Assembly (NCBI GenBank): GCA_013373205.1
Contig: JABXIG010000004.1
Location: 124,001-188,000, forward strand
Source of the DNA: Methylocystaceae bacterium
GTDB lineage: Bacteria > Pseudomonadota > Alphaproteobacteria > Rhodospirillales > Terasakiellaceae
DNA: 64,000 nt
Direction of reading: 5' to 3'
Of the stretch, positions 1 through 64,000 are shown piece by piece. Every line of letters begins with the position of its first letter. Positions within the stretch are counted from its first letter, which is position 1. The position numbers and the translations under genes are program-made. The notes under the pieces were generated by a model, which saw only the letters and a list, made by a program, of their open reading frames with translations, had not been told where the DNA came from and searched no databases.

Positions 1-950
1 GAAGCTGGCTTTTACTCTTCCTGATCAGCTATATGGTTTTTGGACTTAGAGACAAACTGGACCTGATCTTTAAATCTCTATCCATGGCCCTTATGGTTAC
101 ACTCCTCTTGACCATTGTTCGTGAAGAATTCTTCCATCTCGTCCCAAGCAAGCCTGTCTTAAACGGGTTCTTATTGGCAATTCCTTTAAGCCTCTATCTC
201 GCCATTCACTATAAACATATGGTCTGGAAATTATTAGCCACAGGGAACTTTGGTCTGTTCTTTTGGTTTGCCATTACACGCCCCGCCAAAGCCAGTGTTG
301 CGGGGGTCATTATCATGGTGATCGCAGCCGTTCTCCTGTTCAGCCTATCGCGCTTTCGTCTACGCACAGCCATTTTATCCACCATCGTGGTTTTTGGTGC
401 CATTGCCTTAGGTCTGTTTTTCTGGCTACCAGACTCGATGAATGCTTCCAGCGCCAACAATCAAGGTCTGACCCAAATCCCGGTCTGGGCATTGGACCTT
501 CACCGCCAATTAATCTGGTCCTTTTCCCTTGATTTAATTGCTGAAAGCCCATGGATTGGTTTTGGCATAAATGCATCCAACTATCATCCACAAGCCGCCC
601 AAACCATCGGGGACTATTTTGGCGGGCAATTCTCCCACATCCCTGATATTTCCAACGCCCTTGTCCTGCCAAGCCATCCTCACAACTGGATGATTGAAAT
701 GTTGTTGGATGCTGGATGGGTGGGGTTTTTCCCAGTGCTGGTTCTCGTCAGCTTTACCTTCATTCGATCAATTATGGCCTTTTGGCACAATAAAAATACG
801 GCCCTTCTTGGTTTTATCATCGTTAATGTCGGTTATTGGGGAACCGGGCTTCTGAACTTTTCCTTCTGGAGCGTGTGGTGGCAGGTCACATACTTTGTCA
901 GTGCCGCCGTTTTTTTCTGCCTTTACCTTAAACAACGTGAGGCCGCATGA
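1..950 (+). CDS. O-antigen ligase/polymerase-like membrane protein (5' partial)
   Basis: The reading frame is open back to the window edge (first full codon at base 3), so the N-terminus lies outside. The visible ~315 residues are strongly hydrophobic with several membrane segments, followed by a periplasmic-loop-like stretch containing ESPWIGFGINA and the HPHNWMIEMLLDAGW motif, then further membrane segments. That H(P)HN-x6-EGW-like loop is typical of the Wzy_C/O-antigen ligase family (WaaL and Wzy polymerases), which join or polymerise lipid-linked glycans at the periplasmic face. The last codons overlap the start of the next gene (ATGA), so it is the upstream member of a polysaccharide operon. 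Ligase and polymerase cannot be told apart from this fragment. Confidence 0.78.
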   Translation, partial: SWLLLFLISYMVFGLRDKLDLIFKSLSMALMVTLLLTIVREEFFHLVPSKPVLNGFLLAIPLSLYLAIHYKHMVWKLLATGNFGLFFWFAITRPAKASVAGVIIMVIAAVLLFSLSRFRLRTAILSTIVVFGAIALGLFFWLPDSMNASSANNQGLTQIPVWALDLHRQLIWSFSLDLIAESPWIGFGINASNYHPQAAQTIGDYFGGQFSHIPDISNALVLPSHPHNWMIEMLLDAGWVGFFPVLVLVSFTFIRSIMAFWHNKNTALLGFIIVNVGYWGTGLLNFSFWSVWWQVTYFVSAAVFFCLYLKQREAA

Positions 951-2071
951 AAAAAGCACTCATCGTTGTCGCCGAAGACTGGTCCTTTCTTTCCCACCGC
1001 GTCCCCTTGGCACGGGCCTTAAACGAAGATGGTTTCAATGTCACCATTGCCTGTCGCTTAAGCACCCATCAAAAAACTATTGAAGACATGGGCTTTCACA
1101 CCGTCGGACTTGAACTGGCCCGTGAATCCATCTCTCCATCCAGCGCGATTAAAACCATCCGCGCTCTTGCCCGACTTTACAAAGATCAAAAGCCCGATGT
1201 GATTGTGCATTCCTCGCTCTTTCTCTCTTTTCTGGGCTCGCTTGCCGGACTTGTGAGTGGATATCACAAAAACGTTAATCTCATCACCGGATTGGGCTTT
1301 GTTTTTATCTCAAACTCTCTCAAGGCAAAACTGGTTCGTATGGCCGTTAAATTCTGGTTTCGCATTTTTGCCCGGATGAAGTCCATCGCAGTTGTCGTGC
1401 AAAATCAGGATGATAAAGAGATATTTGCCAAGCTTGGTTTCAAGCAAGGATCAACCTTACATGTTATTCGCGGCTCCGGTGTGGATGATCAGGCCTATGT
1501 TCCCACAGACAAAGAACCCAAACAGGCGCAAGTCACCTTCGTCGGTCGCATCCTTTGGGCCAAAGGGGTTGAAGAACTGGTTGAAGCTGCACGCCTGTTA
1601 AAAGCCAAAGGTAAATTACCCAAAATCGTTCTGGTCGGCGAACCAGACCCGGGCAATCCGCAAAGTGCCACAGAAGATGATATCCTAAACTGGACCAAAG
1701 ATGGTCTGGTGGAAAGCTGGGGACGGCGCAGTGATATTGCCGATATTTATCAGCAATCCACCATTGCCATTTTACCCTCATGGCGCGAAGGCTTACCCAA
1801 AAGCCTGCTAGAAGCCGCCGCTTGTGGGCTGCCTATGATCACAACAGACGTGCCGGGTTGTCGCGAGATTGTCACCCACGAAGAAAATGGCCTGCTGGTT
1901 CCTTTAAAAAGTGCACAAGGTCTGGCCGATGCCATAGAACGCTTAATGAATGACCGTGTTCTTCGTCAAAGGCTTGGACGAAATGCGAGAAAGTTGGTAG
2001 AAACAGAACTCAATCAAAAAGCCATTGGTCAACAGACACTGGCTGTGGTGAAACAGGTTTCTCAGGTTTAA
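947..2071 (+). CDS. GT4-family glycosyltransferase
   Basis: A 374-residue cytoplasmic glycosyltransferase of the GT-B fold. The C-terminal donor-binding half shows FVGRILWAKGVEEL and, near residues 281-290, the EGLPKSLLEAAACG segment, which is the E-x7-E signature of GT4 retaining enzymes. The N-terminus (KALIVVAEDWSFLSHR) resembles the Rossmann start of WbaZ/PglA-like transferases. It starts inside the stop of the O-antigen ligase-like gene and ends 4 bp before the next gene, so the three are probably co-translated. It presumably adds one sugar of a surface-glycan repeat unit on an undecaprenyl carrier; donor and acceptor cannot be predicted. Confidence 0.88.
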   Translation: MKKALIVVAEDWSFLSHRVPLARALNEDGFNVTIACRLSTHQKTIEDMGFHTVGLELARESISPSSAIKTIRALARLYKDQKPDVIVHSSLFLSFLGSLAGLVSGYHKNVNLITGLGFVFISNSLKAKLVRMAVKFWFRIFARMKSIAVVVQNQDDKEIFAKLGFKQGSTLHVIRGSGVDDQAYVPTDKEPKQAQVTFVGRILWAKGVEELVEAARLLKAKGKLPKIVLVGEPDPGNPQSATEDDILNWTKDGLVESWGRRSDIADIYQQSTIAILPSWREGLPKSLLEAAACGLPMITTDVPGCREIVTHEENGLLVPLKSAQGLADAIERLMNDRVLRQRLGRNARKLVETELNQKAIGQQTLAVVKQVSQV

Positions 2072-2075
2072 ACAG

Positions 2076-3077
2076 ATGGTGCATTTTCTCACGGTCTTTA
2101 TCTGTGTCGCGCTGATCAGCATGTCGGCAACTGAGCTTGTGCTGAAATATCTCATCAAAAAAGCCATTTACGACCTGCCGAATGAACGTTCCAGCCATAC
2201 CATCCCCACACCACGCGGCGGGGGTATTGGCATCCTGATCGCGGTTTTACCCACATTATTGCTCACCCAATGGATCAGTCAGAACCCGATTGCGGCTTAT
2301 CAACCTGTCTTGCTCTGTGCCTTTGGATTGGCGTTGGTGTCCTTTCTGGATGATTTAAAAAATCTTGGACCACTAATCCGTTTTGCCAGCCAAATCGTCT
2401 GCGTTATCATCTGTCTGTCTTTCATCCCCTCAGGTGATAATGGTTTTTTAGGCGGCTTTGTCCCGGTCTGGATTGAAAAAGTCATTCTTGGCATCGGTTG
2501 GGTCTGGTTTATCAATCTGTTTAACTTCATGGACGGAATTGATGGCATTTCCGGGGTAGAAATTATTTCAATCTCAGCCGGAATTATTCTGATCGCTGTA
2601 CTCGGCCAGCTGAATATCGAATATATTCAAGTCGGCCTTATTCTGGCAGGCGGTGCAGCGGGTTTCTTGCGGTGGAACTGGCATAAAGCAAAGGTCTTTA
2701 TGGGCGATGTTGGAAGTGTCCCGTTAGGCTTTCTGCTTGGTTGGCTGTTGATTTCACTCGCCGGCGAAGGGTTTGTAATCGCAAGCGTCATCATCTCGCT
2801 TTATTATTTAATGGATGCGACCAGCACCCTGATTAAACGGGCCTTGCGTGGTGAAAAAGTCTGGCAGGCACACCGTGAACATTATTATCAAAAAGCAACC
2901 CAAGCCGGACGGCCCCATAACTGGGTCGTGATCCGCATTGCCCTTATTAATCTATCCCTCTTGATCTGCGTCTGGATCAGTTTCACGCTGTCGCTCTTAG
3001 CAGGATTGTTGGCAGGTCTGATCATTACTGGGCTGACTTTGCGTTTTTTCAGCACCCTTAAACCAGCAAACGGTTGA
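2076..3077 (+). CDS. WecA/WbpL-like polyprenyl-phosphate glycosyl-1-phosphate transferase
   Basis: A 333-residue polytopic membrane protein of the MraY/WecA family. Family landmarks are visible: DLPNERSSHTIPTPRGGG near the N-terminus, the DDL motif (SFLDDLKNLGP), NFMDGIDGISG near residue 148, GDVGSVPLGFLLG near residue 209, and the HREHYYQK histidine motif near residue 265. These enzymes transfer a HexNAc-1-phosphate from a UDP-sugar to undecaprenyl phosphate and so start glycan assembly at the inner membrane. Its position between a GT4 and a WbpM-type dehydratase matches WbpL-type O-antigen initiators. The sugar is probably a modified HexNAc; that is inferred from the neighbour only. Confidence 0.9.
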   Translation: MVHFLTVFICVALISMSATELVLKYLIKKAIYDLPNERSSHTIPTPRGGGIGILIAVLPTLLLTQWISQNPIAAYQPVLLCAFGLALVSFLDDLKNLGPLIRFASQIVCVIICLSFIPSGDNGFLGGFVPVWIEKVILGIGWVWFINLFNFMDGIDGISGVEIISISAGIILIAVLGQLNIEYIQVGLILAGGAAGFLRWNWHKAKVFMGDVGSVPLGFLLGWLLISLAGEGFVIASVIISLYYLMDATSTLIKRALRGEKVWQAHREHYYQKATQAGRPHNWVVIRIALINLSLLICVWISFTLSLLAGLLAGLIITGLTLRFFSTLKPANG

Positions 3078-3137
3078 AATCGGGATCAAAAGCGGGTACT
3101 TCCAATAGGTCTATTTCACACAGGTATAAAGAACCGC

Positions 3138-5030
3138 ATGACCTATAAATTTACACGACTAAGCTCGCGCGGCATGATTGCCTTTGGTCATGATATCTTT
3201 ATGGCGGCCCTGTCCGTTAATGTGGCTTTATATCTGCGGGTTGGAGATGATCTGTTCAATCGGCTGGACCTCGTCTATGTTGGTACGCCCTTAATCGCTG
3301 TGTTGGCGGCAATTGTCTTTTACATAATGGGACTTTATCGCGGGATTTGGCGTTATGCCTCCATGCGCGACCTGATTGCCATTACCAAATCCACCAGCCT
3401 ATTAATCCTGATCTTCGCGCTTGTGATGTTTTTTGCGACGCGCCTGGAGGATTATCCACGTTCAGCCCCCTTGATTAACTGGTTTGTGTTGATGGCCCTG
3501 TTGGGCGGTCCGCGCTTTATCTATCGCATGATTAAAGACCGCCGCGTGGATATCCCCCATATGGCCAGCACAACACGTACAATCCCCTCGCTATTGATCG
3601 GGGCCAGCGATGGGGCGGAACTGTTTTTGCGCGCACTGGATCGCAACCCCAATATCCCCTACGCACCCATCGGCTTAGCGGCTGAAAAAAAATCACGCAA
3701 AGGGCTGGATATCCATGGCGTCCCTGTCCTTGGGGTTATTGATGATCTGGAAGACATCATCGATGAATTGGAAAAAGGTGGCGAAAAACCGCAACGTCTT
3801 ATTCTCACCAAGGATGACTGGCCCGGTGAAAAAGTCCGCGAACTTTATGATATTTCAGAAAAAGTTGGGATCCCGCTTACGCGTCTGCCGAAACTAACAG
3901 ACCTGAAATCCGGCTCCAGCGATAGCATTGAAGTCCGCCCCATTGATGTGGAAGATTTGCTTGGTCGCCCGCAAAAAGCACTGGATAAATCCCTGCCCAA
4001 GTCTTTGGTCAATGGCAAACGTGTGCTGGTCACAGGGGCGGGTGGGTCCATCGGCAGTGAACTTGTGCGCCAGATTTGCAGCTTTGGCCCCAAAGAAATT
4101 CTGCTGATTGAAGCTTCAGAATATGCGCTTTACACCATTGATATGGAAGTCTCGCGCAACTATCCCGAATTAAAGCGTCAGGCCCTGATCTGTAATATTC
4201 GCGAAGAAGGCAGGCTGAACGAAATTTTTGCACAAAACAAACCTGAACTTGTCTTTCATGCCGCGGCCTTAAAACATGTACCATTGGTCGAAGAAAACCC
4301 GGTAGAAGGCATTTTGACTAATGCGATCGGCACACGTAATGTGGCTGATGCCTGCGTTGCCCATAACGTACAGGCCATGGTGCAAATTTCCACCGACAAA
4401 GCGGTCAATCCAACCAATATCATGGGCGCAACCAAACGCATTGCAGAAAGTTATGCACAAGCTTTGGATATGAAAAAGACTGGCTGTCGCTTTATCACGG
4501 TGCGCTTTGGGAATGTCTTGGGTTCCACTGGTTCCGTTGTGCCGCTGTTTCAAAAACAAATGCGCGCAGGTGGCCCTTTAACCGTCACTCACAAAGACAT
4601 GAACCGTTATTTCATGACCGTTCGCGAAGCTGTAGAGTTAGTCTTGCAGGCATCGGTTCTTGCGCAGAAAGACAACACACTGGATGGCAAAATCTGTGTT
4701 CTGGATATGGGCGAGCCAGTTAAAATCCTGCATCTGGCTGAACAGATGATCCGACTGTCCGGATTTGAACCCTATAAAGACATTGATATCGAAATTACTG
4801 GTCTGCGCCCCGGTGAAAAATTATTTGAAGAAATTTTCCATGGTGACGAACCGCCAACCCCATGCGGGCTGGACGGTGTGCTAATTGCCACCCCGCGCAT
4901 ATTGGATGCCCAACAGTTGGGTCAAACCCTGTCAGAATTAAAAAGCACTTGTCTGGACAAAGACAGCACGGCCGCGCTTCAAATGGTGAAACAATTGGTG
5001 CCGGAATTAAAGCATGAAAAACTCGTTTAA
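3138..5030 (+). CDS. WbpM/CapD/FlaA1-type nucleotide-sugar 4,6-dehydratase
   Basis: A 630-residue long-form extended SDR. The N-terminal ~130 residues hold four to five membrane segments. A first Rossmann-like regulatory domain follows, and the catalytic domain begins at VTGAGGSIGSELVRQI near residue 298. The usual YxxxK is replaced by MGATK within the STDKAVNPTNIMGATKR stretch, the arrangement known for UDP-GlcNAc C4,C6-dehydratases of the WbpM family. The product feeds QuiNAc/FucNAc-type sugars to the upstream WbpL-like transferase. Fifty-odd bases separate it from the previous gene, same direction; it ends 4 bp from the convergent heparinase-like gene. Confidence 0.92.
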   Translation: MTYKFTRLSSRGMIAFGHDIFMAALSVNVALYLRVGDDLFNRLDLVYVGTPLIAVLAAIVFYIMGLYRGIWRYASMRDLIAITKSTSLLILIFALVMFFATRLEDYPRSAPLINWFVLMALLGGPRFIYRMIKDRRVDIPHMASTTRTIPSLLIGASDGAELFLRALDRNPNIPYAPIGLAAEKKSRKGLDIHGVPVLGVIDDLEDIIDELEKGGEKPQRLILTKDDWPGEKVRELYDISEKVGIPLTRLPKLTDLKSGSSDSIEVRPIDVEDLLGRPQKALDKSLPKSLVNGKRVLVTGAGGSIGSELVRQICSFGPKEILLIEASEYALYTIDMEVSRNYPELKRQALICNIREEGRLNEIFAQNKPELVFHAAALKHVPLVEENPVEGILTNAIGTRNVADACVAHNVQAMVQISTDKAVNPTNIMGATKRIAESYAQALDMKKTGCRFITVRFGNVLGSTGSVVPLFQKQMRAGGPLTVTHKDMNRYFMTVREAVELVLQASVLAQKDNTLDGKICVLDMGEPVKILHLAEQMIRLSGFEPYKDIDIEITGLRPGEKLFEEIFHGDEPPTPCGLDGVLIATPRILDAQQLGQTLSELKSTCLDKDSTAALQMVKQLVPELKHEKLV

Positions 5031-5033
5031 GCC

Positions 5034-6689
5034 TTAAACGCCGCCGATTTTGCTTAAGCGCCATTTAATGTCTGCGCCTTCCCCGCGCAGTGGACCCTGA
5101 ATGAGAATCTGGTCGGTATGACGCATCTGACCGGGATTGCTAATATAAACACTTTCGCGTAAATCCAGCTTGCCGCCCTGAACACGTAAATGCCACCCTG
5201 CCCCACTGGGCAATTTCAACAAAGCTGCCTGTCCGTCCTGCACAAGGGATGCCTGCACATCCGGGTGCAAATGCAGTGAAATGGCAAAATGGTTACCACC
5301 CATTCCAACCAGCTTATCTTCAAAGCGCACATCAGTGCCAACCTTATTGATATAAACACTGCGTTCGTGGATCAAACCAAAGGCATCAAAATAGGCATCA
5401 TGCTTGGCATCAATCAACACCTGGCCATTTTCTTCAAATCTTTGATAAGACACTTTGATTTCACGTTTGGCGACGCCACCACCATGCAGAAGCTGTAAAC
5501 AGTTTTTATCATCCACACTTAGGGTATTATGGGCAGCCGTGGCCCCCAAAGCTTCTTGCCAACTGGGGTCTCCCCCCAGAACAGCCCCGCAATTGACCAA
5601 CAAGCGTTCTTCGCCCAGACTCAGTTCAAATGAAAGAGGGGCGGCATGTCCATTTCGATAATCCGGTGCAAATGGCGGGGCAGCCACATCCATAATCAAC
5701 ACACTTTGTCCCGCTTCAATACGTTCATAGCCGCTATGACGTGCATCGCTTAAAGCATGGCCCTGATTTCCAGTTTGTTCCAAGAGTTCTTCAATTTGCA
5801 TTTTTTCAGAAGCTTGCCCCCCCTGAAACAAGGCCAAGGCCCCATCACCATGACGTAAAGTGCGGATCATCGGGGCCATGCGATCAATAGCACGGTTTAG
5901 TGCATCGGGTAATTCGATCTTCTGTGCTTCAAAAACCTGTTTCAGCTCCAACGCAAAACTCAACATATGTAACAATATAGTAGGCGAACGCGAGATATGC
6001 CCGCCATCAGCCAGAATTTGCTCATCAAATTCCACCATCAAACGAGACAGGGCCTTATCAAAACCTTTTTGAAACCCTTGCAGAAAAAGCGCGATATATA
6101 CCTGACCCCGTAACGCCCGGATTAAACGATAACCGGTTAGCCCTTTACAGAAACTGCGCGATAAATGTGACGCCTGCATTGATAGACTGTTGAAGAAAGA
6201 TTTTTTGAAGGGTTCATCTGCAGAAACCGTCAATTGGTCAGCATATGACATCCAGGAAACCAAACGATCTCCCATAACATCGGACTGCCAGGCCAAAGGC
6301 GTCCAGACGCCATGTAAATCCAGCCACTCACTTAAAAGGTGGCGGGCTTTCACCAATGCATGCGGGTCCTCCAGGGCACAAAGGTCAGCCAACCATTGAT
6401 ACCCATGCACATAGGTTTGCCAGACATCATCATCCTGCGCCACTGTCCAGGGGGTTGCCCCACCTTCATAGACCCGTCCGGCAAAAGGGAACTTTTCAGA
6501 TAAAATCTGTTTACCGTCCTGTGTTTTTCCTTGTCTTAAAAAAACGGGAAAGTCTGTCACATCCAGATGATTTTTCTTTTTTAATGTCACCAAATAAAGG
6601 GGCGAGCGATAAATATGCGCACGCAATTTTTGCAGCCATCTGTGTGACAACGCAGAGTGATGGATATTTTTTTTTGTCTTCAAGGACAT
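5034..6689 (-). CDS. heparinase II/III-like protein
   Basis: About 551 residues. The N-terminal part is an alpha/alpha-toroid-like helical domain (AHIYRSPLYLVTL...). The C-terminal heparinase II/III-like beta domain has its signature near residue 345 (NGHAAPLSFELSLGEERLLVNCG) and the TAAHNTLSVDD segment. Family members cleave uronic-acid polysaccharides by beta-elimination, but many alphaproteobacterial members are uncharacterised and lack proven activity. The ATG at 6689 was chosen because the frame upstream (ATGs at 6707 and 6779) encodes a non-conserved-looking stretch with no ribosome site; 6707 remains possible. No signal peptide is obvious. The gene is convergent with the WbpM-like gene and close to the PAPS genes. 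Confidence 0.82.
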   Translation of the reverse strand: MSLKTKKNIHHSALSHRWLQKLRAHIYRSPLYLVTLKKKNHLDVTDFPVFLRQGKTQDGKQILSEKFPFAGRVYEGGATPWTVAQDDDVWQTYVHGYQWLADLCALEDPHALVKARHLLSEWLDLHGVWTPLAWQSDVMGDRLVSWMSYADQLTVSADEPFKKSFFNSLSMQASHLSRSFCKGLTGYRLIRALRGQVYIALFLQGFQKGFDKALSRLMVEFDEQILADGGHISRSPTILLHMLSFALELKQVFEAQKIELPDALNRAIDRMAPMIRTLRHGDGALALFQGGQASEKMQIEELLEQTGNQGHALSDARHSGYERIEAGQSVLIMDVAAPPFAPDYRNGHAAPLSFELSLGEERLLVNCGAVLGGDPSWQEALGATAAHNTLSVDDKNCLQLLHGGGVAKREIKVSYQRFEENGQVLIDAKHDAYFDAFGLIHERSVYINKVGTDVRFEDKLVGMGGNHFAISLHLHPDVQASLVQDGQAALLKLPSGAGWHLRVQGGKLDLRESVYISNPGQMRHTDQILIQGPLRGEGADIKWRLSKIGGV

Positions 6690-6790
6690 GAACCTAAATA
6701 TTGCCATACCGAAACAGAATGAATGTGCGCTGCACCTATGTCTGGAATCATAGGTATCAGGTTCATGGAATCTGCACAAGATGTCGGCGC

Positions 6791-6829
6791 AAAAAAAGGC
6801 GACCCTAAAGTAAAAAGGCCGCCTTTTTT
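6791..6829 (-). terminator. Rho-independent terminator after cysNC
   Basis: Read on the minus strand, the arms CAAAAAAGGCG and CGCCTTTTTTT can pair around a short internal inverted repeat and end in a T-run, 17 bp after the cysNC stop. The A-rich 5' arm means it might also work for the opposite strand. Confidence 0.6.
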
Positions 6830-6845
6830 GAACAGTAAAATTTCT

Positions 6846-8765
6846 TTAAATTTCCGGGAACCACACGCCCAGAATACCAAAGTCTTCCAATTTCTTAACG
6901 ATATATTCAGCCGCTTCTTCAGCACTCAATTGTGAGCCGTCAATATAGATTTCCGGCTCTTTTGGCGCTTCATAAGGCGAAGAGATACCTGTGAAGTTTG
7001 GCAGGTCACCGGCTCGCGCCTTAGCATATAGCCCTTTGACGTCCCGTTCTTCACAAATTTCCAACGGTGTATCGACAAAAATCTCGATAAATTCACCCTC
7101 TTCCAACAGATCACGTGCCATTTTTCGTTCAGATTCAAACGGCGAAATAAAGGACGTCAAGGTAATCATGCCAGCATCGACAAACAGTTTTGCTGTCTCC
7201 CCGATACGTCGGATATTTTCAACCCGATCTGCATCACTGAAACCCAAATCCTTATTCAGGCCATGGCGCACATTATCTCCATCCAGCGTATAGGTATGTT
7301 TATGCAAAGAATGAAGTTTCTTTTCCACGAGGTTTGCAATAGTCGATTTACCCGAACCGGACAGCCCCGTAAACCAAAGCACACTTGCTTTTTGACCTTT
7401 ACGTTCGGCACGTTCTTGCTTGGTTACATCCAAAGACTGCCAATGCACATTACTGGCCCTACGCAGTGCATGAGAGATCATGCCCACCCCAACAGTAGCG
7501 TTACTATAACGATCAATCAGAATAAAACGGCCTGTGCCCGGGCTTTCGCTATATGGATCAAAAGCAACATTACGATCCAGCGCAATGTTACAAATACCAA
7601 CTTCGTTCAGTTCAAGCGTCTTGGCCGCACATTGTTCCAGCGAATTGACATTAACTTTATATTTCAGCTCACTCACCTGTGCGCCAGCACTTTGTGAACC
7701 AAACTTAATCAAGTAAGATCGTCCCGGCAGTAAGGCATCCTCATGCATCCATATTATTTCGGATTCAAATTGATCTGCATAATCCGGCCGATTTTTCGGA
7801 TCAACCAGCATATCCCCACGGGAAATATCAATTTCGTCCGTCAAGGTAATCGTGACAGCTTGTCCAGCAATAGCCTGATCTAAATCACCATCCATCGTGA
7901 CGATTTTATCAACTTTTGACGTCTGACCTGATGCTGGAACGGCAATTTCGTCACCCGGCTTGATGGTTCCGGCTTCAATCGTGCCGCTAAAACCCCGAAA
8001 ATCAAGGTTCGGACGATTAACCCACTGCACGGGCATCCTGAACGCAGCTTTAGGCAGGTTTGAAGCCACTTCAACTGTTTCCAGATAGCTCATCAACGTT
8101 GGCCCATGATACCAATGTGTATGTGGGCTGGTTTCAATGATATTATCGCCTTTAAGAGCTGAGATTGGCACACAAGTAATATCTTCAAAGCCTAAATCTT
8201 TGGCAAATTCACGATATTCTGTTTCGATCTGGTCAAACTTTTTTTGGGAATAATCAACCAAATCCATTTTATTGACCGCGACCACAACCTTTTTAATCCC
8301 AACCAATGAAACGATATAGCTGTGACGTTTGGTCTGGGTCAAAATGCCTTTGCGGCCATCGACCAGAATAACCGCGATATCTGCATTCGACGCGCCTGTC
8401 GCCATATTGCGCGTATATTGTTCATGACCCGGTGTGTCGGCAACAATGAACTTACGCTTATCGGTCGAAAAGAACCGATAGGCGACATCAATGGTAATGC
8501 CTTGTTCGCGCTCTGCCTGCAATCCGTCCAGTAACAAAGCATAATCAATGTCACCACCTTGCGTGCCAACACGTTTTGAATCAGCTTCCAACGCCGCCAG
8601 CTGGTCTTCAAAAATCAGCTTTGAATCCCATAACAGCCGTCCGATCAGGGTACTTTTGCCGTCATCCACAGACCCGCAGGTGATAAAACGCAACAAGCTT
8701 TTATTTTCTTGGGCTTGAAGATATTGCAGAATGTCTTCTGAAATCAGTGTATCTTGGTGGGCCAT
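6846..8765 (-). CDS. cysNC: bifunctional sulfate adenylyltransferase subunit 1 / APS kinase
   Basis: A 639-residue CysN-CysC fusion (NodQ type). The N-terminal EF-Tu-like GTPase has its P-loop GSVDDGKST at residues 31-39, then [12 protein letters not shown] and NKMD, followed by beta-barrel domains to about residue 430. The C-terminal APS kinase has its own P-loop GLSGSGKST near residue 467 and [10 protein letters not shown]. With CysD the first half makes APS from sulfate and ATP; the kinase phosphorylates it to PAPS. The start codon overlaps the cysD stop (TAATG). In this setting PAPS may serve assimilation, the sulfotransferase at 9867-10817, or both. Confidence 0.96.
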
Positions 8766-9673
8766 TAGAAATACCCTTCTTGTTTTTTCTTTTCCATAGA
8801 TCCGGCTTGGTCATGATCGATAAGGCGGCCCTGACGTTCAGACGTGCGCGTCAAAAGCATTTCCTGAATAATCTCTGGTAAGGTTGCGGCCTCTGATTCC
8901 ACCGCACCGGTTAACGGGTAACAGCCCAATGTGCGAAAGCGTACAGATTTCATCATTGGCTTTTCACCCGGATCTAGCGGTAAACGATCATCATCAACCA
9001 TAATGAGCATGCCATCGCGTTCTACGACAGGACGTTCCTTGGCATAATAAAGCGGCACAATTGGAATATTTTCTTTGTAGATATATTGCCAGATATCCAG
9101 TTCGGTCCAGTTCGACAGAGGAAAAGCGCGAATACTCTCACCCGGTTTTACTCGTGCGTTAAAGACATTCCATAATTCAGGGCGTTGATTTTTCGGATCC
9201 CAACGGTGGTTTTCAGACCGGAACGAAAAAATGCGTTCCTTCGCGCGGGATTTTTCTTCATCTCGGCGCGCCCCACCAAATGCGGCATCAAACTTATATT
9301 TATTCAATGCCTGTTTCAGCGCATCGGTTTTCATTACATCCGTATGCATGGCAGATCCATGTGTAAACGGACCAATCCCCTGTTTCACACCATCTTCATT
9401 AATATGAACCAACAAATCAAAACCATAGTCCGCAGCCATACGATCACGAAATTCAATCATTTCCTTGAACTTCCATGTCGTATCCACATGCATCAAGGGA
9501 AACGGTGGTTTAGATGGATAAAAAGCTTTACGTGCCAAATGGAGCATCACAGCAGAATCTTTCCCGATGGAATAAAGCATCACCGGATTTTCAAATTCTG
9601 CCGCGACCTCGCGAATAATATGAATACTTTCGGCTTCAAGCTGGCGCAGATGTGTGAGATTCTTTTGATTCAT
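8765..9673 (-). CDS. cysD: sulfate adenylyltransferase subunit 2
   Basis: 302 residues, normal for CysD. The PP-loop ATP pyrophosphatase motif [17 protein letters not shown] is near residue 38, followed by [20 protein letters not shown], which are CysD hallmarks, and the C-terminal [16 protein letters not shown]. It forms the catalytic ATP sulfurylase with the GTPase half of CysNC, which is translationally coupled downstream. It is transcribed away from the sulfotransferase gene across a 193-bp, very AT-rich intergenic region that must carry both promoters. Confidence 0.97.
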
Positions 9674-9866
9674 GTCGAACCTATCTAATTTAACAGTTTG
9701 CAGGAACTTAATGGCTTAAATATTAATTGTCAAAGATAATAACACATATAAATTATATAATAAATTTTTTTACAAAAAAAAAATGTATTTATTATTTGAC
9801 TGAAAATAACTAAGATATTTGAAATAATAACAATAACTTATAATGTTCAATTTTTCGTAGATAAAA

Positions 9867-10817
9867 ATGACCAATTTCAAAGAAATCTGCAAAGCGTTTT
9901 TGCCACAAAAACATTTAAACCAAGCAACCAGTATCTATTCTATTTTCAAAAACCCAAAGGTAGAATTACCCTTTTTAATTAATGACTTCAAACAAGATTG
10001 GCATGCAATTAGTAAACAAATATCTTATCCGACACATTTTATTCTAATTTGCGGACTACCTAAATCCGGTACAACTTGGATTGAACAAATTTTTCTTCAA
10101 GTGCCTGGATTTATCCAACAAAACAAAAGTCCATTACGAGGATTTAGTGGGTTTACACAGCTCGTTCACGCCCACGATATTAATCATGAAATGCTATTAC
10201 ATCCCAAAAACAGATATAGCTTTCTAAAGCTTCATTGCCATTATTCTGATAAAAATATTAAAGTTATTGAAGAAGCTGGGGTGCACCCAATTATCATGAT
10301 CCGTGATATACGTGATATGATGATTTCCCGCTATTTTCATATCATAAGCCAACCAGACCATTGGATGCATGACTTATGCAAAGATGTATCCCCACAAGAA
10401 GGTTTTTCTAAAAGCCTGTATTCCCATATCAATGGAGAAGAGGATCCAATTGAATATTACATTAAATGGATCAAAGATTGGATTAACTACCATAGCAACA
10501 ACCCTAATAAATGCCTCATTATCACTTATGAAGCCTTAAAGAAAGATACCTTTTTGACCTGCAAAAATATGTTGGAGTTTCACGGTATTGTTTTAAACGA
10601 CCTTGAAATTGAAGCTTTACTTCTTCGCCAAAAAGAAGCCCAAAATAAATTCAATAAGGATAATCTCAAGGCAAATTTAAATCAAAGTGGTCGTACACAA
10701 TCCACCTTACGAAAAGGCGCTGTTGGAGGCTGGCAAGAGTTTATGACTCCTGAACAAGTCAAACTCTTTGACCAAAAAGCTCACAATATTATCGAATATA
10801 CGAATCAATTTACCTGA
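9867..10817 (+). CDS. PAPS-dependent sulfotransferase
   Basis: 316 residues of the sulfotransferase family 1 fold. The 5'-phosphosulfate loop GLPKSGTTW is at residues 63-71. The 3'-phosphate region is MIRDIRDMMISRYFH, and the C-terminal RKGAVGGWQEFMTPEQ near residue 280 corresponds to the RKGxxGDWK PAPS-binding motif. No signal peptide or membrane segment is seen, so it acts in the cytoplasm, transferring sulfate from PAPS to a hydroxyl or amine. The gene is clearly more AT-rich than its neighbours and has AT-rich flanks, which suggests acquisition by transfer. Its acceptor is unknown; the adjoining glycan genes make a surface polysaccharide the best guess. Confidence 0.88.
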   Translation: MTNFKEICKAFLPQKHLNQATSIYSIFKNPKVELPFLINDFKQDWHAISKQISYPTHFILICGLPKSGTTWIEQIFLQVPGFIQQNKSPLRGFSGFTQLVHAHDINHEMLLHPKNRYSFLKLHCHYSDKNIKVIEEAGVHPIIMIRDIRDMMISRYFHIISQPDHWMHDLCKDVSPQEGFSKSLYSHINGEEDPIEYYIKWIKDWINYHSNNPNKCLIITYEALKKDTFLTCKNMLEFHGIVLNDLEIEALLLRQKEAQNKFNKDNLKANLNQSGRTQSTLRKGAVGGWQEFMTPEQVKLFDQKAHNIIEYTNQFT

Positions 10818-10881
10818 TTAATCAAATTGTGTAAAAGACTTAAGAAAGTTTTCACTATTATGCTTTTTTTACAATTCTGTC

Positions 10882-12111
10882 TTAACGGTTCTGCGTTAAA
10901 TCTTCTTCCGGGTACGCCCCAATATGATGAATAGATAAGTCAGCCCCACGAAATTCTTCTTCTTCGCTCAGGCGGATACCAACGGTTTTAGCTAATACGC
11001 CATAGACAATGAAACCCGCAATACCAGCAAAAACAATCCCGATCAATGAGCCAACAAGCTGTGCCATAAAGCTGACACCGCCCATCCCGCCTAAAACTTC
11101 CAGACCAAAAATACCACAAGCGATTCCACCGAGAAGACCACACATACCGTGCAACGGCCACACACCCAGCACGTCGTCGATCTTCCATTTATTCTGGCAT
11201 TGCTCAAAGCCCCAGACAAACAAAGCACCTGCCAGCCCCCCTGTGACCAGTGCCCCGACCGGATGCATCACGTCAGAGCCAGCACATACTGCGACCAGTC
11301 CGGCCAGCGCCCCGTTGTGAATAAAGCCCGGGTCGTTCTTGCCAACCACCACAGCCATCAAGATACCACCGATCATCGCCATTAAAGAATTCACTGCCAC
11401 AAGACCGGTGACGCCTTCCAGACTTTGAGCCGACATGACGTTAAAACCAAACCAACCGACACAAAGAATCCAAGACCCCAGGGCCAAAAACGGAATATTG
11501 CTCGGTGGAATACCGATAACACGGCCGTCCGACTTATAGCGACCCATGCGCGCACCCAACATGACAACCGCGCCAAGGGCTAACCAACCGCCAACCGCAT
11601 GCACGACAATTGAACCTGCAAAATCATGGAAGGATGCCCCGAAAGTGGCTTCAATCCAGCCCTGCATACCGAAATTACCGTTCCAGACAATGCCTTCGAA
11701 AAACGGATAGACCAGACCTGTTAAAATCGCGGTCGCCATCAACTGCGGGAAGAAACGCGCCCGTTCTGCAATCCCACCGGAAATAATCGCCGGAATAGCG
11801 GCGGCAAATGTCAAAAGGAAGAAAAATTTGACCAGATCAAAACCGCTTTTGGCAAATAAGTCGCCCGACGCACCCGAGATTACATTGGCCGGTGCCAGAA
11901 AACTGACCCCATAGGCCACCATATAACCCACAAAGAAATATGCCACTGTGGAAACTGCAAAATCCACGATGATTTTAACCAGTGCATTCACCTGGTTTTT
12001 ACGGCGAACTGTTCCGACTTCCAGAAAAGCGAAGCCTGCGTGCATGGCAAGGACCATAATCGCGCCCATAAGCACAAAAAAGACATCCGCCCCAATTTGG
12101 ATGGTTTCCAT
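10882..12111 (-). CDS. amt: ammonium transporter (Amt family), second copy
   Basis: 409 residues with about 11 membrane segments and no clear signal peptide. Family motifs include DFAGSIVVHAVGGWLALGA and the pore histidine regions (GALAGLVAVCAG, WPLHGMCGLLGG). It conducts ammonium/ammonia across the inner membrane. It lies downstream of, and in the same direction as, glnK-amtB, but a terminator and 378 bp separate them, so it has its own promoter. Its N-terminus and sequence differ enough from the other copy to indicate an old paralogue rather than a recent duplication. Confidence 0.93.
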   Translation of the reverse strand: METIQIGADVFFVLMGAIMVLAMHAGFAFLEVGTVRRKNQVNALVKIIVDFAVSTVAYFFVGYMVAYGVSFLAPANVISGASGDLFAKSGFDLVKFFFLLTFAAAIPAIISGGIAERARFFPQLMATAILTGLVYPFFEGIVWNGNFGMQGWIEATFGASFHDFAGSIVVHAVGGWLALGAVVMLGARMGRYKSDGRVIGIPPSNIPFLALGSWILCVGWFGFNVMSAQSLEGVTGLVAVNSLMAMIGGILMAVVVGKNDPGFIHNGALAGLVAVCAGSDVMHPVGALVTGGLAGALFVWGFEQCQNKWKIDDVLGVWPLHGMCGLLGGIACGIFGLEVLGGMGGVSFMAQLVGSLIGIVFAGIAGFIVYGVLAKTVGIRLSEEEEFRGADLSIHHIGAYPEEDLTQNR

Positions 12112-12190
12112 TTCTCTCTACCTTTTTCCCCGATGGACACACTACCTTCCCAAGTCATGTGCCCAACAAATAAACATTGCTGCCTTTCCT

Positions 12191-12206
12191 AACAAAAAGC
12201 ATGCCA
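12191..12206 (-). promoter_or_regulatory. possible sigma54 promoter of amt
   Basis: The minus strand reads TGGCATGCTTTTTGTT, a partial match to TGGCAC-N5-TTGCA: the -24 GG is present but the -12 GC is GT. It lies about 80 bp before the amt start codon. Nitrogen control of amt genes is common, but no NtrC-like pair was seen upstream, so this is weak. Confidence 0.28.
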
Positions 12207-12420
12207 ATTTTTTAATCATGCATATGAATTAGGCAGAAAATATAGGATTCTGATTAAAAAAAGATCAGAAGCACCCAAAGCGCCGCTGATCCCAATTGAT
12301 GAAACTTTATGCAATTTTATGATTATTTTTTAATCATGTTTAAAAAATAGACAATGTTCTGTTCCCCCCTACACAAGCAGGGGACTCCTTGAAATGAAGA
12401 GACACCCAAAAACAAAGAGG

Positions 12421-12447
12421 CCCTGGTAAAGAAGAACTTTACCAGGG
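12421..12447 (-). terminator. terminator after amtB
   Basis: A perfect 11-bp inverted repeat (CCCTGGTAAAG / CTTTACCAGGG, 5-nt loop), followed on the minus strand by a T-rich tract, 43 bp past the amtB stop. Confidence 0.75.
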
Positions 12448-12489
12448 CCGACCTTTGGGAAGGTAGAGAGATTTAGTAATCGAAGTCGA

Positions 12490-13818
<1,329 letters not shown>

Positions 13819-13832
13819 AATCATAAACTCCC

Positions 13833-14210
<378 letters not shown>

Positions 14211-14246
14211 TCAAAACAAAAGCTTAATCGCCTTTGCACCTTCTAT

Positions 14247-14262
14247 TTCAAGGACCGTGCCA
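14247..14262 (-). promoter_or_regulatory. sigma54-type promoter of glnK-amtB
   Basis: The minus strand reads TGGCACGGTCCTTGAA against the consensus TGGCAC-N5-TTGCA: only the C of the -12 GC differs. It is about 76 bp before the glnK start codon. The NtrC-like sites lie about 70-100 bp upstream, the usual enhancer distance. Confidence 0.6.
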
Positions 14263-14312
14263 GATTCAAAAATTTAATATAAATCGAATAAAAACAACAA
14301 GTTATTAAACGC

Positions 14313-14351
14313 GCACCCGCATAGTGCCAAACACATGCACATTTTTAATGC
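14313..14351 (-). promoter_or_regulatory. pair of NtrC-like enhancer sites
   Basis: Two dyads match the NtrC half-site arrangement GCAC-N7-GTGC: a perfect one at 14313-14327 and one with a single mismatch (GCAC-N7-ATGC) at 14337-14351, centres 24 bp apart. They lie upstream of the sigma54-like promoter of glnK. Confidence 0.5.
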
Positions 14352-14441
14352 CTAAAATTTATGCAATTGTGTTTTTATGTCTACTTTTTGAGCATATTTT
14401 TTAGGCAGAACACCCTTAATGCTTTATAAAGACTCATAAAT

Positions 14442-14885
14442 TCAGAACGCCAGCTGCGCAAAATGATCCAGCATATGGCTTTCTTTTTCATCTTCTGTCG
14501 CACTGAGCACACAATAGACATCACAATATTGCCCTCGATGGAGAACTTCCTTGGCGATCAAATCATCATTTCTGGCTTCCCCGAAATAGAGTTTAAGGCC
14601 AAAAATGGTTTCTTCAATCTGATAGGAAATTTCCAGCACATAACAAAACCCCGCGAGCGGTGCTGATTTGGGCATATGCTTCAAACAGGTTTGTATGGTG
14701 TCAAACTGAACGTCGAAATTGTCGAATGTGCCACACACCCGGTTGGCTTCATGATAGACAGCATCAAAAAAAGCAGGTGACAGCTCCCCTAAGCCTTCTT
14801 TTGCGACAGATTCATAGGCTTTATCCCAGACTCGAGAGAAAACCTGAGCGATGTGCAATTCACATTCATGCATTTCTTTTGTCAT
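14442..14885 (-). CDS. hypothetical protein, 147 aa
   Basis: Not recognised. A soluble, acidic protein of 147 residues with five cysteines (one near the start, others scattered, including YCDVYCVL near the C-terminus), no signal peptide and no membrane segment. Predicted mixed alpha/beta: helical N-terminal half (HIAQVFSRVWDKAYESVAKEGLG...), beta-rich C-terminal half (GFCYVLEISYQIEETIFGLKLYF). Codon use and base composition match the core genome rather than the AT-rich island that starts just upstream. It is divergent from that island and follows the glnK promoter region in the same direction as glnK. Confidence 0.7.
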   Translation of the reverse strand: MTKEMHECELHIAQVFSRVWDKAYESVAKEGLGELSPAFFDAVYHEANRVCGTFDNFDVQFDTIQTCLKHMPKSAPLAGFCYVLEISYQIEETIFGLKLYFGEARNDDLIAKEVLHRGQYCDVYCVLSATEDEKESHMLDHFAQLAF

Positions 14886-14970
14886 GTTTCATTCCTTTTT
14901 CCTGCTTAACTCACCTAATTTAGGTTATATGCCCGCAATAGTTGACATTTTTATTTAATCATATAGGATT

Positions 14971-14995
14971 GACTCGTAACGACTCTTAAAGAGTC
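14971..14995 (+). promoter_or_regulatory. palindromic operator before the RHH gene
   Basis: A perfect 15-bp palindrome (GACTCTT-A-AAGAGTC, 14981-14995) with an additional GACTC half-site at 14971, ten bases from the first arm, 27 bp upstream of the RHH start codon. A -35-like TTGACT overlaps it at 14969. Ribbon-helix-helix proteins typically bind such short repeated half-sites and repress their own operon, so autoregulation is inferred. Confidence 0.5.
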
Positions 14996-15021
14996 ATATT
15001 TAAACTATATCCGATATTGTT

Positions 15022-15192
15022 ATGGCCAAGAAAATTAAATGCACGACCTACCTCGATATAGCCACTTATGAAAAATTAAGCTCTATTGCCAAAACGAAAG
15101 ATAGAAGTAAATCATGGATATTAAATGAAGCATTAAAGGAATACCTATCTAAACAAAATGATATCCCACTTAAGCACCATGATAAGGATTAA
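15022..15192 (+). CDS. small ribbon-helix-helix (CopG-like) DNA-binding protein, 56 aa
   Basis: 56 codons from ATG to TAA. The N-terminal KIKCTTYLDIATYEKLSSIA reads as the beta-strand and first helix of an RHH domain, and DRSKSWILNEALKEYLSKQ as the second helix, with the alternating small/polar residues usual in CopG/Arc-type repressors and antitoxins. RHH proteins dimerise and insert a two-stranded sheet in the major groove. A palindromic operator lies 27 bp upstream and a second small ORF starts two bases after its stop. AT-rich compared with neighbours. It could be an antitoxin, a copy-number-type repressor or a relaxosome accessory factor; there is no recognisable toxin. Confidence 0.7.
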   Translation: MAKKIKCTTYLDIATYEKLSSIAKTKDRSKSWILNEALKEYLSKQNDIPLKHHDKD

Positions 15193-15194
15193 AG

Positions 15195-15395
15195 ATGAAT
15201 AAATATACTCGTATATTAGACATTGAAGGCCTTAGCACAAAAATGCCGACCTTATCTATTAAATGCACACGATATATTCTTGAAGAATATGAGAAGCTAA
15301 AAAAAGCTGGATTTGCATTAGAAGAAATTGGCTCGATCCTTTTACAAAAAGAACAAGAGCAAACACAAAAGTTAATAAGAGAAAAAGTAAAATAA
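15195..15395 (+). CDS. hypothetical small protein downstream of RHH gene, 66 aa
   Basis: 66 residues, starting two bases after the RHH stop, which argues for co-translation. The C-terminal two thirds are predicted alpha-helical and highly charged (YILEEYEKLKKAGFALEEIG, then a Q/E/K-rich tail). No match to ParE, RelE, PIN or other common toxins was recognised. Its last 137 bp run antisense through the 3' end of the membrane-protein gene on the other strand; at most one of the two may be functional over that stretch, or they regulate each other by transcript overlap. Confidence 0.5.
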   Translation: MNKYTRILDIEGLSTKMPTLSIKCTRYILEEYEKLKKAGFALEEIGSILLQKEQEQTQKLIREKVK

Positions 15396-15804
15396 CTGAA
15401 TAAATTATAATATAAAATTGAGAAATATTTTCATTTTTGGAATGCCACTCTGATACTTTTTCTGAGAAAATTTGATCTGAATTATCACCTGCAGGAACAC
15501 CAACTAAAAACGTGTTTGCATATTCAGAAGATAAACCATATTTCAAAATTTCTTCTGGGCATTTAAAAAGAAGTAGTTTACCTGTAAACCATAATAAAAT
15601 TGATATAAAGAAGCAAGCCGCAGACAAATAGTATTCGGGCCCCAGCATCTCATACTGAGCATCACCAATTTTAACAATTGTTTTACTTATTCCATTTGAA
15701 AATAATATAAAAATTGAAAAAATTATATAGCAAATAACGCGTACGGTAGCATCACACGTAAAAGATGAGACAACATATGACCAATAAATTTTACGCCGCT
15801 TCAT
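15259..15804 (-). CDS. hypothetical membrane protein, 181 aa
   Basis: Not recognised. Short basic N-terminus (MKRRKIYWSY), then hydrophobic segments near residues 20-37 and 58-80, a soluble loop of about 50 residues (CPEEILKYGLSSEYANTFLV... to ...EWHSKNENISQ), and one long or two short segments near 130-175. Thus three to four membrane passes with a sizeable loop. It is translationally coupled to the upstream 143-aa gene (TAATG overlap), so the two probably form one unit. Strongly AT-rich. The 3' 137 bp overlap the opposing 66-aa ORF. No signature of a known channel or holin family is visible. Confidence 0.62.
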   Translation of the reverse strand: MKRRKIYWSYVVSSFTCDATVRVICYIIFSIFILFSNGISKTIVKIGDAQYEMLGPEYYLSAACFFISILLWFTGKLLLFKCPEEILKYGLSSEYANTFLVGVPAGDNSDQIFSEKVSEWHSKNENISQFYIIIYSVILLFLLLTFVFALVLFVKGSSQFLLMQIQLFLASHILQEYIVCI

Positions 15805-16235
15805 TAAACTTCACTTATTAAGATTTCTTCTAATGGTAAACCATTTAGCACAGATAAAATCACCATAGAACAGCTTTGAATGATTTTTCTTCTTTCAACC
15901 CTAGTAATATTTCCACTGTGCGCCAATACAGTTAGATCTCGAAGCCAAACCGTTATTTCATCAGTTATTTTTACCTGCTTTTGGCCTTTTTTCTGAGGAA
16001 TTTTATAAATACTACAATCATATTCCCCTTTAGAAAAAACTACTTGCAGTATTGTTCTATTAACATTCTCTTTAATAGCAGGCAAAAGTACATGATAAAC
16101 TCTATCATATGTATCACGATCTGCTGATCTAGGCTTTCCAATATGTCTTTTAGTCATCTCTCGAGCCAATTCATGATCAAGAGTTCTCTCTTTAAAATCA
16201 ACGACTTTTGATTCTACTTCTTTTAATACAGACAT
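15804..16235 (-). CDS. hypothetical soluble protein, 143 aa
   Basis: Not recognised. 143 residues, basic N-terminal half with RHIGKPRSADRDTYDRVYHVL, a central beta-like stretch ending in YKIPQKKGQKQVKITDE, then two amphipathic helices (TRVERRKIIQSCSMVILSVLNG). No signal peptide or membrane segment. Its stop overlaps the start of the 181-aa membrane protein, giving a cytosolic-plus-membrane gene pair in an AT-rich island. The pairing resembles the layout of sensor/effector modules, but nothing in the sequence proves this. Confidence 0.62.
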   Translation of the reverse strand: MSVLKEVESKVVDFKERTLDHELAREMTKRHIGKPRSADRDTYDRVYHVLLPAIKENVNRTILQVVFSKGEYDCSIYKIPQKKGQKQVKITDEITVWLRDLTVLAHSGNITRVERRKIIQSCSMVILSVLNGLPLEEILISEV

Positions 16236-16397
16236 ATGCTTAACCCTGAAATATTTTACCTAAAATCAATCAAAAATAGTCATAATGTTTTTTTGCGTTA
16301 ATTTCAACAGTTTTTTAAACTAATAATTGCGACAATATTTCTCGACAAAATCCCTTAAAAAGCTACAACTAAATATGTAATTTTATGCGAGGGAAAG

Positions 16398-17618
16398 ATG
16401 GCACAGCATCTGGATACGGACGTTCTGATTATTGGCGGCGGATTGGTTGGCGGGCTCACGGCGGCCGCCCTTGCGCGCGCAGGGGTAGATGTCATCGTCG
16501 TTGACGCCGATGACCCGGAAACTCTGCTGAATGCTAAATATGACGGACGCTGTTCTGCCATTGCGCGATCCGTCCATAATGCCTTTGTCGCCCTTGATCT
16601 TTGGGACTTGATGGAATCGGAAGCCGGGATTATTGAAGATATCCGGGTAACCGATGGTAAATCACCCCTATTTTTGCATTTTGACAGCCTTGATCTGGTT
16701 GGCGTGCCCTTTGGTTATATGCTGGAAAACCGCACCATTCGCAAAGCCTTACTGAAAACCCTGCCGGAAATGGATCATGCAACTTACCTTGCCCCCAAAC
16801 GGGTCACCAAGCTGGATCGCAGTGCCTCTGAAGTTAACGCAACACTGGATGATGAGACCAGCATCAAAGCCAAGCTGGTCATTGGTGCAGATGGGCGCGG
16901 GTCATGGGTTCGTAAATCTGCCAATATCGACATTACCAAATGGTCCTACGACCAAACGGCTATTGTCTGCACTGTGGAAAGTGAAAAGCCGCATTTAAAT
17001 GTGGCGCAGGAACATTTCCGCAGCACCGGGCCTTTTGCGATCCTGCCCATGCCGGGCCATCGGAGCTCCATCGTCTGGACGGAAACCAGCCGCACAGCCC
17101 CGGTTTTGATCGGATTGAATGAGGATGATTTTCAGGCCGAACTGTCTGAACGCTTTGGTGATTATTTAGGCGACATCAAAGTCGTTGGTCCACGCTGGTC
17201 TTATCCGCTGACCCTGCAATTTGCCAAACGATCCATTGACCAGCGCCTTGCTTTGGTCGGAGATGCCAGCCACGGCATGCATCCGGTGGCCGGGCAAGGC
17301 TTCAACATGGGCGCGCGTGATGCCTGTGCCATTGCTGAATTAGTCATCCAGACCAAACAGCTGGGCTTGGATATTGGGGCAGGTCGCGTGTTGGAAGATT
17401 ATGATCGCTGGCGTCATTTTGACAACCACCTGATGCTGGCCTCGACGGACGCAATTGTGAAGCTCTTTTCCAACAATGTCGCCCCGATCCGTTTTGCCCG
17501 TGATGTTGGCCTCGCGATTGTGGATCAATTGCCCTTTGCCAAAAAATTCTTCACCAAATCCGCCATGGGACTGGTCGGGGAACTGCCCGAAATTATGAAA
17601 GAGCGTGAGGCGTCCTAA
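16398..17618 (+). CDS. UbiH/UbiF/COQ6-family FAD-dependent hydroxylase
   Basis: 406 residues, normal for ubiquinone-pathway aromatic hydroxylases. FAD-binding GGGLVGG sits at residues 14-20, the ADGRGSWVR (DG) motif in the middle, and the second FAD motif GDASHGMHPVAGQGFNMG near residue 287. These flavoproteins hydroxylate the quinone ring using NAD(P)H and oxygen. Which ring position (UbiH, UbiF or the alphaproteobacterial UbiL-like group) cannot be settled from sequence alone. A GAGGGAAAG site precedes the ATG. Four bases separate it from asnB. Confidence 0.92.
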   Translation: MAQHLDTDVLIIGGGLVGGLTAAALARAGVDVIVVDADDPETLLNAKYDGRCSAIARSVHNAFVALDLWDLMESEAGIIEDIRVTDGKSPLFLHFDSLDLVGVPFGYMLENRTIRKALLKTLPEMDHATYLAPKRVTKLDRSASEVNATLDDETSIKAKLVIGADGRGSWVRKSANIDITKWSYDQTAIVCTVESEKPHLNVAQEHFRSTGPFAILPMPGHRSSIVWTETSRTAPVLIGLNEDDFQAELSERFGDYLGDIKVVGPRWSYPLTLQFAKRSIDQRLALVGDASHGMHPVAGQGFNMGARDACAIAELVIQTKQLGLDIGAGRVLEDYDRWRHFDNHLMLASTDAIVKLFSNNVAPIRFARDVGLAIVDQLPFAKKFFTKSAMGLVGELPEIMKEREAS

Positions 17619-17621
17619 GAC

Positions 17622-19538
17622 ATGTGTGGCATTGCCGGACTTCTTGATCTTAGCCGCAGCACCACCACAGATGCCCTAAGCCAGATCACCCGTACCATGA
17701 CAGACACCTTGGTCCATCGCGGCCCTGATGGTGGTGATATCTGGATAGATGGGGAAACCGGCGTCGGCCTGGGTCATCGCCGCCTTGCCATCATTGATTT
17801 ATCCGAAGCCGGTCACCAGCCCATGACGTCTCACGATGGCCGCTTTGTCATGGTTTATAATGGCGAAGTCTATAATGCTGAAGACCTACGCCCCTATCTA
17901 TTAGAAAAAGGCCATATCTTTAAAGGTCACAGCGATAGCGAAATCATCGTCAATGGCTTTTCAGAATGGGGGGTCCAAGCCACCATTGAAAAGCTGATCG
18001 GAATGTTTGCTATTGCCCTGTGGGATAAGAAAGAACGTCGTTTCTACCTGATCCGCGACCGTCTAGGCATTAAACCGATTTATTGGTCTAATACGGGCAA
18101 AAACTTCTTGTTTGGCTCCGAACTGAAAGCCCTTTATGCCCATCCCGATTGCCCGAAAAGCTTAAATCGCGGGGCCATCGCCGCGTATCTACGCCATAAC
18201 TGCATCCCCGCCCCCCACAGCATCATTGACGGTATCTACAAGCTCATGCCCGGTCATATGCTGGTGCGTGACTTTGATGGGTCGCAATCCATTACCCCGT
18301 ACTGGTCCCTTGAAGATGTCGTAAAAAACCGTACATCCTTTAGCGGCACTGAAACAGAAGCCGTTGATGAACTGGAAAACCTATTAAAAGATGCGGTGAA
18401 GCGCCGCATGGTCTCAGACGTGCCTTTGGGCAGTTTTCTATCCGGCGGGATCGACAGCTCGCTGGTCACAGCCTTGATGCAGGCGCAATCTGATACGCCC
18501 GTGCGCACCTTTTCCATTGGCTTTAACGAAGACGGCTATAACGAAGCCAAACATGCAAAAGCCGTTGCCCAACATTTAGGCACCGATCATACCGAACTTT
18601 ATATCACCCCGGATGAAGCCCGCGATGTCATTCCCAAACTGCCGGATTATTATGACGAGCCTTTTTCAGACAGTTCGCAAATTCCAACCTATCTGGTGTC
18701 TCAAATGACGCGCGACCATGTCACCGTGGCTTTATCTGGCGATGGTGGGGATGAACTTTTTGGCGGCTATACCCGTTATCTGACAGCACAAAAACATGGC
18801 GCAAAACTGTTCGGCCTGCCCAAACCTGTGCGTCAACTGAGCAGCGGTTTCATTAAATCACTCCCCCCCAAAGCCTGGGCACAGCTGATCAAGGTTATCC
18901 CTGAATCCAAACGCCCCAGCCATATGGTAGATAAGCTTTATAAGCTAGCAAACGTGATGGCGGGTAGCCCAGATGACTATTACCGTTCCCTCGTTACCCA
19001 CTGGCCTTACCCGGAACAGGTGGTCATGGGGTCAAGTGAACCAAAAGGGGTGATCTGGGATGATAACGTCCCTACCCTTGTACCGGATTTTGTTGAACGG
19101 ATGCAATATCTCGACACGCTGACTTATATGCAGGATGACATCCTGACCAAAGTAGACCGTGCCAGCATGGCCGTTTCACTTGAAGCGCGTGTGCCGCTGA
19201 TTGATCATCGGGTCGTAGAATTTTCATGGTGCCTGTCTGAACAGATGAAAATCAGAAACGGGCAGGGCAAATGGGCGTTACGCGAAATTCTCTATCGCCA
19301 TGTCCCCAAAGACTTAATTGAACGTCCGAAAATGGGCTTTGGCGTGCCGCTTGATGACTGGCTACGCGGCCCGCTTAAAGACTGGGCGGGTGATCTTTTG
19401 TTCCAGAATAGCGATATTTTTGACCCTGTCTCCATCCAGCAAAAATGGGATGAACATCAAAAAGGTGTGCGCAACTGGCACTATCATTTGTGGGATATTT
19501 TGATGTTTAACAGCTGGCATCAACGCTGGCGCGGGTAA
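17622..19538 (+). CDS. asnB: glutamine-hydrolysing asparagine synthetase
   Basis: 638 residues. The start MCGIAGLLD places the nucleophilic Cys2 of the class II amidotransferase domain right after the initiator Met; GHRRLAIIDLSEAGHQPM and YNGEVYN confirm that domain. The synthetase domain has the PP-loop SFLSGGIDSSLV near residue 271 and the later ALSGDGGDELFGGY. It makes asparagine from aspartate, ATP and glutamine; relatives of this length also amidate sugars in surface-glycan clusters. It begins four bases after the hydroxylase gene, so they are likely co-transcribed, and a terminator follows. Confidence 0.94.
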   Translation: MCGIAGLLDLSRSTTTDALSQITRTMTDTLVHRGPDGGDIWIDGETGVGLGHRRLAIIDLSEAGHQPMTSHDGRFVMVYNGEVYNAEDLRPYLLEKGHIFKGHSDSEIIVNGFSEWGVQATIEKLIGMFAIALWDKKERRFYLIRDRLGIKPIYWSNTGKNFLFGSELKALYAHPDCPKSLNRGAIAAYLRHNCIPAPHSIIDGIYKLMPGHMLVRDFDGSQSITPYWSLEDVVKNRTSFSGTETEAVDELENLLKDAVKRRMVSDVPLGSFLSGGIDSSLVTALMQAQSDTPVRTFSIGFNEDGYNEAKHAKAVAQHLGTDHTELYITPDEARDVIPKLPDYYDEPFSDSSQIPTYLVSQMTRDHVTVALSGDGGDELFGGYTRYLTAQKHGAKLFGLPKPVRQLSSGFIKSLPPKAWAQLIKVIPESKRPSHMVDKLYKLANVMAGSPDDYYRSLVTHWPYPEQVVMGSSEPKGVIWDDNVPTLVPDFVERMQYLDTLTYMQDDILTKVDRASMAVSLEARVPLIDHRVVEFSWCLSEQMKIRNGQGKWALREILYRHVPKDLIERPKMGFGVPLDDWLRGPLKDWAGDLLFQNSDIFDPVSIQQKWDEHQKGVRNWHYHLWDILMFNSWHQRWRG

Positions 19539-19550
19539 CACTTCGCGTAT

Positions 19551-19575
19551 CCCTGTGTAAACAGGGACCTTTTTA
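19551..19575 (+). terminator. terminator after asnB
   Basis: CCCTGT-gtaa-ACAGGG hairpin followed by ACCTTTTTAT, starting 13 bp after the asnB stop. Confidence 0.65.
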
Positions 19576-19596
19576 TAACAAAGGTTTCGTTTTAAA

Positions 19597-19621
19597 AGAC
19601 ACCTGCTTTCGCAGGTGAACG
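19597..19621. repeat. 25-bp palindromic intergenic repeat, copy 1
   Basis: Contains ACCTGC-TTTC-GCAGGT, a six-bp stem with a four-base loop. All 25 bases are identical to the copy at 52904-52928. Like the other copies it lies between convergent genes (asnB and the coiled-coil gene), suggesting a REP-like element or bidirectional terminator. Confidence 0.7.
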
Positions 19622-19648
19622 GTTTCTCTGTCAGGAAATACTTGTATT

Positions 19649-20461
19649 CTACGCCTTACGCATAAAACGCATCTGATCGATGATATATGATCCGATTTTT
19701 TTGCGCAGGCTCTGAACTTCCTCGCGCAAAATCAACAACGCACTAGCAACCCCGGCCGTCTCATTCATGTTGGATTCAACAAGGGCACGCAGGCTTACCA
19801 TATCCTGTTCCAGCTTCAAAGTACGTGCGGATTGTTCCGCGGCGCCATTTTCCAGATTGCTGGTGCGATCTTGTGTTTCTGCAAGGTCCGTGCGCACTTC
19901 TTCAACTTGGCCCGCCAGATCTTTCAGACCACCGTCGCCTTCGACCAAATCCATTAATTCAGCCATATCCTTGCGTGCGCCATGCAGGGACTTTTGATAG
20001 CCCAGAATTTCTGTGCGCATCTCGGCAAATTCCTGATGAACAGCGTCGGCTTTCATGGCTGCACGTTCCATACGCTGAGTCCGTGCGCGAATACCTTTCA
20101 GTTCGACCTGCTGACGTTCCATCGCGGTTAAAGCCTGTTTCAACAAGATGCGGATATTCTGAATATCGCCAGCCTGCGCCTGACTTGGGGCTTGGGCCAC
20201 ATCCTGAATGCGTTCCACCAGTTGATCCACAGTCCCGCGTAGCGCATCATATTTGGCTTTAGACTGATCGCGTTGAACGCGCAAGCGATGAAGCTCAGCC
20301 TGACGTTCCTTGACAAATTCTTCATGGCGTTTCACCGCATCCGGTCGCACCCCTAGCTTTTTGGCCGCTGATGCCAGACCCGGTGTCAAAACGGTACGTT
20401 TCAACGCGCCTGCCGGGGGAGCCTTCGGGGTAATCTTTAAAACCTGCTGTGCCTGTGCCAT
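19649..20461 (-). CDS. coiled-coil protein, 270 aa
   Basis: Not assigned to a family. After a proline-rich start (KITPKAPPAGALKRTVLTPG) residues ~40-265 are almost entirely charged helix with heptad patterning, typical of long coiled coils (RHEEFVKERQAELHRLRVQR; later TRTQRMERAAMK and ALLILREEVQSLRKK). No signal peptide or membrane segment. Likely a cytoplasmic structural or scaffolding protein. It is convergent with asnB and downstream, in the same direction, of the ncRNA candidate. Codon use matches the surrounding genome. Confidence 0.8.
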   Translation of the reverse strand: MAQAQQVLKITPKAPPAGALKRTVLTPGLASAAKKLGVRPDAVKRHEEFVKERQAELHRLRVQRDQSKAKYDALRGTVDQLVERIQDVAQAPSQAQAGDIQNIRILLKQALTAMERQQVELKGIRARTQRMERAAMKADAVHQEFAEMRTEILGYQKSLHGARKDMAELMDLVEGDGGLKDLAGQVEEVRTDLAETQDRTSNLENGAAEQSARTLKLEQDMVSLRALVESNMNETAGVASALLILREEVQSLRKKIGSYIIDQMRFMRKA

Positions 20462-20575
20462 GTGTCTTTTCTCTTTGTTTCAAACACACACCGAATAGAT
20501 GCGCCGAAATTAATCCAGTACAGCCATCATGACCGATAAAAGTGATCAGATGGTTAACGCCGATTAATTTTTGAG

Positions 20576-20757
20576 AAAAAAACCCCTTTGAAAAAAGCGA
20601 AAACGATTTGGAGAGGTAAGAAGGTCATGTCGTTTAGATAAATCTGAAAAGGATGCCAAACCCCCACTTGGCGGGATACTTGGGTGAATAAAAGCCGAGG
20701 CTTAACCATCCTTTTACAGATACCTTAACACGTATCGTTTTCGCTTCCTCAAAGGGG
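20576..20757 (-). ncRNA. structured ~180-nt RNA, 6S-like architecture
   Basis: On the minus strand an outer stem of 9 bp (20757-20749 with 20583-20591) continues after a small internal loop into a perfect 12-bp stem (20745-20734 with 20596-20607). A large asymmetric bubble follows, then a 14-bp stem with one bulge (20721-20707 with 20642-20655), and apical hairpins including GCCAA...TTGGC. The transcript would end in seven Us (20582-20576). A promoter-like pair places the start at about 20757. Long closing stem, central bubble, terminal stem and ~180-nt length match 6S RNA, which sequesters RNA polymerase, but no conserved 6S primary motif was confirmed and the neighbour is not zapA or ygfA. 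No ORF fits the segment. Confidence 0.62.
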
Positions 20758-20761
20758 AAAC

Positions 20762-20789
20762 TTTATGGTGATTACATCCTACGTGACAA
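20762..20789 (-). promoter_or_regulatory. promoter of the ncRNA candidate
   Basis: Minus-strand -35 TTGTCA (20789-20784, one mismatch to TTGACA) and -10 CATAAA (20767-20762, four of six matches) with a 16-bp spacer, placing transcription start within a base or two of the 5' end of the outer stem. Confidence 0.45.
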
Positions 20790-20839
20790 AACCGTGGCTG
20801 TATATCCGCATGAATACTTCAGGAAAAATCCTTATATAT

Positions 20840-21271
20840 TCATTCAACCACTTGCCGCCATGACCCTTTACTAAACCCTTTCAATACCTGACGGGCGCGG
20901 GTTTCATCTAGGGTTAATGCCTGAAATTCTGTCGCATAATCCAAAAACCCATCCAAATGCCGGGCCTGTTTGTGGGTATCCACAAACCCCATGGACCACT
21001 CTTCAAAATCTTTCTCTACAATCTCGCCCTGAAATAAAAGGCGGATATTGGTATGACGTGGATCCTTTTTGATTTTAACAAACAAAGGATCGACAAATTC
21101 TTGCGGTCCTTCAAGAACCTGTAAAAAGGAGCCTTTACGATAAACAAGAATACCGCTAATTCCTTTTTCCGAATTACATTTTCGTGCTGTTTCAAGAATA
21201 TTTGTCAATTCTACATCTGAAAAAGCCTTTAAGGCCGCACTTACATAGATTAATTGCATCATATTTGACAT
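20840..21271 (-). CDS. BLUF-domain blue-light photoreceptor
   Basis: About 143 residues, a stand-alone BLUF protein. Flavin-site residues are present: Tyr in LIYVSAA, Asn in ARKCNSEKGISGILVY, Gln in FLQVLEG, and WSMGF near the C-terminal end of the domain. BLUF proteins bind FAD and switch hydrogen bonding under blue light, then act on a separate partner since there is no output domain here. The ATG at 21271 is preferred over 21283 because GGAG lies six bases before it. It is followed by the ncRNA candidate in the same direction; no partner gene is evident beside it. Confidence 0.9.
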   Translation of the reverse strand: MSNMMQLIYVSAALKAFSDVELTNILETARKCNSEKGISGILVYRKGSFLQVLEGPQEFVDPLFVKIKKDPRHTNIRLLFQGEIVEKDFEEWSMGFVDTHKQARHLDGFLDYATEFQALTLDETRARQVLKGFSKGSWRQVVE

Positions 21272-21422
21272 AATTATCTCCATACCTACATATTTTCACT
21301 TCCTTTTTTCCGTTATTATTAAATATGACTGTTAAAATATTGAAAAACAATTCGGATGATTACTTCAGGACATTTACCTGATCCTTATGAATCCCCTATT
21401 TTTTTATGGATTATCCAAAAGA

Positions 21423-21456
21423 AAACCGCCGCTTCCCACAAAGGAAACGGCGGTTT
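21423..21456 (-). terminator. terminator after petC
   Basis: AAACCGCCG / CGGCGGTTT arms enclosing a nested TTTCC/GGAAG pair, followed on the minus strand by a T-rich stretch, about 30 bp after the petC stop. It ends the petABC operon. Confidence 0.72.
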
Positions 21457-21484
21457 CTGAAAAGCTTAGACTTGTTTGTTAAAC

Positions 21485-22288
21485 TTAGTGTTTTACGTCA
21501 GCCCAGATTTTACGTTTCAGCGCATAAAGCATAGCTGTCAAGACCAGCAAGAACAGCATTACTTTCAAGCCCAAAGACTTACGCTCATCCAGTTCCGGTT
21601 CAGCAGCCCAGTTCAGGAAAGCAACAATGTCTTTCGCGTGCTGGTCAGCCGTCATCGGTGTGCCGTCTTCATACTCAACCATTTCATCGTAAATCTGAGA
21701 TGGCATAGAGTTGTAGTAGCCCGGATAATAGAGGTTAAAGTTTTTGTCTTCGTTTACAGTGAAACCTTTTTGTGAAGAAACTTCTTCCGGAATTTCTTCC
21801 GCATAGCCCATCAGGAAGCTATAGACATAGTGAGGTCCACCGATACGGGCTTTTGCGATCAAAGACAGATCAGGCGGCAAAGCACCGTTTGCATCAATCG
21901 CAGCCGCATCGTTCGGGAACGGTGAAACAAAACGATCAGACGGTTTGGCTTCACGTGTGAAGAATTCACCATCATCGTTCAGTTCAGCACCAACTTCATC
22001 ATGCGGTACACGAACAGATTTCTCAGCCGCAATCTCTTTGATCTCGTCTTCAGTGAAGCCCAGATCAGACAGGTTACGATAAGAAAGCAGACGCAGACCA
22101 TGACACGCAGAACAGACTTGGCTGTAGATTTGGTAACCACGACGCAATTGTGCTTGGTCGTAGCGGCCAAAGAAGCCTTCGAATGACCAGGATGCTTCTT
22201 TGAAGTCCGGATGATATTCACCAGAAGCCTGAGCTGTGCCCATGCTCATAGTCAGGGCGGCAACAGCAGCAATAATCAGTTTACGCAT
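21485..22288 (-). CDS. petC: cytochrome c1 of the bc1 complex
   Basis: 267 residues from the start at 22288: a signal peptide (MRKLIIAAVAALTMSMGTAQA), the haem-attachment motif CSACH near residue 59, and a C-terminal membrane anchor (LGLKVMLFLLVLTAMLYALK) holding the periplasmic haem domain. It passes electrons from the Rieske protein to soluble or bound cytochrome c. Start choice: AGGAG lies nine bases before the ATG at 22288, whereas the ATG at 22297 directly abuts that site. The start is one base past the petB stop, so petB and petC are coupled. Confidence 0.95.
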   Translation of the reverse strand: MRKLIIAAVAALTMSMGTAQASGEYHPDFKEASWSFEGFFGRYDQAQLRRGYQIYSQVCSACHGLRLLSYRNLSDLGFTEDEIKEIAAEKSVRVPHDEVGAELNDDGEFFTREAKPSDRFVSPFPNDAAAIDANGALPPDLSLIAKARIGGPHYVYSFLMGYAEEIPEEVSSQKGFTVNEDKNFNLYYPGYYNSMPSQIYDEMVEYEDGTPMTADQHAKDIVAFLNWAAEPELDERKSLGLKVMLFLLVLTAMLYALKRKIWADVKH

Positions 22289-22289
22289 G

Positions 22290-23534
22290 TTACGCATCTC
22301 CTTTTTTGAGAACGGCAGCCGCAATGCTTTCCGGCAGTTCAACAGACTTCTCAAGTTTCGCCATCAACGGCAGAACCACGAGGAAGTGTGCGAAATAGTA
22401 AAGGGTCGCAAGCTGAGCCATGATAACATAAGGCTGTTCAGCCGGCATCTTACCGAGGTAGCCCAAGAAGACAAAATCTGCAACCAATACCCAGAAGAAC
22501 CATTTGTACACCGGGCGGAAACGTGCAGAACGTACTTTCGAACGGTCCAGCCATGGCAGCGCGATCCAAACAAGAATTGATGCAAACATCGCCAATACAC
22601 CACCCAATTTCGCCGGGATAATCCACAGGAAGTCAAAAGTGATCGCACGCAGGATCGCATAGAACGGCAGGAAGTACCATTCCGGAACGATATGCGCCGG
22701 TGTCACCATCGGGTTTGCCGGGATATAGTTGTCCGGCTCGCCAAAGAAGTTCGGGGCCCAGAACACGAAGAACAGGAAGAACATGAAGAACAAGCTCATG
22801 CCAAACAAGTCTTTGATTGTGTAGTAAGGGTGGAACGGGATGGCGTCTTCCGGCTGTTTGATTTCAACACCCAGCGGGTTGTTCGACTTCACAGAGTGAA
22901 GCGCCCACAGGTGCAAGCCAACAACAGCAAACAGAACGAACGGCAACAGATAGTGCAAAGAGAAGAAGCGGTTCAAAGTCGGGTTATCAACAGAAAAGCC
23001 ACCCCACAGCAGTGTCACGATAAAATCACCAACGATCGGGAAAGCCGAGAACAGGTTGGTAATAACAGTTGCCCCCCACAAGGACATTTGACCCCATGGC
23101 AGTACGTAGCCCATAAAGGCTGTGCCCATCATCAACAGCATAATGACCACACCCAGGATCCACAGGATCTCGCGCGGGCCTTTGTAGGAACCGTAGTAAA
23201 TGCCACGGAAAATGTGGACATAAACAACGATAAAGAACATAGAGGCGCCGTTCATATGGACATAGCGGATCAGCCAGCCATAGTTTACGTCGCGCATGAT
23301 ACGTTCAACACTATCAAACGCCATATCTACGTGCGGTGTATAGTTCATAACCAGGAAGATACCTGTCAGAACCATCACGATCAAAACAGTCAGAGCCAGT
23401 GAACCGAAGTTCCACCAGTAGCTCAGGTTACGAGGCGACGGATAGCCTGCAGTCGAGTGGTGCATCAAAGAGAAGACAGGCAAACGCGTGTCGACCCATT
23501 TGATCACCGGATTTTTCCATTCAGGAGAACTCAT
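22290..23534 (-). CDS. petB: cytochrome b of the bc1 complex
   Basis: 414 residues, eight membrane segments, fused full-length form. Haem-ligand helices ([20 protein letters not shown] and the HLWALH region), and the quinol-site [13 protein letters not shown] near residue 283, are diagnostic. It is the quinone-cycling core of the bc1 complex, coupling ubiquinol oxidation to proton release. Located between petA (14-bp gap) and petC. Confidence 0.97.
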
Positions 23535-23548
23535 TGTATATGGACCCC

Positions 23549-24103
23549 TTATCCAATCAAGACGTGTTCATCGTCGAGGAAGGCATACGGCGGAACATCG
23601 AGGTTCCGTGGCGCCGGGCCTTTACGAATACGACCAGATGTGTCGTAGTGCGAACCGTGGCAAGGACAGAACCAGCCACCAAATTCACCGCGCGGATCAC
23701 TCGGCTTCTGACCAAGAGGTACACAACCAAGGTGCGTACATATGCCGATCAGGATCAGCCATTCCGTTTTTTGTACACGGTCTTCATCTTTTTGCACATC
23801 GATAAGCTTCGCTGTATCGTCTTGTTTCGCTTGTTCAATCTCTTCCGCCGTGCGGTAGCGAACAAATACCGGTTTGCCGCGCCATACAACAGTGATGCTT
23901 TGCCCTTCTTCGATCTGCGAAATGTCAACTTCAGTCGTTGACAACGCCAGAACGTCAGCAGCAGGGTTCATGCTGTCAACAAAAGGCCAGACAGCGCCTG
24001 CAACACCTGCAGCGCCGACAGCAGAAGTCGCCAGCAGCAGGAAGTCGCGGCGCGATTCACCGCCTTCTGTCTTCTTTTCTACGTTGGTAGCCGTATCAGC
24101 CAT
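23549..24103 (-). CDS. petA: Rieske iron-sulfur subunit of the bc1 complex
   Basis: 184 residues. Tat-like N-terminus ([20 protein letters not shown]) acts as an uncleaved anchor. The 2Fe-2S ligands are in [10 protein letters not shown] near residue 121 and CPCHGSHYD near residue 145. First gene of petABC. GAGG lies seven bases before the ATG. Its 5' leader contains a short CCCCG...CGGGG hairpin at about 24122-24140, of unknown meaning. Confidence 0.96.
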
Positions 24104-24356
24104 GTGATTACCTCATTCATGTCCCCGTACATGATGCGGGGTGCCTAAGTCGTTGTCATGGTTGCTTTTCATAGTTTTTTTCAAAAAAACAAAGCACAAC
24201 GCTAGGCTCATTCTAATTAAAATGAACCGCGCACGGTATAATGCATTTTGCGTCGCAAGAAAAGGTTTAAGAATGATTTTTCGTAGATTTAATGTTAGGA
24301 AAAGCCTTATCACCCTTACTAATTAATAATCATTCTTAATAAAAGGACGTTTCACT

Positions 24357-24818
24357 GTGCGCCTTGCTCTTTTTCAACCAGACATTCCCCAAAATACCGG
24401 AACCTTGCTTCGACTCGCCGCCTGTATGGGGATTGGGGTCGATATTATCGAGCCTTGCGGTTTTGTGCTTGATGACAAACGTATGCGCCGCGCAGGTATG
24501 GATTACCTTCATCGCGTCGACCTGATCCGTCATGCCTCCTGGACTTCTTTTTATGAAGAAAAACAAAAAAAGGGCGGACGCCTGATCCTGCTTTCCACCA
24601 AAGCAGCCTATGTCTATACGGAATTTCCCTACAGGAAAGACGACACCTTGTTGGTCGGACGCGAGAGCGAAGGTGTGCCGCAAGATGTCCATGATAGCGC
24701 AGATGAACGCCTTATCATCCCCATGGCAGAAGGGATGCGTTCTCTAAATGTGGCCATTTCTGCCAGTATGGTTTTAGGCGAAGCATTGCGTCAAACCAAC
24801 GGCTTTCCAAAACTCTAA
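24357..24818 (+). CDS. trmL: tRNA (cytidine/uridine-34 2'-O)-methyltransferase TrmL
   Basis: 153 residues, a minimal SPOUT methyltransferase. Motifs: PQNTGTLLRLAACMG at the N-terminus, LLVGRESEGVP, and the C-terminal trefoil-knot segment IPMAEGMRSLNVAISASMVLGE. It methylates the ribose of the wobble base in leucine tRNAs. The start is GTG at 24357, preceded by AAAAGGAC. A TATAAT at 24237-24242 on this strand may be its -10, without a clear -35. The last 45 bp overlap, tail to tail, the 3' end of the pseudogene on the other strand. Confidence 0.92.
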   Translation: MRLALFQPDIPQNTGTLLRLAACMGIGVDIIEPCGFVLDDKRMRRAGMDYLHRVDLIRHASWTSFYEEKQKKGGRLILLSTKAAYVYTEFPYRKDDTLLVGRESEGVPQDVHDSADERLIIPMAEGMRSLNVAISASMVLGEALRQTNGFPKL

Positions 24819-25602
24819 TGCAAATGAACGTCTCGGGGGGGGCAAGTTGAGAAAATAAGTATTTATAATTTCTGCCAGAATACCTTCTGCATAAAATTCA
24901 TCCATAACCTGATTAAAGGCATGTACGAAGGTTTCAGACGTGGCATTTTTTGGAAAACCGGCATAGTAATATAGTTCGCTATGACGCAAACGATACGTCA
25001 CATTTGTGATCTGTTGCGTCCTTAAAATGAAGCTTGCGATATCCGCATTACCAAAGATCGCCAGTCTGTCTGTACGGTATCGCCCATAAGACAATTTTTT
25101 GAAGGCATGGTCTAAAGACGTTTCCGTTTCTATCTCAAAGCAACCGACAGTGAACCCCGGATTTTCTGCAAGGTTGCCAACATGTTGGACCCAAACACAG
25201 TCACAACGGTAGCACCTTGTAAATCTTTCAATCCCGTCAGGGCAAAGCCGTCATTAGACAGGGTGAAGAAACCATATTCCGTGCGGGCATAAGCCCGGCT
25301 GAAATAAATAAATTCTTCGCGCTCTTTCGTCTTTCCCATAGCGATAATGCCATTAAGTGCTTTTTTATTCACCATGGAAATCAAACGTTTAACCGGGTAA
25401 ATATCAACCTTGCAATCGGTCTTTAAACGCAGGCAAGCGCGACGTACCAAATCAGCACCGGATCCGATAACCTTTTCATCTTCATCCATATAAATGTAAG
25501 GCGGCAAAGGCTCCCCGCCAAAAATCATCGGCCTTTGCGCCCAACCCGTTATACTGATCAGGCACAAAACGGCCCAAATATAAATCCAAATGCCTTTTTC
25601 AT
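24774..25602 (-). pseudogene. frameshifted periplasmic solute-binding protein (SBP_bac_3-like)
   Basis: Two reading frames together spell one amino-acid-type substrate-binding protein. The first part (PPYIYMDEDEKVIGSGADLV, RLISMVNKKALNGIIAMGKT) runs into a stop at 25130 after a shift near 25170; the second frame continues as NPGFTVGCFEIETETSLDHA and ends with a normal C-terminal lobe. Restoring one G near 25170 (TTGC to TTGGC) rejoins them. A second shift affects the start: ATG at 25602 is followed by five As, and a sixth would join it to the signal peptide GIWIYIWAVLCLISITGWA. Such proteins bind amino-acid-like ligands in the periplasm. It may be a true pseudogene or carry two homopolymer sequencing errors. 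Confidence 0.72.
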
Positions 25603-25677
25603 GACATCAACATACATCAATCTTTATATAATTGATATGTCATTTGAATATCAAAACGATATTTACTACCTTTGTAT

Positions 25678-25863
25678 TTAAATCCTAGGATCATTTTCAA
25701 TCAAAGGCCAAACCAATGATCCCATTTCAGCCCCAAAAGCCTTGGTCAATAAATAGGCCATGTCCGGGGTAATGGATTGTTTAAGGCGATAAAGTTCTTC
25801 TACATTTAACTGTCCCAGGCCTTCCAGAACATAGGGGATAAAGTCTTTCATCAAGGGTTTCAT
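25678..25863 (-). CDS. hypothetical small protein, 61 aa
   Basis: Not recognised. 61 residues, predicted as three short helices (PYVLEGLGQLNVEELYRLKQ; DMAYLLTKAFGAEMGSLVWP), no membrane segment. Its start overlaps the stop of the 281-aa gene upstream (ATGA), which is good evidence that it is translated. Only 75 bp separate it from the damaged binding-protein gene. Confidence 0.55.
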   Translation of the reverse strand: MKPLMKDFIPYVLEGLGQLNVEELYRLKQSITPDMAYLLTKAFGAEMGSLVWPLIENDPRI

Positions 25864-26702
25864 TTTACAGTCTTCGCCTCATAAAGTACCTGATAATCCT
25901 CTGGCGTAACGAGATAACCCAGTAAGGTGCAAAGCGGGTCATGCAGGGCACATATAATTTTGCCCATTACAGATCCTTTTTTGGCCCGACCTAGACGAAA
26001 GGAGACTTCATTGGTTCGCCATTTAACAAAAGGTTGAATCAGCCAGACAGCCCCTGCATTGCGCCGCATCAGGCGCACATAAGGGATGGCCCAGAAATGA
26101 TAACCTGCCATAAAAGCAGCGGGTAATTTCTTCTTTGCATAGACATAGCATGAAAGATAATCCGACGCTGACATCAAACCACGTTGACGAAGTTCTGTGC
26201 AGACAACCTTGCTTGCGCCCTCACCAGTCCCCCCATTCGGGTTTGTGTCTTCCTCCATTGATTTGGCGTCTTGTGCTTTGGAACCCGTTTCTGATTGGGA
26301 TACAGGCAGATTTGTTTGTTTCTTTTTCTCTTTTGCCCCACCAGAAGCCGTCTGACTTTCCTTTTCCTCTTGCGTTTTTTTCAAGCTTGACCTTGCTGGA
26401 CTTGCCGTCTGTTCACCCACGACCGGGTTATCCCACGGTGTCAGACTTACCTGCTGATTTCCTGCCGTCGCCAGCTGCCCGCCTTGCGCAGATGACACAG
26501 CAGGCTGATCCACTTTTTTGTTTACTATTTGTTCTTCTATAGCCTTAGAAAAAGCAACAGGTTGAGCCCGACGACGTTCAAATTCTTTTGCTGTCATTGT
26601 TTGGTTTTGATTGTTACGATTTTTATAGTAACCTAGACCAATACGCCCCATCGTATCAGGGACATAAACCCAGTCTTCTGGTTTGAATTGTGCAGCTGAC
26701 AT
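25860..26702 (-). CDS. hypothetical protein with disordered centre, ~280 aa
   Basis: Not recognised with certainty. The N-terminal ~50 residues look folded (FKPEDWVYVPDTMGRIGLGY). Residues ~60-165 are low-complexity and rich in K, E, Q, S, T (KKTQEEKESQTASGGAKEKK), so probably disordered. The C-terminal ~110 residues begin with CTELRQRGLMSASDYL and include FMAGYHFWAIPYVRLMRRN, a segment with amphipathic or peripheral-membrane character; CTEL-type segments occur in some phage-related and alphaproteobacterial proteins, but that is only an impression. The ATG at 26702 is used because the upstream ATG adds residues without a ribosome site. Overlaps the 61-aa gene downstream. Confidence 0.65.
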   Translation of the reverse strand: MSAAQFKPEDWVYVPDTMGRIGLGYYKNRNNQNQTMTAKEFERRRAQPVAFSKAIEEQIVNKKVDQPAVSSAQGGQLATAGNQQVSLTPWDNPVVGEQTASPARSSLKKTQEEKESQTASGGAKEKKKQTNLPVSQSETGSKAQDAKSMEEDTNPNGGTGEGASKVVCTELRQRGLMSASDYLSCYVYAKKKLPAAFMAGYHFWAIPYVRLMRRNAGAVWLIQPFVKWRTNEVSFRLGRAKKGSVMGKIICALHDPLCTLLGYLVTPEDYQVLYEAKTVK

Positions 26703-26828
26703 GGTAAAATAATTCCTCCAAAATAAGATTAACATTCGTTATATAAGGTAATTATTCCTATTTTCAAGCCCCCTTGATCTTTCTCTAAAAACGACCCATC
26801 ATTCATAAACTTTTAAAAGGGAGCCCCC

Positions 26829-27446
26829 ATGTCTTTGGATTTTTTTCTTACCTCGCTGATTGTCGTACTAATCCCCGGCACCGGCGTGATCTATGTTCTA
26901 ACCCATGGACTATTACGTTCCCCCAGCTTTGTCTGGAGTGCAGCCGTCGGCTGTACGCTGGGAATTCTCCCCCATATTGCCGCCAGTGCCTTCGGGGTGG
27001 CTGCCCTGTTACATACCAGCGCCATGGCCTTTCAGGTTGTAAAATATGCGGGCGTGGCTTATTTGCTCTATCTCGCTTATGGCATGTGGAAAGATAGCGC
27101 CAAATTATCCCTCGAACAAAACGACAAGACTTTACAAAAAAATCACCGCCAAACCATCCTGAACGGTTTACTAATCAATATCCTAAACCCCAAACTATCA
27201 ATTTTCTTTTTAGCTTTTCTACCGCAATTTATCACACCCAATATCACCAGCCCCATTGTTGAAATGATGATCTTGGGTGGTTTTTTTATGGGACTGACCT
27301 TGGTGGTTTTTCTGCTTTATGGATTTTGCGCGGCTTCTTTACGCCAGTTCATCCTGCAAAAGCCACGCCCTTTACAAAAGATCCAACGCGGTTTTGCCGG
27401 TATTTTTATTTTATTAGGTGTCCGTCTGGCTTTGGAAGATCGTTAG
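26829..27446 (+). CDS. LysE/RhtB-family amino-acid exporter
   Basis: 205 residues with about six membrane segments. The N-terminal FFLTSLIVVLIPGTGVIYVL corresponds to the LysE/RhtB signature (PGP replaced by PGTG), and NILNPKLSIFFLAFLPQFI is the conserved NPK motif. Exports small amino acids or homoserine lactone-like compounds; the substrate cannot be told. Single gene, divergent from the hypothetical operon at 25678-26702, with a GGGAG site before the ATG. Confidence 0.9.
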   Translation: MSLDFFLTSLIVVLIPGTGVIYVLTHGLLRSPSFVWSAAVGCTLGILPHIAASAFGVAALLHTSAMAFQVVKYAGVAYLLYLAYGMWKDSAKLSLEQNDKTLQKNHRQTILNGLLINILNPKLSIFFLAFLPQFITPNITSPIVEMMILGGFFMGLTLVVFLLYGFCAASLRQFILQKPRPLQKIQRGFAGIFILLGVRLALEDR

Positions 27447-27562
27447 AACTTATAAGCCAACCGCGCATAAACTTCTTTTAAAAAGAACGGTTTTATTTCT
27501 TTCACGAACCCGTGCTCGGGTTAAAAAAGAAAATTCAACAACTTGACCTGAGGCCGGATAAA

Positions 27563-28021
27563 TCAACCAAACATTTTAGCAAAAGACTCTTGCGTATATC
27601 CCGGCGGTAAGACTTTGACATGTTCCTTACTGGCGTACATGTCTGCTTCGGGATTGCGCACTTCTGGCTGCAAGACTTCTGTTAAAAAAGCAAAAACACC
27701 GGGTGCCATATTTTTCGGGAATGTCTGCCACGTGATAAAAGCTCCGCCGCGCATATCATATTCCATAATATCCCGACTTTGTTTTGCATCCGTTATATCC
27801 ATGGCCAGATCTTCAGCCATCCCGACATAGACCCAACCCGGTTTGACACCCCCATGCCAGATCACGTAAATCGCCGCCACGCCGGAGACATTTTCTTTTG
27901 CCAATTCGACAAAAGGTAAACGACGAAATTTGCCGCTTTCACTTTTCGACCAGGCTACGTCCAGAACACCTTTTTTTTTCGTGTCTTTCTTGTCGCCGCC
28001 AAATAAACCAAAAAGTCCCAT
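27563..28021 (-). CDS. hypothetical protein with GIY-YIG-like core, 152 aa
   Basis: 152 residues. The N-terminus MGLFGLFGGDKKDTKKKG is glycine/lysine rich. The centre reads GVAAIYVIWHGG followed by WVYVGMAED, which resembles the paired 'GIY' and 'YIG' strands of the GIY-YIG nuclease fold, then a helix. The catalytic arginine and glutamate of true nucleases could not be placed with confidence. It may be a non-nucleolytic relative. It stands alone, convergent with the LysE-type gene. Confidence 0.6.
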   Translation of the reverse strand: MGLFGLFGGDKKDTKKKGVLDVAWSKSESGKFRRLPFVELAKENVSGVAAIYVIWHGGVKPGWVYVGMAEDLAMDITDAKQSRDIMEYDMRGGAFITWQTFPKNMAPGVFAFLTEVLQPEVRNPEADMYASKEHVKVLPPGYTQESFAKMFG

Positions 28022-28095
28022 AGCCTTTGACCTTATATCAACCCATTGTCATATTTATTTAGAGCATAAATACCCAAAAGTGAAATTATTTGCAA

Positions 28096-28719
28096 TTATT
28101 TACCAAAAAGTTCACGCGCCTTTTTCTCGCGCCGTGTTTGCTGCATACGAGTAATTTTTTCGACCGCCTGATCAATCAGAAGCCCTTCTTCGGTATTTTC
28201 GCTAATCAATTTAAGAAAATGGCGCACATGTTCTTCTTTATCTGCCGGGCAGGGTAATTGAATTATATGGGCAGAGGCATTGACCTGAAAGGTTTGCGTG
28301 ATCGTGTGATCCCCCTCTTTCTCACCATTCAGATAAGGTTTATAATGATTATCGACCTTCAAAATATGGTGCAATAACCATTCTTCCAAAAAACTAACGA
28401 TCTTTTGTGCATCAATCGCTGCTGGATTTTTGTCATGAAAATCACGCAAGGACATAATGACATCACGAAATCGGTCATGTTCCTGTTTATGGGCAACAAA
28501 ATCAGGGTAGCCTGCACGGATCATAAAACGTTCTTCACGTTCAAAATGTTCATCCACATACAAGAGCAAGGCATTAATCGTTGCCTTGATCCGGCCATCG
28601 CCGCGATCTTCATGGATATGCTCCCCTAATTGGCGAATCGTATTAAAAAGGGTTTGATGATCCTTATCAATCGCGCCAATCCCAATTTCGAACTCTTTCG
28701 ACCATTCTTGGAATTTCAT
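28096..28719 (-). CDS. bacteriohemerythrin-domain protein
   Basis: 207 residues. The N-terminal ~130 form a hemerythrin domain: WSKEFEIGIGAIDKDHQTLF, then HFEREERFM, HKQEHDRF and LLHHILKVDNHY supply the His/Glu/Asp ligands of the di-iron site. The C-terminal ~75 residues (after KPYLNGEKEG) are an extra region with a helical end (VEKITRMQQTRREKKARELF). Hemerythrins bind oxygen reversibly and are used for oxygen storage, delivery or aerotaxis sensing. Stand-alone gene, no operon partner. Confidence 0.92.
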   Translation of the reverse strand: MKFQEWSKEFEIGIGAIDKDHQTLFNTIRQLGEHIHEDRGDGRIKATINALLLYVDEHFEREERFMIRAGYPDFVAHKQEHDRFRDVIMSLRDFHDKNPAAIDAQKIVSFLEEWLLHHILKVDNHYKPYLNGEKEGDHTITQTFQVNASAHIIQLPCPADKEEHVRHFLKLISENTEEGLLIDQAVEKITRMQQTRREKKARELFGK

Positions 28720-28789
28720 GCTACTCTCTTCCGACAGACTATCTCGTATTTTATTATATGATTATTTTTATATAACTATCATAATGAAA

Positions 28790-28822
28790 AAGGCCCCCAT
28801 TTCACAGAGAAATAGAGGCCTT
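28790..28822 (-). terminator. terminator after the PhoX-like gene
   Basis: Minus-strand AAGGCC...GGCCTT arms with an inner ATTTC/GAAAT pair, followed by TTTC; it lies about 30 bp past the stop of the 28850-30805 gene and 70 bp before the hemerythrin gene. Confidence 0.6.
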
Positions 28823-28849
28823 CAACGAAAAAGAGTCTTTTAAGAATCT

Positions 28850-30805
28850 TTATCCGATCGCACCACCGCGTTTTTTGGTGATCGCAACCACACTTGGACG
28901 TGGTGGCATGCCATCTACAAAATCCGGCCAACGGGTTGATGGATTTGCAAATGTCGATTCTTTCGTATCACCCGGGTGCTGAATAGCCACAAACAAAGTG
29001 GAATCATCCGGTGTAAAGCATGGACCGCACAATTCTGCCCCACGTGGTGCAGCAAAGAAGTGACGAGTCTGCGCACGTGCCGGCCCGTCCGCATCAGCAG
29101 CCCACAGGCCATCGGCAATACCGCTTTTCGGTGCCCCGTCTGTAGCAATCCAGACGCGACCTTTGTTATCAAAGGCAACGTTATCCGGACATGACAACCA
29201 GCCATCCTTGGACGTGCCGTCACCATACATGGCTGCATCTTCTTTCTTGGACGGGTTACCTGCCATTAAGAAAATATTCCATTTAAAGACGTCAGAAGCA
29301 TGGTCAGCTTCTTCACCACGACCACCCGGAGGTGTCATTTCAATCACATGACCATGTTTGTTAGCTGCACGTGGGTTCGCTGCGTCTTCCTGACCGGACT
29401 TACGCTTCGTGTTGTTGGTTAACATCATGAAGACAGAGCCTGTGACCGGGTTTGGTTCCACATCTTCCGGACGGTCCATTGGTGTAGCACCCATCAGATC
29501 TGCTGCTTTACGTGTTTCAATCAGAACATCAGCTTGTGAATTAAAACCGTTTTCTGCTGTCAGTGGGCCTTGACCATAAACCAACGGCATCCAGAACAGG
29601 TTCCCGTCTGCGCGGAACTGCGCCACATAGAGCGTACCTTCATCCAGAATGTCTTTATTGGCTTCTTGATTGGCATAGTTAAATTTGTTTTTCGAAACAA
29701 ACTTATAGAGATATTCAAAACGTTGGTCATCGCCTGTATAAACCACAACATGACGGTCTTTGTTGATCAACGCATTTGCACCTTCATGTTTGAAGCGACC
29801 CAAAGACGTGCGTTTTTTCGGTTTTGATTGTGGATCATACGGATCAATTTCAACCATCCAGCCAAAACGGTTTGGCTCATTAGCTTCTTTTTCCACATCA
29901 AAACGATCATGGAAGCGATACCAGCCGTAACGGGATTTGCCTTTCATGCCGTATCGTTTGTAGTTGTCACCTTCGGCTGTTTTTGCCGGATCACCCCCAA
30001 AATACCCATGGAAGTTTTCTTCCGCGATTAAAACTGTACCCCAAGGCGTTACACCACCGGCACAGTTATTGATGGTTCCGATCACAGTTTTACCTTCCGG
30101 ATCAGCAGATGTTTTCACACGGTCGTGACCAGCCACCGGGCCAGCCAATTCCATTTCTGTTTCTAACGTGTTGATACGGCGTGCATAAGCGGAATCTTCT
30201 ACTACGTTCCAGCGACCGTTTGTCTTTTTAATCTCAACAACCGTATGGCCATGTGCTGCCATTTCGATATCGATCTGTTCTTTGGATTGCTTATCCAGAT
30301 CTTTTTTACCCACACCGTTAAACATCAGGTGGCGGTTGGTATATTCATGGTTAATACACAGCAAACCATGTTCTGAATTTTGCGAACCATGCGGCAACGG
30401 CAGATAGCCGACGAAATCACAGTTATAACCAAACTGTTTCAGCTGGGCTGCACTACTTTGGTTCATTGCATTAAAAGCTGGTGCGCCTTTTTCAACTTTA
30501 TCACCCCAACGCATCAAGACCTGTGTTTCGTATCCGTCGGCCACATGGTGGTTTTCGTCATAACCCAAAGGTAATTCTTTAAAGGTCATAGACGATTTTG
30601 GTGTGCTAAGTGCCAAAGCGGCTTGCGACGTCATGGTCGCACCGCCTGCCAAAGCCGCGCCAAAGGTCATGCCCTTTAAGAAGCCACGACGGCCTAAACG
30701 CTGGCTCATCACATCGCCAATGGTTTTGGTTTCAGTTGGGTTTACGCTGAAATCATCATCTTCATGTTCATCCTGCGGGTCGATAAATTGGGGATTATCA
30801 ATCAT
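28850..30805 (-). CDS. Tat-exported PhoX-family phosphatase (DUF839)
   Basis: About 651 residues. A twin-arginine signal (RLGRRGFLKGMTFGAALAGG) lies near residue 45. The mature part has PhoX/DUF839 features: GLLCINHEYTN, NNCAGGVTPWGTVLIAEEN, YGWMVEIDPYDP-like segments (RFGWMVEIDPYDPQ), and PDNVAFDNKGRVWIATDG near the C-terminus. PhoX enzymes are calcium/iron-dependent alkaline phosphatases releasing phosphate from organic esters in the periplasm. The ATG at 30805 is chosen since it gives the long N-region before the Tat motif that the family shows; an ATG at 30850 would add 15 residues. No Pho-box was identified. Confidence 0.9.
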   Translation of the reverse strand: MIDNPQFIDPQDEHEDDDFSVNPTETKTIGDVMSQRLGRRGFLKGMTFGAALAGGATMTSQAALALSTPKSSMTFKELPLGYDENHHVADGYETQVLMRWGDKVEKGAPAFNAMNQSSAAQLKQFGYNCDFVGYLPLPHGSQNSEHGLLCINHEYTNRHLMFNGVGKKDLDKQSKEQIDIEMAAHGHTVVEIKKTNGRWNVVEDSAYARRINTLETEMELAGPVAGHDRVKTSADPEGKTVIGTINNCAGGVTPWGTVLIAEENFHGYFGGDPAKTAEGDNYKRYGMKGKSRYGWYRFHDRFDVEKEANEPNRFGWMVEIDPYDPQSKPKKRTSLGRFKHEGANALINKDRHVVVYTGDDQRFEYLYKFVSKNKFNYANQEANKDILDEGTLYVAQFRADGNLFWMPLVYGQGPLTAENGFNSQADVLIETRKAADLMGATPMDRPEDVEPNPVTGSVFMMLTNNTKRKSGQEDAANPRAANKHGHVIEMTPPGGRGEEADHASDVFKWNIFLMAGNPSKKEDAAMYGDGTSKDGWLSCPDNVAFDNKGRVWIATDGAPKSGIADGLWAADADGPARAQTRHFFAAPRGAELCGPCFTPDDSTLFVAIQHPGDTKESTFANPSTRWPDFVDGMPPRPSVVAITKKRGGAIG

Positions 30806-30898
30806 GATAGCTCTATCCTGGTAAGTGAAACGACCCGGAACAATCCCCAAAATAATTGAATATTGCGTGACAACTAGATGACATTTTTTTGAAATACT

Positions 30899-31804
30899 CT
30901 AAAGGAGGGTCGGCTGGCTTGAAATTTCTTCCACTTCTTCCTTTGTGATAAAGAGAAATTCCCCTTCTGGGTCATGGTGAAGATAACGCTCTTTTGCTAG
31001 ATCCCGTTGTTCCACCGCATAACAATATAAACAGCCATGGGGGCAGGTATTATAGTCCCCGATATCTTTGGAAGACGCGCAACCACATTCTGCACGGTGG
31101 GATTTACGCTTCACCATCAAAGGTGCTTTTGACAGCGATTCCAAGCGGACAACATCTATACAGGCGCTTGGCTGAATAGGGTCACATAATAATTCCGGTT
31201 GGGCACATATGGTCAATTCCATGCCACAGCCCTGTGCAATTCCATGCAGCTTTTTTATAAGGTCCTGCTTTTCAAAAACGCTCGGGTCCTGTGCCAGAAC
31301 ACCTTGGGCTGCAAAATTCCTTTGCGTTTTTCGATAAAACTGTACGAAAGACACAATAACTTCATCGACCACGCCGGTAAGTTCAGTTGCAAGCTGTCTA
31401 AAATTCTGTAAATGCCAATCTGCATCCGTTTCATCACTCATCACAATCGGATCATAGCGCCAGACAACAGCGCGTTTATCGAAAGTTCTGGCAATCTCTT
31501 TCATTTGCCCGATCGCTTTGTCAGCAGGGATAACAGATTGATCCAAATGACGTGGATAATTCAGCACCGTCATATGACACACAAACGGACGCCCCAATTG
31601 GTCCAAGACATTTTGATCCAGAAAATGGTGATAATTCCGACTCCAGAAGACATAAGCCTGAACATCTTCTGGCTTTAATGAAATTTTATATGCCTGCAGG
31701 TTATATGGGTTTACCATTTTGCAAAACCCGGCCTTCATCCGATTTATAAACCAAGGCGTGTAAAAGGCTGGAATATCAGTCTTATAAGAAGCTGAAATAA
31801 TCAT
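30899..31804 (-). CDS. DUF1848 protein (putative radical-SAM-like iron-sulfur protein)
   Basis: 301 residues. N-terminus MIISASYKTDIPAFYTPWF and the cysteine cluster CGCASSKDIGDYNTCPHGCL plus CYA near residue 245 are characteristic of DUF1848. The CxxxCxYCYA-like tail suggests a Fe-S cluster as in radical SAM proteins, but the biochemical role of the family is unknown to me. Stand-alone, ending 49 bp before the start of the PhoX-like reading frame in the same direction. Confidence 0.88.
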   Translation of the reverse strand: MIISASYKTDIPAFYTPWFINRMKAGFCKMVNPYNLQAYKISLKPEDVQAYVFWSRNYHHFLDQNVLDQLGRPFVCHMTVLNYPRHLDQSVIPADKAIGQMKEIARTFDKRAVVWRYDPIVMSDETDADWHLQNFRQLATELTGVVDEVIVSFVQFYRKTQRNFAAQGVLAQDPSVFEKQDLIKKLHGIAQGCGMELTICAQPELLCDPIQPSACIDVVRLESLSKAPLMVKRKSHRAECGCASSKDIGDYNTCPHGCLYCYAVEQRDLAKERYLHHDPEGEFLFITKEEVEEISSQPTLL

Positions 31805-31912
31805 ATATATAAGAGAAGTATGTCATGTTAGGCTTGCATTTATAAGGTAAGGAGTAGATAACGGTCCTGACCCTATAAATAAGCATAGAAACGCAATTTA
31901 GGAATAGAAAAG

Positions 31913-33958
31913 GTGTCATTTTCAACAGATTTTGGTTCCATGGCCGGAGTTTTTGCCGCTGCAGTTGAAAGCGCAGATGCATTAATTACCGTTACCACCA
32001 CCCAAAAGGAGATTGAGTATGTCAATCCGGCCTTTTGTGATGTGCTGGGCTATGATCTGAAAGACATCAAAGGCAAAGACATTGATTTTCTCTTTGCGCC
32101 CTTCAGTGAAGAAAATGACCTGACCACGCTTTATGCCCATCTAAAGGAGGCCACACGCTGGCGCGGCGAACTACAAGCGCTATCCAAAGACAAAACCACC
32201 GTCTGGTGTCGCACCACAGTGTCACCCGTCAAGGGTGAAGACGGTGAAATCAGTCATTTTGTCTGGGTCCAATTGGATATCACCGAACAAAAAGAATTGG
32301 AAAAAAAGCAATTTACCAGGGATCAACGCCTGAGTGGTATTTTGGATAATATCCCTGCCTATATTTTTTCCAAAAACAGCGCTGGTCAATATACCTATGC
32401 CAATAAAATGCTGGCCATGTTACATGCATTACATACAGATGACATTATCGGCAAAACCGACTTCGAACTCTTTAACGTCGAAGCCGCAAATGTATTCACC
32501 CGAAACGATGAACAGGTCTTTACCAAAGCAAAAACCATCCGCGCTTTAGAAAATGCCGGTCCAGACGAATATGGCATTGAACGCAGCTATCTCTCGGTTA
32601 AATGCCCATTGGTCAATGCAGCTGGCGAGGTAGAAGAACTGCTGGGTATGTCGGTAGATATTTCTGAGCAACAACGCCTTGAACGTGCGCTTCGCGAAAG
32701 TGAAGACAAACTCAACAGCATTCTCAACAACATGAAGGCCCGTGTTTACATAAAAGATATGGACCTGAAATACACCTATGCCAATCAAGAGCTTTGTCAA
32801 GTCATCGGCATAGATCAGGTTAATATTATCGGTAAAGACGATTATGATCTCTTCGAACTTGAAACCGCCATTGGTTTTCGCGCCACAGATCAGGAAGTTT
32901 TCGAATCAAAACAAAAAATTGACCGAATGGAAATGTCGGTCGACCAAAAAACAAAAGAAAAATTTTATTACTGGTCCGTCAAAGTTCCCTTGATGAATGC
33001 AAATGGCGAAATCCATTCTCTGTTGGGTATTTCCACCGATGTGACCGAACAAAAACGGCTAGAAAAAGCCTTACGCCGTAACGAAGCACAACTAACCACG
33101 ATTCTCGATAACCTGAAAGCGCATGTCTATATCAAGGACATCAATTATTGTTATACCTATGTGAACGCAGACATGTGCTCTTATCTGGGTAAAACCAAAG
33201 AAGAAATCGAAGGCAAATCGGATAGCGAGATTTTTGGCAAAAAAATTGCTAAACGATTTCATCAATCGGACCAACAGGTCTTTACCTATCGTGAAAACTG
33301 TTCCAGCATTGAAAAATCACGCCATTATCAAACCGGAAAGAAACGCTATTTCTGGTCGGTTAAGGTGCCTTTAATCAATGACTTGGGCAATACTTATGCG
33401 CTTTTGGGCATTTCTACGGATGTCACCGAACAAAAACGGCTGGAAAAAGAACTCCGCGAATTGGCCTCTACCGATGTGCTGACCGGGGTCAATAACCGAC
33501 GTCATTTCATCGAACTGTTTGAACGTGATCTCAAACAAGCCAAACGCTACAAAACTAGTCTGGCCCTGATCATGTTGGATATCGACCATTTTAAAAACAT
33601 CAATGACAGTTTTGGTCATTCCGTTGGTGATGACGCCATCAAAACCATGACCCGGCTATGTCAAGAAAGCCTGCGTGATACGGATGTGATCGGACGCATT
33701 GGGGGGGAAGAGTTTGCCATCCTGTTGCCCCAAACCGACATCACCGGTGCCTGGCAAATCGCCCAACGCATCCGTCAGGCAACTGAAAACAGCTGCTTTG
33801 ATACCACCACAGGCCAAAACATCTGTAACTTCACCGCCAGCTTCGGTGTCACCGAACTCAAACCAGATGATACTTCCCCCGACGACCTGCTCAAACGCGC
33901 CGACATCGCCCTTTACGATGCTAAATCCCAAGGCCGCAACCGGGTCTGTGAGAACTAG
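31913..33958 (+). CDS. four-PAS diguanylate cyclase
   Basis: 681 residues: four PAS domains (about 12-125, 135-258, 260-385, 388-513) and a C-terminal GGDEF domain from about 517. The active site reads GGEEF, with an inhibitory I-site RDTD exactly five residues before it, so it should make c-di-GMP and be product-inhibited. PAS2-4 are related tandem copies (LDNIPAYIFSK, LNNMKARVYIKD, LDNLKAHVYIKD), and the linkers after PAS3 and PAS4 are nearly identical (ISTDVTEQKRLEK). No membrane segment, so a cytoplasmic sensor. The start is GTG, preceded by AGGAAT. Confidence 0.93.
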   Translation: MSFSTDFGSMAGVFAAAVESADALITVTTTQKEIEYVNPAFCDVLGYDLKDIKGKDIDFLFAPFSEENDLTTLYAHLKEATRWRGELQALSKDKTTVWCRTTVSPVKGEDGEISHFVWVQLDITEQKELEKKQFTRDQRLSGILDNIPAYIFSKNSAGQYTYANKMLAMLHALHTDDIIGKTDFELFNVEAANVFTRNDEQVFTKAKTIRALENAGPDEYGIERSYLSVKCPLVNAAGEVEELLGMSVDISEQQRLERALRESEDKLNSILNNMKARVYIKDMDLKYTYANQELCQVIGIDQVNIIGKDDYDLFELETAIGFRATDQEVFESKQKIDRMEMSVDQKTKEKFYYWSVKVPLMNANGEIHSLLGISTDVTEQKRLEKALRRNEAQLTTILDNLKAHVYIKDINYCYTYVNADMCSYLGKTKEEIEGKSDSEIFGKKIAKRFHQSDQQVFTYRENCSSIEKSRHYQTGKKRYFWSVKVPLINDLGNTYALLGISTDVTEQKRLEKELRELASTDVLTGVNNRRHFIELFERDLKQAKRYKTSLALIMLDIDHFKNINDSFGHSVGDDAIKTMTRLCQESLRDTDVIGRIGGEEFAILLPQTDITGAWQIAQRIRQATENSCFDTTTGQNICNFTASFGVTELKPDDTSPDDLLKRADIALYDAKSQGRNRVCEN

Positions 33959-34001
33959 CAAATAGTCACATATTTTTGGAATAACGCAGGTTGAAAAATA
34001 T

Positions 34002-34035
34002 AAAAAAACACCGCCTTCTTCATAGAAAACGGTGT
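34002..34035 (-). terminator. terminator after dnaJ
   Basis: ACACCG/CGGTGT arms with an AAG-rich loop, followed on the minus strand by a run of seven Ts, 24 bp after the dnaJ stop. Confidence 0.7.
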
Positions 34036-34058
34036 CTTAAAAACATTTCGAAATCAGA

Positions 34059-35201
34059 TCAGTCTGTTAAATCTTCGAAGAAGTCTTTGACTTTGCTGAA
34101 GAAACCTTGGCTTTCCGGGCTATGTTTTTCAACATTGCCGCCGCCGCTGGCCTCAAACTGTTTTAGGATTTCTTTTTGTTCGCTGGTTAGCTTAACCGGG
34201 GTTTCCACGGTGACTTCAACAAACATATCCCCACGGGCATCACTTCGCATGATGCTCATGCCCTTGCCACGCAAGCGGAATTGATTGCCTGTTTGCGTGC
34301 CTTCCGGGATTTTAATGCGCGCACGGCCACCATTCACAGTTGGGACTTCGATCTCCCCACCAAGGGCAGCTGTCGTCATTGGGATGGGCACCGCACAGAA
34401 AATATTGGCGCCTTCGCGTTGGAAAATCCGGTGTGGTGCGACGCTAAGGAAAATATAGAGATCCCCACTCGGGGCCCCGCGCAATCCTGCTTCGCCTTCA
34501 CCTGTCAGACGAATACGTGTTCCATCTTCCACACCTGCCGGAACTGTAACAGACAGGGTTTTGGATTTACGTTCCCGCCCTGTGCCACCACAGGTGCCAC
34601 ACGGATCGGAAATCACCGAACCTGCGCCATGACAATTTGGACAGGTGCGTTCAATGGTGAAGAAACCTTGTTGCGCGCGCACCTTGCCACGACCGTGACA
34701 GGTCGGACACATGGTTGGCGGTTTGCCGTCTTCTGAACCAGTACCATCGCAGGAACTACAATTGACCGAAGTTGGAACCTCAATCTTGGCTTTTTTACCG
34801 TTAAAGGCGTCTTCCAGACTGATTTCCATATTATAGCGCAGATCAGCACCGCGACCAGAGGATTGACCCCGGCCCCCGCCGCCCATCATATCGCCAAACA
34901 TTTCTTCGAAAATATCCCCAAAGCCGGAGAAACCGCCGCCACCAAAGCCGCCGCCACCCGCACCGGGACCGCCTTGTTCAAAAGCAGCATGACCATAACG
35001 ATCGTAGGCCGCACGCTTTTCCGGGTCTTTCAAGACCTCGTAGGCTTCGTTGATTTCTTTAAATTTGCTTTCCGCTTCCGCATTATCCGGGTTGCGGTCA
35101 GGGTGATATTGCATGGCAAGTTTACGAAAAGCGCTTTTGAGGGCTTTTTCATCCACTTCACGATCGACACCGAGCGTTTCGTAGTAATCTTCTTTTGCCA
35201 T
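34059..35201 (-). CDS. dnaJ: chaperone DnaJ
   Basis: 380 residues in the classic type I layout: J domain with HPDRN at residue ~33, a Gly/Phe-rich linker ([17 protein letters not shown]), four CxxCxGxG zinc motifs ([36 protein letters not shown]) and the C-terminal substrate domain. It delivers unfolded clients to DnaK and stimulates its ATPase. It follows dnaK by 87 bp, with a hairpin between. AGAGGAT precedes the ATG. Confidence 0.98.
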
Positions 35202-35247
35202 TTTCTATCCTCTTTAAGACAAGGTCGTTCTCACTGAAAGAAAGAGG

Positions 35248-35266
35248 CCCCGGATTAAATCCGGGG
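35248..35266 (-). terminator. hairpin between dnaK and dnaJ
   Basis: CCCCGGAT-TAA-ATCCGGGG, a perfect 8-bp stem just after the dnaK stop, followed by a C/T-rich stretch without a clean T-run. It may act as a partial terminator or an mRNA-stability element that makes dnaK more abundant than dnaJ. Confidence 0.5.
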
Positions 35267-35288
35267 CACATCATTTTCCGTTTAAAAG

Positions 35289-37211
35289 TTACTTGTCTTT
35301 TTTGTCCGGATCGACTTCTTCGAAGTCCGCATCGACAACACCGTCATCAGCTGGGGCTTCGTCAGCGCCCGCACCGGCAGCTTCGCCACCTTCGCCTTCT
35401 TGCTGGGCTTTATACATGGCTTCGCCCAGTTTCATAGACGCGTTCATCAAAGCATCTGTTTTTGCTTTAACGTCTTCCGGATCAATATCGTCGCCTTCCA
35501 GCGCAGATTTCAAATCATTGATCGCTGTTTCGATCTCGCCTTTTTCATCCGCAGAAAGAGCGTCACCATGTTCGGTGAGATTTTTCTCTGTGGTGTGGAT
35601 CAGGCTTTCTGCTTGGTTACGAGCTTCAGCCGCTTCTTTACGCTTTTTATCTTCTTCAGCGTGGCTTTCCGCGTCTTTCACCATTTGATCGATTTCAGAA
35701 TCATCCAAACCGCCAGAAGCTTTAATGGAGATTTGCTGTTCTTTGCCAGTGGCTTTGTCTTTCGCAGACACATTCACCAGACCGTTGGCATCGATATCGA
35801 AAGTTACTTCGATTTGTGGAACACCACGCGGTGCCGGCGGAACCCCTACCAGATCAAATTGACCGAGCAGTTTGTTGTCCGCTGCCATTTCACGTTCACC
35901 TTGGAAGACGCGAATAGTTACAGCAGACTGGTTGTCTTCAGCGGTTGAGAAGACTTGTGATTTGCGGGTCGGAATTGTTGTGTTGCGATCGATCAAGCGT
36001 GTGAAAACACCGCCCAACGTTTCGATACCCAAAGACAGTGGTGTTACGTCAAGAAGAAGAACGTCTTTCACGTCACCTTTCAAGACACCGCCCTGAATGG
36101 CTGCACCCATGGCAACCACTTCGTCCGGGTTAACACCTTTGTTCGGTTCAACACCGAAGATTTCTTTAACTTTTTCAACAACCTTCGGCATACGTGTCAT
36201 ACCACCGACGAGGATTACATCGTCGATTTCAGACGCTTTCAGGCCTGCATCTTTCAACGCATCTTTACAAGGCTTGACAGTGCGTTCGATCAGATCAGAA
36301 ACCAGGCTTTCCAGTTTGGCGCGCGACAGCTTGATGTTCAAGTGTTTCGGGCCGGACTGGTCGGCTGTGATGAACGGCAGGTTCACTTCAGTTGCTGTTG
36401 AAGAAGAAAGTTCAATCTTGGCTTTTTCGCCTGCTTCTTTCAAGCGTTGCAGGGCCATACGGTCGCTGCGCAGATCGATACCTTGTTCTTTTTGGAATTC
36501 TTCAGCCAGATAATCAATGATGGCCATATCGAAGTCTTCCCCACCAAGGAATGTATCCCCGTTTGTGGATTTTACTTCGAAAACACCATCGCCGATTTCA
36601 AGGATGGATACGTCGAATGTACCACCACCCAAGTCATAAACAACAATGGTGCCGGATTCTTTTTTGTCCATACCGTATGCCAACGCAGCCGCTGTTGGCT
36701 CGTTGATGATACGCAGCACATCAAGACCAGCAATTTTACCAGCGTCTTTTGTCGCTTGGCGTTGGCTATCGTTGAAGTAAGCCGGAACAGTGATAACAGC
36801 TTGTTTGATTTCTTCACCCGCGAAGCTTTCCGCTGTTTCTTTCATCTTTTGCAGGATGAAGGCAGAAATTTGTGACGGGCTGTATTTTTCGCCATTTGAT
36901 TCAACCCACGCATCGCCATTGTCTGCTTTGACGATTTTGTAAGGAACCAGATCCTGATCTTTTTTAGTCAGCGGATCATCATAACGGCGACCAATCAAAC
37001 GCTTGATGGCGAACAGGGTGTTTTCAGGGTTTGTCACTGCTTGACGTTTAGCAGGCTGGCCGGACAGGCGCTCACCACCGTCGGTGAAGGCAACCATAGA
37101 AGGGGTTGTACGTGTGCCTTCAGAGTTTTCAATAACGCGGGAGTCTCCCCCGTCCATAATAGCGACACAGGAGTTGGTTGTACCAAGGTCGATACCGATT
37201 ACTTTGCTCAT
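35289..37211 (-). CDS. dnaK: chaperone DnaK (Hsp70)
   Basis: About 640 residues, the usual length. The nucleotide-binding domain starts [18 protein letters not shown] and contains [17 protein letters not shown] and [10 protein letters not shown]; the substrate domain and the acidic tail ending [17 protein letters not shown] follow. The ATG at 37211 gives the canonical [11 protein letters not shown] start; the frame extends 15 codons upstream without a ribosome site. It heads the dnaK-dnaJ operon behind an RpoH-like promoter. Confidence 0.98.
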
Positions 37212-37308
37212 TTTACTCTCTTTTAGTTGCGGCGAATTCCGGAACCTTGCCTTCAAGACTGAAGCACAAGCTGAATTGGAATTCCCATGAGGGTTAAAAA
37301 CTGGCCGT

Positions 37309-37338
37309 TATATAAGCCCATCAACGCGTTCATGCAAG
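37309..37338 (-). promoter_or_regulatory. RpoH-type heat-shock promoter of dnaK
   Basis: The minus strand has CTTG (37338-37335), an 18-bp spacer, then CTTATATA (37316-37309), fitting the alphaproteobacterial heat-shock pattern CTTG-N17/18-CYTATNT. It lies about 100 bp before the dnaK start. No CIRCE inverted repeat was seen. Confidence 0.6.
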
Positions 37339-37463
37339 CGTTGCAACCGATGATTCCAGAAACTTCTTAAAAAAAATTATAGTGATAAAAGAGGCCTTTC
37401 CAAAGAACAGGCCATAAAAAACTATATTTATTTATTTAAATCAATGGGTTATTTCGAAAAGAC

Positions 37464-38168
37464 CTATTCTTTCCACGCCATCCAGCCACCAAACAGGAAA
37501 GCCCCATAAAAAGGCTCAACGATTTTAAAGCCAGCCGAATGCAAAAGTTCTAAAATGCGGTCTTCGCTGACGAACTGGATATCGCGCACTACATGTTCAA
37601 AGCCGCGATCGACAATATGTTCCGGCATGCCTTGATGCAGCTGCCAGTCGCGCCAGATTTCCAAAAACCGGTTAAACCGCTCTCCTTTCACGTCTGCATG
37701 AAGATCTGCCAAAATCAAAGGCGCTCCTGGGTTTAAGCGATTAGCAATTGATCGCAACAACGATTCTTTAGACCCATCATCCGGTACAAAATGCATCACC
37801 AGAATAAGGGTCGCAGCATCAAAACTGAGGTCGCCATCCAGATCTTCAACAAAACCTTGGAAGACCTGCGCCCGTTCAGACATTTGTTTAACTTCAATAT
37901 TGGCCTGTGCCACACCTGCCATGGCCGGGGCGGGTTCAACGCCTGTAAAATGCCAATTTGGAAAATGATCGCCCAAGGTCATCATCTCAACCCCTGTGCC
38001 GCAACCAACGCTAAGCAATTTTGCTTCTGATGCATTTACATATCGTTTGAGCACCACCTTGATCATTTCATGCAAGACTTCATAACCCGGAACCACCTGA
38101 CGGATAACACGGTCATAGGCTTCGGCCTTTTGTGTGTCAAAATGCTGGGTCGTGTCAAATGTCGTCAT
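37464..38168 (-). CDS. class I SAM-dependent methyltransferase
   Basis: 234 residues. Motif I is LLSVGCGTGVEMMTLGDHFP, followed by the acidic end of strand 2 (FTGVEPAPAMAGVAQ), FDAATLILVMHFVPDDGSKE and a post-motif LILADLHAD. The overall order resembles CmoA-type and SmtA-type methyltransferases. The substrate is unknown. Single gene on the minus strand, divergent from the DUF2336 gene. Confidence 0.85.
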   Translation of the reverse strand: MTTFDTTQHFDTQKAEAYDRVIRQVVPGYEVLHEMIKVVLKRYVNASEAKLLSVGCGTGVEMMTLGDHFPNWHFTGVEPAPAMAGVAQANIEVKQMSERAQVFQGFVEDLDGDLSFDAATLILVMHFVPDDGSKESLLRSIANRLNPGAPLILADLHADVKGERFNRFLEIWRDWQLHQGMPEHIVDRGFEHVVRDIQFVSEDRILELLHSAGFKIVEPFYGAFLFGGWMAWKE

Positions 38169-38317
38169 GATTTCAAGCCTTTTCTCATTTTTGTTCTGCT
38201 ACCATACAACATTCGTGACTTCAAGATAGTGAAAAATCCTCTGCTGTGTTCCCCATCACACCCAAATAATCTGTGACAACCTATACTATACAAAAGTTTA
38301 AGAACAAGTCAGGGAGA

Positions 38318-39079
38318 ATGGTCGTGTTCAACGCAGCCACATCCGCACAAAAGCTGGTGAAACGGGCCAATGCCCTGCGCCAGCGCATCAATGCAAAAAA
38401 CCGTATTGATCTGGCCCACGACATCGGGGCTACCTATTGTGATGCCAGTCTTTCCAAAAATGAACGTCAAATAGCACAGGAAATTGTCGCGAAGTTGATC
38501 CATGACGGGATTTCTTCTGTGCGCGCAGCCATTTCACAGGCCGTAGCCACGTCTCCACACCTGCCGCGCGACTTGGCTGAAAAACTGGCACAGGATATTG
38601 ATGAAATTGCCATTCCGATGCTGGAACTCTCCCCTGTTTTAAATGACAAACTGCTGGAAGCTATTATTGAAAGCGGAGCGACGGATAAAATGAATGCCAT
38701 TGCCAGACGCGAAATCGTTTCTGCAAACCTTTGTCGCCGGATCGTCGCAACTGGTCGTAAAACTCCGGTCATTCAACTGTTGCAAAACCCGGGAGCAAAA
38801 ATCACCAATCATACAATGGTGACGATTGTCCGGGTTTACGGAGATGATGAATTAGTGGAAAAAGCCGTTCTGGATCGCGGGGAACTACCGGATGAGGTCA
38901 TCAATAATCTGTGTGAATTAACAGAAGCTCATGTTGTTTCGTTTGTACAACGTTATTTCAATTTGCCTGAACATGTGGTTAATGTGCAAAAGGGGCGCAA
39001 TTTGCTTAAAACCGTTAAAACCACATCACAGACAACACCAACAGATGATTGGTGGGACACCTCAAAAGGAGCGGTTTAA
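38318..39079 (+). CDS. DUF2336-family protein
   Basis: About 253 residues, all-helical. The stretch ISSVRAAISQAVATSPHLPR, then LAQDIDEIAIPMLELSPVL, is typical of DUF2336, a HEAT-like family frequent in Rhodospirillales with no settled function. Start: the frame extends to a GTG at 38273, but a promoter-like TATACT lies within that extension, so 38318 (or GTG 38324, better placed after AGGGAG) is preferred. Cytoplasmic by composition. Confidence 0.78.
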   Translation: MVVFNAATSAQKLVKRANALRQRINAKNRIDLAHDIGATYCDASLSKNERQIAQEIVAKLIHDGISSVRAAISQAVATSPHLPRDLAEKLAQDIDEIAIPMLELSPVLNDKLLEAIIESGATDKMNAIARREIVSANLCRRIVATGRKTPVIQLLQNPGAKITNHTMVTIVRVYGDDELVEKAVLDRGELPDEVINNLCELTEAHVVSFVQRYFNLPEHVVNVQKGRNLLKTVKTTSQTTPTDDWWDTSKGAV

Positions 39080-39086
39080 ACCCTTT

Positions 39087-40556
39087 TTAGTCTGCCAAGC
39101 CTAATAACCCGTCCAGATCACAATATTTTTCAAGATGATCCGCTAATTGATTGAGCACATCATCAATCTGCTGTTCATAAGATAATTGAGCCTCGCGTCC
39201 ACTGCGCAAACCTGCCAGATAAGCATGGCGAAACCCGTCTTCGGTAAACAAACCATGTAGGTAAGTGCCAATAATTTGGCCGTTTTTGACCCTGACCCCT
39301 TCTGTTTGTCCATTAAGTTTCAGTAAAGGCTGGTCCGCATCCCGGCCAGTTGAAACACCCATATGCATTTCATAGCCGCTGACTTTATCCCCGGTTTCAA
39401 GGTAGGTTCCGGCAACCGCGCGCAAAGTTTTGGGGCCTTTCAACACGGTTTCCATATCTATCAGGCCCAAACCATCCATCTCACACACATCGCCTTCGAT
39501 CCCATCCGGGTCCAGAACCCGTTTGCCCAACATCTGATAGCCACCACACAAACCGACCACATGGCCACCGCGACGCACATGGGCATGAATATCAATATCC
39601 CAACCTTGTTCTTTCATAAAAGCCAGATCAGCCAATGTCGCTTTCGAACCGGGCAGTAAGATCACATCTGCATCACCGGGCAAGGGGTTTCCGGCCTCAA
39701 TAATCTCCACAAAAACATCATTTTCAGCTCGTAACGGATCAAGGTCATCGAAATTGGCGATACGTGAAAATCGTGGTACCGCAATCTTGATCGTGCCCCC
39801 TTCTACATCGCTGCCACGTTGGTCCAAGCTCATGGCATCTTCATCGGGCAGCAGTCTTGCCTGTGGAAAATAAGGCAGGGTGCCAAAACTGTTCAGTCCG
39901 CATTGATCTTTAATAATCTCAAGGGCGGGTTCAAAAAGACTAACATCGCCGCGAAATTTATTGATGATATAGCCTTTCAAACGGACTTGTTCTTCGGGCG
40001 GTAACAAAACATGTGTCCCCACGATCGATGCTATGACCCCGCCGCGATCAATATCCCCAATAAGAATCACCGGAATATCCGCAGCTTCGGCAAATCCCAT
40101 ATTGGCAATATCAGAGGCGCGTAAATTCACCTCGGCTGCACTTCCTGCACCTTCGACTAAAATAAGATCAGCCGTTTCACCTAGTTTTGCAAAACTTTCC
40201 AGAACCTTTGGCATCAGACTTGGTTTTAGCTTGGTATAATCGCGGGCTGAACAATTGCCGACGACTTCCCCCTGCACAACCACTTGTGAACCCACGTCTG
40301 TCTGTGGTTTTAACAAAACCGGGTTCATATGAACTGTTAAGTCCAGACCGCAGGCGCGCGCCTGCAAAGCCTGGGCCCGGCCGATCTCGCCCCCTCCGAC
40401 GGTTACGGCGGCATTGTTGGACATATTTTGCGGTTTAAAGGGTGCGACTTTTAAGCCGCGTTTGACAAAAGCCCGACACAAACCGGCAACCAGCAATGAT
40501 TTGCCGACATCTGATCCAGTCCCTTGAAACATAAGGGCTTTTGTCTTTAATCCCAT
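39087..40556 (-). CDS. cobQ: cobyric acid synthase CobQ
   Basis: About 489 residues. The N-terminal dethiobiotin-synthetase-like domain starts ALMFQGTGSDVGKSLLVAGL, with FKPQNMSNNAAVT; the C-terminal class I-like glutamine amidotransferase has GLCGGYQMLGK around the catalytic Cys. It amidates cobyrinic acid a,c-diamide at four side chains. The ATG at 40556 follows the SYLF-gene stop with one base between, so the genes are coupled; extension upstream would overlap that gene. Confidence 0.96.
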   Translation of the reverse strand: MGLKTKALMFQGTGSDVGKSLLVAGLCRAFVKRGLKVAPFKPQNMSNNAAVTVGGGEIGRAQALQARACGLDLTVHMNPVLLKPQTDVGSQVVVQGEVVGNCSARDYTKLKPSLMPKVLESFAKLGETADLILVEGAGSAAEVNLRASDIANMGFAEAADIPVILIGDIDRGGVIASIVGTHVLLPPEEQVRLKGYIINKFRGDVSLFEPALEIIKDQCGLNSFGTLPYFPQARLLPDEDAMSLDQRGSDVEGGTIKIAVPRFSRIANFDDLDPLRAENDVFVEIIEAGNPLPGDADVILLPGSKATLADLAFMKEQGWDIDIHAHVRRGGHVVGLCGGYQMLGKRVLDPDGIEGDVCEMDGLGLIDMETVLKGPKTLRAVAGTYLETGDKVSGYEMHMGVSTGRDADQPLLKLNGQTEGVRVKNGQIIGTYLHGLFTEDGFRHAYLAGLRSGREAQLSYEQQIDDVLNQLADHLEKYCDLDGLLGLAD

Positions 40557-40557
40557 T

Positions 40558-41235
40558 TTATTCAGCAAGGGCAGACAAGGTTGAACGTAAGGAATCGGCC
40601 GCTGGGTTACTGACAGCACCATCAAGCACGATTTGCCGTGGCTCAATTGGTTGCGCATAAAAACTTTGATTTAAATCATTGCGCTTAGCAAAAACGGCAC
40701 CTTCAAGTGCCCCGCCGCCAAACAGACCACGATCTAGGGAAAAGGCTAAAATATCCGCGCCCATAGATGTTGTGGTTGATCCATCCACACTTCCGCCAAA
40801 AGATCCAACGACGACACCAGCTGCCGCCCCGGCCTTGAATTGGTCATCCAAAATGGCTTCCAATCCGGCTTGTGTGCGGATGACGTAAATCATTTGGGAA
40901 TCTTTCAAGCCGATCTGAAAACCGACGCTGCCGCCCCCCATGGTATAAAAGGCAGGATAGCTCCATCTGCCATCAGGTTTTTTCGCCAGCAAGACCGCGT
41001 TGCCATATTCACCGCCAATGATAAAACCGCCTTTCAATAAACGTGGAACGATGACCACCCCAACGGCTTTATTAAAGGCCTCATTAAGTTCTTTATATTG
41101 TTTCGATCCCAAAACATGTCTTGCTGTTGCTTCTGTTTCGAGAAGAATTTGTATAGCATCTTGCTCTGCTGCCATAGACTTTTGCGCAGAGATAATGGTA
41201 AAAACTGCAAGAAAAACGGCCAAAAAGCGTTTCAT
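40558..41235 (-). CDS. exported SYLF (Ysc84-like) lipid-binding protein
   Basis: 225 residues with a signal peptide (MKRFLAVFLAVFTIISAQKS, cleavage near AAEQ). The rest is a SYLF/Ysc84 domain: GVVIVPRLLKGGFIIGGEYG, GGGSVGFQIGLKDSQMIYVI, and the glycine-rich AAAGVVVGSFGG and GLFGGGALEGA segments. SYLF proteins bind phosphoinositides or other lipids in eukaryotes; bacterial exported members are poorly understood. Its tight linkage with cobQ (one base) and with cobO 60 bp downstream of its own start region is unusual and may be chance operon membership. Confidence 0.9.
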   Translation of the reverse strand: MKRFLAVFLAVFTIISAQKSMAAEQDAIQILLETEATARHVLGSKQYKELNEAFNKAVGVVIVPRLLKGGFIIGGEYGNAVLLAKKPDGRWSYPAFYTMGGGSVGFQIGLKDSQMIYVIRTQAGLEAILDDQFKAGAAAGVVVGSFGGSVDGSTTTSMGADILAFSLDRGLFGGGALEGAVFAKRNDLNQSFYAQPIEPRQIVLDGAVSNPAADSLRSTLSALAE

Positions 41236-41295
41236 GGAATCTAATCCTTTATAATGATCCTGATTGCAGGATGCCTGAAAATCCTAAAGAAAATC

Positions 41296-41901
41296 CTAAA
41301 ATTCTACGCCCGGCTGGGCTTTGATCCCGCTTCTGAACGGATGTTTGACCAAAGTCATTTCGGTTGCCAGTTCTGCAACTTCTAACAAAGCCTCGCTCGC
41401 ATGACGTCCGGTCAGCACCACATGAATCATATCCGGGCGGTTTTTAAGGGTTTCGATGACGTCAGCCTCATCCACATAGTCATAACGCATAGCGACATTA
41501 ATTTCATCCAGGATGACCATGCGGTATTCTCCGCTTTCGATCATTTCCTTCGCCGCTGCCCAGGCTTTTTGCGCGGCCTGAATATCGCGTTCTTTATCTT
41601 GTGTTTCCCAAGTAAATCCTTCGCCCATCGCCTTAAAGGTCACAAGGTCGGGGAAGCCTTCAAACACACGGCGTTCTGCTGTGTCCCAAGCGCCTTTGAT
41701 AAACTGGATCACGCCCACTTTAAACCCATGACCAACACAGCGCAGCGCCATCCCAAAAGCTGAGGAGGATTTACCTTTTCCTTTGCCCGTATGGACAATG
41801 ACAAGACCTTTTTCATCAATTTTCTTTTCCATCATCTTGTCACGTGCAGCTTTTTTCTTCGCCATTTTACTGGCGTGTTTATCTAGGTCGGCATCAGACA
41901 T
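41296..41901 (-). CDS. cobO: cob(I)yrinic acid a,c-diamide adenosyltransferase CobO
   Basis: 201 residues. The P-loop-like VIVHTGKGKGKSSSAFGMALR and IQFIKGAWDTAERRVF are the CobA/CobO signature; the C-terminus KHPFRSGIKAQPGVEF is also family-typical. It adds the 5'-deoxyadenosyl group to the cobalt of corrinoids. It leads a minus-strand series cobO, SYLF, cobQ. No cobalamin riboswitch elements were seen in its 124-bp upstream region. Confidence 0.96.
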   Translation of the reverse strand: MSDADLDKHASKMAKKKAARDKMMEKKIDEKGLVIVHTGKGKGKSSSAFGMALRCVGHGFKVGVIQFIKGAWDTAERRVFEGFPDLVTFKAMGEGFTWETQDKERDIQAAQKAWAAAKEMIESGEYRMVILDEINVAMRYDYVDEADVIETLKNRPDMIHVVLTGRHASEALLEVAELATEMTLVKHPFRSGIKAQPGVEF

Positions 41902-41957
41902 GGTATTTCCCTGTTTTTAAATTGCGTCTCATTCGAATATAGGGGTCTACAGATTTT

Positions 41958-41969
41958 TCGCAATTGCGA
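41958..41969. promoter_or_regulatory. 12-bp palindrome between cobO and the MBL gene
   Basis: TCGCAATTGCGA, a perfect palindrome in the divergent intergenic region. It could be an operator for either gene; no regulator is suggested. Confidence 0.25.
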
Positions 41970-42025
41970 TTTCTTTTCACGCTTATTTCCTTTATATTAG
42001 ATTATTCATATAAAAAGGACCTGCT

Positions 42026-42934
42026 ATGCGTTTGTTGCTTCTTACTGCCCTGATATTCTTTTCAAGTCCAACTGCTTTTGCACTGGATATTCATAAAGTC
42101 AGCGATGACATTTTTGCTCTGGTTGGAGAGAAAAAACAACGTTCGCCCAGCAATCTTGGCAATAATGCCACTTTTGGACTGATTAAAACGCAAGACGGCC
42201 TTGTTCTGGTGGACCCGGGTGGCAGCTGGAAAGGTGCCCAAATGATCCATGAAACCATCAAGACCGTTAGCGACCAACCTGTAAAATATGTCATCAATTC
42301 AGGGGGGCAGGACCACCGCTGGCTTGGTAATGGATACTGGAAAGCTCAGGGCGCTAAAATCATTGCGTCAATTGCGGCAGTAGAAGACCAGAAAGAACGG
42401 TCTTCACAACAGCTTTCGATGTTGAAACATTTATTAGGACCTGGTCTGGATAAGACCGAACCTGACTATGCCGACATTACTTTTGAATCTGTTTATTCTT
42501 TAAATTTGGGCGGTCTATTCATCGAAATCCATCACGTAGGTCCAGCCCACACTCCCGGAGACAGCTTCATCTGGATTAAAGATAACCAGACCCTGTTTAG
42601 TGGTGATATCATTTATGTAGAGCGCTTGTTAGGCATTGGAACACAATCAAACTCGAAAAGCTGGCTTCAGGTTTTTGAAGAAATTGCCAAGCTTCAGCCC
42701 AAACATATCATTCCCGGTCATGGCAGCCCGACGACCTTAAAAGTCGCTAAAAAACAAACATATGATTATCTGTTAAATATCCGAAACAAAATCAGGGAGC
42801 ATCTGGATCAGGGTGGTGATATGATTACAGCCCCCAAGATTGACCAATCCGCCTTTGCCGATCTTGAACAATTTGACGCTCTAGCCGGACGAAATGCACA
42901 ACAGGTTTTTAGCGAAATGGAATGGGAAGATTGA
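42026..42934 (+). CDS. exported metallo-beta-lactamase-fold protein with altered metal motif
   Basis: 302 residues with a signal peptide (MRLLLLTALIFFSSPTAFA). The MBL fold is clear: GLVLVDPGG, the third-ligand region VGPAHTPGDSFIW, LFSGDIIY and HIIPGHGSP. The first motif, normally HxHxDH, reads GGQDH (NSGGQDHRWLGNGY), so two metal histidines are missing while the DH pair remains. This variant occurs in the exported SoxH/quinoprotein-relay-associated MBL group. It may bind one metal only. A ribosome site AAAGGA precedes the ATG. Substrate unknown. Confidence 0.85.
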   Translation: MRLLLLTALIFFSSPTAFALDIHKVSDDIFALVGEKKQRSPSNLGNNATFGLIKTQDGLVLVDPGGSWKGAQMIHETIKTVSDQPVKYVINSGGQDHRWLGNGYWKAQGAKIIASIAAVEDQKERSSQQLSMLKHLLGPGLDKTEPDYADITFESVYSLNLGGLFIEIHHVGPAHTPGDSFIWIKDNQTLFSGDIIYVERLLGIGTQSNSKSWLQVFEEIAKLQPKHIIPGHGSPTTLKVAKKQTYDYLLNIRNKIREHLDQGGDMITAPKIDQSAFADLEQFDALAGRNAQQVFSEMEWED

Positions 42935-43020
42935 TATCATAAATCTTTCATCAAAGAGTCTTAGTCGAAAGTTAAAAAGAAGGTCTCACAACATTTTTTT
43001 GGTCTTTCGAGTAACGAAAT

Positions 43021-43497
43021 ATGTCTGATAAAATCTACAATGTACTTTTCTTGTGCAAACATAATGCGGCCCGTTCCATCATGGCCGAAGCGTTGATCAA
43101 CCGTCTGGGTAAGGGACGATTTAAAGGATTCTCTGCAGGGTCAAATCCGGCAGATATCATTCATCCTTATACTGTTGACCTGATGAAAAACATGAATTTC
43201 TCTTTGGAAGGCCAAGGCCCCAAAGCCATTGATGCCATTACAGAAGAAATGGATTTTATCTTTACGGTTTGTGAAGATACAGCCATTGAAGACTGCCCGG
43301 CTTTTAAAGGTGAACCCATGAGTGCAAACTGGGCCGTGCCAGACCCGGTTAAGGTCGAAGGGACTGAAGCTGAAAAACGTCTCGCCTTTTCAGAAGCTTA
43401 TCGCATGTTGAACAATCGTATTTCCATTTTTGTCAACCTGCCCTTGAGCAATGATCGCACCAAACTGCAAAACCAGCTTGACGATATCGGCCTTTAA
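43021..43497 (+). CDS. arsC: arsenate reductase (LMW phosphatase fold)
   Basis: 158 residues. The phosphate-binding loop FLCKHNAARSIMAEAL provides the nucleophilic Cys and CX5R; VCEDTAIEDCPAF carries further cysteines and the DP motif of the family is in WAVPDPVKVEG. Reduces arsenate to arsenite, or acts as a related tyrosine phosphatase. There is no ars repressor or pump beside it. It overlaps cobD by four bases tail to tail. Confidence 0.88.
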   Translation: MSDKIYNVLFLCKHNAARSIMAEALINRLGKGRFKGFSAGSNPADIIHPYTVDLMKNMNFSLEGQGPKAIDAITEEMDFIFTVCEDTAIEDCPAFKGEPMSANWAVPDPVKVEGTEAEKRLAFSEAYRMLNNRISIFVNLPLSNDRTKLQNQLDDIGL

Positions 43498-44486
43498 ACT
43501 ATGGCAATCGCGGCCACCACAGCTGCATTAACCAGACAAGCGATCACATACAGACGCAGTGCGCGGGTAATATCTTTTGCGATGACCCGCGCGCGCCCCT
43601 CACCGATCCAGGGATCATTCGCCTGACCTTCGCGATATTTTCGTGGACCTGCCAAGGCAATGCCTAAAGCCCCTGCCATTGCCCCTTCCGGCCAGCCAGC
43701 ATTTGGGGAACGGTGCTTTTTGGCATCGCGAAACATGGTTTTTAAAGAGTTCAACGGGCTTGACGTTGGCAAGAAGAAAGAGCCCAGATAAATCCACAAA
43801 CCTGCCAGACGTGCCGGGATCAGGTTTAAAATATCGTCCAGACGCGCCGCAGTGCAGCCAAAGGATTTATATTTATCCGATTTATGGCCGATCATACTGT
43901 CCATCGTATTAACCGCTTTATAGACCAGCAGACCAGGAAATCCGAACAGGACGTACCAAAAAACAGGGGCCACAACCCCATCACCAAAATTTTCTGCCAA
44001 AGATTCAATCGCTGCACGTGCAACGCCATGTTCATCCAACTGGTCCGGATCGCGCCCGACAATATGACTAACCGCAACACGTCCGGCGGATAATCCGTCA
44101 TCTTTCAGCGCTGTAGCGACTTTTCGCACATACATATAAAGGCTACGCTGAGCGATCAGGCTGATGGTTAAAAACAGCTCTAACGCCCAGCCAAAGGGAT
44201 AATGCTGTCCAAACCAGGACACCGCCAACCCTAGGACACAACACACAGAAACGATGAAATACACAACAACAAAGCCACGAATGGCGCGATTTGTCTCTGA
44301 TCGATTTTCCCGATTGAGCTTATTATCCAACACTGAAATCAAATCCCCGATCCAGACCACAGGGTGTTTGATCACATTAAACAGGCGGTTCATATCCCCG
44401 ACATAGGCATCCAGCACCAATGCGGCCAAAAGCAGCCACAATGGATCAAAGGTTTCTGTCAGGATCAGGCTATCGTTTGCTATCAT
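43494..44486 (-). CDS. cobD: adenosylcobinamide-phosphate synthase CobD/CbiB
   Basis: 330 residues, about four or five membrane segments. Family motifs include LDAYVGDMNRLFNVIKHPVVW at the N-terminus, SLAENFGDGVVAPVFWYVLFG, and AVNTMDSMIGHKSDKYKSFG. The membrane enzyme joins the aminopropanol (phosphate) arm to adenosylcobyric acid. It is the last gene of a minus-strand operon with DUF523 (9-bp gap) and two degenerate EAL genes. Confidence 0.95.
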   Translation of the reverse strand: MIANDSLILTETFDPLWLLLAALVLDAYVGDMNRLFNVIKHPVVWIGDLISVLDNKLNRENRSETNRAIRGFVVVYFIVSVCCVLGLAVSWFGQHYPFGWALELFLTISLIAQRSLYMYVRKVATALKDDGLSAGRVAVSHIVGRDPDQLDEHGVARAAIESLAENFGDGVVAPVFWYVLFGFPGLLVYKAVNTMDSMIGHKSDKYKSFGCTAARLDDILNLIPARLAGLWIYLGSFFLPTSSPLNSLKTMFRDAKKHRSPNAGWPEGAMAGALGIALAGPRKYREGQANDPWIGEGRARVIAKDITRALRLYVIACLVNAAVVAAIAIV

Positions 44487-44495
44487 GGGATTGGC

Positions 44496-44957
44496 TTATA
44501 CCATATCCAAAACCGACTTCAATCTATCAAGATCAAACTCGCTAAAGACTTGTAGGCCATGGTCTTTTAAAAGCTTAGTCGTTAGGCCGGACCCCGCAAT
44601 TTTCTGGGACGTGAACGTACCGTCATAAATCATATGAACACCGCAAGACGGGCTACGTTCTTTCAATAAAGCAAAACGGATCTTATGTTCTTGTGCCAAA
44701 GCCAACGCAATTTGCGCCCCGCTTTTAAAGGCATCGCTATAATCCATCCCGTCTTTATCAACGATTTTGCCACTTTTCGGGTCGCATTCACATGGCGGGC
44801 GCGGGGCAGGAAGTCCGCCTGCCATTTCCGGACAGATGGGAATAAAGCGTCCTTCATCCTTCCAGCGTTGGAATAAGTCGTCTTTCATCAGACAATGATC
44901 TGCATCATAGCGCACTTTTTCCCCGTAGAGACAGGCGCTGATAAGAATTTTTTCCAC
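44496..44957 (-). CDS. DUF523 protein
   Basis: 153 residues. Cysteine motifs ISACLYGEKVRYD, FIPICPEMAGGLPAPRPPCE and LLKERSPSCGV match DUF523, a small family with conserved cysteines likely to hold a metal or Fe-S cluster; its function is not established to my knowledge. It is three bases from the upstream EAL-like gene and nine from cobD. Confidence 0.88.
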   Translation of the reverse strand: MEKILISACLYGEKVRYDADHCLMKDDLFQRWKDEGRFIPICPEMAGGLPAPRPPCECDPKSGKIVDKDGMDYSDAFKSGAQIALALAQEHKIRFALLKERSPSCGVHMIYDGTFTSQKIAGSGLTTKLLKDHGLQVFSEFDLDRLKSVLDMV

Positions 44958-44960
44958 GGT

Positions 44961-46256
44961 TTACGTCCGTTTCGTCAAAGATTTTTTATTGCCGCTTTGT
45001 TTATCATGTGCTGCAGCGCGTTTTTTCAGAACCCGCATGCTGCGACGGCGGTTTTCTTCGGCAATCAAAGCCTCTACATGGCGGCCCTGATAGAGCTCGA
45101 TCCCGTTATCGCGGCCAAACTCGATAGATTCTTCGTTATCACAACGGGTTAAAATCACCCGGTTCGGTCCGGTCAAGATCAACTGACGTTTCACTTTATC
45201 CGTCAGATCATGTCCGCCATGGATAATATCGGGATGCCAGATCAACTTAATCAAATCCGCCTCCAGACGTTCCCGATCGATAAAAGGCAATGTTTTATAA
45301 CTCACCCCGTCAATACAGATACGATATCCGCGCTGTTTCACAAACTCACGTGCAAACAGATAGGCATTTAGATCACTAAAAATATCAAGTTGTTGCAATT
45401 CCAAAACGATATTACCGCGCATGGCTGCAATGACATTTTCATCAAATTTCAAAAATTCCGGTGACAACAGGGTCGCGACATTTAAATTAATGCTGATATC
45501 GCCCGTGATATCGCGGTCTTCCGTCTTGCTCAGCATCGATAAGATCCGTCGATCCAGCGTTTCCGTTAAATGCTGGAATAACCACGGCGAGGATGTCAGG
45601 TTAGCCCCGGGCAAAAGGGTATCACGCAAATCGGCAATGGAAATATAAAGTTCGCTGAATTTTGGGGTCGGTACATTTTGCGCGCCTTCCACCGAACAGA
45701 CATATTGACGGCGCACCATATTGGTCAAATCTGCGGCTTTTAAAGCTTCGATAAGACGGTCCAATGTGCGCGGCGTCAAGCGTTCGCCTTCTTCCTGTTT
45801 GGCGATCAAGGCAGCTTTTACATCATGCCCCGTGCCGCCAACACCAGAGGCATTTTTCTGATCTTCCACCATTGTGCGGGCCATGGCGACAATGATGTCA
45901 TATTCGGTTTCCACATCAAACCAGCTAGAAAAACCCTGACCTTCAACTTCTTCTTCCGACAGTAAGGGGTCATCCCCAAAAAGGAATTTCACTTTATCCA
46001 GCGCCGATTCCACCTGTCCCATGGCTTCCATCTTGAAAATAAAGATGATGTCAGAATTATTCAGGACAAAGATTTGCCCCAAAAGTTCTTTGACCATGCC
46101 TTCAAAAGCATCAGCGGCTACACGGATATGATGTTCGCGACGGTTAAACGGGCGTAACTTTGAGAGATGCAAATGCACCATCTCGCGACCCTGACGGTGA
46201 TGTTCAAGGCGGCGGATATAATCATAAAACAGGGTTTCTTGATTTTGCGTGCTCAT
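44961..46256 (-). CDS. degenerate EAL-domain protein, second of tandem pair
   Basis: About 431 residues. The C-terminal ~230 residues follow the order of an EAL domain (INLNVATLLSPEFLKFDENV; IVLELQQLDIF; KQRGYRICIDGVSY; LIKLIWHPD; TRCDNEESIEFGRDNGIELY; QGRHVE), but the EAL motif, the DDFGTG loop and the metal ligands are absent, so it cannot hydrolyse c-di-GMP. It may bind the nucleotide or a protein. The N-terminal part has a strand/helix pattern like an eroded GGDEF. Start: ATG at 46256, with AGGGGG eight bases before. Paralogue of the gene immediately upstream. Confidence 0.75.
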   Translation of the reverse strand: MSTQNQETLFYDYIRRLEHHRQGREMVHLHLSKLRPFNRREHHIRVAADAFEGMVKELLGQIFVLNNSDIIFIFKMEAMGQVESALDKVKFLFGDDPLLSEEEVEGQGFSSWFDVETEYDIIVAMARTMVEDQKNASGVGGTGHDVKAALIAKQEEGERLTPRTLDRLIEALKAADLTNMVRRQYVCSVEGAQNVPTPKFSELYISIADLRDTLLPGANLTSSPWLFQHLTETLDRRILSMLSKTEDRDITGDISINLNVATLLSPEFLKFDENVIAAMRGNIVLELQQLDIFSDLNAYLFAREFVKQRGYRICIDGVSYKTLPFIDRERLEADLIKLIWHPDIIHGGHDLTDKVKRQLILTGPNRVILTRCDNEESIEFGRDNGIELYQGRHVEALIAEENRRRSMRVLKKRAAAHDKQSGNKKSLTKRT

Positions 46257-46258
46257 AA

Positions 46259-47515
46259 TCAAAGCCCCCTTCTGGCTTGGGCTGCGGCTTTTTGGGTCAT
46301 GGCCTCAACCAAACGATCCACAAAGAAGCCCTGAAAACGTTGCACACCTAACTGCAAGCCGAAACGCACCGCATCTTCACTATCCACATGTGAAATCACC
46401 ACATTGGCCGCACCGATAGACTGAATTAATTCACGCATTTCCATTTGCCCATCTTTGGTGGCTGCTCCGCCCAAGCGGTCCCCCCAGGCAATTTTATAAT
46501 AATCTGCCTTTAACATACTGGGGTCGAAATAATCCAGCACCAAGGGCTGTAACGTATCGATTAACACTTTGTAGCCGCGTGCCTGTAAAAGATCGCGGGT
46601 TTCTTCATAAGCAAAGATGTTGGAAAAAACATCCACGGGCTGAAATTCCAGGATGACCCGATGGGCCTGATCCCCGACAAACTGGTCAAACATCTGAAAA
46701 TCTTTGGTATTCACCGTTTGCATATTTAAATTCAGGCTGAAATTTTTCGGCAGATCATCCATGGTCTGACTGCGCAACATATGTAAAACGCGCTGATCCA
46801 AAATGGTGGTCAAAAACTGAAAAAGCCAGCGATCCGCCAGTAAATCCACATCAGGGGCGACGGTTTTGCGCAGATCCGCGATGGAAACATAATATTCACG
46901 AAACAACAACTGCCCCTGACCATTTGCCCCGATCTGAACAGCAGACTGATGTTTCATCAAAGGACGAGCATCCAATTTTTTGAATGAACGCGCCAATTGA
47001 TCCAGATTTTTCGGCATCAGCTTTTCATCATCCATTGCCGATGTGCCGCTATCCATTTTGGCAGACATGCCGGCAAGTGCCGCTGAAACGACCGCTTCTT
47101 TAAAGAAATCAAAGTCTTCTTCCAGATCAAACCAGCTGGATAGCATTTCTTCGCCCGCAATATCGCGCTGACCGATCAAGGGGTCTGCGCTGAATAGCAT
47201 GCGGATATTATCCAATGCCTTATCAATTTCTGCGACTTTGGTATTCGGGCAGGTCAAAATGATGTCGAAATTTCCCAGAATGAATAACTCTGCCATATGG
47301 GTCAGCGTAATATCATCAAAGGCACGTTCAGCAATGCGGATATAATCAGGCTTTTTGTTGGTTTGCTGCAATCTGGACAAATGCACATGGACCGCACATT
47401 GGCCTTGCGGTTTACTTTCCAGATATTGCAGGTTTTCAAGCAGTTTATTTTCCGGGCTATTTGTATCAGCCCGAATTGCTTTCATCACCAGAGCATCGCT
47501 GCGTTTTTCTGCCAT
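46259..47515 (-). CDS. degenerate EAL-domain protein, first of tandem pair
   Basis: About 418 residues, colinear with its downstream neighbour over the whole length: N-terminal HVHLSRLQ (HLHLSKLR in the other), EYYVSIADLRKTVAPDVDLL (ELYISIADLRDTLLPGANLT), FSLNLNMQTVNTKDFQMFDQ, VILEFQPVDVF, ISHVDSEDAVRFGLQLGVQR. The EAL catalytic residues are missing here too. No signal peptide or membrane segment. It heads an operon reaching cobD. The two genes are separated by two bases, which suggests gene duplication followed by divergence and possibly a heteromeric complex. Confidence 0.75.
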   Translation of the reverse strand: MAEKRSDALVMKAIRADTNSPENKLLENLQYLESKPQGQCAVHVHLSRLQQTNKKPDYIRIAERAFDDITLTHMAELFILGNFDIILTCPNTKVAEIDKALDNIRMLFSADPLIGQRDIAGEEMLSSWFDLEEDFDFFKEAVVSAALAGMSAKMDSGTSAMDDEKLMPKNLDQLARSFKKLDARPLMKHQSAVQIGANGQGQLLFREYYVSIADLRKTVAPDVDLLADRWLFQFLTTILDQRVLHMLRSQTMDDLPKNFSLNLNMQTVNTKDFQMFDQFVGDQAHRVILEFQPVDVFSNIFAYEETRDLLQARGYKVLIDTLQPLVLDYFDPSMLKADYYKIAWGDRLGGAATKDGQMEMRELIQSIGAANVVISHVDSEDAVRFGLQLGVQRFQGFFVDRLVEAMTQKAAAQARRGL

Positions 47516-47663
47516 CAACGTAAAACTTTCATTTCCCAGACGGAGTTATCTTTTTTGATAGAATACCATAGCGATAAAACTCTTCATAAAAAATTAAAAT
47601 CATCTATGTTTTTCTCTTCAGGAATGTTAAATCCATCCCGGTGACATAAGGGGAGAAAAACTC

Positions 47664-48605
47664 GTGCATATGCGGAAACGAATTTTGGTAACAGGTGGTG
47701 CCGGATTTTTGGGCTCTCATCTATGTGAGCGCCTGTTGAAAGAAGGTCATGACGTAATTTGCGCCGATAATTTTTTCACCGGCAGTAAAGATAATATCCG
47801 TCATTTGCTGGATAACCCCTATTTCGAACTGATGCGCCATGATGTGACTTTCCCACTTTATGTTGAAGTGGACGAGATTTATAATCTCGCCTGCCCCGCG
47901 TCCCCGGTTCATTATCAACATGATCCGGTCAGCACGACCAAAACAAGCGTTCATGGAGCGATTAACGTACTTGGTCTGGCAAAACGCGTTAAAGCCAAGG
48001 TTTTTCAAGCTTCAACAAGTGAAGTCTATGGCGATCCGGAAATTCATCCCCAACCGGAAGAGTACCGCGGGAACGTCAATCCCATTGGCCCGCGTGCCTG
48101 TTATGACGAAGGCAAACGCTGTGCTGAAACCTTATTTTTCGATTATTACCGCCAACATAAGGTCAATATTCGAGTCGCGCGGATTTTCAATACCTATGGG
48201 CCGCGCATGCACCCCAATGATGGCCGTGTTGTGTCAAACTTTATCATGCAGGCACTCCGCAATGAGCCGATCACCATTTATGGTGATGGCTCGCAAACAC
48301 GCTCTTTCTGTTATTGCGATGATCTAATCGAAGGATTTATCCGCTTAATGGCGGCAGATGATACGGTAACAGGCCCGATTAATTTGGGAAATCCTGGTGA
48401 ATTCACCATCAAACAACTGGCAGAAAAAGTTATTGATCTGATCGGATCAAAATCCAGCCTGACTTTTGAAGATTTACCTGTGGATGACCCCATGCAGCGC
48501 AAACCGATTATCGATCTGGCACAAAAGCACCTGAATTGGCAGCCCAGCGTTGATCTGGAAACCGGGCTGAAAAAGACCATCGCCTATTTCGAGAAAATGC
48601 TTTGA
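47664..48605 (+). CDS. UDP-glucuronate decarboxylase (UDP-xylose synthase-like)
   Basis: 313 residues. NAD-binding [16 protein letters not shown] at the N-terminus, [21 protein letters not shown] and the catalytic YDEGKR of the extended SDR fold; the last three together mark the UXS group. It converts UDP-glucuronate to UDP-xylose, a precursor for LPS or capsule. The GTG at 47664 lies eight bases after GGGGAG and is favoured over ATG 47670. It stands alone, 160 bp from the divergent degenerate-EAL operon. Confidence 0.92.
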
Positions 48606-48615
48606 TCGAATAAGA

Positions 48616-48633
48616 TTCCTGCTTTCGCAAGAA
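48616..48633. repeat. imperfect copy of the CTTTCG palindromic repeat
   Basis: TTCCTGC-TTTC-GCAAGAA, one mismatch in a seven-bp stem; shares the CCTGCTTTCGCA core of the 25-bp repeat. Sits between convergent genes, ten bases after the decarboxylase stop. Confidence 0.5.
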
Positions 48634-48642
48634 AACAATCTT

Positions 48643-48846
48643 TTAAAAGCGTCGCAACGACTGGCTTTTCCAAAAGCGAATGGTATCAGCGACTTGATCC
48701 CAGTGACTTTCTTTGGCTTTTTCAACGGCTTCTTCATACCCAAAGGCATGGACCAGCATTTGTGCCAATTCCTGATGGCGCGGGTCATGATGTGCCGGAC
48801 TATATGGTAATTTTCTGGATTTACTTAGGCTCGTATACATTCTCAT
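48643..48846 (-). CDS. small helical protein, 67 aa (paralogue A)
   Basis: 67 residues. After a basic start (MRMYTSLSKSRKLPY) it forms two predicted helices: ELAQMLVHAFGYEEAVEKAK and WDQVADTIRFWKSQ. The core pattern A..L....GY..A...A....W..VA..(I/L)RF is shared with the 62-aa gene 98 bp upstream. No family is recognised. It is convergent with the decarboxylase gene. Confidence 0.6.
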   Translation of the reverse strand: MRMYTSLSKSRKLPYSPAHHDPRHQELAQMLVHAFGYEEAVEKAKESHWDQVADTIRFWKSQSLRRF

Positions 48847-48944
48847 TCCTCAAATTTGTGGACATCGTGCCCTTATTTTTTAAGGTATAATTATGAGATA
48901 AGTTTGTTACGATGACGTTTCAAGTAGATAAAAGAAAGAAAATT

Positions 48945-49133
48945 TTACGCAACGCCGCGGTAATCATCCTGCATGAAACGAAGTTCTTCAGCGACATTAA
49001 ACCATTGAAATTCCATGGCGGTGCAAATAGCGTCGTTATAGCCCATACTCATAAGTAGGCGTTCAGCATAATCGCGGACTTCAACCTGATTTGTGCATTT
49101 CATGGCTTGCATTTCTTCAACAGGTGTTAGCAT
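48945..49133 (-). CDS. small helical protein, 62 aa (paralogue B)
   Basis: 62 residues: YAERLLMSMGYNDAICTAM then WFNVAEELRFMQDD, matching the helical pattern of the neighbouring 67-aa protein. Three in-frame ATGs (49133, 49112, 49103) are possible starts; the first keeps a GGGG-containing site about ten bases upstream. Function unknown. Confidence 0.58.
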   Translation of the reverse strand: MLTPVEEMQAMKCTNQVEVRDYAERLLMSMGYNDAICTAMEFQWFNVAEELRFMQDDYRGVA

Positions 49134-49184
49134 TTCAATGGCCCCTTGGCAGTCTTTATTGTTTCACGGCGAAGATGAGGGGGA

Positions 49185-49224
49185 TTCGGGCGTTTCAAAC
49201 AATAACCTGTCCAAAACGCCCGAA
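49185..49224. repeat. inverted repeat upstream of gmhA
   Basis: Perfect 11-bp arms TTCGGGCGTTT / AAACGCCCGAA with an 18-nt loop, in the 266-bp region between the 62-aa gene and gmhA. There is no T-run on either side, so it is not a standard terminator; it may be a leader hairpin or protein-binding site. The rest of that region shows nothing further. Confidence 0.5.
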
Positions 49225-49399
49225 GGAGGTGTTGTTCATCTCACCGTTTCATCTAAGCACAGAATTGTTGCTAGGATTTTTCCGCAATAATTTCTTTTAT
49301 TTCATAATATTTCCACGATTAGAAATAGAGGTCTTTCGTCCAAGAGAAAGGCACGGTATAAAGGGTTTTTCTGGCCAGATAACAAAAGTACATAAGTTT

Positions 49400-49975
49400 A
49401 TGGATTTAAACACCCTTTTCCAAAGTGAGTTTGATCGCCACCAAGTTGCGCTGAACCAAACACGTGAAAAATTGGAAGCGCCCTTCATTGAATGGGTGAA
49501 TATTTCAAGCCATGCACTGACAGCAGGCGGTAAAATCATTTTCTTTGGCAATGGCGGCAGTGCTTCTGATGCCCAGCATCTCGCAACAGAATTAACCGTG
49601 CGCTACGTTAAAAATCGTCCCGCCATGGCAGCAATTGCGCTGACCACAGATACATCGGCATTGACAGCCATCGGCAATGACTTTGGGTTTGAGGATTTAT
49701 TTTCCCGTCAGGTCGAAGCCTTATGTACAGAAAAAGATGTGGTCATCGGGATTTCCACCTCCGGCACCAGCCCCAATGTGATTAAAGGTTTGCAGGCAGC
49801 AAAAAAAATTGGTGCTAAGACGATCGGTATGGGCGGTCGTGACGGGGGGCTTTTACCCGAACTTTGCGATGTCAGTCTAATCATTCCGCATGAAGAAACC
49901 GCCCGTATTCAGGAAATGCATATCACCATCGGCCACGCCTTCTGCCAAGCCCTTGAAAACCAGTTTGAGTCTTAA
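49400..49975 (+). CDS. gmhA: sedoheptulose-7-phosphate isomerase GmhA
   Basis: 191 residues, normal for GmhA. SIS-domain signatures are GKIIFFGNGGSASDAQHLA, GISTSGTSPNVIKGLQAAK and the C-terminal EMHITIGHAFCQALE. First step of ADP-heptose synthesis for the LPS inner core. The frame is open upstream to 49091, but the ATG at 49400 gives the standard N-terminus; the extra region is AT-rich and unlike GmhA. Three bases from hldE. Confidence 0.95.
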   Translation: MDLNTLFQSEFDRHQVALNQTREKLEAPFIEWVNISSHALTAGGKIIFFGNGGSASDAQHLATELTVRYVKNRPAMAAIALTTDTSALTAIGNDFGFEDLFSRQVEALCTEKDVVIGISTSGTSPNVIKGLQAAKKIGAKTIGMGGRDGGLLPELCDVSLIIPHEETARIQEMHITIGHAFCQALENQFES

Positions 49976-49978
49976 ATC

Positions 49979-51445
49979 ATGACCAGCCGCGCCCGCCATA
50001 TTGATACGTTAACCCGCGCTAACACAGCTGAAATTCTATGTGTTGGCGATATTATGTTAGATAAGTTTGTTTATGGCAGTGTGGATCGTATTTCCCCTGA
50101 AGCCCCCATTCCAGTGGTACGTATCACCCGCGAAGAATCCATGTTGGGTGGGGCGGGCAATGTGGTGCGTAACCTGTTAAGTTTAGGCGCGAACGCAAAA
50201 TTTTGCGGCCTTGTCGGTGAAGATGAAGCAGGGCGCGAAGTGGGCGGTTTATTAAATGAAGATGATAACTGCAGTGCCAATTTGATTTTGGACCCCCAAC
50301 GTCCAACCTCGCTCAAAACCCGTTATATGGCATCCAATCAACAGATGCTGCGTGCAGATCTGGAACAAACGGGACCATTATCCGAACAACAGCAACAAGA
50401 CCTTTTACTGGATGTGGCAGAATGTCTGGGCACCATTAAAGTTATGGTTCTGTCAGATTATGGCAAAGGGGTATTGGAAGGCGATAGCGCCGAACATCTG
50501 ATTGCTTTGGCAAAAAAAGCCGATATTCCCGTGATTGTCGATCCCAAGGGCATGGATTACAGCAAATATCGTGGTGCCACCCTTGTGACCCCCAACCGCA
50601 AAGAATTAAGCGAAGCCAGCCAGATGGCTTGTGACAGTGATGCTTCAATCGTCGCTGCCGCGCGTTACATCATCGAGACCTGCGGCATCGATAATGTGCT
50701 GGCAACCCGCAGTCAGGATGGCATGACACTGGTGACAAAATCTGGTGAGGTTGTCCATCTACCAACAGAAGCCCGCGAAGTCTTTGATGTCTCTGGTGCA
50801 GGTGATACCGTGGTTGCCACCATGGCCCTGGCCTTAAGTTTGGGGCAATCGCTGGCAGATGGGGCCGAATTAGCCAATGTTGCCGCCGGAATCGTCGTCG
50901 CCAAGACCGGAACGGCCAGCGTTTATCAGGATGAACTGGTCAATGCCCTGCACCATCAGGATATTAACAAGGCCGAAGCCAAGATCATGGAACGCCAAAA
51001 TGCCAAGGAAAAGGTTGTGCATTGGCAACGTCAGGGCTTAAGCGTCGGTTTTACAAATGGCTGTTTTGATCTGCTCCATCCCGGTCATATTTCCCTGATT
51101 AAACAATCAGCCAGCCAGTGTGATCGTTTGATTGTCGGGTTAAACAGCGATGCCTCCGTCAAACGTTTAAAAGGTGAAGAACGCCCCGTACAGACCGAAA
51201 TGGCACGCGCGACCGTGCTTTCTTCACTCGCAGATGTGGATATGGTTGTGATCTTTGATGAAGATACCCCGATGGAAACCCTGTCAGCCCTTTTACCGGA
51301 TGTGCTCATTAAAGGAGCTGATTACACCATCGATCAGGTGGTTGGGGCAGAATTGATCCAGCAAAATGGCGGCCGTGTCTTTCTTGCACAGTTAGAAGAC
51401 GGATTTTCCACCACAAATACGGTCAATAAGCTGAAAAATAACTGA
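49979..51445 (+). CDS. hldE: bifunctional heptose-7-P kinase / heptose-1-P adenylyltransferase HldE
   Basis: 488 residues. The N-terminal PfkB-type kinase has DIMLDKFVYGSVDRISPEAP and the catalytic DVSGAGDTVVATMAL; the C-terminal nucleotidyltransferase begins near residue 345 with VGFTNGCFDLLHPGHISLI (HxGH motif). Phosphorylates D-glycero-D-manno-heptose 7-phosphate and then adenylylates the 1-phosphate. Operon with gmhA; gmhB and the epimerase hldD are not in this window. Confidence 0.97.
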   Translation: MTSRARHIDTLTRANTAEILCVGDIMLDKFVYGSVDRISPEAPIPVVRITREESMLGGAGNVVRNLLSLGANAKFCGLVGEDEAGREVGGLLNEDDNCSANLILDPQRPTSLKTRYMASNQQMLRADLEQTGPLSEQQQQDLLLDVAECLGTIKVMVLSDYGKGVLEGDSAEHLIALAKKADIPVIVDPKGMDYSKYRGATLVTPNRKELSEASQMACDSDASIVAAARYIIETCGIDNVLATRSQDGMTLVTKSGEVVHLPTEAREVFDVSGAGDTVVATMALALSLGQSLADGAELANVAAGIVVAKTGTASVYQDELVNALHHQDINKAEAKIMERQNAKEKVVHWQRQGLSVGFTNGCFDLLHPGHISLIKQSASQCDRLIVGLNSDASVKRLKGEERPVQTEMARATVLSSLADVDMVVIFDEDTPMETLSALLPDVLIKGADYTIDQVVGAELIQQNGGRVFLAQLEDGFSTTNTVNKLKNN

Positions 51446-52234
51446 TTATTTCCTCATCACCTGCTGATAGGCATGCCAGGTCGCATGTCCAATCAGCGGG
51501 AACGTAATAATCAGACCAATCCCTGTGATTAATCCGGCAAACATCAATAAGACGATGAAAAAGGCCCAAAGCACCATAACGCGAAAATTAATAAAAACCG
51601 CATAGGCGCTGGTCAGCATTGCCGGGATCAGAACTGTTTTGCGATCAATCATCAAAGGCAGGGAAAAAGAACCTGTAAAAAAGATCAAGGTTGCAAAAAC
51701 AAAGCCCAAGGCAGTAATCATCAAGGCAAAATGCAACCCTTCAAGGGATAAGGCTCGTTCAAAAATCGGTCCCCATTCCGGCATCACACCGGGAAAAGCG
51801 ATGGCAAATAAAGTAAAAGAAAGTCGGATCCAGATCATAAAGAGAAAGACTTGTGCAATCCCCATCGCCATTACCGAATAGGTATTTCTTTTAAAAGCAA
51901 AAAGGGCATGATGAAGACGAAAAGGTTGTCCCTCAGCACGGCGCAAGCTGCCTTCATAAAAACCGATGGCCAATGCCGGTCCGATTAATAAGAAACCGGA
52001 TAATGACGGCAAGATCAGATAGGGCAGCTCCAGATGATAAAGGCCAAAAATAATCAATAATTCCAAAATGATAAACAAAGCCGCATAGGTCGGGCTGACC
52101 CCTTTTGTCGCCTTTGTATCGGCCCAGCCTTTTGCCAGCCATTGAAACACATCGTCACTATGAACTTTGCGTACCAGCGCCATTTCATCAATGAGAAAAC
52201 TCGGGGTATCCCCTTTGGTTTCTACCATTTTCAT
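51446..52234 (-). CDS. DUF2189 membrane protein
   Basis: 262 residues with a soluble N-terminus and about six membrane segments (YAALFIILELLIIFGLYHLE; ILPSLSGFLLIGPALAIGFY; VFLFMIWIRLSFTLFAIAF and others). The GPALAIGFYEGSLRRAEG segment is typical of DUF2189, a family of unknown function in alphaproteobacteria. It abuts hldE tail to tail with no spacer. Confidence 0.85.
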   Translation of the reverse strand: MKMVETKGDTPSFLIDEMALVRKVHSDDVFQWLAKGWADTKATKGVSPTYAALFIILELLIIFGLYHLELPYLILPSLSGFLLIGPALAIGFYEGSLRRAEGQPFRLHHALFAFKRNTYSVMAMGIAQVFLFMIWIRLSFTLFAIAFPGVMPEWGPIFERALSLEGLHFALMITALGFVFATLIFFTGSFSLPLMIDRKTVLIPAMLTSAYAVFINFRVMVLWAFFIVLLMFAGLITGIGLIITFPLIGHATWHAYQQVMRK

Positions 52235-52306
52235 ACCTCCCCAGAAGGTTTACAGCCGTTTATTTATATGGCTATGCTCTTTTCATTTGGGCAGGGATTC
52301 AAAGCG

Positions 52307-52822
52307 ATGACACGATTGACCATCAGCCAGGACGATATCACCACCCTTTCTGTAGATGTGATTGTCAATGCGGCAAATTCAAGCCTTTTAGGGGGGGGTG
52401 GTGTCGATGGCGCCATCCATCGTGCGGCAGGTCCCGCCCTTTTGGAAGAATGTAAAACCCTGGGCGGTTGCAAAACCGGTGAAGCGAAGCTGACCCGCGG
52501 CTATGGGGTCCGCGCACCTTTCATTCTGCATACCGTTGGCCCCATCTGGTCCGAACACAGCCCCGAAGAAGCCGACCGCCTACTTTTCAACTGCTACTTT
52601 AACTGTTTAAGAATTTGCATGAAGGAAGAGTTGCAAGTAATTGCTTTTCCTAATATTTCAACAGGTATCTATGGTTATCCAAAACCGCGCGCAGCGAAAC
52701 TTTGCATTGAGACCGTACGTGATTTTTGCAAAAACCATCCAGAGATTCAAGAGGTGATTTTCTGTTGTTTCGATCCCGAAAACAAAAATCTATATGAAGA
52801 AACTTTAGGAATGCAGGTCTAA
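52307..52822 (+). CDS. macro-domain (ADP-ribose-binding) protein
   Basis: 171 residues, a single macro domain of the YmdB type: VDVIVNAANSSLLGGGGVDGAIH is the ADP-ribose-binding loop 1 and FPNISTGIYGYP loop 2. Such proteins hydrolyse O-acetyl-ADP-ribose or remove ADP-ribose from proteins or DNA. The frame is open upstream to 52142 on the strand opposite the DUF2189 start, but 52307 gives the standard start with AGGGA about ten bases before. Confidence 0.92.
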   Translation: MTRLTISQDDITTLSVDVIVNAANSSLLGGGGVDGAIHRAAGPALLEECKTLGGCKTGEAKLTRGYGVRAPFILHTVGPIWSEHSPEEADRLLFNCYFNCLRICMKEELQVIAFPNISTGIYGYPKPRAAKLCIETVRDFCKNHPEIQEVIFCCFDPENKNLYEETLGMQV

Positions 52823-52852
52823 AATATCTACATCAATTCTCTTTTATTTATG

Positions 52853-52870
52853 CCCCTGCGAAAGCAGGGG
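52853..52870 (+). terminator. CCCCTGC-GAAA-GCAGGGG hairpin
   Basis: Perfect 7-bp stem with a GAAA tetraloop 30 bp after the macro-domain gene, followed by GCCTTCCTTT. It is the reverse-orientation relative of the CTTTCG repeat and probably terminates this transcript. Confidence 0.5.
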
Positions 52871-52903
52871 GCCTTCCTTTAGCGCCAGAGCCTGTCCTGC
52901 AAG

Positions 52904-52928
52904 AGACACCTGCTTTCGCAGGTGAACG
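52904..52928. repeat. 25-bp palindromic intergenic repeat, copy 2
   Basis: Identical over 25 bases to the copy at 19597-19621 (core ACCTGCTTTCGCAGGT). Sits between the convergent macro-domain and cyclase genes. Confidence 0.7.
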
Positions 52929-52939
52929 CTAAGATTTTT

Positions 52940-54289
52940 TCACTCTTTCAACACAACAACATCCAACGGCTGATCCACCCCGGCAACATCGCGTTTTTCA
53001 CGCAATTCCCAACGTTGTTCAGCTGTGTCATATCCTTGAGCTATAGCGAAATCCAATGTTTCGCGTGTGGCAATGGCGCGCACGCCTTCCAGCTTGGTTT
53101 GTTTTTCCATCTTGGCCGACACATTAGCCGCATCGCCAATGACGGTATATTCCAGGCGATGTTCTTCGCCGATCACTCCAAAAACAATGGGACCGGAGGC
53201 GCAAGAAGCATGGATCACCACCGGATCTAACCCTTGGTCTATCCGTTCTTTATTCCAGTCATCCGAAGCCACCATGATCGCTTCCATGACTTTAAGCGCA
53301 TCAGCCGCATGTGTTTCTGACGGGGCAAGCACTCCGAAATAGGCCATAATGCCATCCCCGGTAAATTTATCCACATGACCTTTCAGGCCGGAAATGATAG
53401 GTACAATGCGCGCATGATATTGTGTAATGAGTGCGATCTGTTCTTCAGGTGTGGATCGTTTGGTCAAAGGGGTAAAGCCGCGAATATCCACATTCAGGAT
53501 TGATGCTTCGCGCGACACGACATCCCCAATGGCTGCATCGGATTCAGACGATTTAATCTGATTGGCTAAATCATCTGAGAAAAACCGCGACAAAGATTGC
53601 GCGGCTTGTGTTTGTGATACGGCCTGAATCAATAGCGTGCGGGCTCGCACCACGGCCAAACCCAAGATCATGGAAACTAAGATGATCGAAACAATCTTAT
53701 CAAATTCTGCCCCGATCAAGACGCTATTTGACGTCAAATACCTCACATAATCGCGCGTGACCATGGTGTTCATATCATCCATGACCACCACATATCCCAC
53801 CATAACCGCCCAGCCAATGACAGCAGCCAATCCGCTTAATAGAATATAGCGTGCTTCAAAGCGCAATGTTCGCAAGGCAATGAAAATAAAGATATAAAGT
53901 ACGGTTGGTGCTTTCAGGTAAAAGCTCGGCGGCTGCATATATTGCAGATGAAAACTGAAAATGGTACCAAACAACAGCAGGATATCCGCAATGATCGAAA
54001 GTGCAATCACCCAACCGGGTAAACGCATCCTGTAACTTAAGATCAAACGAATGATAGTGAAGATAAAGTAAATCGAAAGAACGTAAGGAACCGGGGCAAA
54101 TTCCACATCCGGGTGAAAGGTTTTAGGCGATATGGCATATAGCGTCCCAAAGGTCACAACCACCAGCAATTGGATCCAGCCCACCAGTCGTTCTGATGCA
54201 TTTTGCTGTTCAATGATTTGGCTTTGAATGCGTGCCGGGATTTTTTCATCCCCACCAAATCCCAAAAAAGCTTTCAGCCCGCCCATCAT
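52940..54289 (-). CDS. membrane-bound class III adenylate/guanylate cyclase
   Basis: About 449 residues. The N-terminal ~190 residues hold about six membrane segments (LVGWIQLLVVVTFGTLYAIS to VIGWAVMVGYVVV), a MASE-type sensor region. The C-terminal catalytic domain has metal-binding Asp in NVDIRGFTPL and FTGDGIMAYFG, and YTVIGDAANVSAKMEKQTK. It should form cAMP in response to a membrane signal. Starts with GTG 54292 or ATG 54289 directly after the response-regulator stop, so the pair is co-translated. Confidence 0.9.
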   Translation of the reverse strand: MMGGLKAFLGFGGDEKIPARIQSQIIEQQNASERLVGWIQLLVVVTFGTLYAISPKTFHPDVEFAPVPYVLSIYFIFTIIRLILSYRMRLPGWVIALSIIADILLLFGTIFSFHLQYMQPPSFYLKAPTVLYIFIFIALRTLRFEARYILLSGLAAVIGWAVMVGYVVVMDDMNTMVTRDYVRYLTSNSVLIGAEFDKIVSIILVSMILGLAVVRARTLLIQAVSQTQAAQSLSRFFSDDLANQIKSSESDAAIGDVVSREASILNVDIRGFTPLTKRSTPEEQIALITQYHARIVPIISGLKGHVDKFTGDGIMAYFGVLAPSETHAADALKVMEAIMVASDDWNKERIDQGLDPVVIHASCASGPIVFGVIGEEHRLEYTVIGDAANVSAKMEKQTKLEGVRAIATRETLDFAIAQGYDTAEQRWELREKRDVAGVDQPLDVVVLKE

Positions 54290-54292
54290 CAC

Positions 54293-54982
54293 TTAGGGAG
54301 CCAGCTTATAACCGCCTGGCTCTGTCACAAGAAGCTGGGCATTGCTGGGGTCTTTTTCGATTTTTTGACGCAAACGATAAACATGGGTTTCCAGCGTATG
54401 AGTTGTCACCCCTGCATTATATCCCCAGACTTCATCCAACAGTATATCACGCCCGACCACTTTGCCTTCGGCGCGATACAGGAATTTGATGATGTTCGTT
54501 TCCTTATCGGTCAAACGAATTTTTCTGTCCGTTTCCGCTTCGATCAACATTTTTTGGGCGGGTTGGAAACTATAAGGCCCAACATTAAAGATCGCATCTT
54601 CGCTTTGTTCATGCTGACGCAAGTGGGCACGGATACGCGCCAGTAAAACCCCCAAGCGAAACGGCTTGGTGATATAGTCATTAGCTCCAGCATCAAGACC
54701 CAAAATGGTATCAGCATCGGTATCAGCGCCCGTTAACATAATGATGGGACATTTCACGCCTTGTTTACGCATCAAACGACAGACATCACGGCCATCCATA
54801 TCAGGTAACCCCACATCCAGAATAACCACATCAAAGGTTTCATTCTTTGCCGTTTCCAGCGCTGAAGTCGCCCCATCGGCTTCGGCCACATGAAAGTCTT
54901 CATGAAGTCTAAGCTGTTCACACAACATTTGACGCAGCGAATCGTCATCATCGACCAAAAGAACGCGTTTTTCAGTAGACAT
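54293..54982 (-). CDS. OmpR-type response regulator
   Basis: About 229 residues: receiver domain (VLLVDDDDSLRQML, phospho-acceptor Asp in VVILDVGLPDMDG, Lys in YITKPFRLGVLLARI) and a winged-helix DNA-binding domain (VGRDILLDEVWGYNAGVTTHTLETHV...). Binds DNA when phosphorylated. No histidine kinase is adjacent; the co-transcribed partner is instead the cyclase. The ATG at 54982 (MSTEKRVLLVDDD) is chosen over the one at 55000, which adds six residues. Confidence 0.9.
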   Translation of the reverse strand: MSTEKRVLLVDDDDSLRQMLCEQLRLHEDFHVAEADGATSALETAKNETFDVVILDVGLPDMDGRDVCRLMRKQGVKCPIIMLTGADTDADTILGLDAGANDYITKPFRLGVLLARIRAHLRQHEQSEDAIFNVGPYSFQPAQKMLIEAETDRKIRLTDKETNIIKFLYRAEGKVVGRDILLDEVWGYNAGVTTHTLETHVYRLRQKIEKDPSNAQLLVTEPGGYKLAP

Positions 54983-55125
54983 TTTGTGGCTCATCCCCAA
55001 CAGATTTACAATTTATGCTACCATATCAATTAAATTTTATGCCGTATAGTACCCTCACAGGCTGATAACGCTATTGTGAATTCATCACTTTCGGCCTAAA
55101 TAAAGGGACCTTTAATCATTACATT

Positions 55126-56286
55126 ATGCGTTTAACCATGCCCCATCGTCTGTCCATCACCCTGACCGAAACCGAAACCGCCGCCCAGACCCCCTCTCTT
55201 CTGGCTGTGGACCGCGCGATTTCCGACCTTAGACGCGGACAGATCGTTGTAATCGAAGATGATGCAGGGGCGCTTATACTTGCTCTGGCCGCAGAAGGGG
55301 CCACCAAATCGGCTATTCAACGCTTAAAAAGCCTAAGCAACGCCCAACCCCATTTGATCTTGAGTAGCGCGCGCGTTAACACGCTGGGTCTGGGACAATT
55401 TAAAACCAAAGCTGTTTGTGTCGAAATGGGCAAGGCCCTGCGCCCGGACCTGATCGAAGGACTGGTTAATCCGCTGGCTACCATTTCCAAAAACGATTTT
55501 TTCGACATCACATTTAAAGATGTACCCCTTAAAAATGGTGAAAGTGCTGCCATTGGTCTGGCCAAACTGGCCCGCTTGATCCCCTCCTGTATCACGGTAC
55601 ATCTGGATAAACCGGATAATCTGGAAGACTGGCTGAAAAGTGCGCATCTGCTTTTGGTCAAAACCAGTGACATTTTTGGCTATGAGGAAACCACAGCCCG
55701 GTCTTTGCGCGCTGTCAGCGATGCCCAGGTTCCGCTGGCCGATGCACCAAATACCAAAATCGTTGCCTTTCGTCCGGCCGACGGCGGGATTGAACATTTT
55801 GCCATCATTATCGGCACGCCAAACCCACAAGATCCTGTCCTGATCCGCATTCATTCAGAATGTTTCACAGGCGATCTGGTCGGCAGTTTGCGCTGTGATT
55901 GCGGCGATCAGCTGCGCGGGGCGATTAAATCTATCGCTGAACAGGGATCGGGTATCTTGCTCTATCTCGCACAAGAAGGGCGCGGGATCGGACTGGTCAA
56001 TAAGTTACGTGCCTACAAACTGCAAGACACTGGCGTTGATACCTTTGATGCCAATGAACAACTGGGTTTTGATGCCGATGAACGGGTTTATCTGCCCGCT
56101 GCTCAAATTCTGGCACACCTTGGGGTCAATAAGGTACGCCTGATGACCAACAACCCGGAAAAGGTCAGTGTGCTCAAGGCCTGTGATGTTGATGTGGTCG
56201 AACGGGTCGAACATGCTTTTGCCACCAATAAACATAACGAACCTTACATTTTTGCCAAAGCCACCAAGGGCGGCCACTACCTGTAA
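55126..56286 (+). CDS. ribA: GTP cyclohydrolase II with vestigial RibB-like N-terminus
   Basis: 386 residues. The C-terminal half is a standard RibA: zinc ligands in SECFTGDLVGSLRCDCGDQL, then LAQEGRGIGLVNKLRAY and MTNNPEKV. It opens GTP to start riboflavin synthesis. The N-terminal ~190 residues resemble the RibB (DHBP synthase) half of fused RibBA proteins (AVDRAISDLRRGQIVVIEDD) but lack the acidic DDEdREnE metal site. So the N-terminal half is probably non-catalytic. Single gene, AAAGGGACC upstream. Confidence 0.92.
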   Translation: MRLTMPHRLSITLTETETAAQTPSLLAVDRAISDLRRGQIVVIEDDAGALILALAAEGATKSAIQRLKSLSNAQPHLILSSARVNTLGLGQFKTKAVCVEMGKALRPDLIEGLVNPLATISKNDFFDITFKDVPLKNGESAAIGLAKLARLIPSCITVHLDKPDNLEDWLKSAHLLLVKTSDIFGYEETTARSLRAVSDAQVPLADAPNTKIVAFRPADGGIEHFAIIIGTPNPQDPVLIRIHSECFTGDLVGSLRCDCGDQLRGAIKSIAEQGSGILLYLAQEGRGIGLVNKLRAYKLQDTGVDTFDANEQLGFDADERVYLPAAQILAHLGVNKVRLMTNNPEKVSVLKACDVDVVERVEHAFATNKHNEPYIFAKATKGGHYL

Positions 56287-56442
56287 ATTCTGCCGGGTTT
56301 GAATACGGTAATTTTTGCCGATTTACGAAAGTATATACATATAAGCTATTGATTTATATATATTATACTTCTGGCATGATGCCTGCAATGTCTTCTCTTA
56401 AGATATAAATTGAGAGCGATAAAGACATCAAGGATCATCCCT

Positions 56443-57408
56443 ATGGTTGATACAAATTATACACAGGTTGCCCTTTCCCCGCAGGAAATGGCACCGGAAA
56501 AGAACAAAAATAACAGTGAAGAAGACTTCAGCTTCTTTGGCGATGACGGTATGTCCTTTTGGGATTTCGTCGATATGATCAACCCCTTGCAACATATTCC
56601 TGTCGTTTCAACAGCTTATCGGGAAATGACCGGTGATGAAATTGACCCAGGTTCCCGTCTTGCAGGCGGCACACTATACGGTGGTCCGCTTGGCTTGGCC
56701 GCATCTACTTTTAATGTCATTTTGGAACATAATACCGGAAAAGATGTGGGTGAACATGTGGTTGCCTGGTTTGATGGAGATGAAGTTCCCGCAGAAGAAC
56801 AACCCGTCTATGCCCAAAATGAAACCGGACAATCCACCTCTGCCTTTGCTGCCGGCTTTGCCCCACAAGTTCCGGATAGTGAAGCCGATGCCTTTGCCGC
56901 CGGAGAAGCTAGTTTGCGATTAGCAGCCATTCAGGAATTTATGAACCCGGCCATTGCTAAAGAAGTTCCCGTTACCGCGCAACCTGTTTCAAACTTTTCC
57001 CCCAATAAAGGGGCCGGGTCTGCCGGGACATGGGCCGCACCTGATAATCTTCCGCCCCCCTTCCCCACAGAACGTGCAGGCACCGTTCCATCGACCCCAC
57101 AAGCTATGGCCCAGCCGATAAATACCCCTGCGACCGAAGAAGTTACGAAACCAGAACAATATACAGGTTTCCAAGCGCAACAGACCCATGAAGAGTCAAT
57201 AGATGCCTTGCGTGCCTTTGCCCGTGATGTTCAGGCCCAACGTCTGCAAAGCCAAACGCAAGACGTTCAACAGCAACAGCAACAACCCGCCCCAGCCCCC
57301 GTGCCCACCACCACATCACAATTAAATCAAACTACGGACAATGCCTGGTTTGCCGATATGATGTCGCGCAATATGAACCGATATTCACCAACCGGTCCCA
57401 AAGGCTGA
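56443..57408 (+). CDS. hypothetical protein, 321 aa, conserved N-terminal region
   Basis: The N-terminal ~110 residues look folded and conserved-like (MSFWDFVDMINPLQHIPVVS; GGPLGLAASTFNVILE; DVGEHVVAWF). Residues ~150-300 are proline/glutamine/alanine rich and low complexity. The short C-terminal tail DNAWFADMMSRNMNRY may be a motif. A hydrophobic, glycine-rich stretch (GGTLYGGPLGLAASTFN) might be membrane-associated. Function unknown. The ATG at 56443 follows AAGGATC; an earlier ATG at 56410 lacks a site. Followed after 6 bp by the L,D-transpeptidase gene. Confidence 0.72.
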   Translation: MVDTNYTQVALSPQEMAPEKNKNNSEEDFSFFGDDGMSFWDFVDMINPLQHIPVVSTAYREMTGDEIDPGSRLAGGTLYGGPLGLAASTFNVILEHNTGKDVGEHVVAWFDGDEVPAEEQPVYAQNETGQSTSAFAAGFAPQVPDSEADAFAAGEASLRLAAIQEFMNPAIAKEVPVTAQPVSNFSPNKGAGSAGTWAAPDNLPPPFPTERAGTVPSTPQAMAQPINTPATEEVTKPEQYTGFQAQQTHEESIDALRAFARDVQAQRLQSQTQDVQQQQQQPAPAPVPTTTSQLNQTTDNAWFADMMSRNMNRYSPTGPKG

Positions 57409-57414
57409 CCCTAA

Positions 57415-57915
57415 ATGTCTGTTATTGAAGTAACATCTGATCACAAGCTGGTCTGGCAAGCGCAGGTTTTTGACTGTGCATTGGGAAAAGGCGGGGTAAA
57501 AGAAGATAAACGTGAAGGCGATGGAGCAACACCTGTAGGCCGTTTTGCATTACGATACGCCTTATATCGTGCCGATCGCATAGAACGCCCCGTGACCGCC
57601 TTAAACGTCCGGGAAATACATGAAAATGACGGCTGGTGCGATGATCCGGATCATTCAGGTTATAACCGTCCAGTCACGCTTCCTTTTCCTGCCTCACATG
57701 AAAAACTTTGGCGTGATGATCATATCTATGACATGATTGTTGTTATGGGCCATAATGATAACCCACCTGTGCCCTATAAAGGGAGTGCGGTCTTTTTCCA
57801 TCTGGCGCACCCCGACTTCACACCCACTGAAGGCTGCGTGGCTGTGAACCTTGATGTCATGCGCCACATCCTAAAAGGTGTGGATAATCAGACCGTGATG
57901 GACATTCGCTTATAA
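57415..57915 (+). CDS. L,D-transpeptidase (YkuD domain)
   Basis: 166 residues, a YkuD catalytic domain. GDGATPVGRFALRYALYR is the N-terminal strand region; VFFHLAHPDFTPTEGCVAV carries the catalytic His and the Cys of the (S/T)xGC motif. No cleavable signal peptide is seen, which is odd for a periplasmic enzyme; members of this short group are known without one. It would make 3-3 peptidoglycan cross-links or anchor proteins. Six bases overlap the 3' end of yggS. Confidence 0.88.
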   Translation: MSVIEVTSDHKLVWQAQVFDCALGKGGVKEDKREGDGATPVGRFALRYALYRADRIERPVTALNVREIHENDGWCDDPDHSGYNRPVTLPFPASHEKLWRDDHIYDMIVVMGHNDNPPVPYKGSAVFFHLAHPDFTPTEGCVAVNLDVMRHILKGVDNQTVMDIRL

Positions 57916-58581
57916 TTTTTTCGCACGTACGCCGAAAACAGCCGTTCCCACACGCACAGAGGTCGCACCAAAACGAATGGCGGTTTCATAATCTCCACTC
58001 ATCCCCATACTCAAACCTTCAAGACCATGCTTTTGCACCAGTTTACGCAAAAAAGCAAAATGCAGGCTGGGTTCTTCATCTGCGGGCGGAATACACATCA
58101 GACCTTTGATCGATAAATTCAGCTCATCACGGCACAAAGTGATAAATTCATCTGCGTCTTTAGGAAGGCAACCGCCTTTTTGATCTTCCTCGCCCGTATT
58201 AATCTGCAAATAAACATCCAGCACTTTTCCCTGCTTTTCCATTTCTTTTGCAAGGGCGCGCGCCAATTTGGGACGGTCCACCGTTTCGATAACATCAAAC
58301 AGGGCCACGGCCTCTTTGACCTTATTCGTTTGCAAACTTCCAATAAGGTGCAAACAAACGCCTGAAAACTCTTCTTTTAACTCAGGCCATTTACCATGTG
58401 CTTCTTGCACCCGGTTTTCCCCGAAAACACGATGACCTGCCTTTAAAGCCGGGCGAATCGTACTAGCTTCGTGGACTTTGCTGACAGCAACCAGTTCTAT
58501 CTCGTCAGGTTTTCTATCCGCAGCTTTAGCAGACTGAACAATAGAATCCTTCACTTGTGCCAAATTTTCTGCAATACCCAT
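57910..58581 (-). CDS. yggS: YggS-family PLP homeostasis protein
   Basis: About 223 residues. IELVAVSKVHEASTIRPALK holds the PLP lysine, HLIGSLQTNKVKEAVALFDV and the C-terminal LSMGMSGDYETAIRFGATSVRVG are family-diagnostic. A monomeric alanine-racemase-like fold that holds pyridoxal phosphate and affects amino-acid balance. The ATG at 58581 gives MGIAENLAQV; an upstream ATG at 58596 is less likely. Confidence 0.95.
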   Translation of the reverse strand: MGIAENLAQVKDSIVQSAKAADRKPDEIELVAVSKVHEASTIRPALKAGHRVFGENRVQEAHGKWPELKEEFSGVCLHLIGSLQTNKVKEAVALFDVIETVDRPKLARALAKEMEKQGKVLDVYLQINTGEEDQKGGCLPKDADEFITLCRDELNLSIKGLMCIPPADEEPSLHFAFLRKLVQKHGLEGLSMGMSGDYETAIRFGATSVRVGTAVFGVRAKKL

Positions 58582-58613
58582 AACTGGTCCCATCATCGAT
58601 TATTAGGTCACGA

Positions 58614-59225
58614 ATGCGCCACACCGTATCAGAGCTTGCCCAAAGGCTCAATCGCTTGCATGCCCCGTCTGAAAAATTTCCCTCGCTTCTTTTAATGACG
58701 GATGCGAAACGACTTCCTGATCCACGAGCCCTCATCCCACTTTTACCGTCAGGCTCAGCAGTTATTATACGCCATTTCAATGATCCACAAAAAGAACAAA
58801 TAATACGTAAAATCATATTGTTATGCCGGAAACATCATGTAAAGATTTTCGTATCAGACAGCCTTTCTCTTGCACTAAAATATAAGCTGGATGGTATACA
58901 TTATAGTGAAAAAAAAGTCAGACTAATGGCATCATGTGGTCGAGCAAAACGACCTTATAAAAAGATGATTTTTACCTGTGCTTGCCATTCAGAATCAGCA
59001 CGTATTGCCGCTTCTAAAGCAAAAATGGATGCCATCCTTCTCTCACCAGCTTTTCCCACCCAAAGCCACCCCGGCGCGAAATCTTTAGGCATCTGGCAAA
59101 TCGCCAGCTTATCACGACATAGCTCGTTACAAACCTATGGACTGGGGGGAATCAATCAAAAAACAGCCCACAGACTGTCTTCAACACAGCTCTGTGGCTT
59201 TGCTGGCATTAGCGGACTTATCTAA
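58614..59225 (+). CDS. thiamine-phosphate synthase/TenI-like protein
   Basis: 203 residues. LLLMTDAKRLPDP is the first strand, GIHYSEKKV the phosphate region, MDAILLSPAFPTQSHPGAKSLGI and YGLGGINQKTA the substrate loops of the ThiE/TenI TIM barrel. It is shorter and more basic than typical ThiE, and the usual D/H/T residues for pyrophosphate chemistry could not all be placed, so a TenI-like or regulatory role is possible. Divergent from yggS. Confidence 0.8.
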   Translation: MRHTVSELAQRLNRLHAPSEKFPSLLLMTDAKRLPDPRALIPLLPSGSAVIIRHFNDPQKEQIIRKIILLCRKHHVKIFVSDSLSLALKYKLDGIHYSEKKVRLMASCGRAKRPYKKMIFTCACHSESARIAASKAKMDAILLSPAFPTQSHPGAKSLGIWQIASLSRHSSLQTYGLGGINQKTAHRLSSTQLCGFAGISGLI

Positions 59226-59230
59226 TAATA

Positions 59231-59265
59231 AAAGGAGTGCCCTTTAATAAAGAACACCCCTTTTT
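59231..59265. terminator. bidirectional terminator
   Basis: AAAGGAGTG...CACCCCTTT arms (one mismatch) with an inner CTTT/AAAG pair, A-rich on one side and T-rich on the other. It lies between the ThiE-like gene and the porin gene, which converge. Confidence 0.55.
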
Positions 59266-59291
59266 CATAAACTTCTTAATCTTAAGACAGA

Positions 59292-60392
59292 TTAGAAATC
59301 AATAGCCAGACCAGCAACAACACCGAAACCGTCGTTGTCGTTAGTGGTCGTGCCTGTAGCAGAAGCATCATCAAAGTCTGCAGCGAACACAGAGCCTTTA
59401 AGTGCTACACCTGCACCCAAGTCGTAAGAACCGGAAACCATCCAAGTGTTCTTTTCGTCTTCAAGTACAGTCCCTGTAGAGCCAGCTGTTTTATCATCTT
59501 GGCTCAAAGACATATAGTTGACAGAGACACCATACGGGCCAGTTTCATAAGAAACACCCAGGTCCCAACCGTCCATGTCTTTAGAAGAGACAGCACCAAC
59601 ATTGTTTTTGGCGATAAAAGACCCACCAATTGTGAAGCCTGCAACGCCAATGTTCAATCCAGCACGACCAGCAGATTCGTTGTTTACAGATGTACCGTTT
59701 GTACCACCGTTATCGATCAATTCATAACCGACGTCTGCCCCAACGGTTACACCACCAAAGTCACCGCTGTAAGCCACTGCAACGTTATATTGGATATCAG
59801 AACCAGTATTTGTGGACCCGACGTTTACAGCATTGGATACGACTTCAGGAATGATCCCGTAAGACGCACCAAGTTGAAAGCCTGCAATGCTTGGTGAATA
59901 ATAAACAATTTTTTGACCTGTTTCACCAGCTGTCAACGTACTATTCGCAAAATTAGCGTTAGAAATATTAGAAGCAATCCAATTTTCTACATCGCCATCA
60001 TTGTTACCAATGCCAACTTCCGGCGCAAGATTACCCATGCTGTTTGCAGCACCAGGCGTTGCACCAATGTGAAGTTCACCCAAAGTATCAGAAGCGATAG
60101 AAACAAAAACATCATCCATATCTGCTGCGTTCGAATCAGCTTCCATATCGATGTTCACACCAACAGTCAGACCGTTGTCCAATTTTGTAGAACCACGGAA
60201 GTATACTTCGGTGTCTTGTTGAACAGTCACGTTCGCATAATCATTACCGCCGACGGTATCCTGATCAGCATAACCAACCCAAGCTTCTGCAAAACCGCCA
60301 AGTGATAATTTAATCGGGTCTGCTGCGTTTGCATGTGATGTTATAACAGCGCAGGCAACAAGCGCCGTTGTTCCAGCAAGAATCTTTTTCAT
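59292..60392 (-). CDS. porin (Gram-negative porin superfamily), copy 1
   Basis: About 366 residues. Signal peptide MKKILAGTTALVACAVITSHA ending ANA, then DPIKLSLGGFAEAWVGYADQ and repeated beta-strands of a 16-strand trimeric barrel, closing with FGVVAGLAIDF (terminal Phe, the outer-membrane sorting signal). Acts as a general outer-membrane pore. Very similar along most of its length to the porin upstream; differences cluster in loops. The ATG at 60392 starts the signal peptide. Confidence 0.92.
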   Translation of the reverse strand: MKKILAGTTALVACAVITSHANAADPIKLSLGGFAEAWVGYADQDTVGGNDYANVTVQQDTEVYFRGSTKLDNGLTVGVNIDMEADSNAADMDDVFVSIASDTLGELHIGATPGAANSMGNLAPEVGIGNNDGDVENWIASNISNANFANSTLTAGETGQKIVYYSPSIAGFQLGASYGIIPEVVSNAVNVGSTNTGSDIQYNVAVAYSGDFGGVTVGADVGYELIDNGGTNGTSVNNESAGRAGLNIGVAGFTIGGSFIAKNNVGAVSSKDMDGWDLGVSYETGPYGVSVNYMSLSQDDKTAGSTGTVLEDEKNTWMVSGSYDLGAGVALKGSVFAADFDDASATGTTTNDNDGFGVVAGLAIDF

Positions 60393-60504
60393 TATTTTCC
60401 TCATTATTAAATCTATATGACACACCACTAGATAAGAGTGATAATCAATATGATTTATAATTGGAAGATAATATTAGATAGATCAGCAAAACCTGTTTTT
60501 GTGC

Positions 60505-60520
60505 GTTGCAATATTGCAAC
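60505..60520. promoter_or_regulatory. 16-bp perfect palindrome upstream of porin copy 1
   Basis: GTTGCAATATTGCAAC, perfectly symmetric, about 113 bp before the start codon of the downstream porin and not repeated before the other porin. Size and position fit a repressor or activator operator; the regulator is unknown. Confidence 0.45.
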
Positions 60521-60537
60521 AGCTATTCAAAAGAAAA

Positions 60538-60562
60538 GGGCGTTACCCTAAGGTAAACGCCC
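60538..60562 (-). terminator. terminator after porin copy 2
   Basis: GGGCGTTTACC/GGTAACGCCC with one bulged base, followed by a T-rich tract on the minus strand, 33 bp past the stop of the upstream porin. Confidence 0.7.
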
Positions 60563-60595
60563 AATCCTTGAAACTTTTCTATTCTGAAAGTCAGA

Positions 60596-61723
60596 TTAGA
60601 AAGAAACAGCCAAACCAGCAACAACACCGTAACCGTCGTTGTCGTTAGCAGTTGTGCCTGTTGAAGAAGCATCGTCAAAGTCCGCACCGAAGATAGAACC
60701 TTTAAGAGCTACACCAGCGCCCAGATCGTAAGAACCAGAAACCATCCAAGTGTCTTTTTCGTCTTCTTGAACGTTAGCTGTAGAACCAGCTGTTTTGTCG
60801 TCTTGGCTCAAAGACATGTAAGAAACAGAAACACCGTATGGGCCAGTTTCGTAAGAAACACCGAGGTCCCAACCGTCAGCATCTTTAGAAGATACAGCAC
60901 CAACGTTGTTAGCTGCGAACCAAGAACCACCGATAGTGAAACCAGCAACACCGATAGACAGACCAGCGCGGCCCAGAGCTTCGTTGTTTACAGAAGTACC
61001 GTTAGTACCACCGTTGTCGATCAGTTCGTAGTTTACGTCAGCACCGATGGAAACACCACCGAATTCACCGTTGTAAGCAACACCAACGTTGTATTGGATG
61101 TCAGAACCAGTGTTTGTAGAACCAACGTTTACAGTACTAGATACAGACTCAGGAATGATACCGTAAGACGCACCAGCTTGGAAACCAGCGATGTTCGGAG
61201 TCAAGTAAACAACTTTTTGACCGTCAGCAGAGGAAGTCAAAGTGTCGTTATCAAAGCCAGGGTTGGTGTTGTTACCGCCGTTATTAGCAGTTTGGCTTTG
61301 GTCTTGAATCCAGTTTTGAACGTCGCCGTCGTTGTGGCCGATACCAACGTCAGGTGCTGTGTGAGACAGACCGTAAGAAGCGCCTTTAGTAGAACCGATT
61401 TTCAGTGTACCCAGAGCGTCTGAAGAAACAGAAACGAACACGTCATCTTGAGTAGTTGCGTTAGAGTCAGCTTCCATGTCGATGTTAACACCGATAGTCA
61501 GGCCGTTATCCAGTTTAGTGGAACCGCGGAAGTAAACTTCTGTGTCTTGTTGAACCAAAACGTTAGCAAAATCATCGCCGCCAACTTCGTCTTGGTCAGC
61601 GTAACCAACCCATGCTTCAGCGAAACCGCCCAAAGACAATTTAATCGGATCAGCAGCTTGAGCTTGGCCTGCTACGACTGCAGCAGCTACGAGAGCAGTT
61701 GTGCCCGCGAGAAACTTTTTCAT
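60596..61723 (-). CDS. porin (Gram-negative porin superfamily), copy 2
   Basis: 375 residues. Signal peptide MKKFLAGTTALVAAAVVAGQ ending AQA, then DPIKLSLGGFAEAWVGYADQ as in copy 1, and C-terminal GYGVVAGLAVSF with terminal Phe. It differs from copy 1 by a ~9-residue longer loop near residue 145 (rich in N and Q: QTANNGGNNTNPGFDND). AAGGGGATAT precedes the ATG. Strong codon bias suggests high expression; its own terminator follows, so it is probably a monocistronic major porin. Confidence 0.94.
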   Translation of the reverse strand: MKKFLAGTTALVAAAVVAGQAQAADPIKLSLGGFAEAWVGYADQDEVGGDDFANVLVQQDTEVYFRGSTKLDNGLTIGVNIDMEADSNATTQDDVFVSVSSDALGTLKIGSTKGASYGLSHTAPDVGIGHNDGDVQNWIQDQSQTANNGGNNTNPGFDNDTLTSSADGQKVVYLTPNIAGFQAGASYGIIPESVSSTVNVGSTNTGSDIQYNVGVAYNGEFGGVSIGADVNYELIDNGGTNGTSVNNEALGRAGLSIGVAGFTIGGSWFAANNVGAVSSKDADGWDLGVSYETGPYGVSVSYMSLSQDDKTAGSTANVQEDEKDTWMVSGSYDLGAGVALKGSIFGADFDDASSTGTTANDNDGYGVVAGLAVSF

Positions 61724-62005
61724 TTAGATATCCCCTTAATAAGGTTTTAAGTTTAAAAACAACTTTGCAGAAGGTGTACCCATACACCGTTTGCGTGGAT
61801 GTATTAAATGCATCTGCCCCCCAAAGGTCAAGCATCGCAATCAGTCTTTTGTGACCTTTTTTCCTCACTGTTGCAAAAAAAACACAATCGCTTTTCGCAC
61901 AAACACAGTAAGAATGTTCAACACCCCTTATATTGCTTGCTTTTTTAGCCTATGGCAGGCATATCTTTCATTCCTAAAAAAAGCAGTCACAAATCAGGTT
62001 GGTAA

Positions 62006-62539
62006 ATGATGTCACAACTCTCTCGCTTTTTCGCCCTTACCTTATTCATTGGGATTCTAAGTGCCTGTGAAGGCATAAATGTCACAGGACCCGATACCTT
62101 TGAACGCCCTAATGATAAATGGCAGCAAAGGGATCGCCAGACAGAATCAATCTTTGGCGGTGACGGACTGACCTTTGGAGGTAAAGAACAGAAACGCGGC
62201 AGCCAAGGCACTGGTATTGGCGTCAATGCTTTCTTATGGCGTGCAACACTGGATACGATTTCATTTATGCCCTTGGCATCTGCCGACCCGTTTGGCGGCG
62301 TTGTCCTGACCGACTGGCACAGCCCGGCCGAATCTCCACAAGAACGTTTTAAATTAAACGTCTATATTCTGGGACAAGCCCTGCGCGCTGATGGTATTCG
62401 TGTCGCGGCTTTCAGACAGGTTAAAAATAACGCCAATGAATGGCAGGCTGTTAACATGGACCCCAAAGCCGTTACCGACATTGAAAATGCAATATTGACC
62501 CGTGCGCGCCAATTGCGCAGCGAAAGCGCAACTCAATAA
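62006..62539 (+). CDS. DUF3576 lipoprotein
   Basis: 177 residues. Signal with lipobox FIGILSAC, so anchored by the cysteine near residue 21. The mature part (GTGIGVNAFLWRATLDTISF; SADPFGGVVLTDW; RFKLNVYILGQALRADGIRV) matches DUF3576, a family found next to leuS in Rhodospirillales and relatives. Possibly works in the outer-membrane assembly path, but that is not established. AGGTTGG precedes the first ATG; a second ATG follows at once. 45 bp from leuS. Confidence 0.9.
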   Translation: MMSQLSRFFALTLFIGILSACEGINVTGPDTFERPNDKWQQRDRQTESIFGGDGLTFGGKEQKRGSQGTGIGVNAFLWRATLDTISFMPLASADPFGGVVLTDWHSPAESPQERFKLNVYILGQALRADGIRVAAFRQVKNNANEWQAVNMDPKAVTDIENAILTRARQLRSESATQ

Positions 62540-62584
62540 TCCGCTGACATTGAACGACATACATACTTATATATAAAGAAAACC

Positions 62585-64000
62585 ATGGCCCGTTATAATT
62601 TCAAAGAAACCGAACAAAAATGGCAGTCCTTCTGGGACAAAAACGACACTTTTAAGGTCACAGAAGACCCGTCCAAAGGAAAATACTATGTCCTGGAGAT
62701 GTTCCCCTATCCGTCCGGGCGAATCCATATGGGCCATGTGCGTAACTATACTCTAGGCGATGTCGTTGCCCGTTATAAAAAAGCCAGCGGATTTAACGTT
62801 TTACACCCTATGGGCTGGGATGCCTTTGGACTGCCGGCTGAAAATGCAGCTATGGATGCAGGCGTTCACCCGGGTGAATGGACCTACAAAAACATTGAAG
62901 ATATGCGCGCCCAGTTAAAAACCATGGGCCTGTCTTATGATTGGGACCGGGAAATTGCGACCTGTGACCCGGACTATTACCAACATGAACAGAAAATGTT
63001 TCTGGATTTTCTAAAAAACGATCTGGTTTATCGAAAAGAAAGCTGGGTCAACTGGGATCCGGTGGAAAATACCGTGCTGGCAAACGAACAGGTTGTTGAC
63101 GGTTGTGGCTGGCGTTCTGGTGTGCCGGTTGAACGTCGCAAACTGAACCAATGGTTCCTGAAAATCACTGATTTCGCAGAAGATTTACGAGTCGCACTGA
63201 AAAGCTTGGACCGTTGGCCTGACAAAGTTCGCATCATGCAGGAAAACTGGATCGGTCGATCAGAAGGCATGCGCCTGTCGTGGCAATTGGTAGGACGCGA
63301 CGATTCGCTGGAAGTCTACACCACACGTCCTGATACACTATATGGGGCTTCTTTCTGTGCTATTTCGCCCAACCACCCGCTGGCCGCTGAAATTGCAGAA
63401 AACAATGCTGACATGCAAGCCTTCATTGATGAATGCAACAAGATGGGCACGTCCGAAGAAGCCATCGAAAAGGCCGAGAAAAAAGGCATCAACACAGGGC
63501 TTAAGGTCAAACACCCGCTCGATGACAGCTGGGAATTACCCGTTTATGTCGCCAACTTCGTTTTGATGGAATATGGCACAGGTGCGATCTTTGGCTGCCC
63601 CAGTGGGGATCAGCGCGATTTGGACTTTGCCCGTAAATACGATCTTCCTGTCGTGACCGTTGTGCGCCCTGCCGACGAATCCGATGATTTTGCCGTTGAA
63701 AATGAAGCCTACACAGATGACGGCGTCATGATCAATTCCGATTTCATGACAGGCATGAGCGTTGCCGAAGCCAAAAAAGCTATTTTTGCCAAATGTGCAG
63801 ACCTGAACATCGGGGAAAAAGAAGTCAATTACCGCCTTCGTGACTGGGGTGTGTCGCGTCAACGTTACTGGGGTTGCCCGATTCCCGTCATTCATTGTGA
63901 TGATTGCGGGATTGTCGAAGTCCCGGCAGACCAGCTGCCTGTCGAACTGCCCAAAGATGTTGATTTTGACCAACCGGGCAACCCGCTAGACCGCCACCCG
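62585..64000 (+). CDS. leuS: leucyl-tRNA synthetase (3' partial)
   Basis: The reading frame runs from ATG 62585 off the window end, 472 codons so far. Class I HIGH-type motif [15 protein letters not shown] is near residue 42, then [16 protein letters not shown], the zinc-finger insert region, and the CP1 editing domain with [12 protein letters not shown] and [16 protein letters not shown]. The KMSKS loop lies beyond the window. Charges tRNA-Leu with leucine. In the editing pocket the usual (A/G)H before DQRD is SG here, while both Asp are kept. Confidence 0.97.

Follow-up and report, generated by a model that had tools for sequence, protein, structure and literature searches.

A predicted rod-shaped RNA with an invariant apical loop in the marine genus Terasakiella

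Does the gap between a blue-light photoreceptor gene and the gene for a coiled-coil-like protein in a Terasakiella genome hold an RNA gene and, if so, what kind of RNA would it encode? The gap lies within a window of 64 kb (the whole stretch of DNA that was analysed). An initial annotation, made from the sequence of the window, had placed a structured RNA there and had offered two readings of it, a diverged 6S RNA or a new sRNA family. The genome containing the window (G000; 4.09 Mb) belongs to the genus Terasakiella, and six genomes of the genus (G000 to G005) were compared. We consider it very likely that the RNA gene, here called the rod RNA, is real.

Location and fold of the rod RNA

The rod RNA gene is intergenic and on the minus strand, between the BLUF photoreceptor gene and the gene for a 270-aa coiled-coil-like protein (Table 1). 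Cytochrome bc1 genes lie farther upstream: those for the Rieske protein and cytochrome c1, and a cytochrome b frame that was recognized by eye. The BLUF gene adjoins the rod RNA in G000, G002, and G004, and is absent from that place in G001, G003, and G005; a search of the whole G005 genome gave no BLUF match. Since G003 retains the rod RNA without BLUF alongside, BLUF is ruled out as a fixed partner. Among 150 genomes sampled from the order, six contain the 270-aa gene (E <= 1e-8), all of them in the same genus. Upstream of this gene, at 20530-20562, is a stretch beginning GTTAACCATCTGATCA. By eye, it is diverged in G004 and clearly similar in the other five genomes, carriers and non-carriers of the RNA alike. 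It resembles what we take to be CtrA half-sites (TTAACCAT), and the stretch suggests that the 270-aa gene may have a promoter of its own.

Table 1. Features of the rod RNA locus and the separate 6S RNA gene of the same genome. Positions are those of the window unless a contig is given.
Feature	Position	Strand	Remarks
BLUF blue-light photoreceptor gene	20840-21283	-	Pfam BLUF, 108 bits
Conserved upstream block	20800-20822	-	Aligns across all four carrier loci; candidate promoter element or regulator site
Rod RNA gene, 182 nt	20757-20576	-	Bounded by the first closing-stem base and the end of the T run; transcript ends predicted
Closing stem P1, 5' arm	20734-20757	-	24 bp with 20583-20607, one bulged base; motif-open fold
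Upper stem P2, 5' arm	20692-20732	-	37 pairs with 20626-20669, small interruptions
Apical loop, 22 nt	20670-20691	-	Motif-open fold
Invariant loop motif CCCAAGUAUCCCGCC, 15 nt	20670-20684	-	Identical in G000, G002, G003, and G004; proposed primary seed
Upper stem P2, 3' arm	20626-20669	-	Motif-open fold
One-sided 3' bulge ACCUUCUUACCUCUCCAA, 18 nt, no G	20608-20625	-	Proposed second seed
Closing stem P1, 3' arm	20583-20607	-	With the T run, has the form of a terminator
T7 run	20582-20576	-	Predicted terminator tail; from sequence
270-aa coiled-coil-like protein gene	19649-20461	-	No Pfam family; weak SMC-like matches (NCBIfam)
G000 6S RNA	G000:C27:37262-37422 (L001:1501-1661)		55.5 bits

There is strong computational evidence for a fold. 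The minimum free energy of 20570-20765 (196 nt) is -68.3 kcal/mol, against -42.9 +/- 4.1 kcal/mol in shuffles (z -6.2; 0 of 200 as good), and this RNAfold-type check bears out the earlier proposal of a structured minus-strand RNA of about 180 nt. The shuffle tests used dinucleotide shuffles, 200 per RNA, with free folding. The three relatives that carry the RNA fold at least as well. Free energies and z-scores are -68.0 kcal/mol and -6.2 for G000, -73.3 and -6.25 for G003, -74.9 and -7.1 for G002, and -87.8 and -9.7 for G004, with 0 of 200 shuffles as good in each case; the z-score of G000 is the one for the 196-nt interval.

What shape does the RNA take? For a comparison of architecture, each RNA was folded individually with the loop motif constrained to be unpaired (the motif-open folds), and the stems were summed by hand. 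All four carriers give one rod each, with 58-64 spanning pairs: a closing stem of 19-24 pairs, an upper stem of 37-40 pairs, and an apical loop of 19-25 nt. The internal loop is one-sided in all four, with 0-4 nt on the 5' side against 18-29 nt on the 3' side. The resulting 3' bulge is 18 nt long, pyrimidine-rich, and free of G in G000, G002, and G004; in G003 it is 29 nt long and contains G and a small hairpin. The terminal T run is T7 in G003, T6 in G004, and a weaker TTTTATATT in G002. Several features of the initial annotation change in proportion with these folds. The seven-U end stands, as the T7 run. So does the closing stem, at 24 bp with one bulged base instead of 21 bp; its inverted-repeat arms (20584-20607 and 20734-20757, 24 nt each) are 79% complementary. 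The large bubble is present as an unpaired region and is not two-sided, having 18 nt on the 3' strand opposite 1 nt. The 14-bp upper stem gives way to one of 37 bp with small interruptions.

In the free ensembles CCCAAGUAUCCCGCC is mostly unpaired, with a mean unpaired probability of 0.89 in G000, 0.86 in G004, 0.70 in G003, and 0.68 in G002; in the last two, some of its bases are paired in an appreciable fraction of structures. The free minimum-energy folds of G002, G003, and G004 pair some motif bases locally.

Conservation and divergence among the carriers

The rod RNA is at the same site in four of the six genus genomes (G000, G002, G003, and G004). A DNA search finds it in two of the six, G000 itself included, and as a single copy in G000. 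The loop core CAAGTATCCCGCC occurs without mismatch in four of the six, in every case immediately upstream of the ortholog of the 270-aa gene. In G001 and G005, the end of petC and its terminator run directly into the 270-aa gene, with no RNA between. In a tree of the 270-aa protein, the carriers form two pairs (G000 with G003, G002 with G004), each with a non-carrier neighbor, such that two changes are needed. The simplest history would be ancient presence followed by two losses. Because the motif is missing from two of the six genomes, the rod RNA is dispensable.

The carriers have diverged considerably, with pairwise identity of 62%-75% over aligned bases, and the 15-mer CCCAAGUAUCCCGCC is identical in all four. 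Simulated drift at 20%-50% of the sites outside the motif gave mean energies of -40 to -48 kcal/mol, compared with -68 to -88 kcal/mol for the real RNAs; with 100 copies simulated for each RNA at each level, not one was as stable as its parent. This simulation and the z-scores are the main evidence that the structure has probably been under selection.

Column-by-column covariation is modest and comes from the two alignable sequences, G000 and G003. RNAalifold on this pair gives 35 pairs, of which 10 are changed on both sides and none is broken, a result seen in 0 of 500 shuffles; 13 of the 35 form local hairpins that are not part of the rod. Among the 22 pairs spanning the loop, 6 are changed on both sides and none is broken, with 6 of 500 shuffles as high and slid versions giving 0-4. 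When the rods of G000 (61 pairs) and G003 (58 pairs) are folded individually, 15 column pairs are held in common in the sequence alignment, and 4 of these are changed on both sides, a count equalled or exceeded in 30 of 500 shuffles; slid versions give 0-3. Projected on the other sequence, the G000 rod pairs at 41 of 60 positions and the G003 rod at 38 of 55, compared with 23-36 when slid. The projection and the small number of common column pairs imply that the two rods differ in register, or that the alignment is wrong there. Neither a MAFFT alignment of the four carriers nor RNAalifold on G002 and G004 recovers the rod. The four-way comparison uses the individual motif-open folds and a rung-by-rung alignment that assumes pairing; on that assumption, 12-22 of 52-57 aligned pairs differ on both sides. 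Covariation in relatives had been named beforehand as a check on the RNA gene, and its outcome in the two alignable sequences is modest support.

Could the locus be something other than an RNA gene, such as a DNA inverted repeat, a remnant of a mobile element, or simply a strong transcription terminator? Long inverted repeats can be DNA elements, the locus is missing from two of the six genomes, and the covariation is modest, as described above; moreover, the rod is self-complementary, so folding alone cannot fix the strand. Against this are the single copy in G000, the one site shared by four genomes from two branches of the genus, and the invariant loop. The T run follows the rod on the minus strand, and a simple terminator needs no invariant 15-nt loop. 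We regard this alternative as quite unlikely and favor an RNA gene. An RNA gene might also be the mRNA of a small protein, that is, a dual-function RNA. In G000 there is an ATG 25 nt before the motif with a frame that is open past the RNA end, and G003 has a GTG at the same place in a frame of 39 codons from stop to stop. In G002 and G004, however, no start codon precedes the motif in that frame, and in G002 the frame closes 19 nt ahead of the motif; in addition, the 15 nt are identical at all three codon positions in the four carriers. The four share no reading frame through the motif. Thus, the small protein was rejected as a very improbable reading, leaving a non-coding RNA as the one we favor.

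How far does the rod RNA extend beyond the genus? When 317 genomes of the order were searched with a 14-mer core, 15 had a match, including 4 from the genus, compared with 8 of 317 for a reversed-pattern control. In the other 11 (of 311 genomes outside the genus), the 14-mer overlaps open frames of 109-584 codons and is enclosed by 0-33 pairs; these matches look fortuitous. A longer motif pattern matched one stretch, in T. pusilla, in a collection of 84,980 species; this pattern does not fit the G004 copy, meaning that such forms are missed, and the collection may omit records near the genome of the window. Viral contigs hold at least 120 stretches with the 14-mer, and phage and plasmid records gave no match. 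In a fold check of the 14-mer loci (149 rows, with repeat entries for the four Terasakiella copies), the rods of the genus come out on top, with 42-65 enclosing pairs. A viral locus (L024) reaches 42 as well, but it overlaps a 208-codon open frame. With a covariance model built from two of the sequences (R1), the remaining two copies ranked third and fourth among 86 matches, at 17.3 and 16.8 bits; these scores are near the background, the next match having 16.3. The wider searches were made by motif, so they would miss remote relatives that lack the exact motif. A search of the open-access literature found no report of the rod RNA. The 12-mer AAGTATCCCGCC does occur there, in one paper on 16S primers and one on microalgae that, by their titles, are not about RNA genes. 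It fits what is presumably a cyanobacterial or plastid 16S segment, and the likeness is taken as coincidence.

Relation to 6S RNA and the upstream region

Is the rod RNA a 6S RNA? With a length of about 180 nt and a rod shape with an internal unpaired region, it could be a 6S RNA, either diverged or a second one, which would bind RNA polymerase as a mimic of an open promoter. The covariance-model check recommended in the initial annotation (6S and all Rfam families) argues against this: with Rfam 15, the whole 64-kb window has no match at the gathering score, and neither the interval 20200-21200 (at E <= 10) nor any of the four carrier loci (at E <= 1) has a match to 6S RNA (RF00013, cut-off 46.4 bits). 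The sole Rfam match on the rod strand of 20200-21200 at E <= 10 is MIR6024, with 15.2 bits against a cut-off of 72 (E 8.2), and no Rfam match at the rod RNA site is credible. All six genus genomes also have a separate 6S RNA above the cut-off, one each, at 55.5-69.7 bits. The one in G000 is flanked by frames that we take to be zapA-like and 5-formyltetrahydrofolate (5-FTHF) cyclo-ligase-like, so the usual place of 6S RNA is already filled. The internal loop of the rod RNA is one-sided, and its conserved block is apical, whereas a 6S RNA would call for an invariant segment in a central, two-sided bubble, where RNA polymerase binds. Size and outline like those of 6S RNA are not sufficient to call an RNA 6S, and the chance that the rod RNA is one is very slight. 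Of the two readings first offered, the diverged 6S RNA thus falls away. The new sRNA family gains from the retention of the fold in four of six genomes with no credible Rfam match. In a separate observation, G004 has a sub-threshold match to the alphaproteobacterial sRNA ar35 outside the rod RNA (L176:2245-2359, minus strand; 25.5 bits against a cut-off of 45, E 0.18).

The initial annotation also proposed a promoter for the RNA, the pair TTGTCA-18-TAAAGT at 20789-20760. This pair scores 9 of 12, and one such site was found compared with 1.0 in shuffles, which is what chance would give; inspection by eye shows no conservation of the pair in the three relatives. The putative -10 box ends at 20760, three positions ahead of the closing stem, and the spacing from a -10 box to its start would put initiation from TAAAGT inside that stem. 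The conserved upstream block is a better candidate control element, perhaps as a promoter element of the rod RNA or as the site of a regulator. It contains an imperfect inverted repeat, TATTC-ATGC-GGATA (20803-20816), and TATTC-N4-GGATA aligns across the four carriers. In G000 its end is 45 nt upstream of the closing stem and, by eye, the block is absent from the shorter gaps between petC and the ORF in G001 and G005. If the block is a promoter or regulator site, the transcript may start farther upstream than assumed here. The exact sequence TATTCRTGCGGATA occurs twice across the six genomes, both times at the rod RNA. Allowing one mismatch raises the count to 32, with sites in non-carriers as well, compared with 8 for the reversed control, indicating that the sequence is not confined to the rod RNA. 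The excess may reflect a recurrent regulatory site or a bias of coding sequence.

Proposed function and comparison with known sRNAs

What might the rod RNA do? We infer that it is transcribed and that it has targets on which it acts as an antisense RNA. A single transcript would fold into one rod of about 60 bp, with a closing stem that would also serve as a Rho-independent terminator. The rod would present two single-stranded, C-rich segments, namely the apical loop with CCCAAGUAUCCCGCC and the pyrimidine-rich 3' bulge. The loop, as primary seed, and the bulge, as a second site, could pair with G-rich or Shine-Dalgarno-like stretches of target mRNAs, and this pairing would alter the translation or stability of those mRNAs. 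The long helices would be a scaffold that retains its rod shape as its sequence, and even its pairing register, drifts. We favor antisense action through the loop because C-rich unpaired segments on variable stems mark antisense sRNAs, both in Alphaproteobacteria (alpha-r14/NfeR1, GsrN) and outside them (LhrC). If the RNA is real, such action is moderately likely. A trans-encoded, non-coding regulatory RNA of Terasakiella, with proposed antisense pairing, is favored by a narrow balance as the overall description.

Searches for targets were made in the six genomes. The pattern GCGGGATAC-N(0-14)-ATG gave 19 sites, compared with 7 for the reversed control; by eye none recurs, and one of the 19 is the antisense strand of the rod RNA itself. 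No recurrent start-codon site was found among 16 of the 17 one-mismatch motif sites. The sole recurrent one-mismatch place (L137/L150) lies within a 236-codon frame, on the motif-carrying strand and not its complement.

An invariant loop need not be a seed. The rod RNA could instead bind or titrate a protein, with the loop, the bulge, or both as the site at which a cold-shock protein, ribosomal protein S1, Hfq, or another regulator is sequestered. A 15-nt block that is unchanged in four of four carriers while the helices drift suits a protein site as well as a seed, and the length of CCCAAGUAUCCCGCC, which exceeds that of most seeds, leaves room for a protein ligand. The bulge is pyrimidine-rich in all four, and Hfq is present in all six genus genomes. 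ProQ, a well-known partner of terminator-closed hairpins, is a poorer candidate: no gene with a ProQ/FinO domain was found in any of the six. Titrating RNAs such as CsrB carry more than one copy of their motif, whereas each rod RNA has a single copy. We consider protein binding unlikely as the main function, and antisense pairing remains the preferred reading. The two could also be combined in a two-site platform, with a protein at one display, an RNA at the other, and a dedicated upstream regulator. The rod RNA would then represent a class of bacterial regulatory RNA with a new architecture: a rod of about 60 bp, closed by a terminator, whose helices drift freely in sequence and in register and whose two single-stranded displays are fixed, the apical loop by its invariant 15 nt and the one-sided pyrimidine bulge by a length that hardly varies. 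This we regard as a speculative and rather improbable extension.

The combination of drifting helices and a frozen loop points to the nucleotides that are functional, and the loop could be tested by compensatory mutation once a target is found.

How does the rod RNA compare with RNAs that are already known? It is like 6S RNA (RF00013) in length and gross rod shape, and unlike it in failing the covariance-model test. The likenesses to other sRNAs are ones of working, and do not imply relatedness. The alpha-r14 sRNAs, according to the relevant part of PMC10746234, have ultraconserved CCUCCUCCC motifs in unpaired regions and stems that are highly different in sequence; NfeR1 of Sinorhizobium has three hairpins, each with CCUCCUCCC. 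Like these alphaproteobacterial RNAs, the rod RNA has a C-rich unpaired motif on sequence-variable stems. Unlike NfeR1, it is a single rod in four of four carriers, with one bulge and one invariant loop that has a different motif; the CCUCCUCCC 9-mer occurs in none of the four rod RNAs. GsrN of Caulobacter is similar in that its C-rich loop, which pairs with a G-tract in katG mRNA, is its most conserved part, and in that it is found in a narrow clade, with BLASTn matches confined to Caulobacteraceae (PMC5869019, in the sections that describe the RNA). It differs in belonging to the EcfG general stress network, in having its C-rich loop toward the 5' end, and in having a proven target (PMC5869019, same sections); the loop of the rod RNA is at the tip of a 60-bp rod. 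In LhrC of Listeria, redundant CU-rich or UCCC segments in loops and in a single-stranded stretch are the target sites, as far as described in the part of PMC4132741 that concerns them. LhrC differs in phylum, fold, and sequence, and has five homologues in its Listeria species, compared with the one copy of the rod RNA. ChvR of Caulobacter pairs with chvT through its second and third stem-loops, independently of Hfq, in a species said to lack ProQ (PMC6237742, in the part on this pairing). It is likened to the rod RNA by description alone, as an alphaproteobacterial sRNA with two separate pairing sites, which for the rod RNA are proposed. Set beside these systems, the rod RNA is very probably an undescribed, genus-level RNA family of an already known kind, and as such it would add a new family to a little-studied marine genus.
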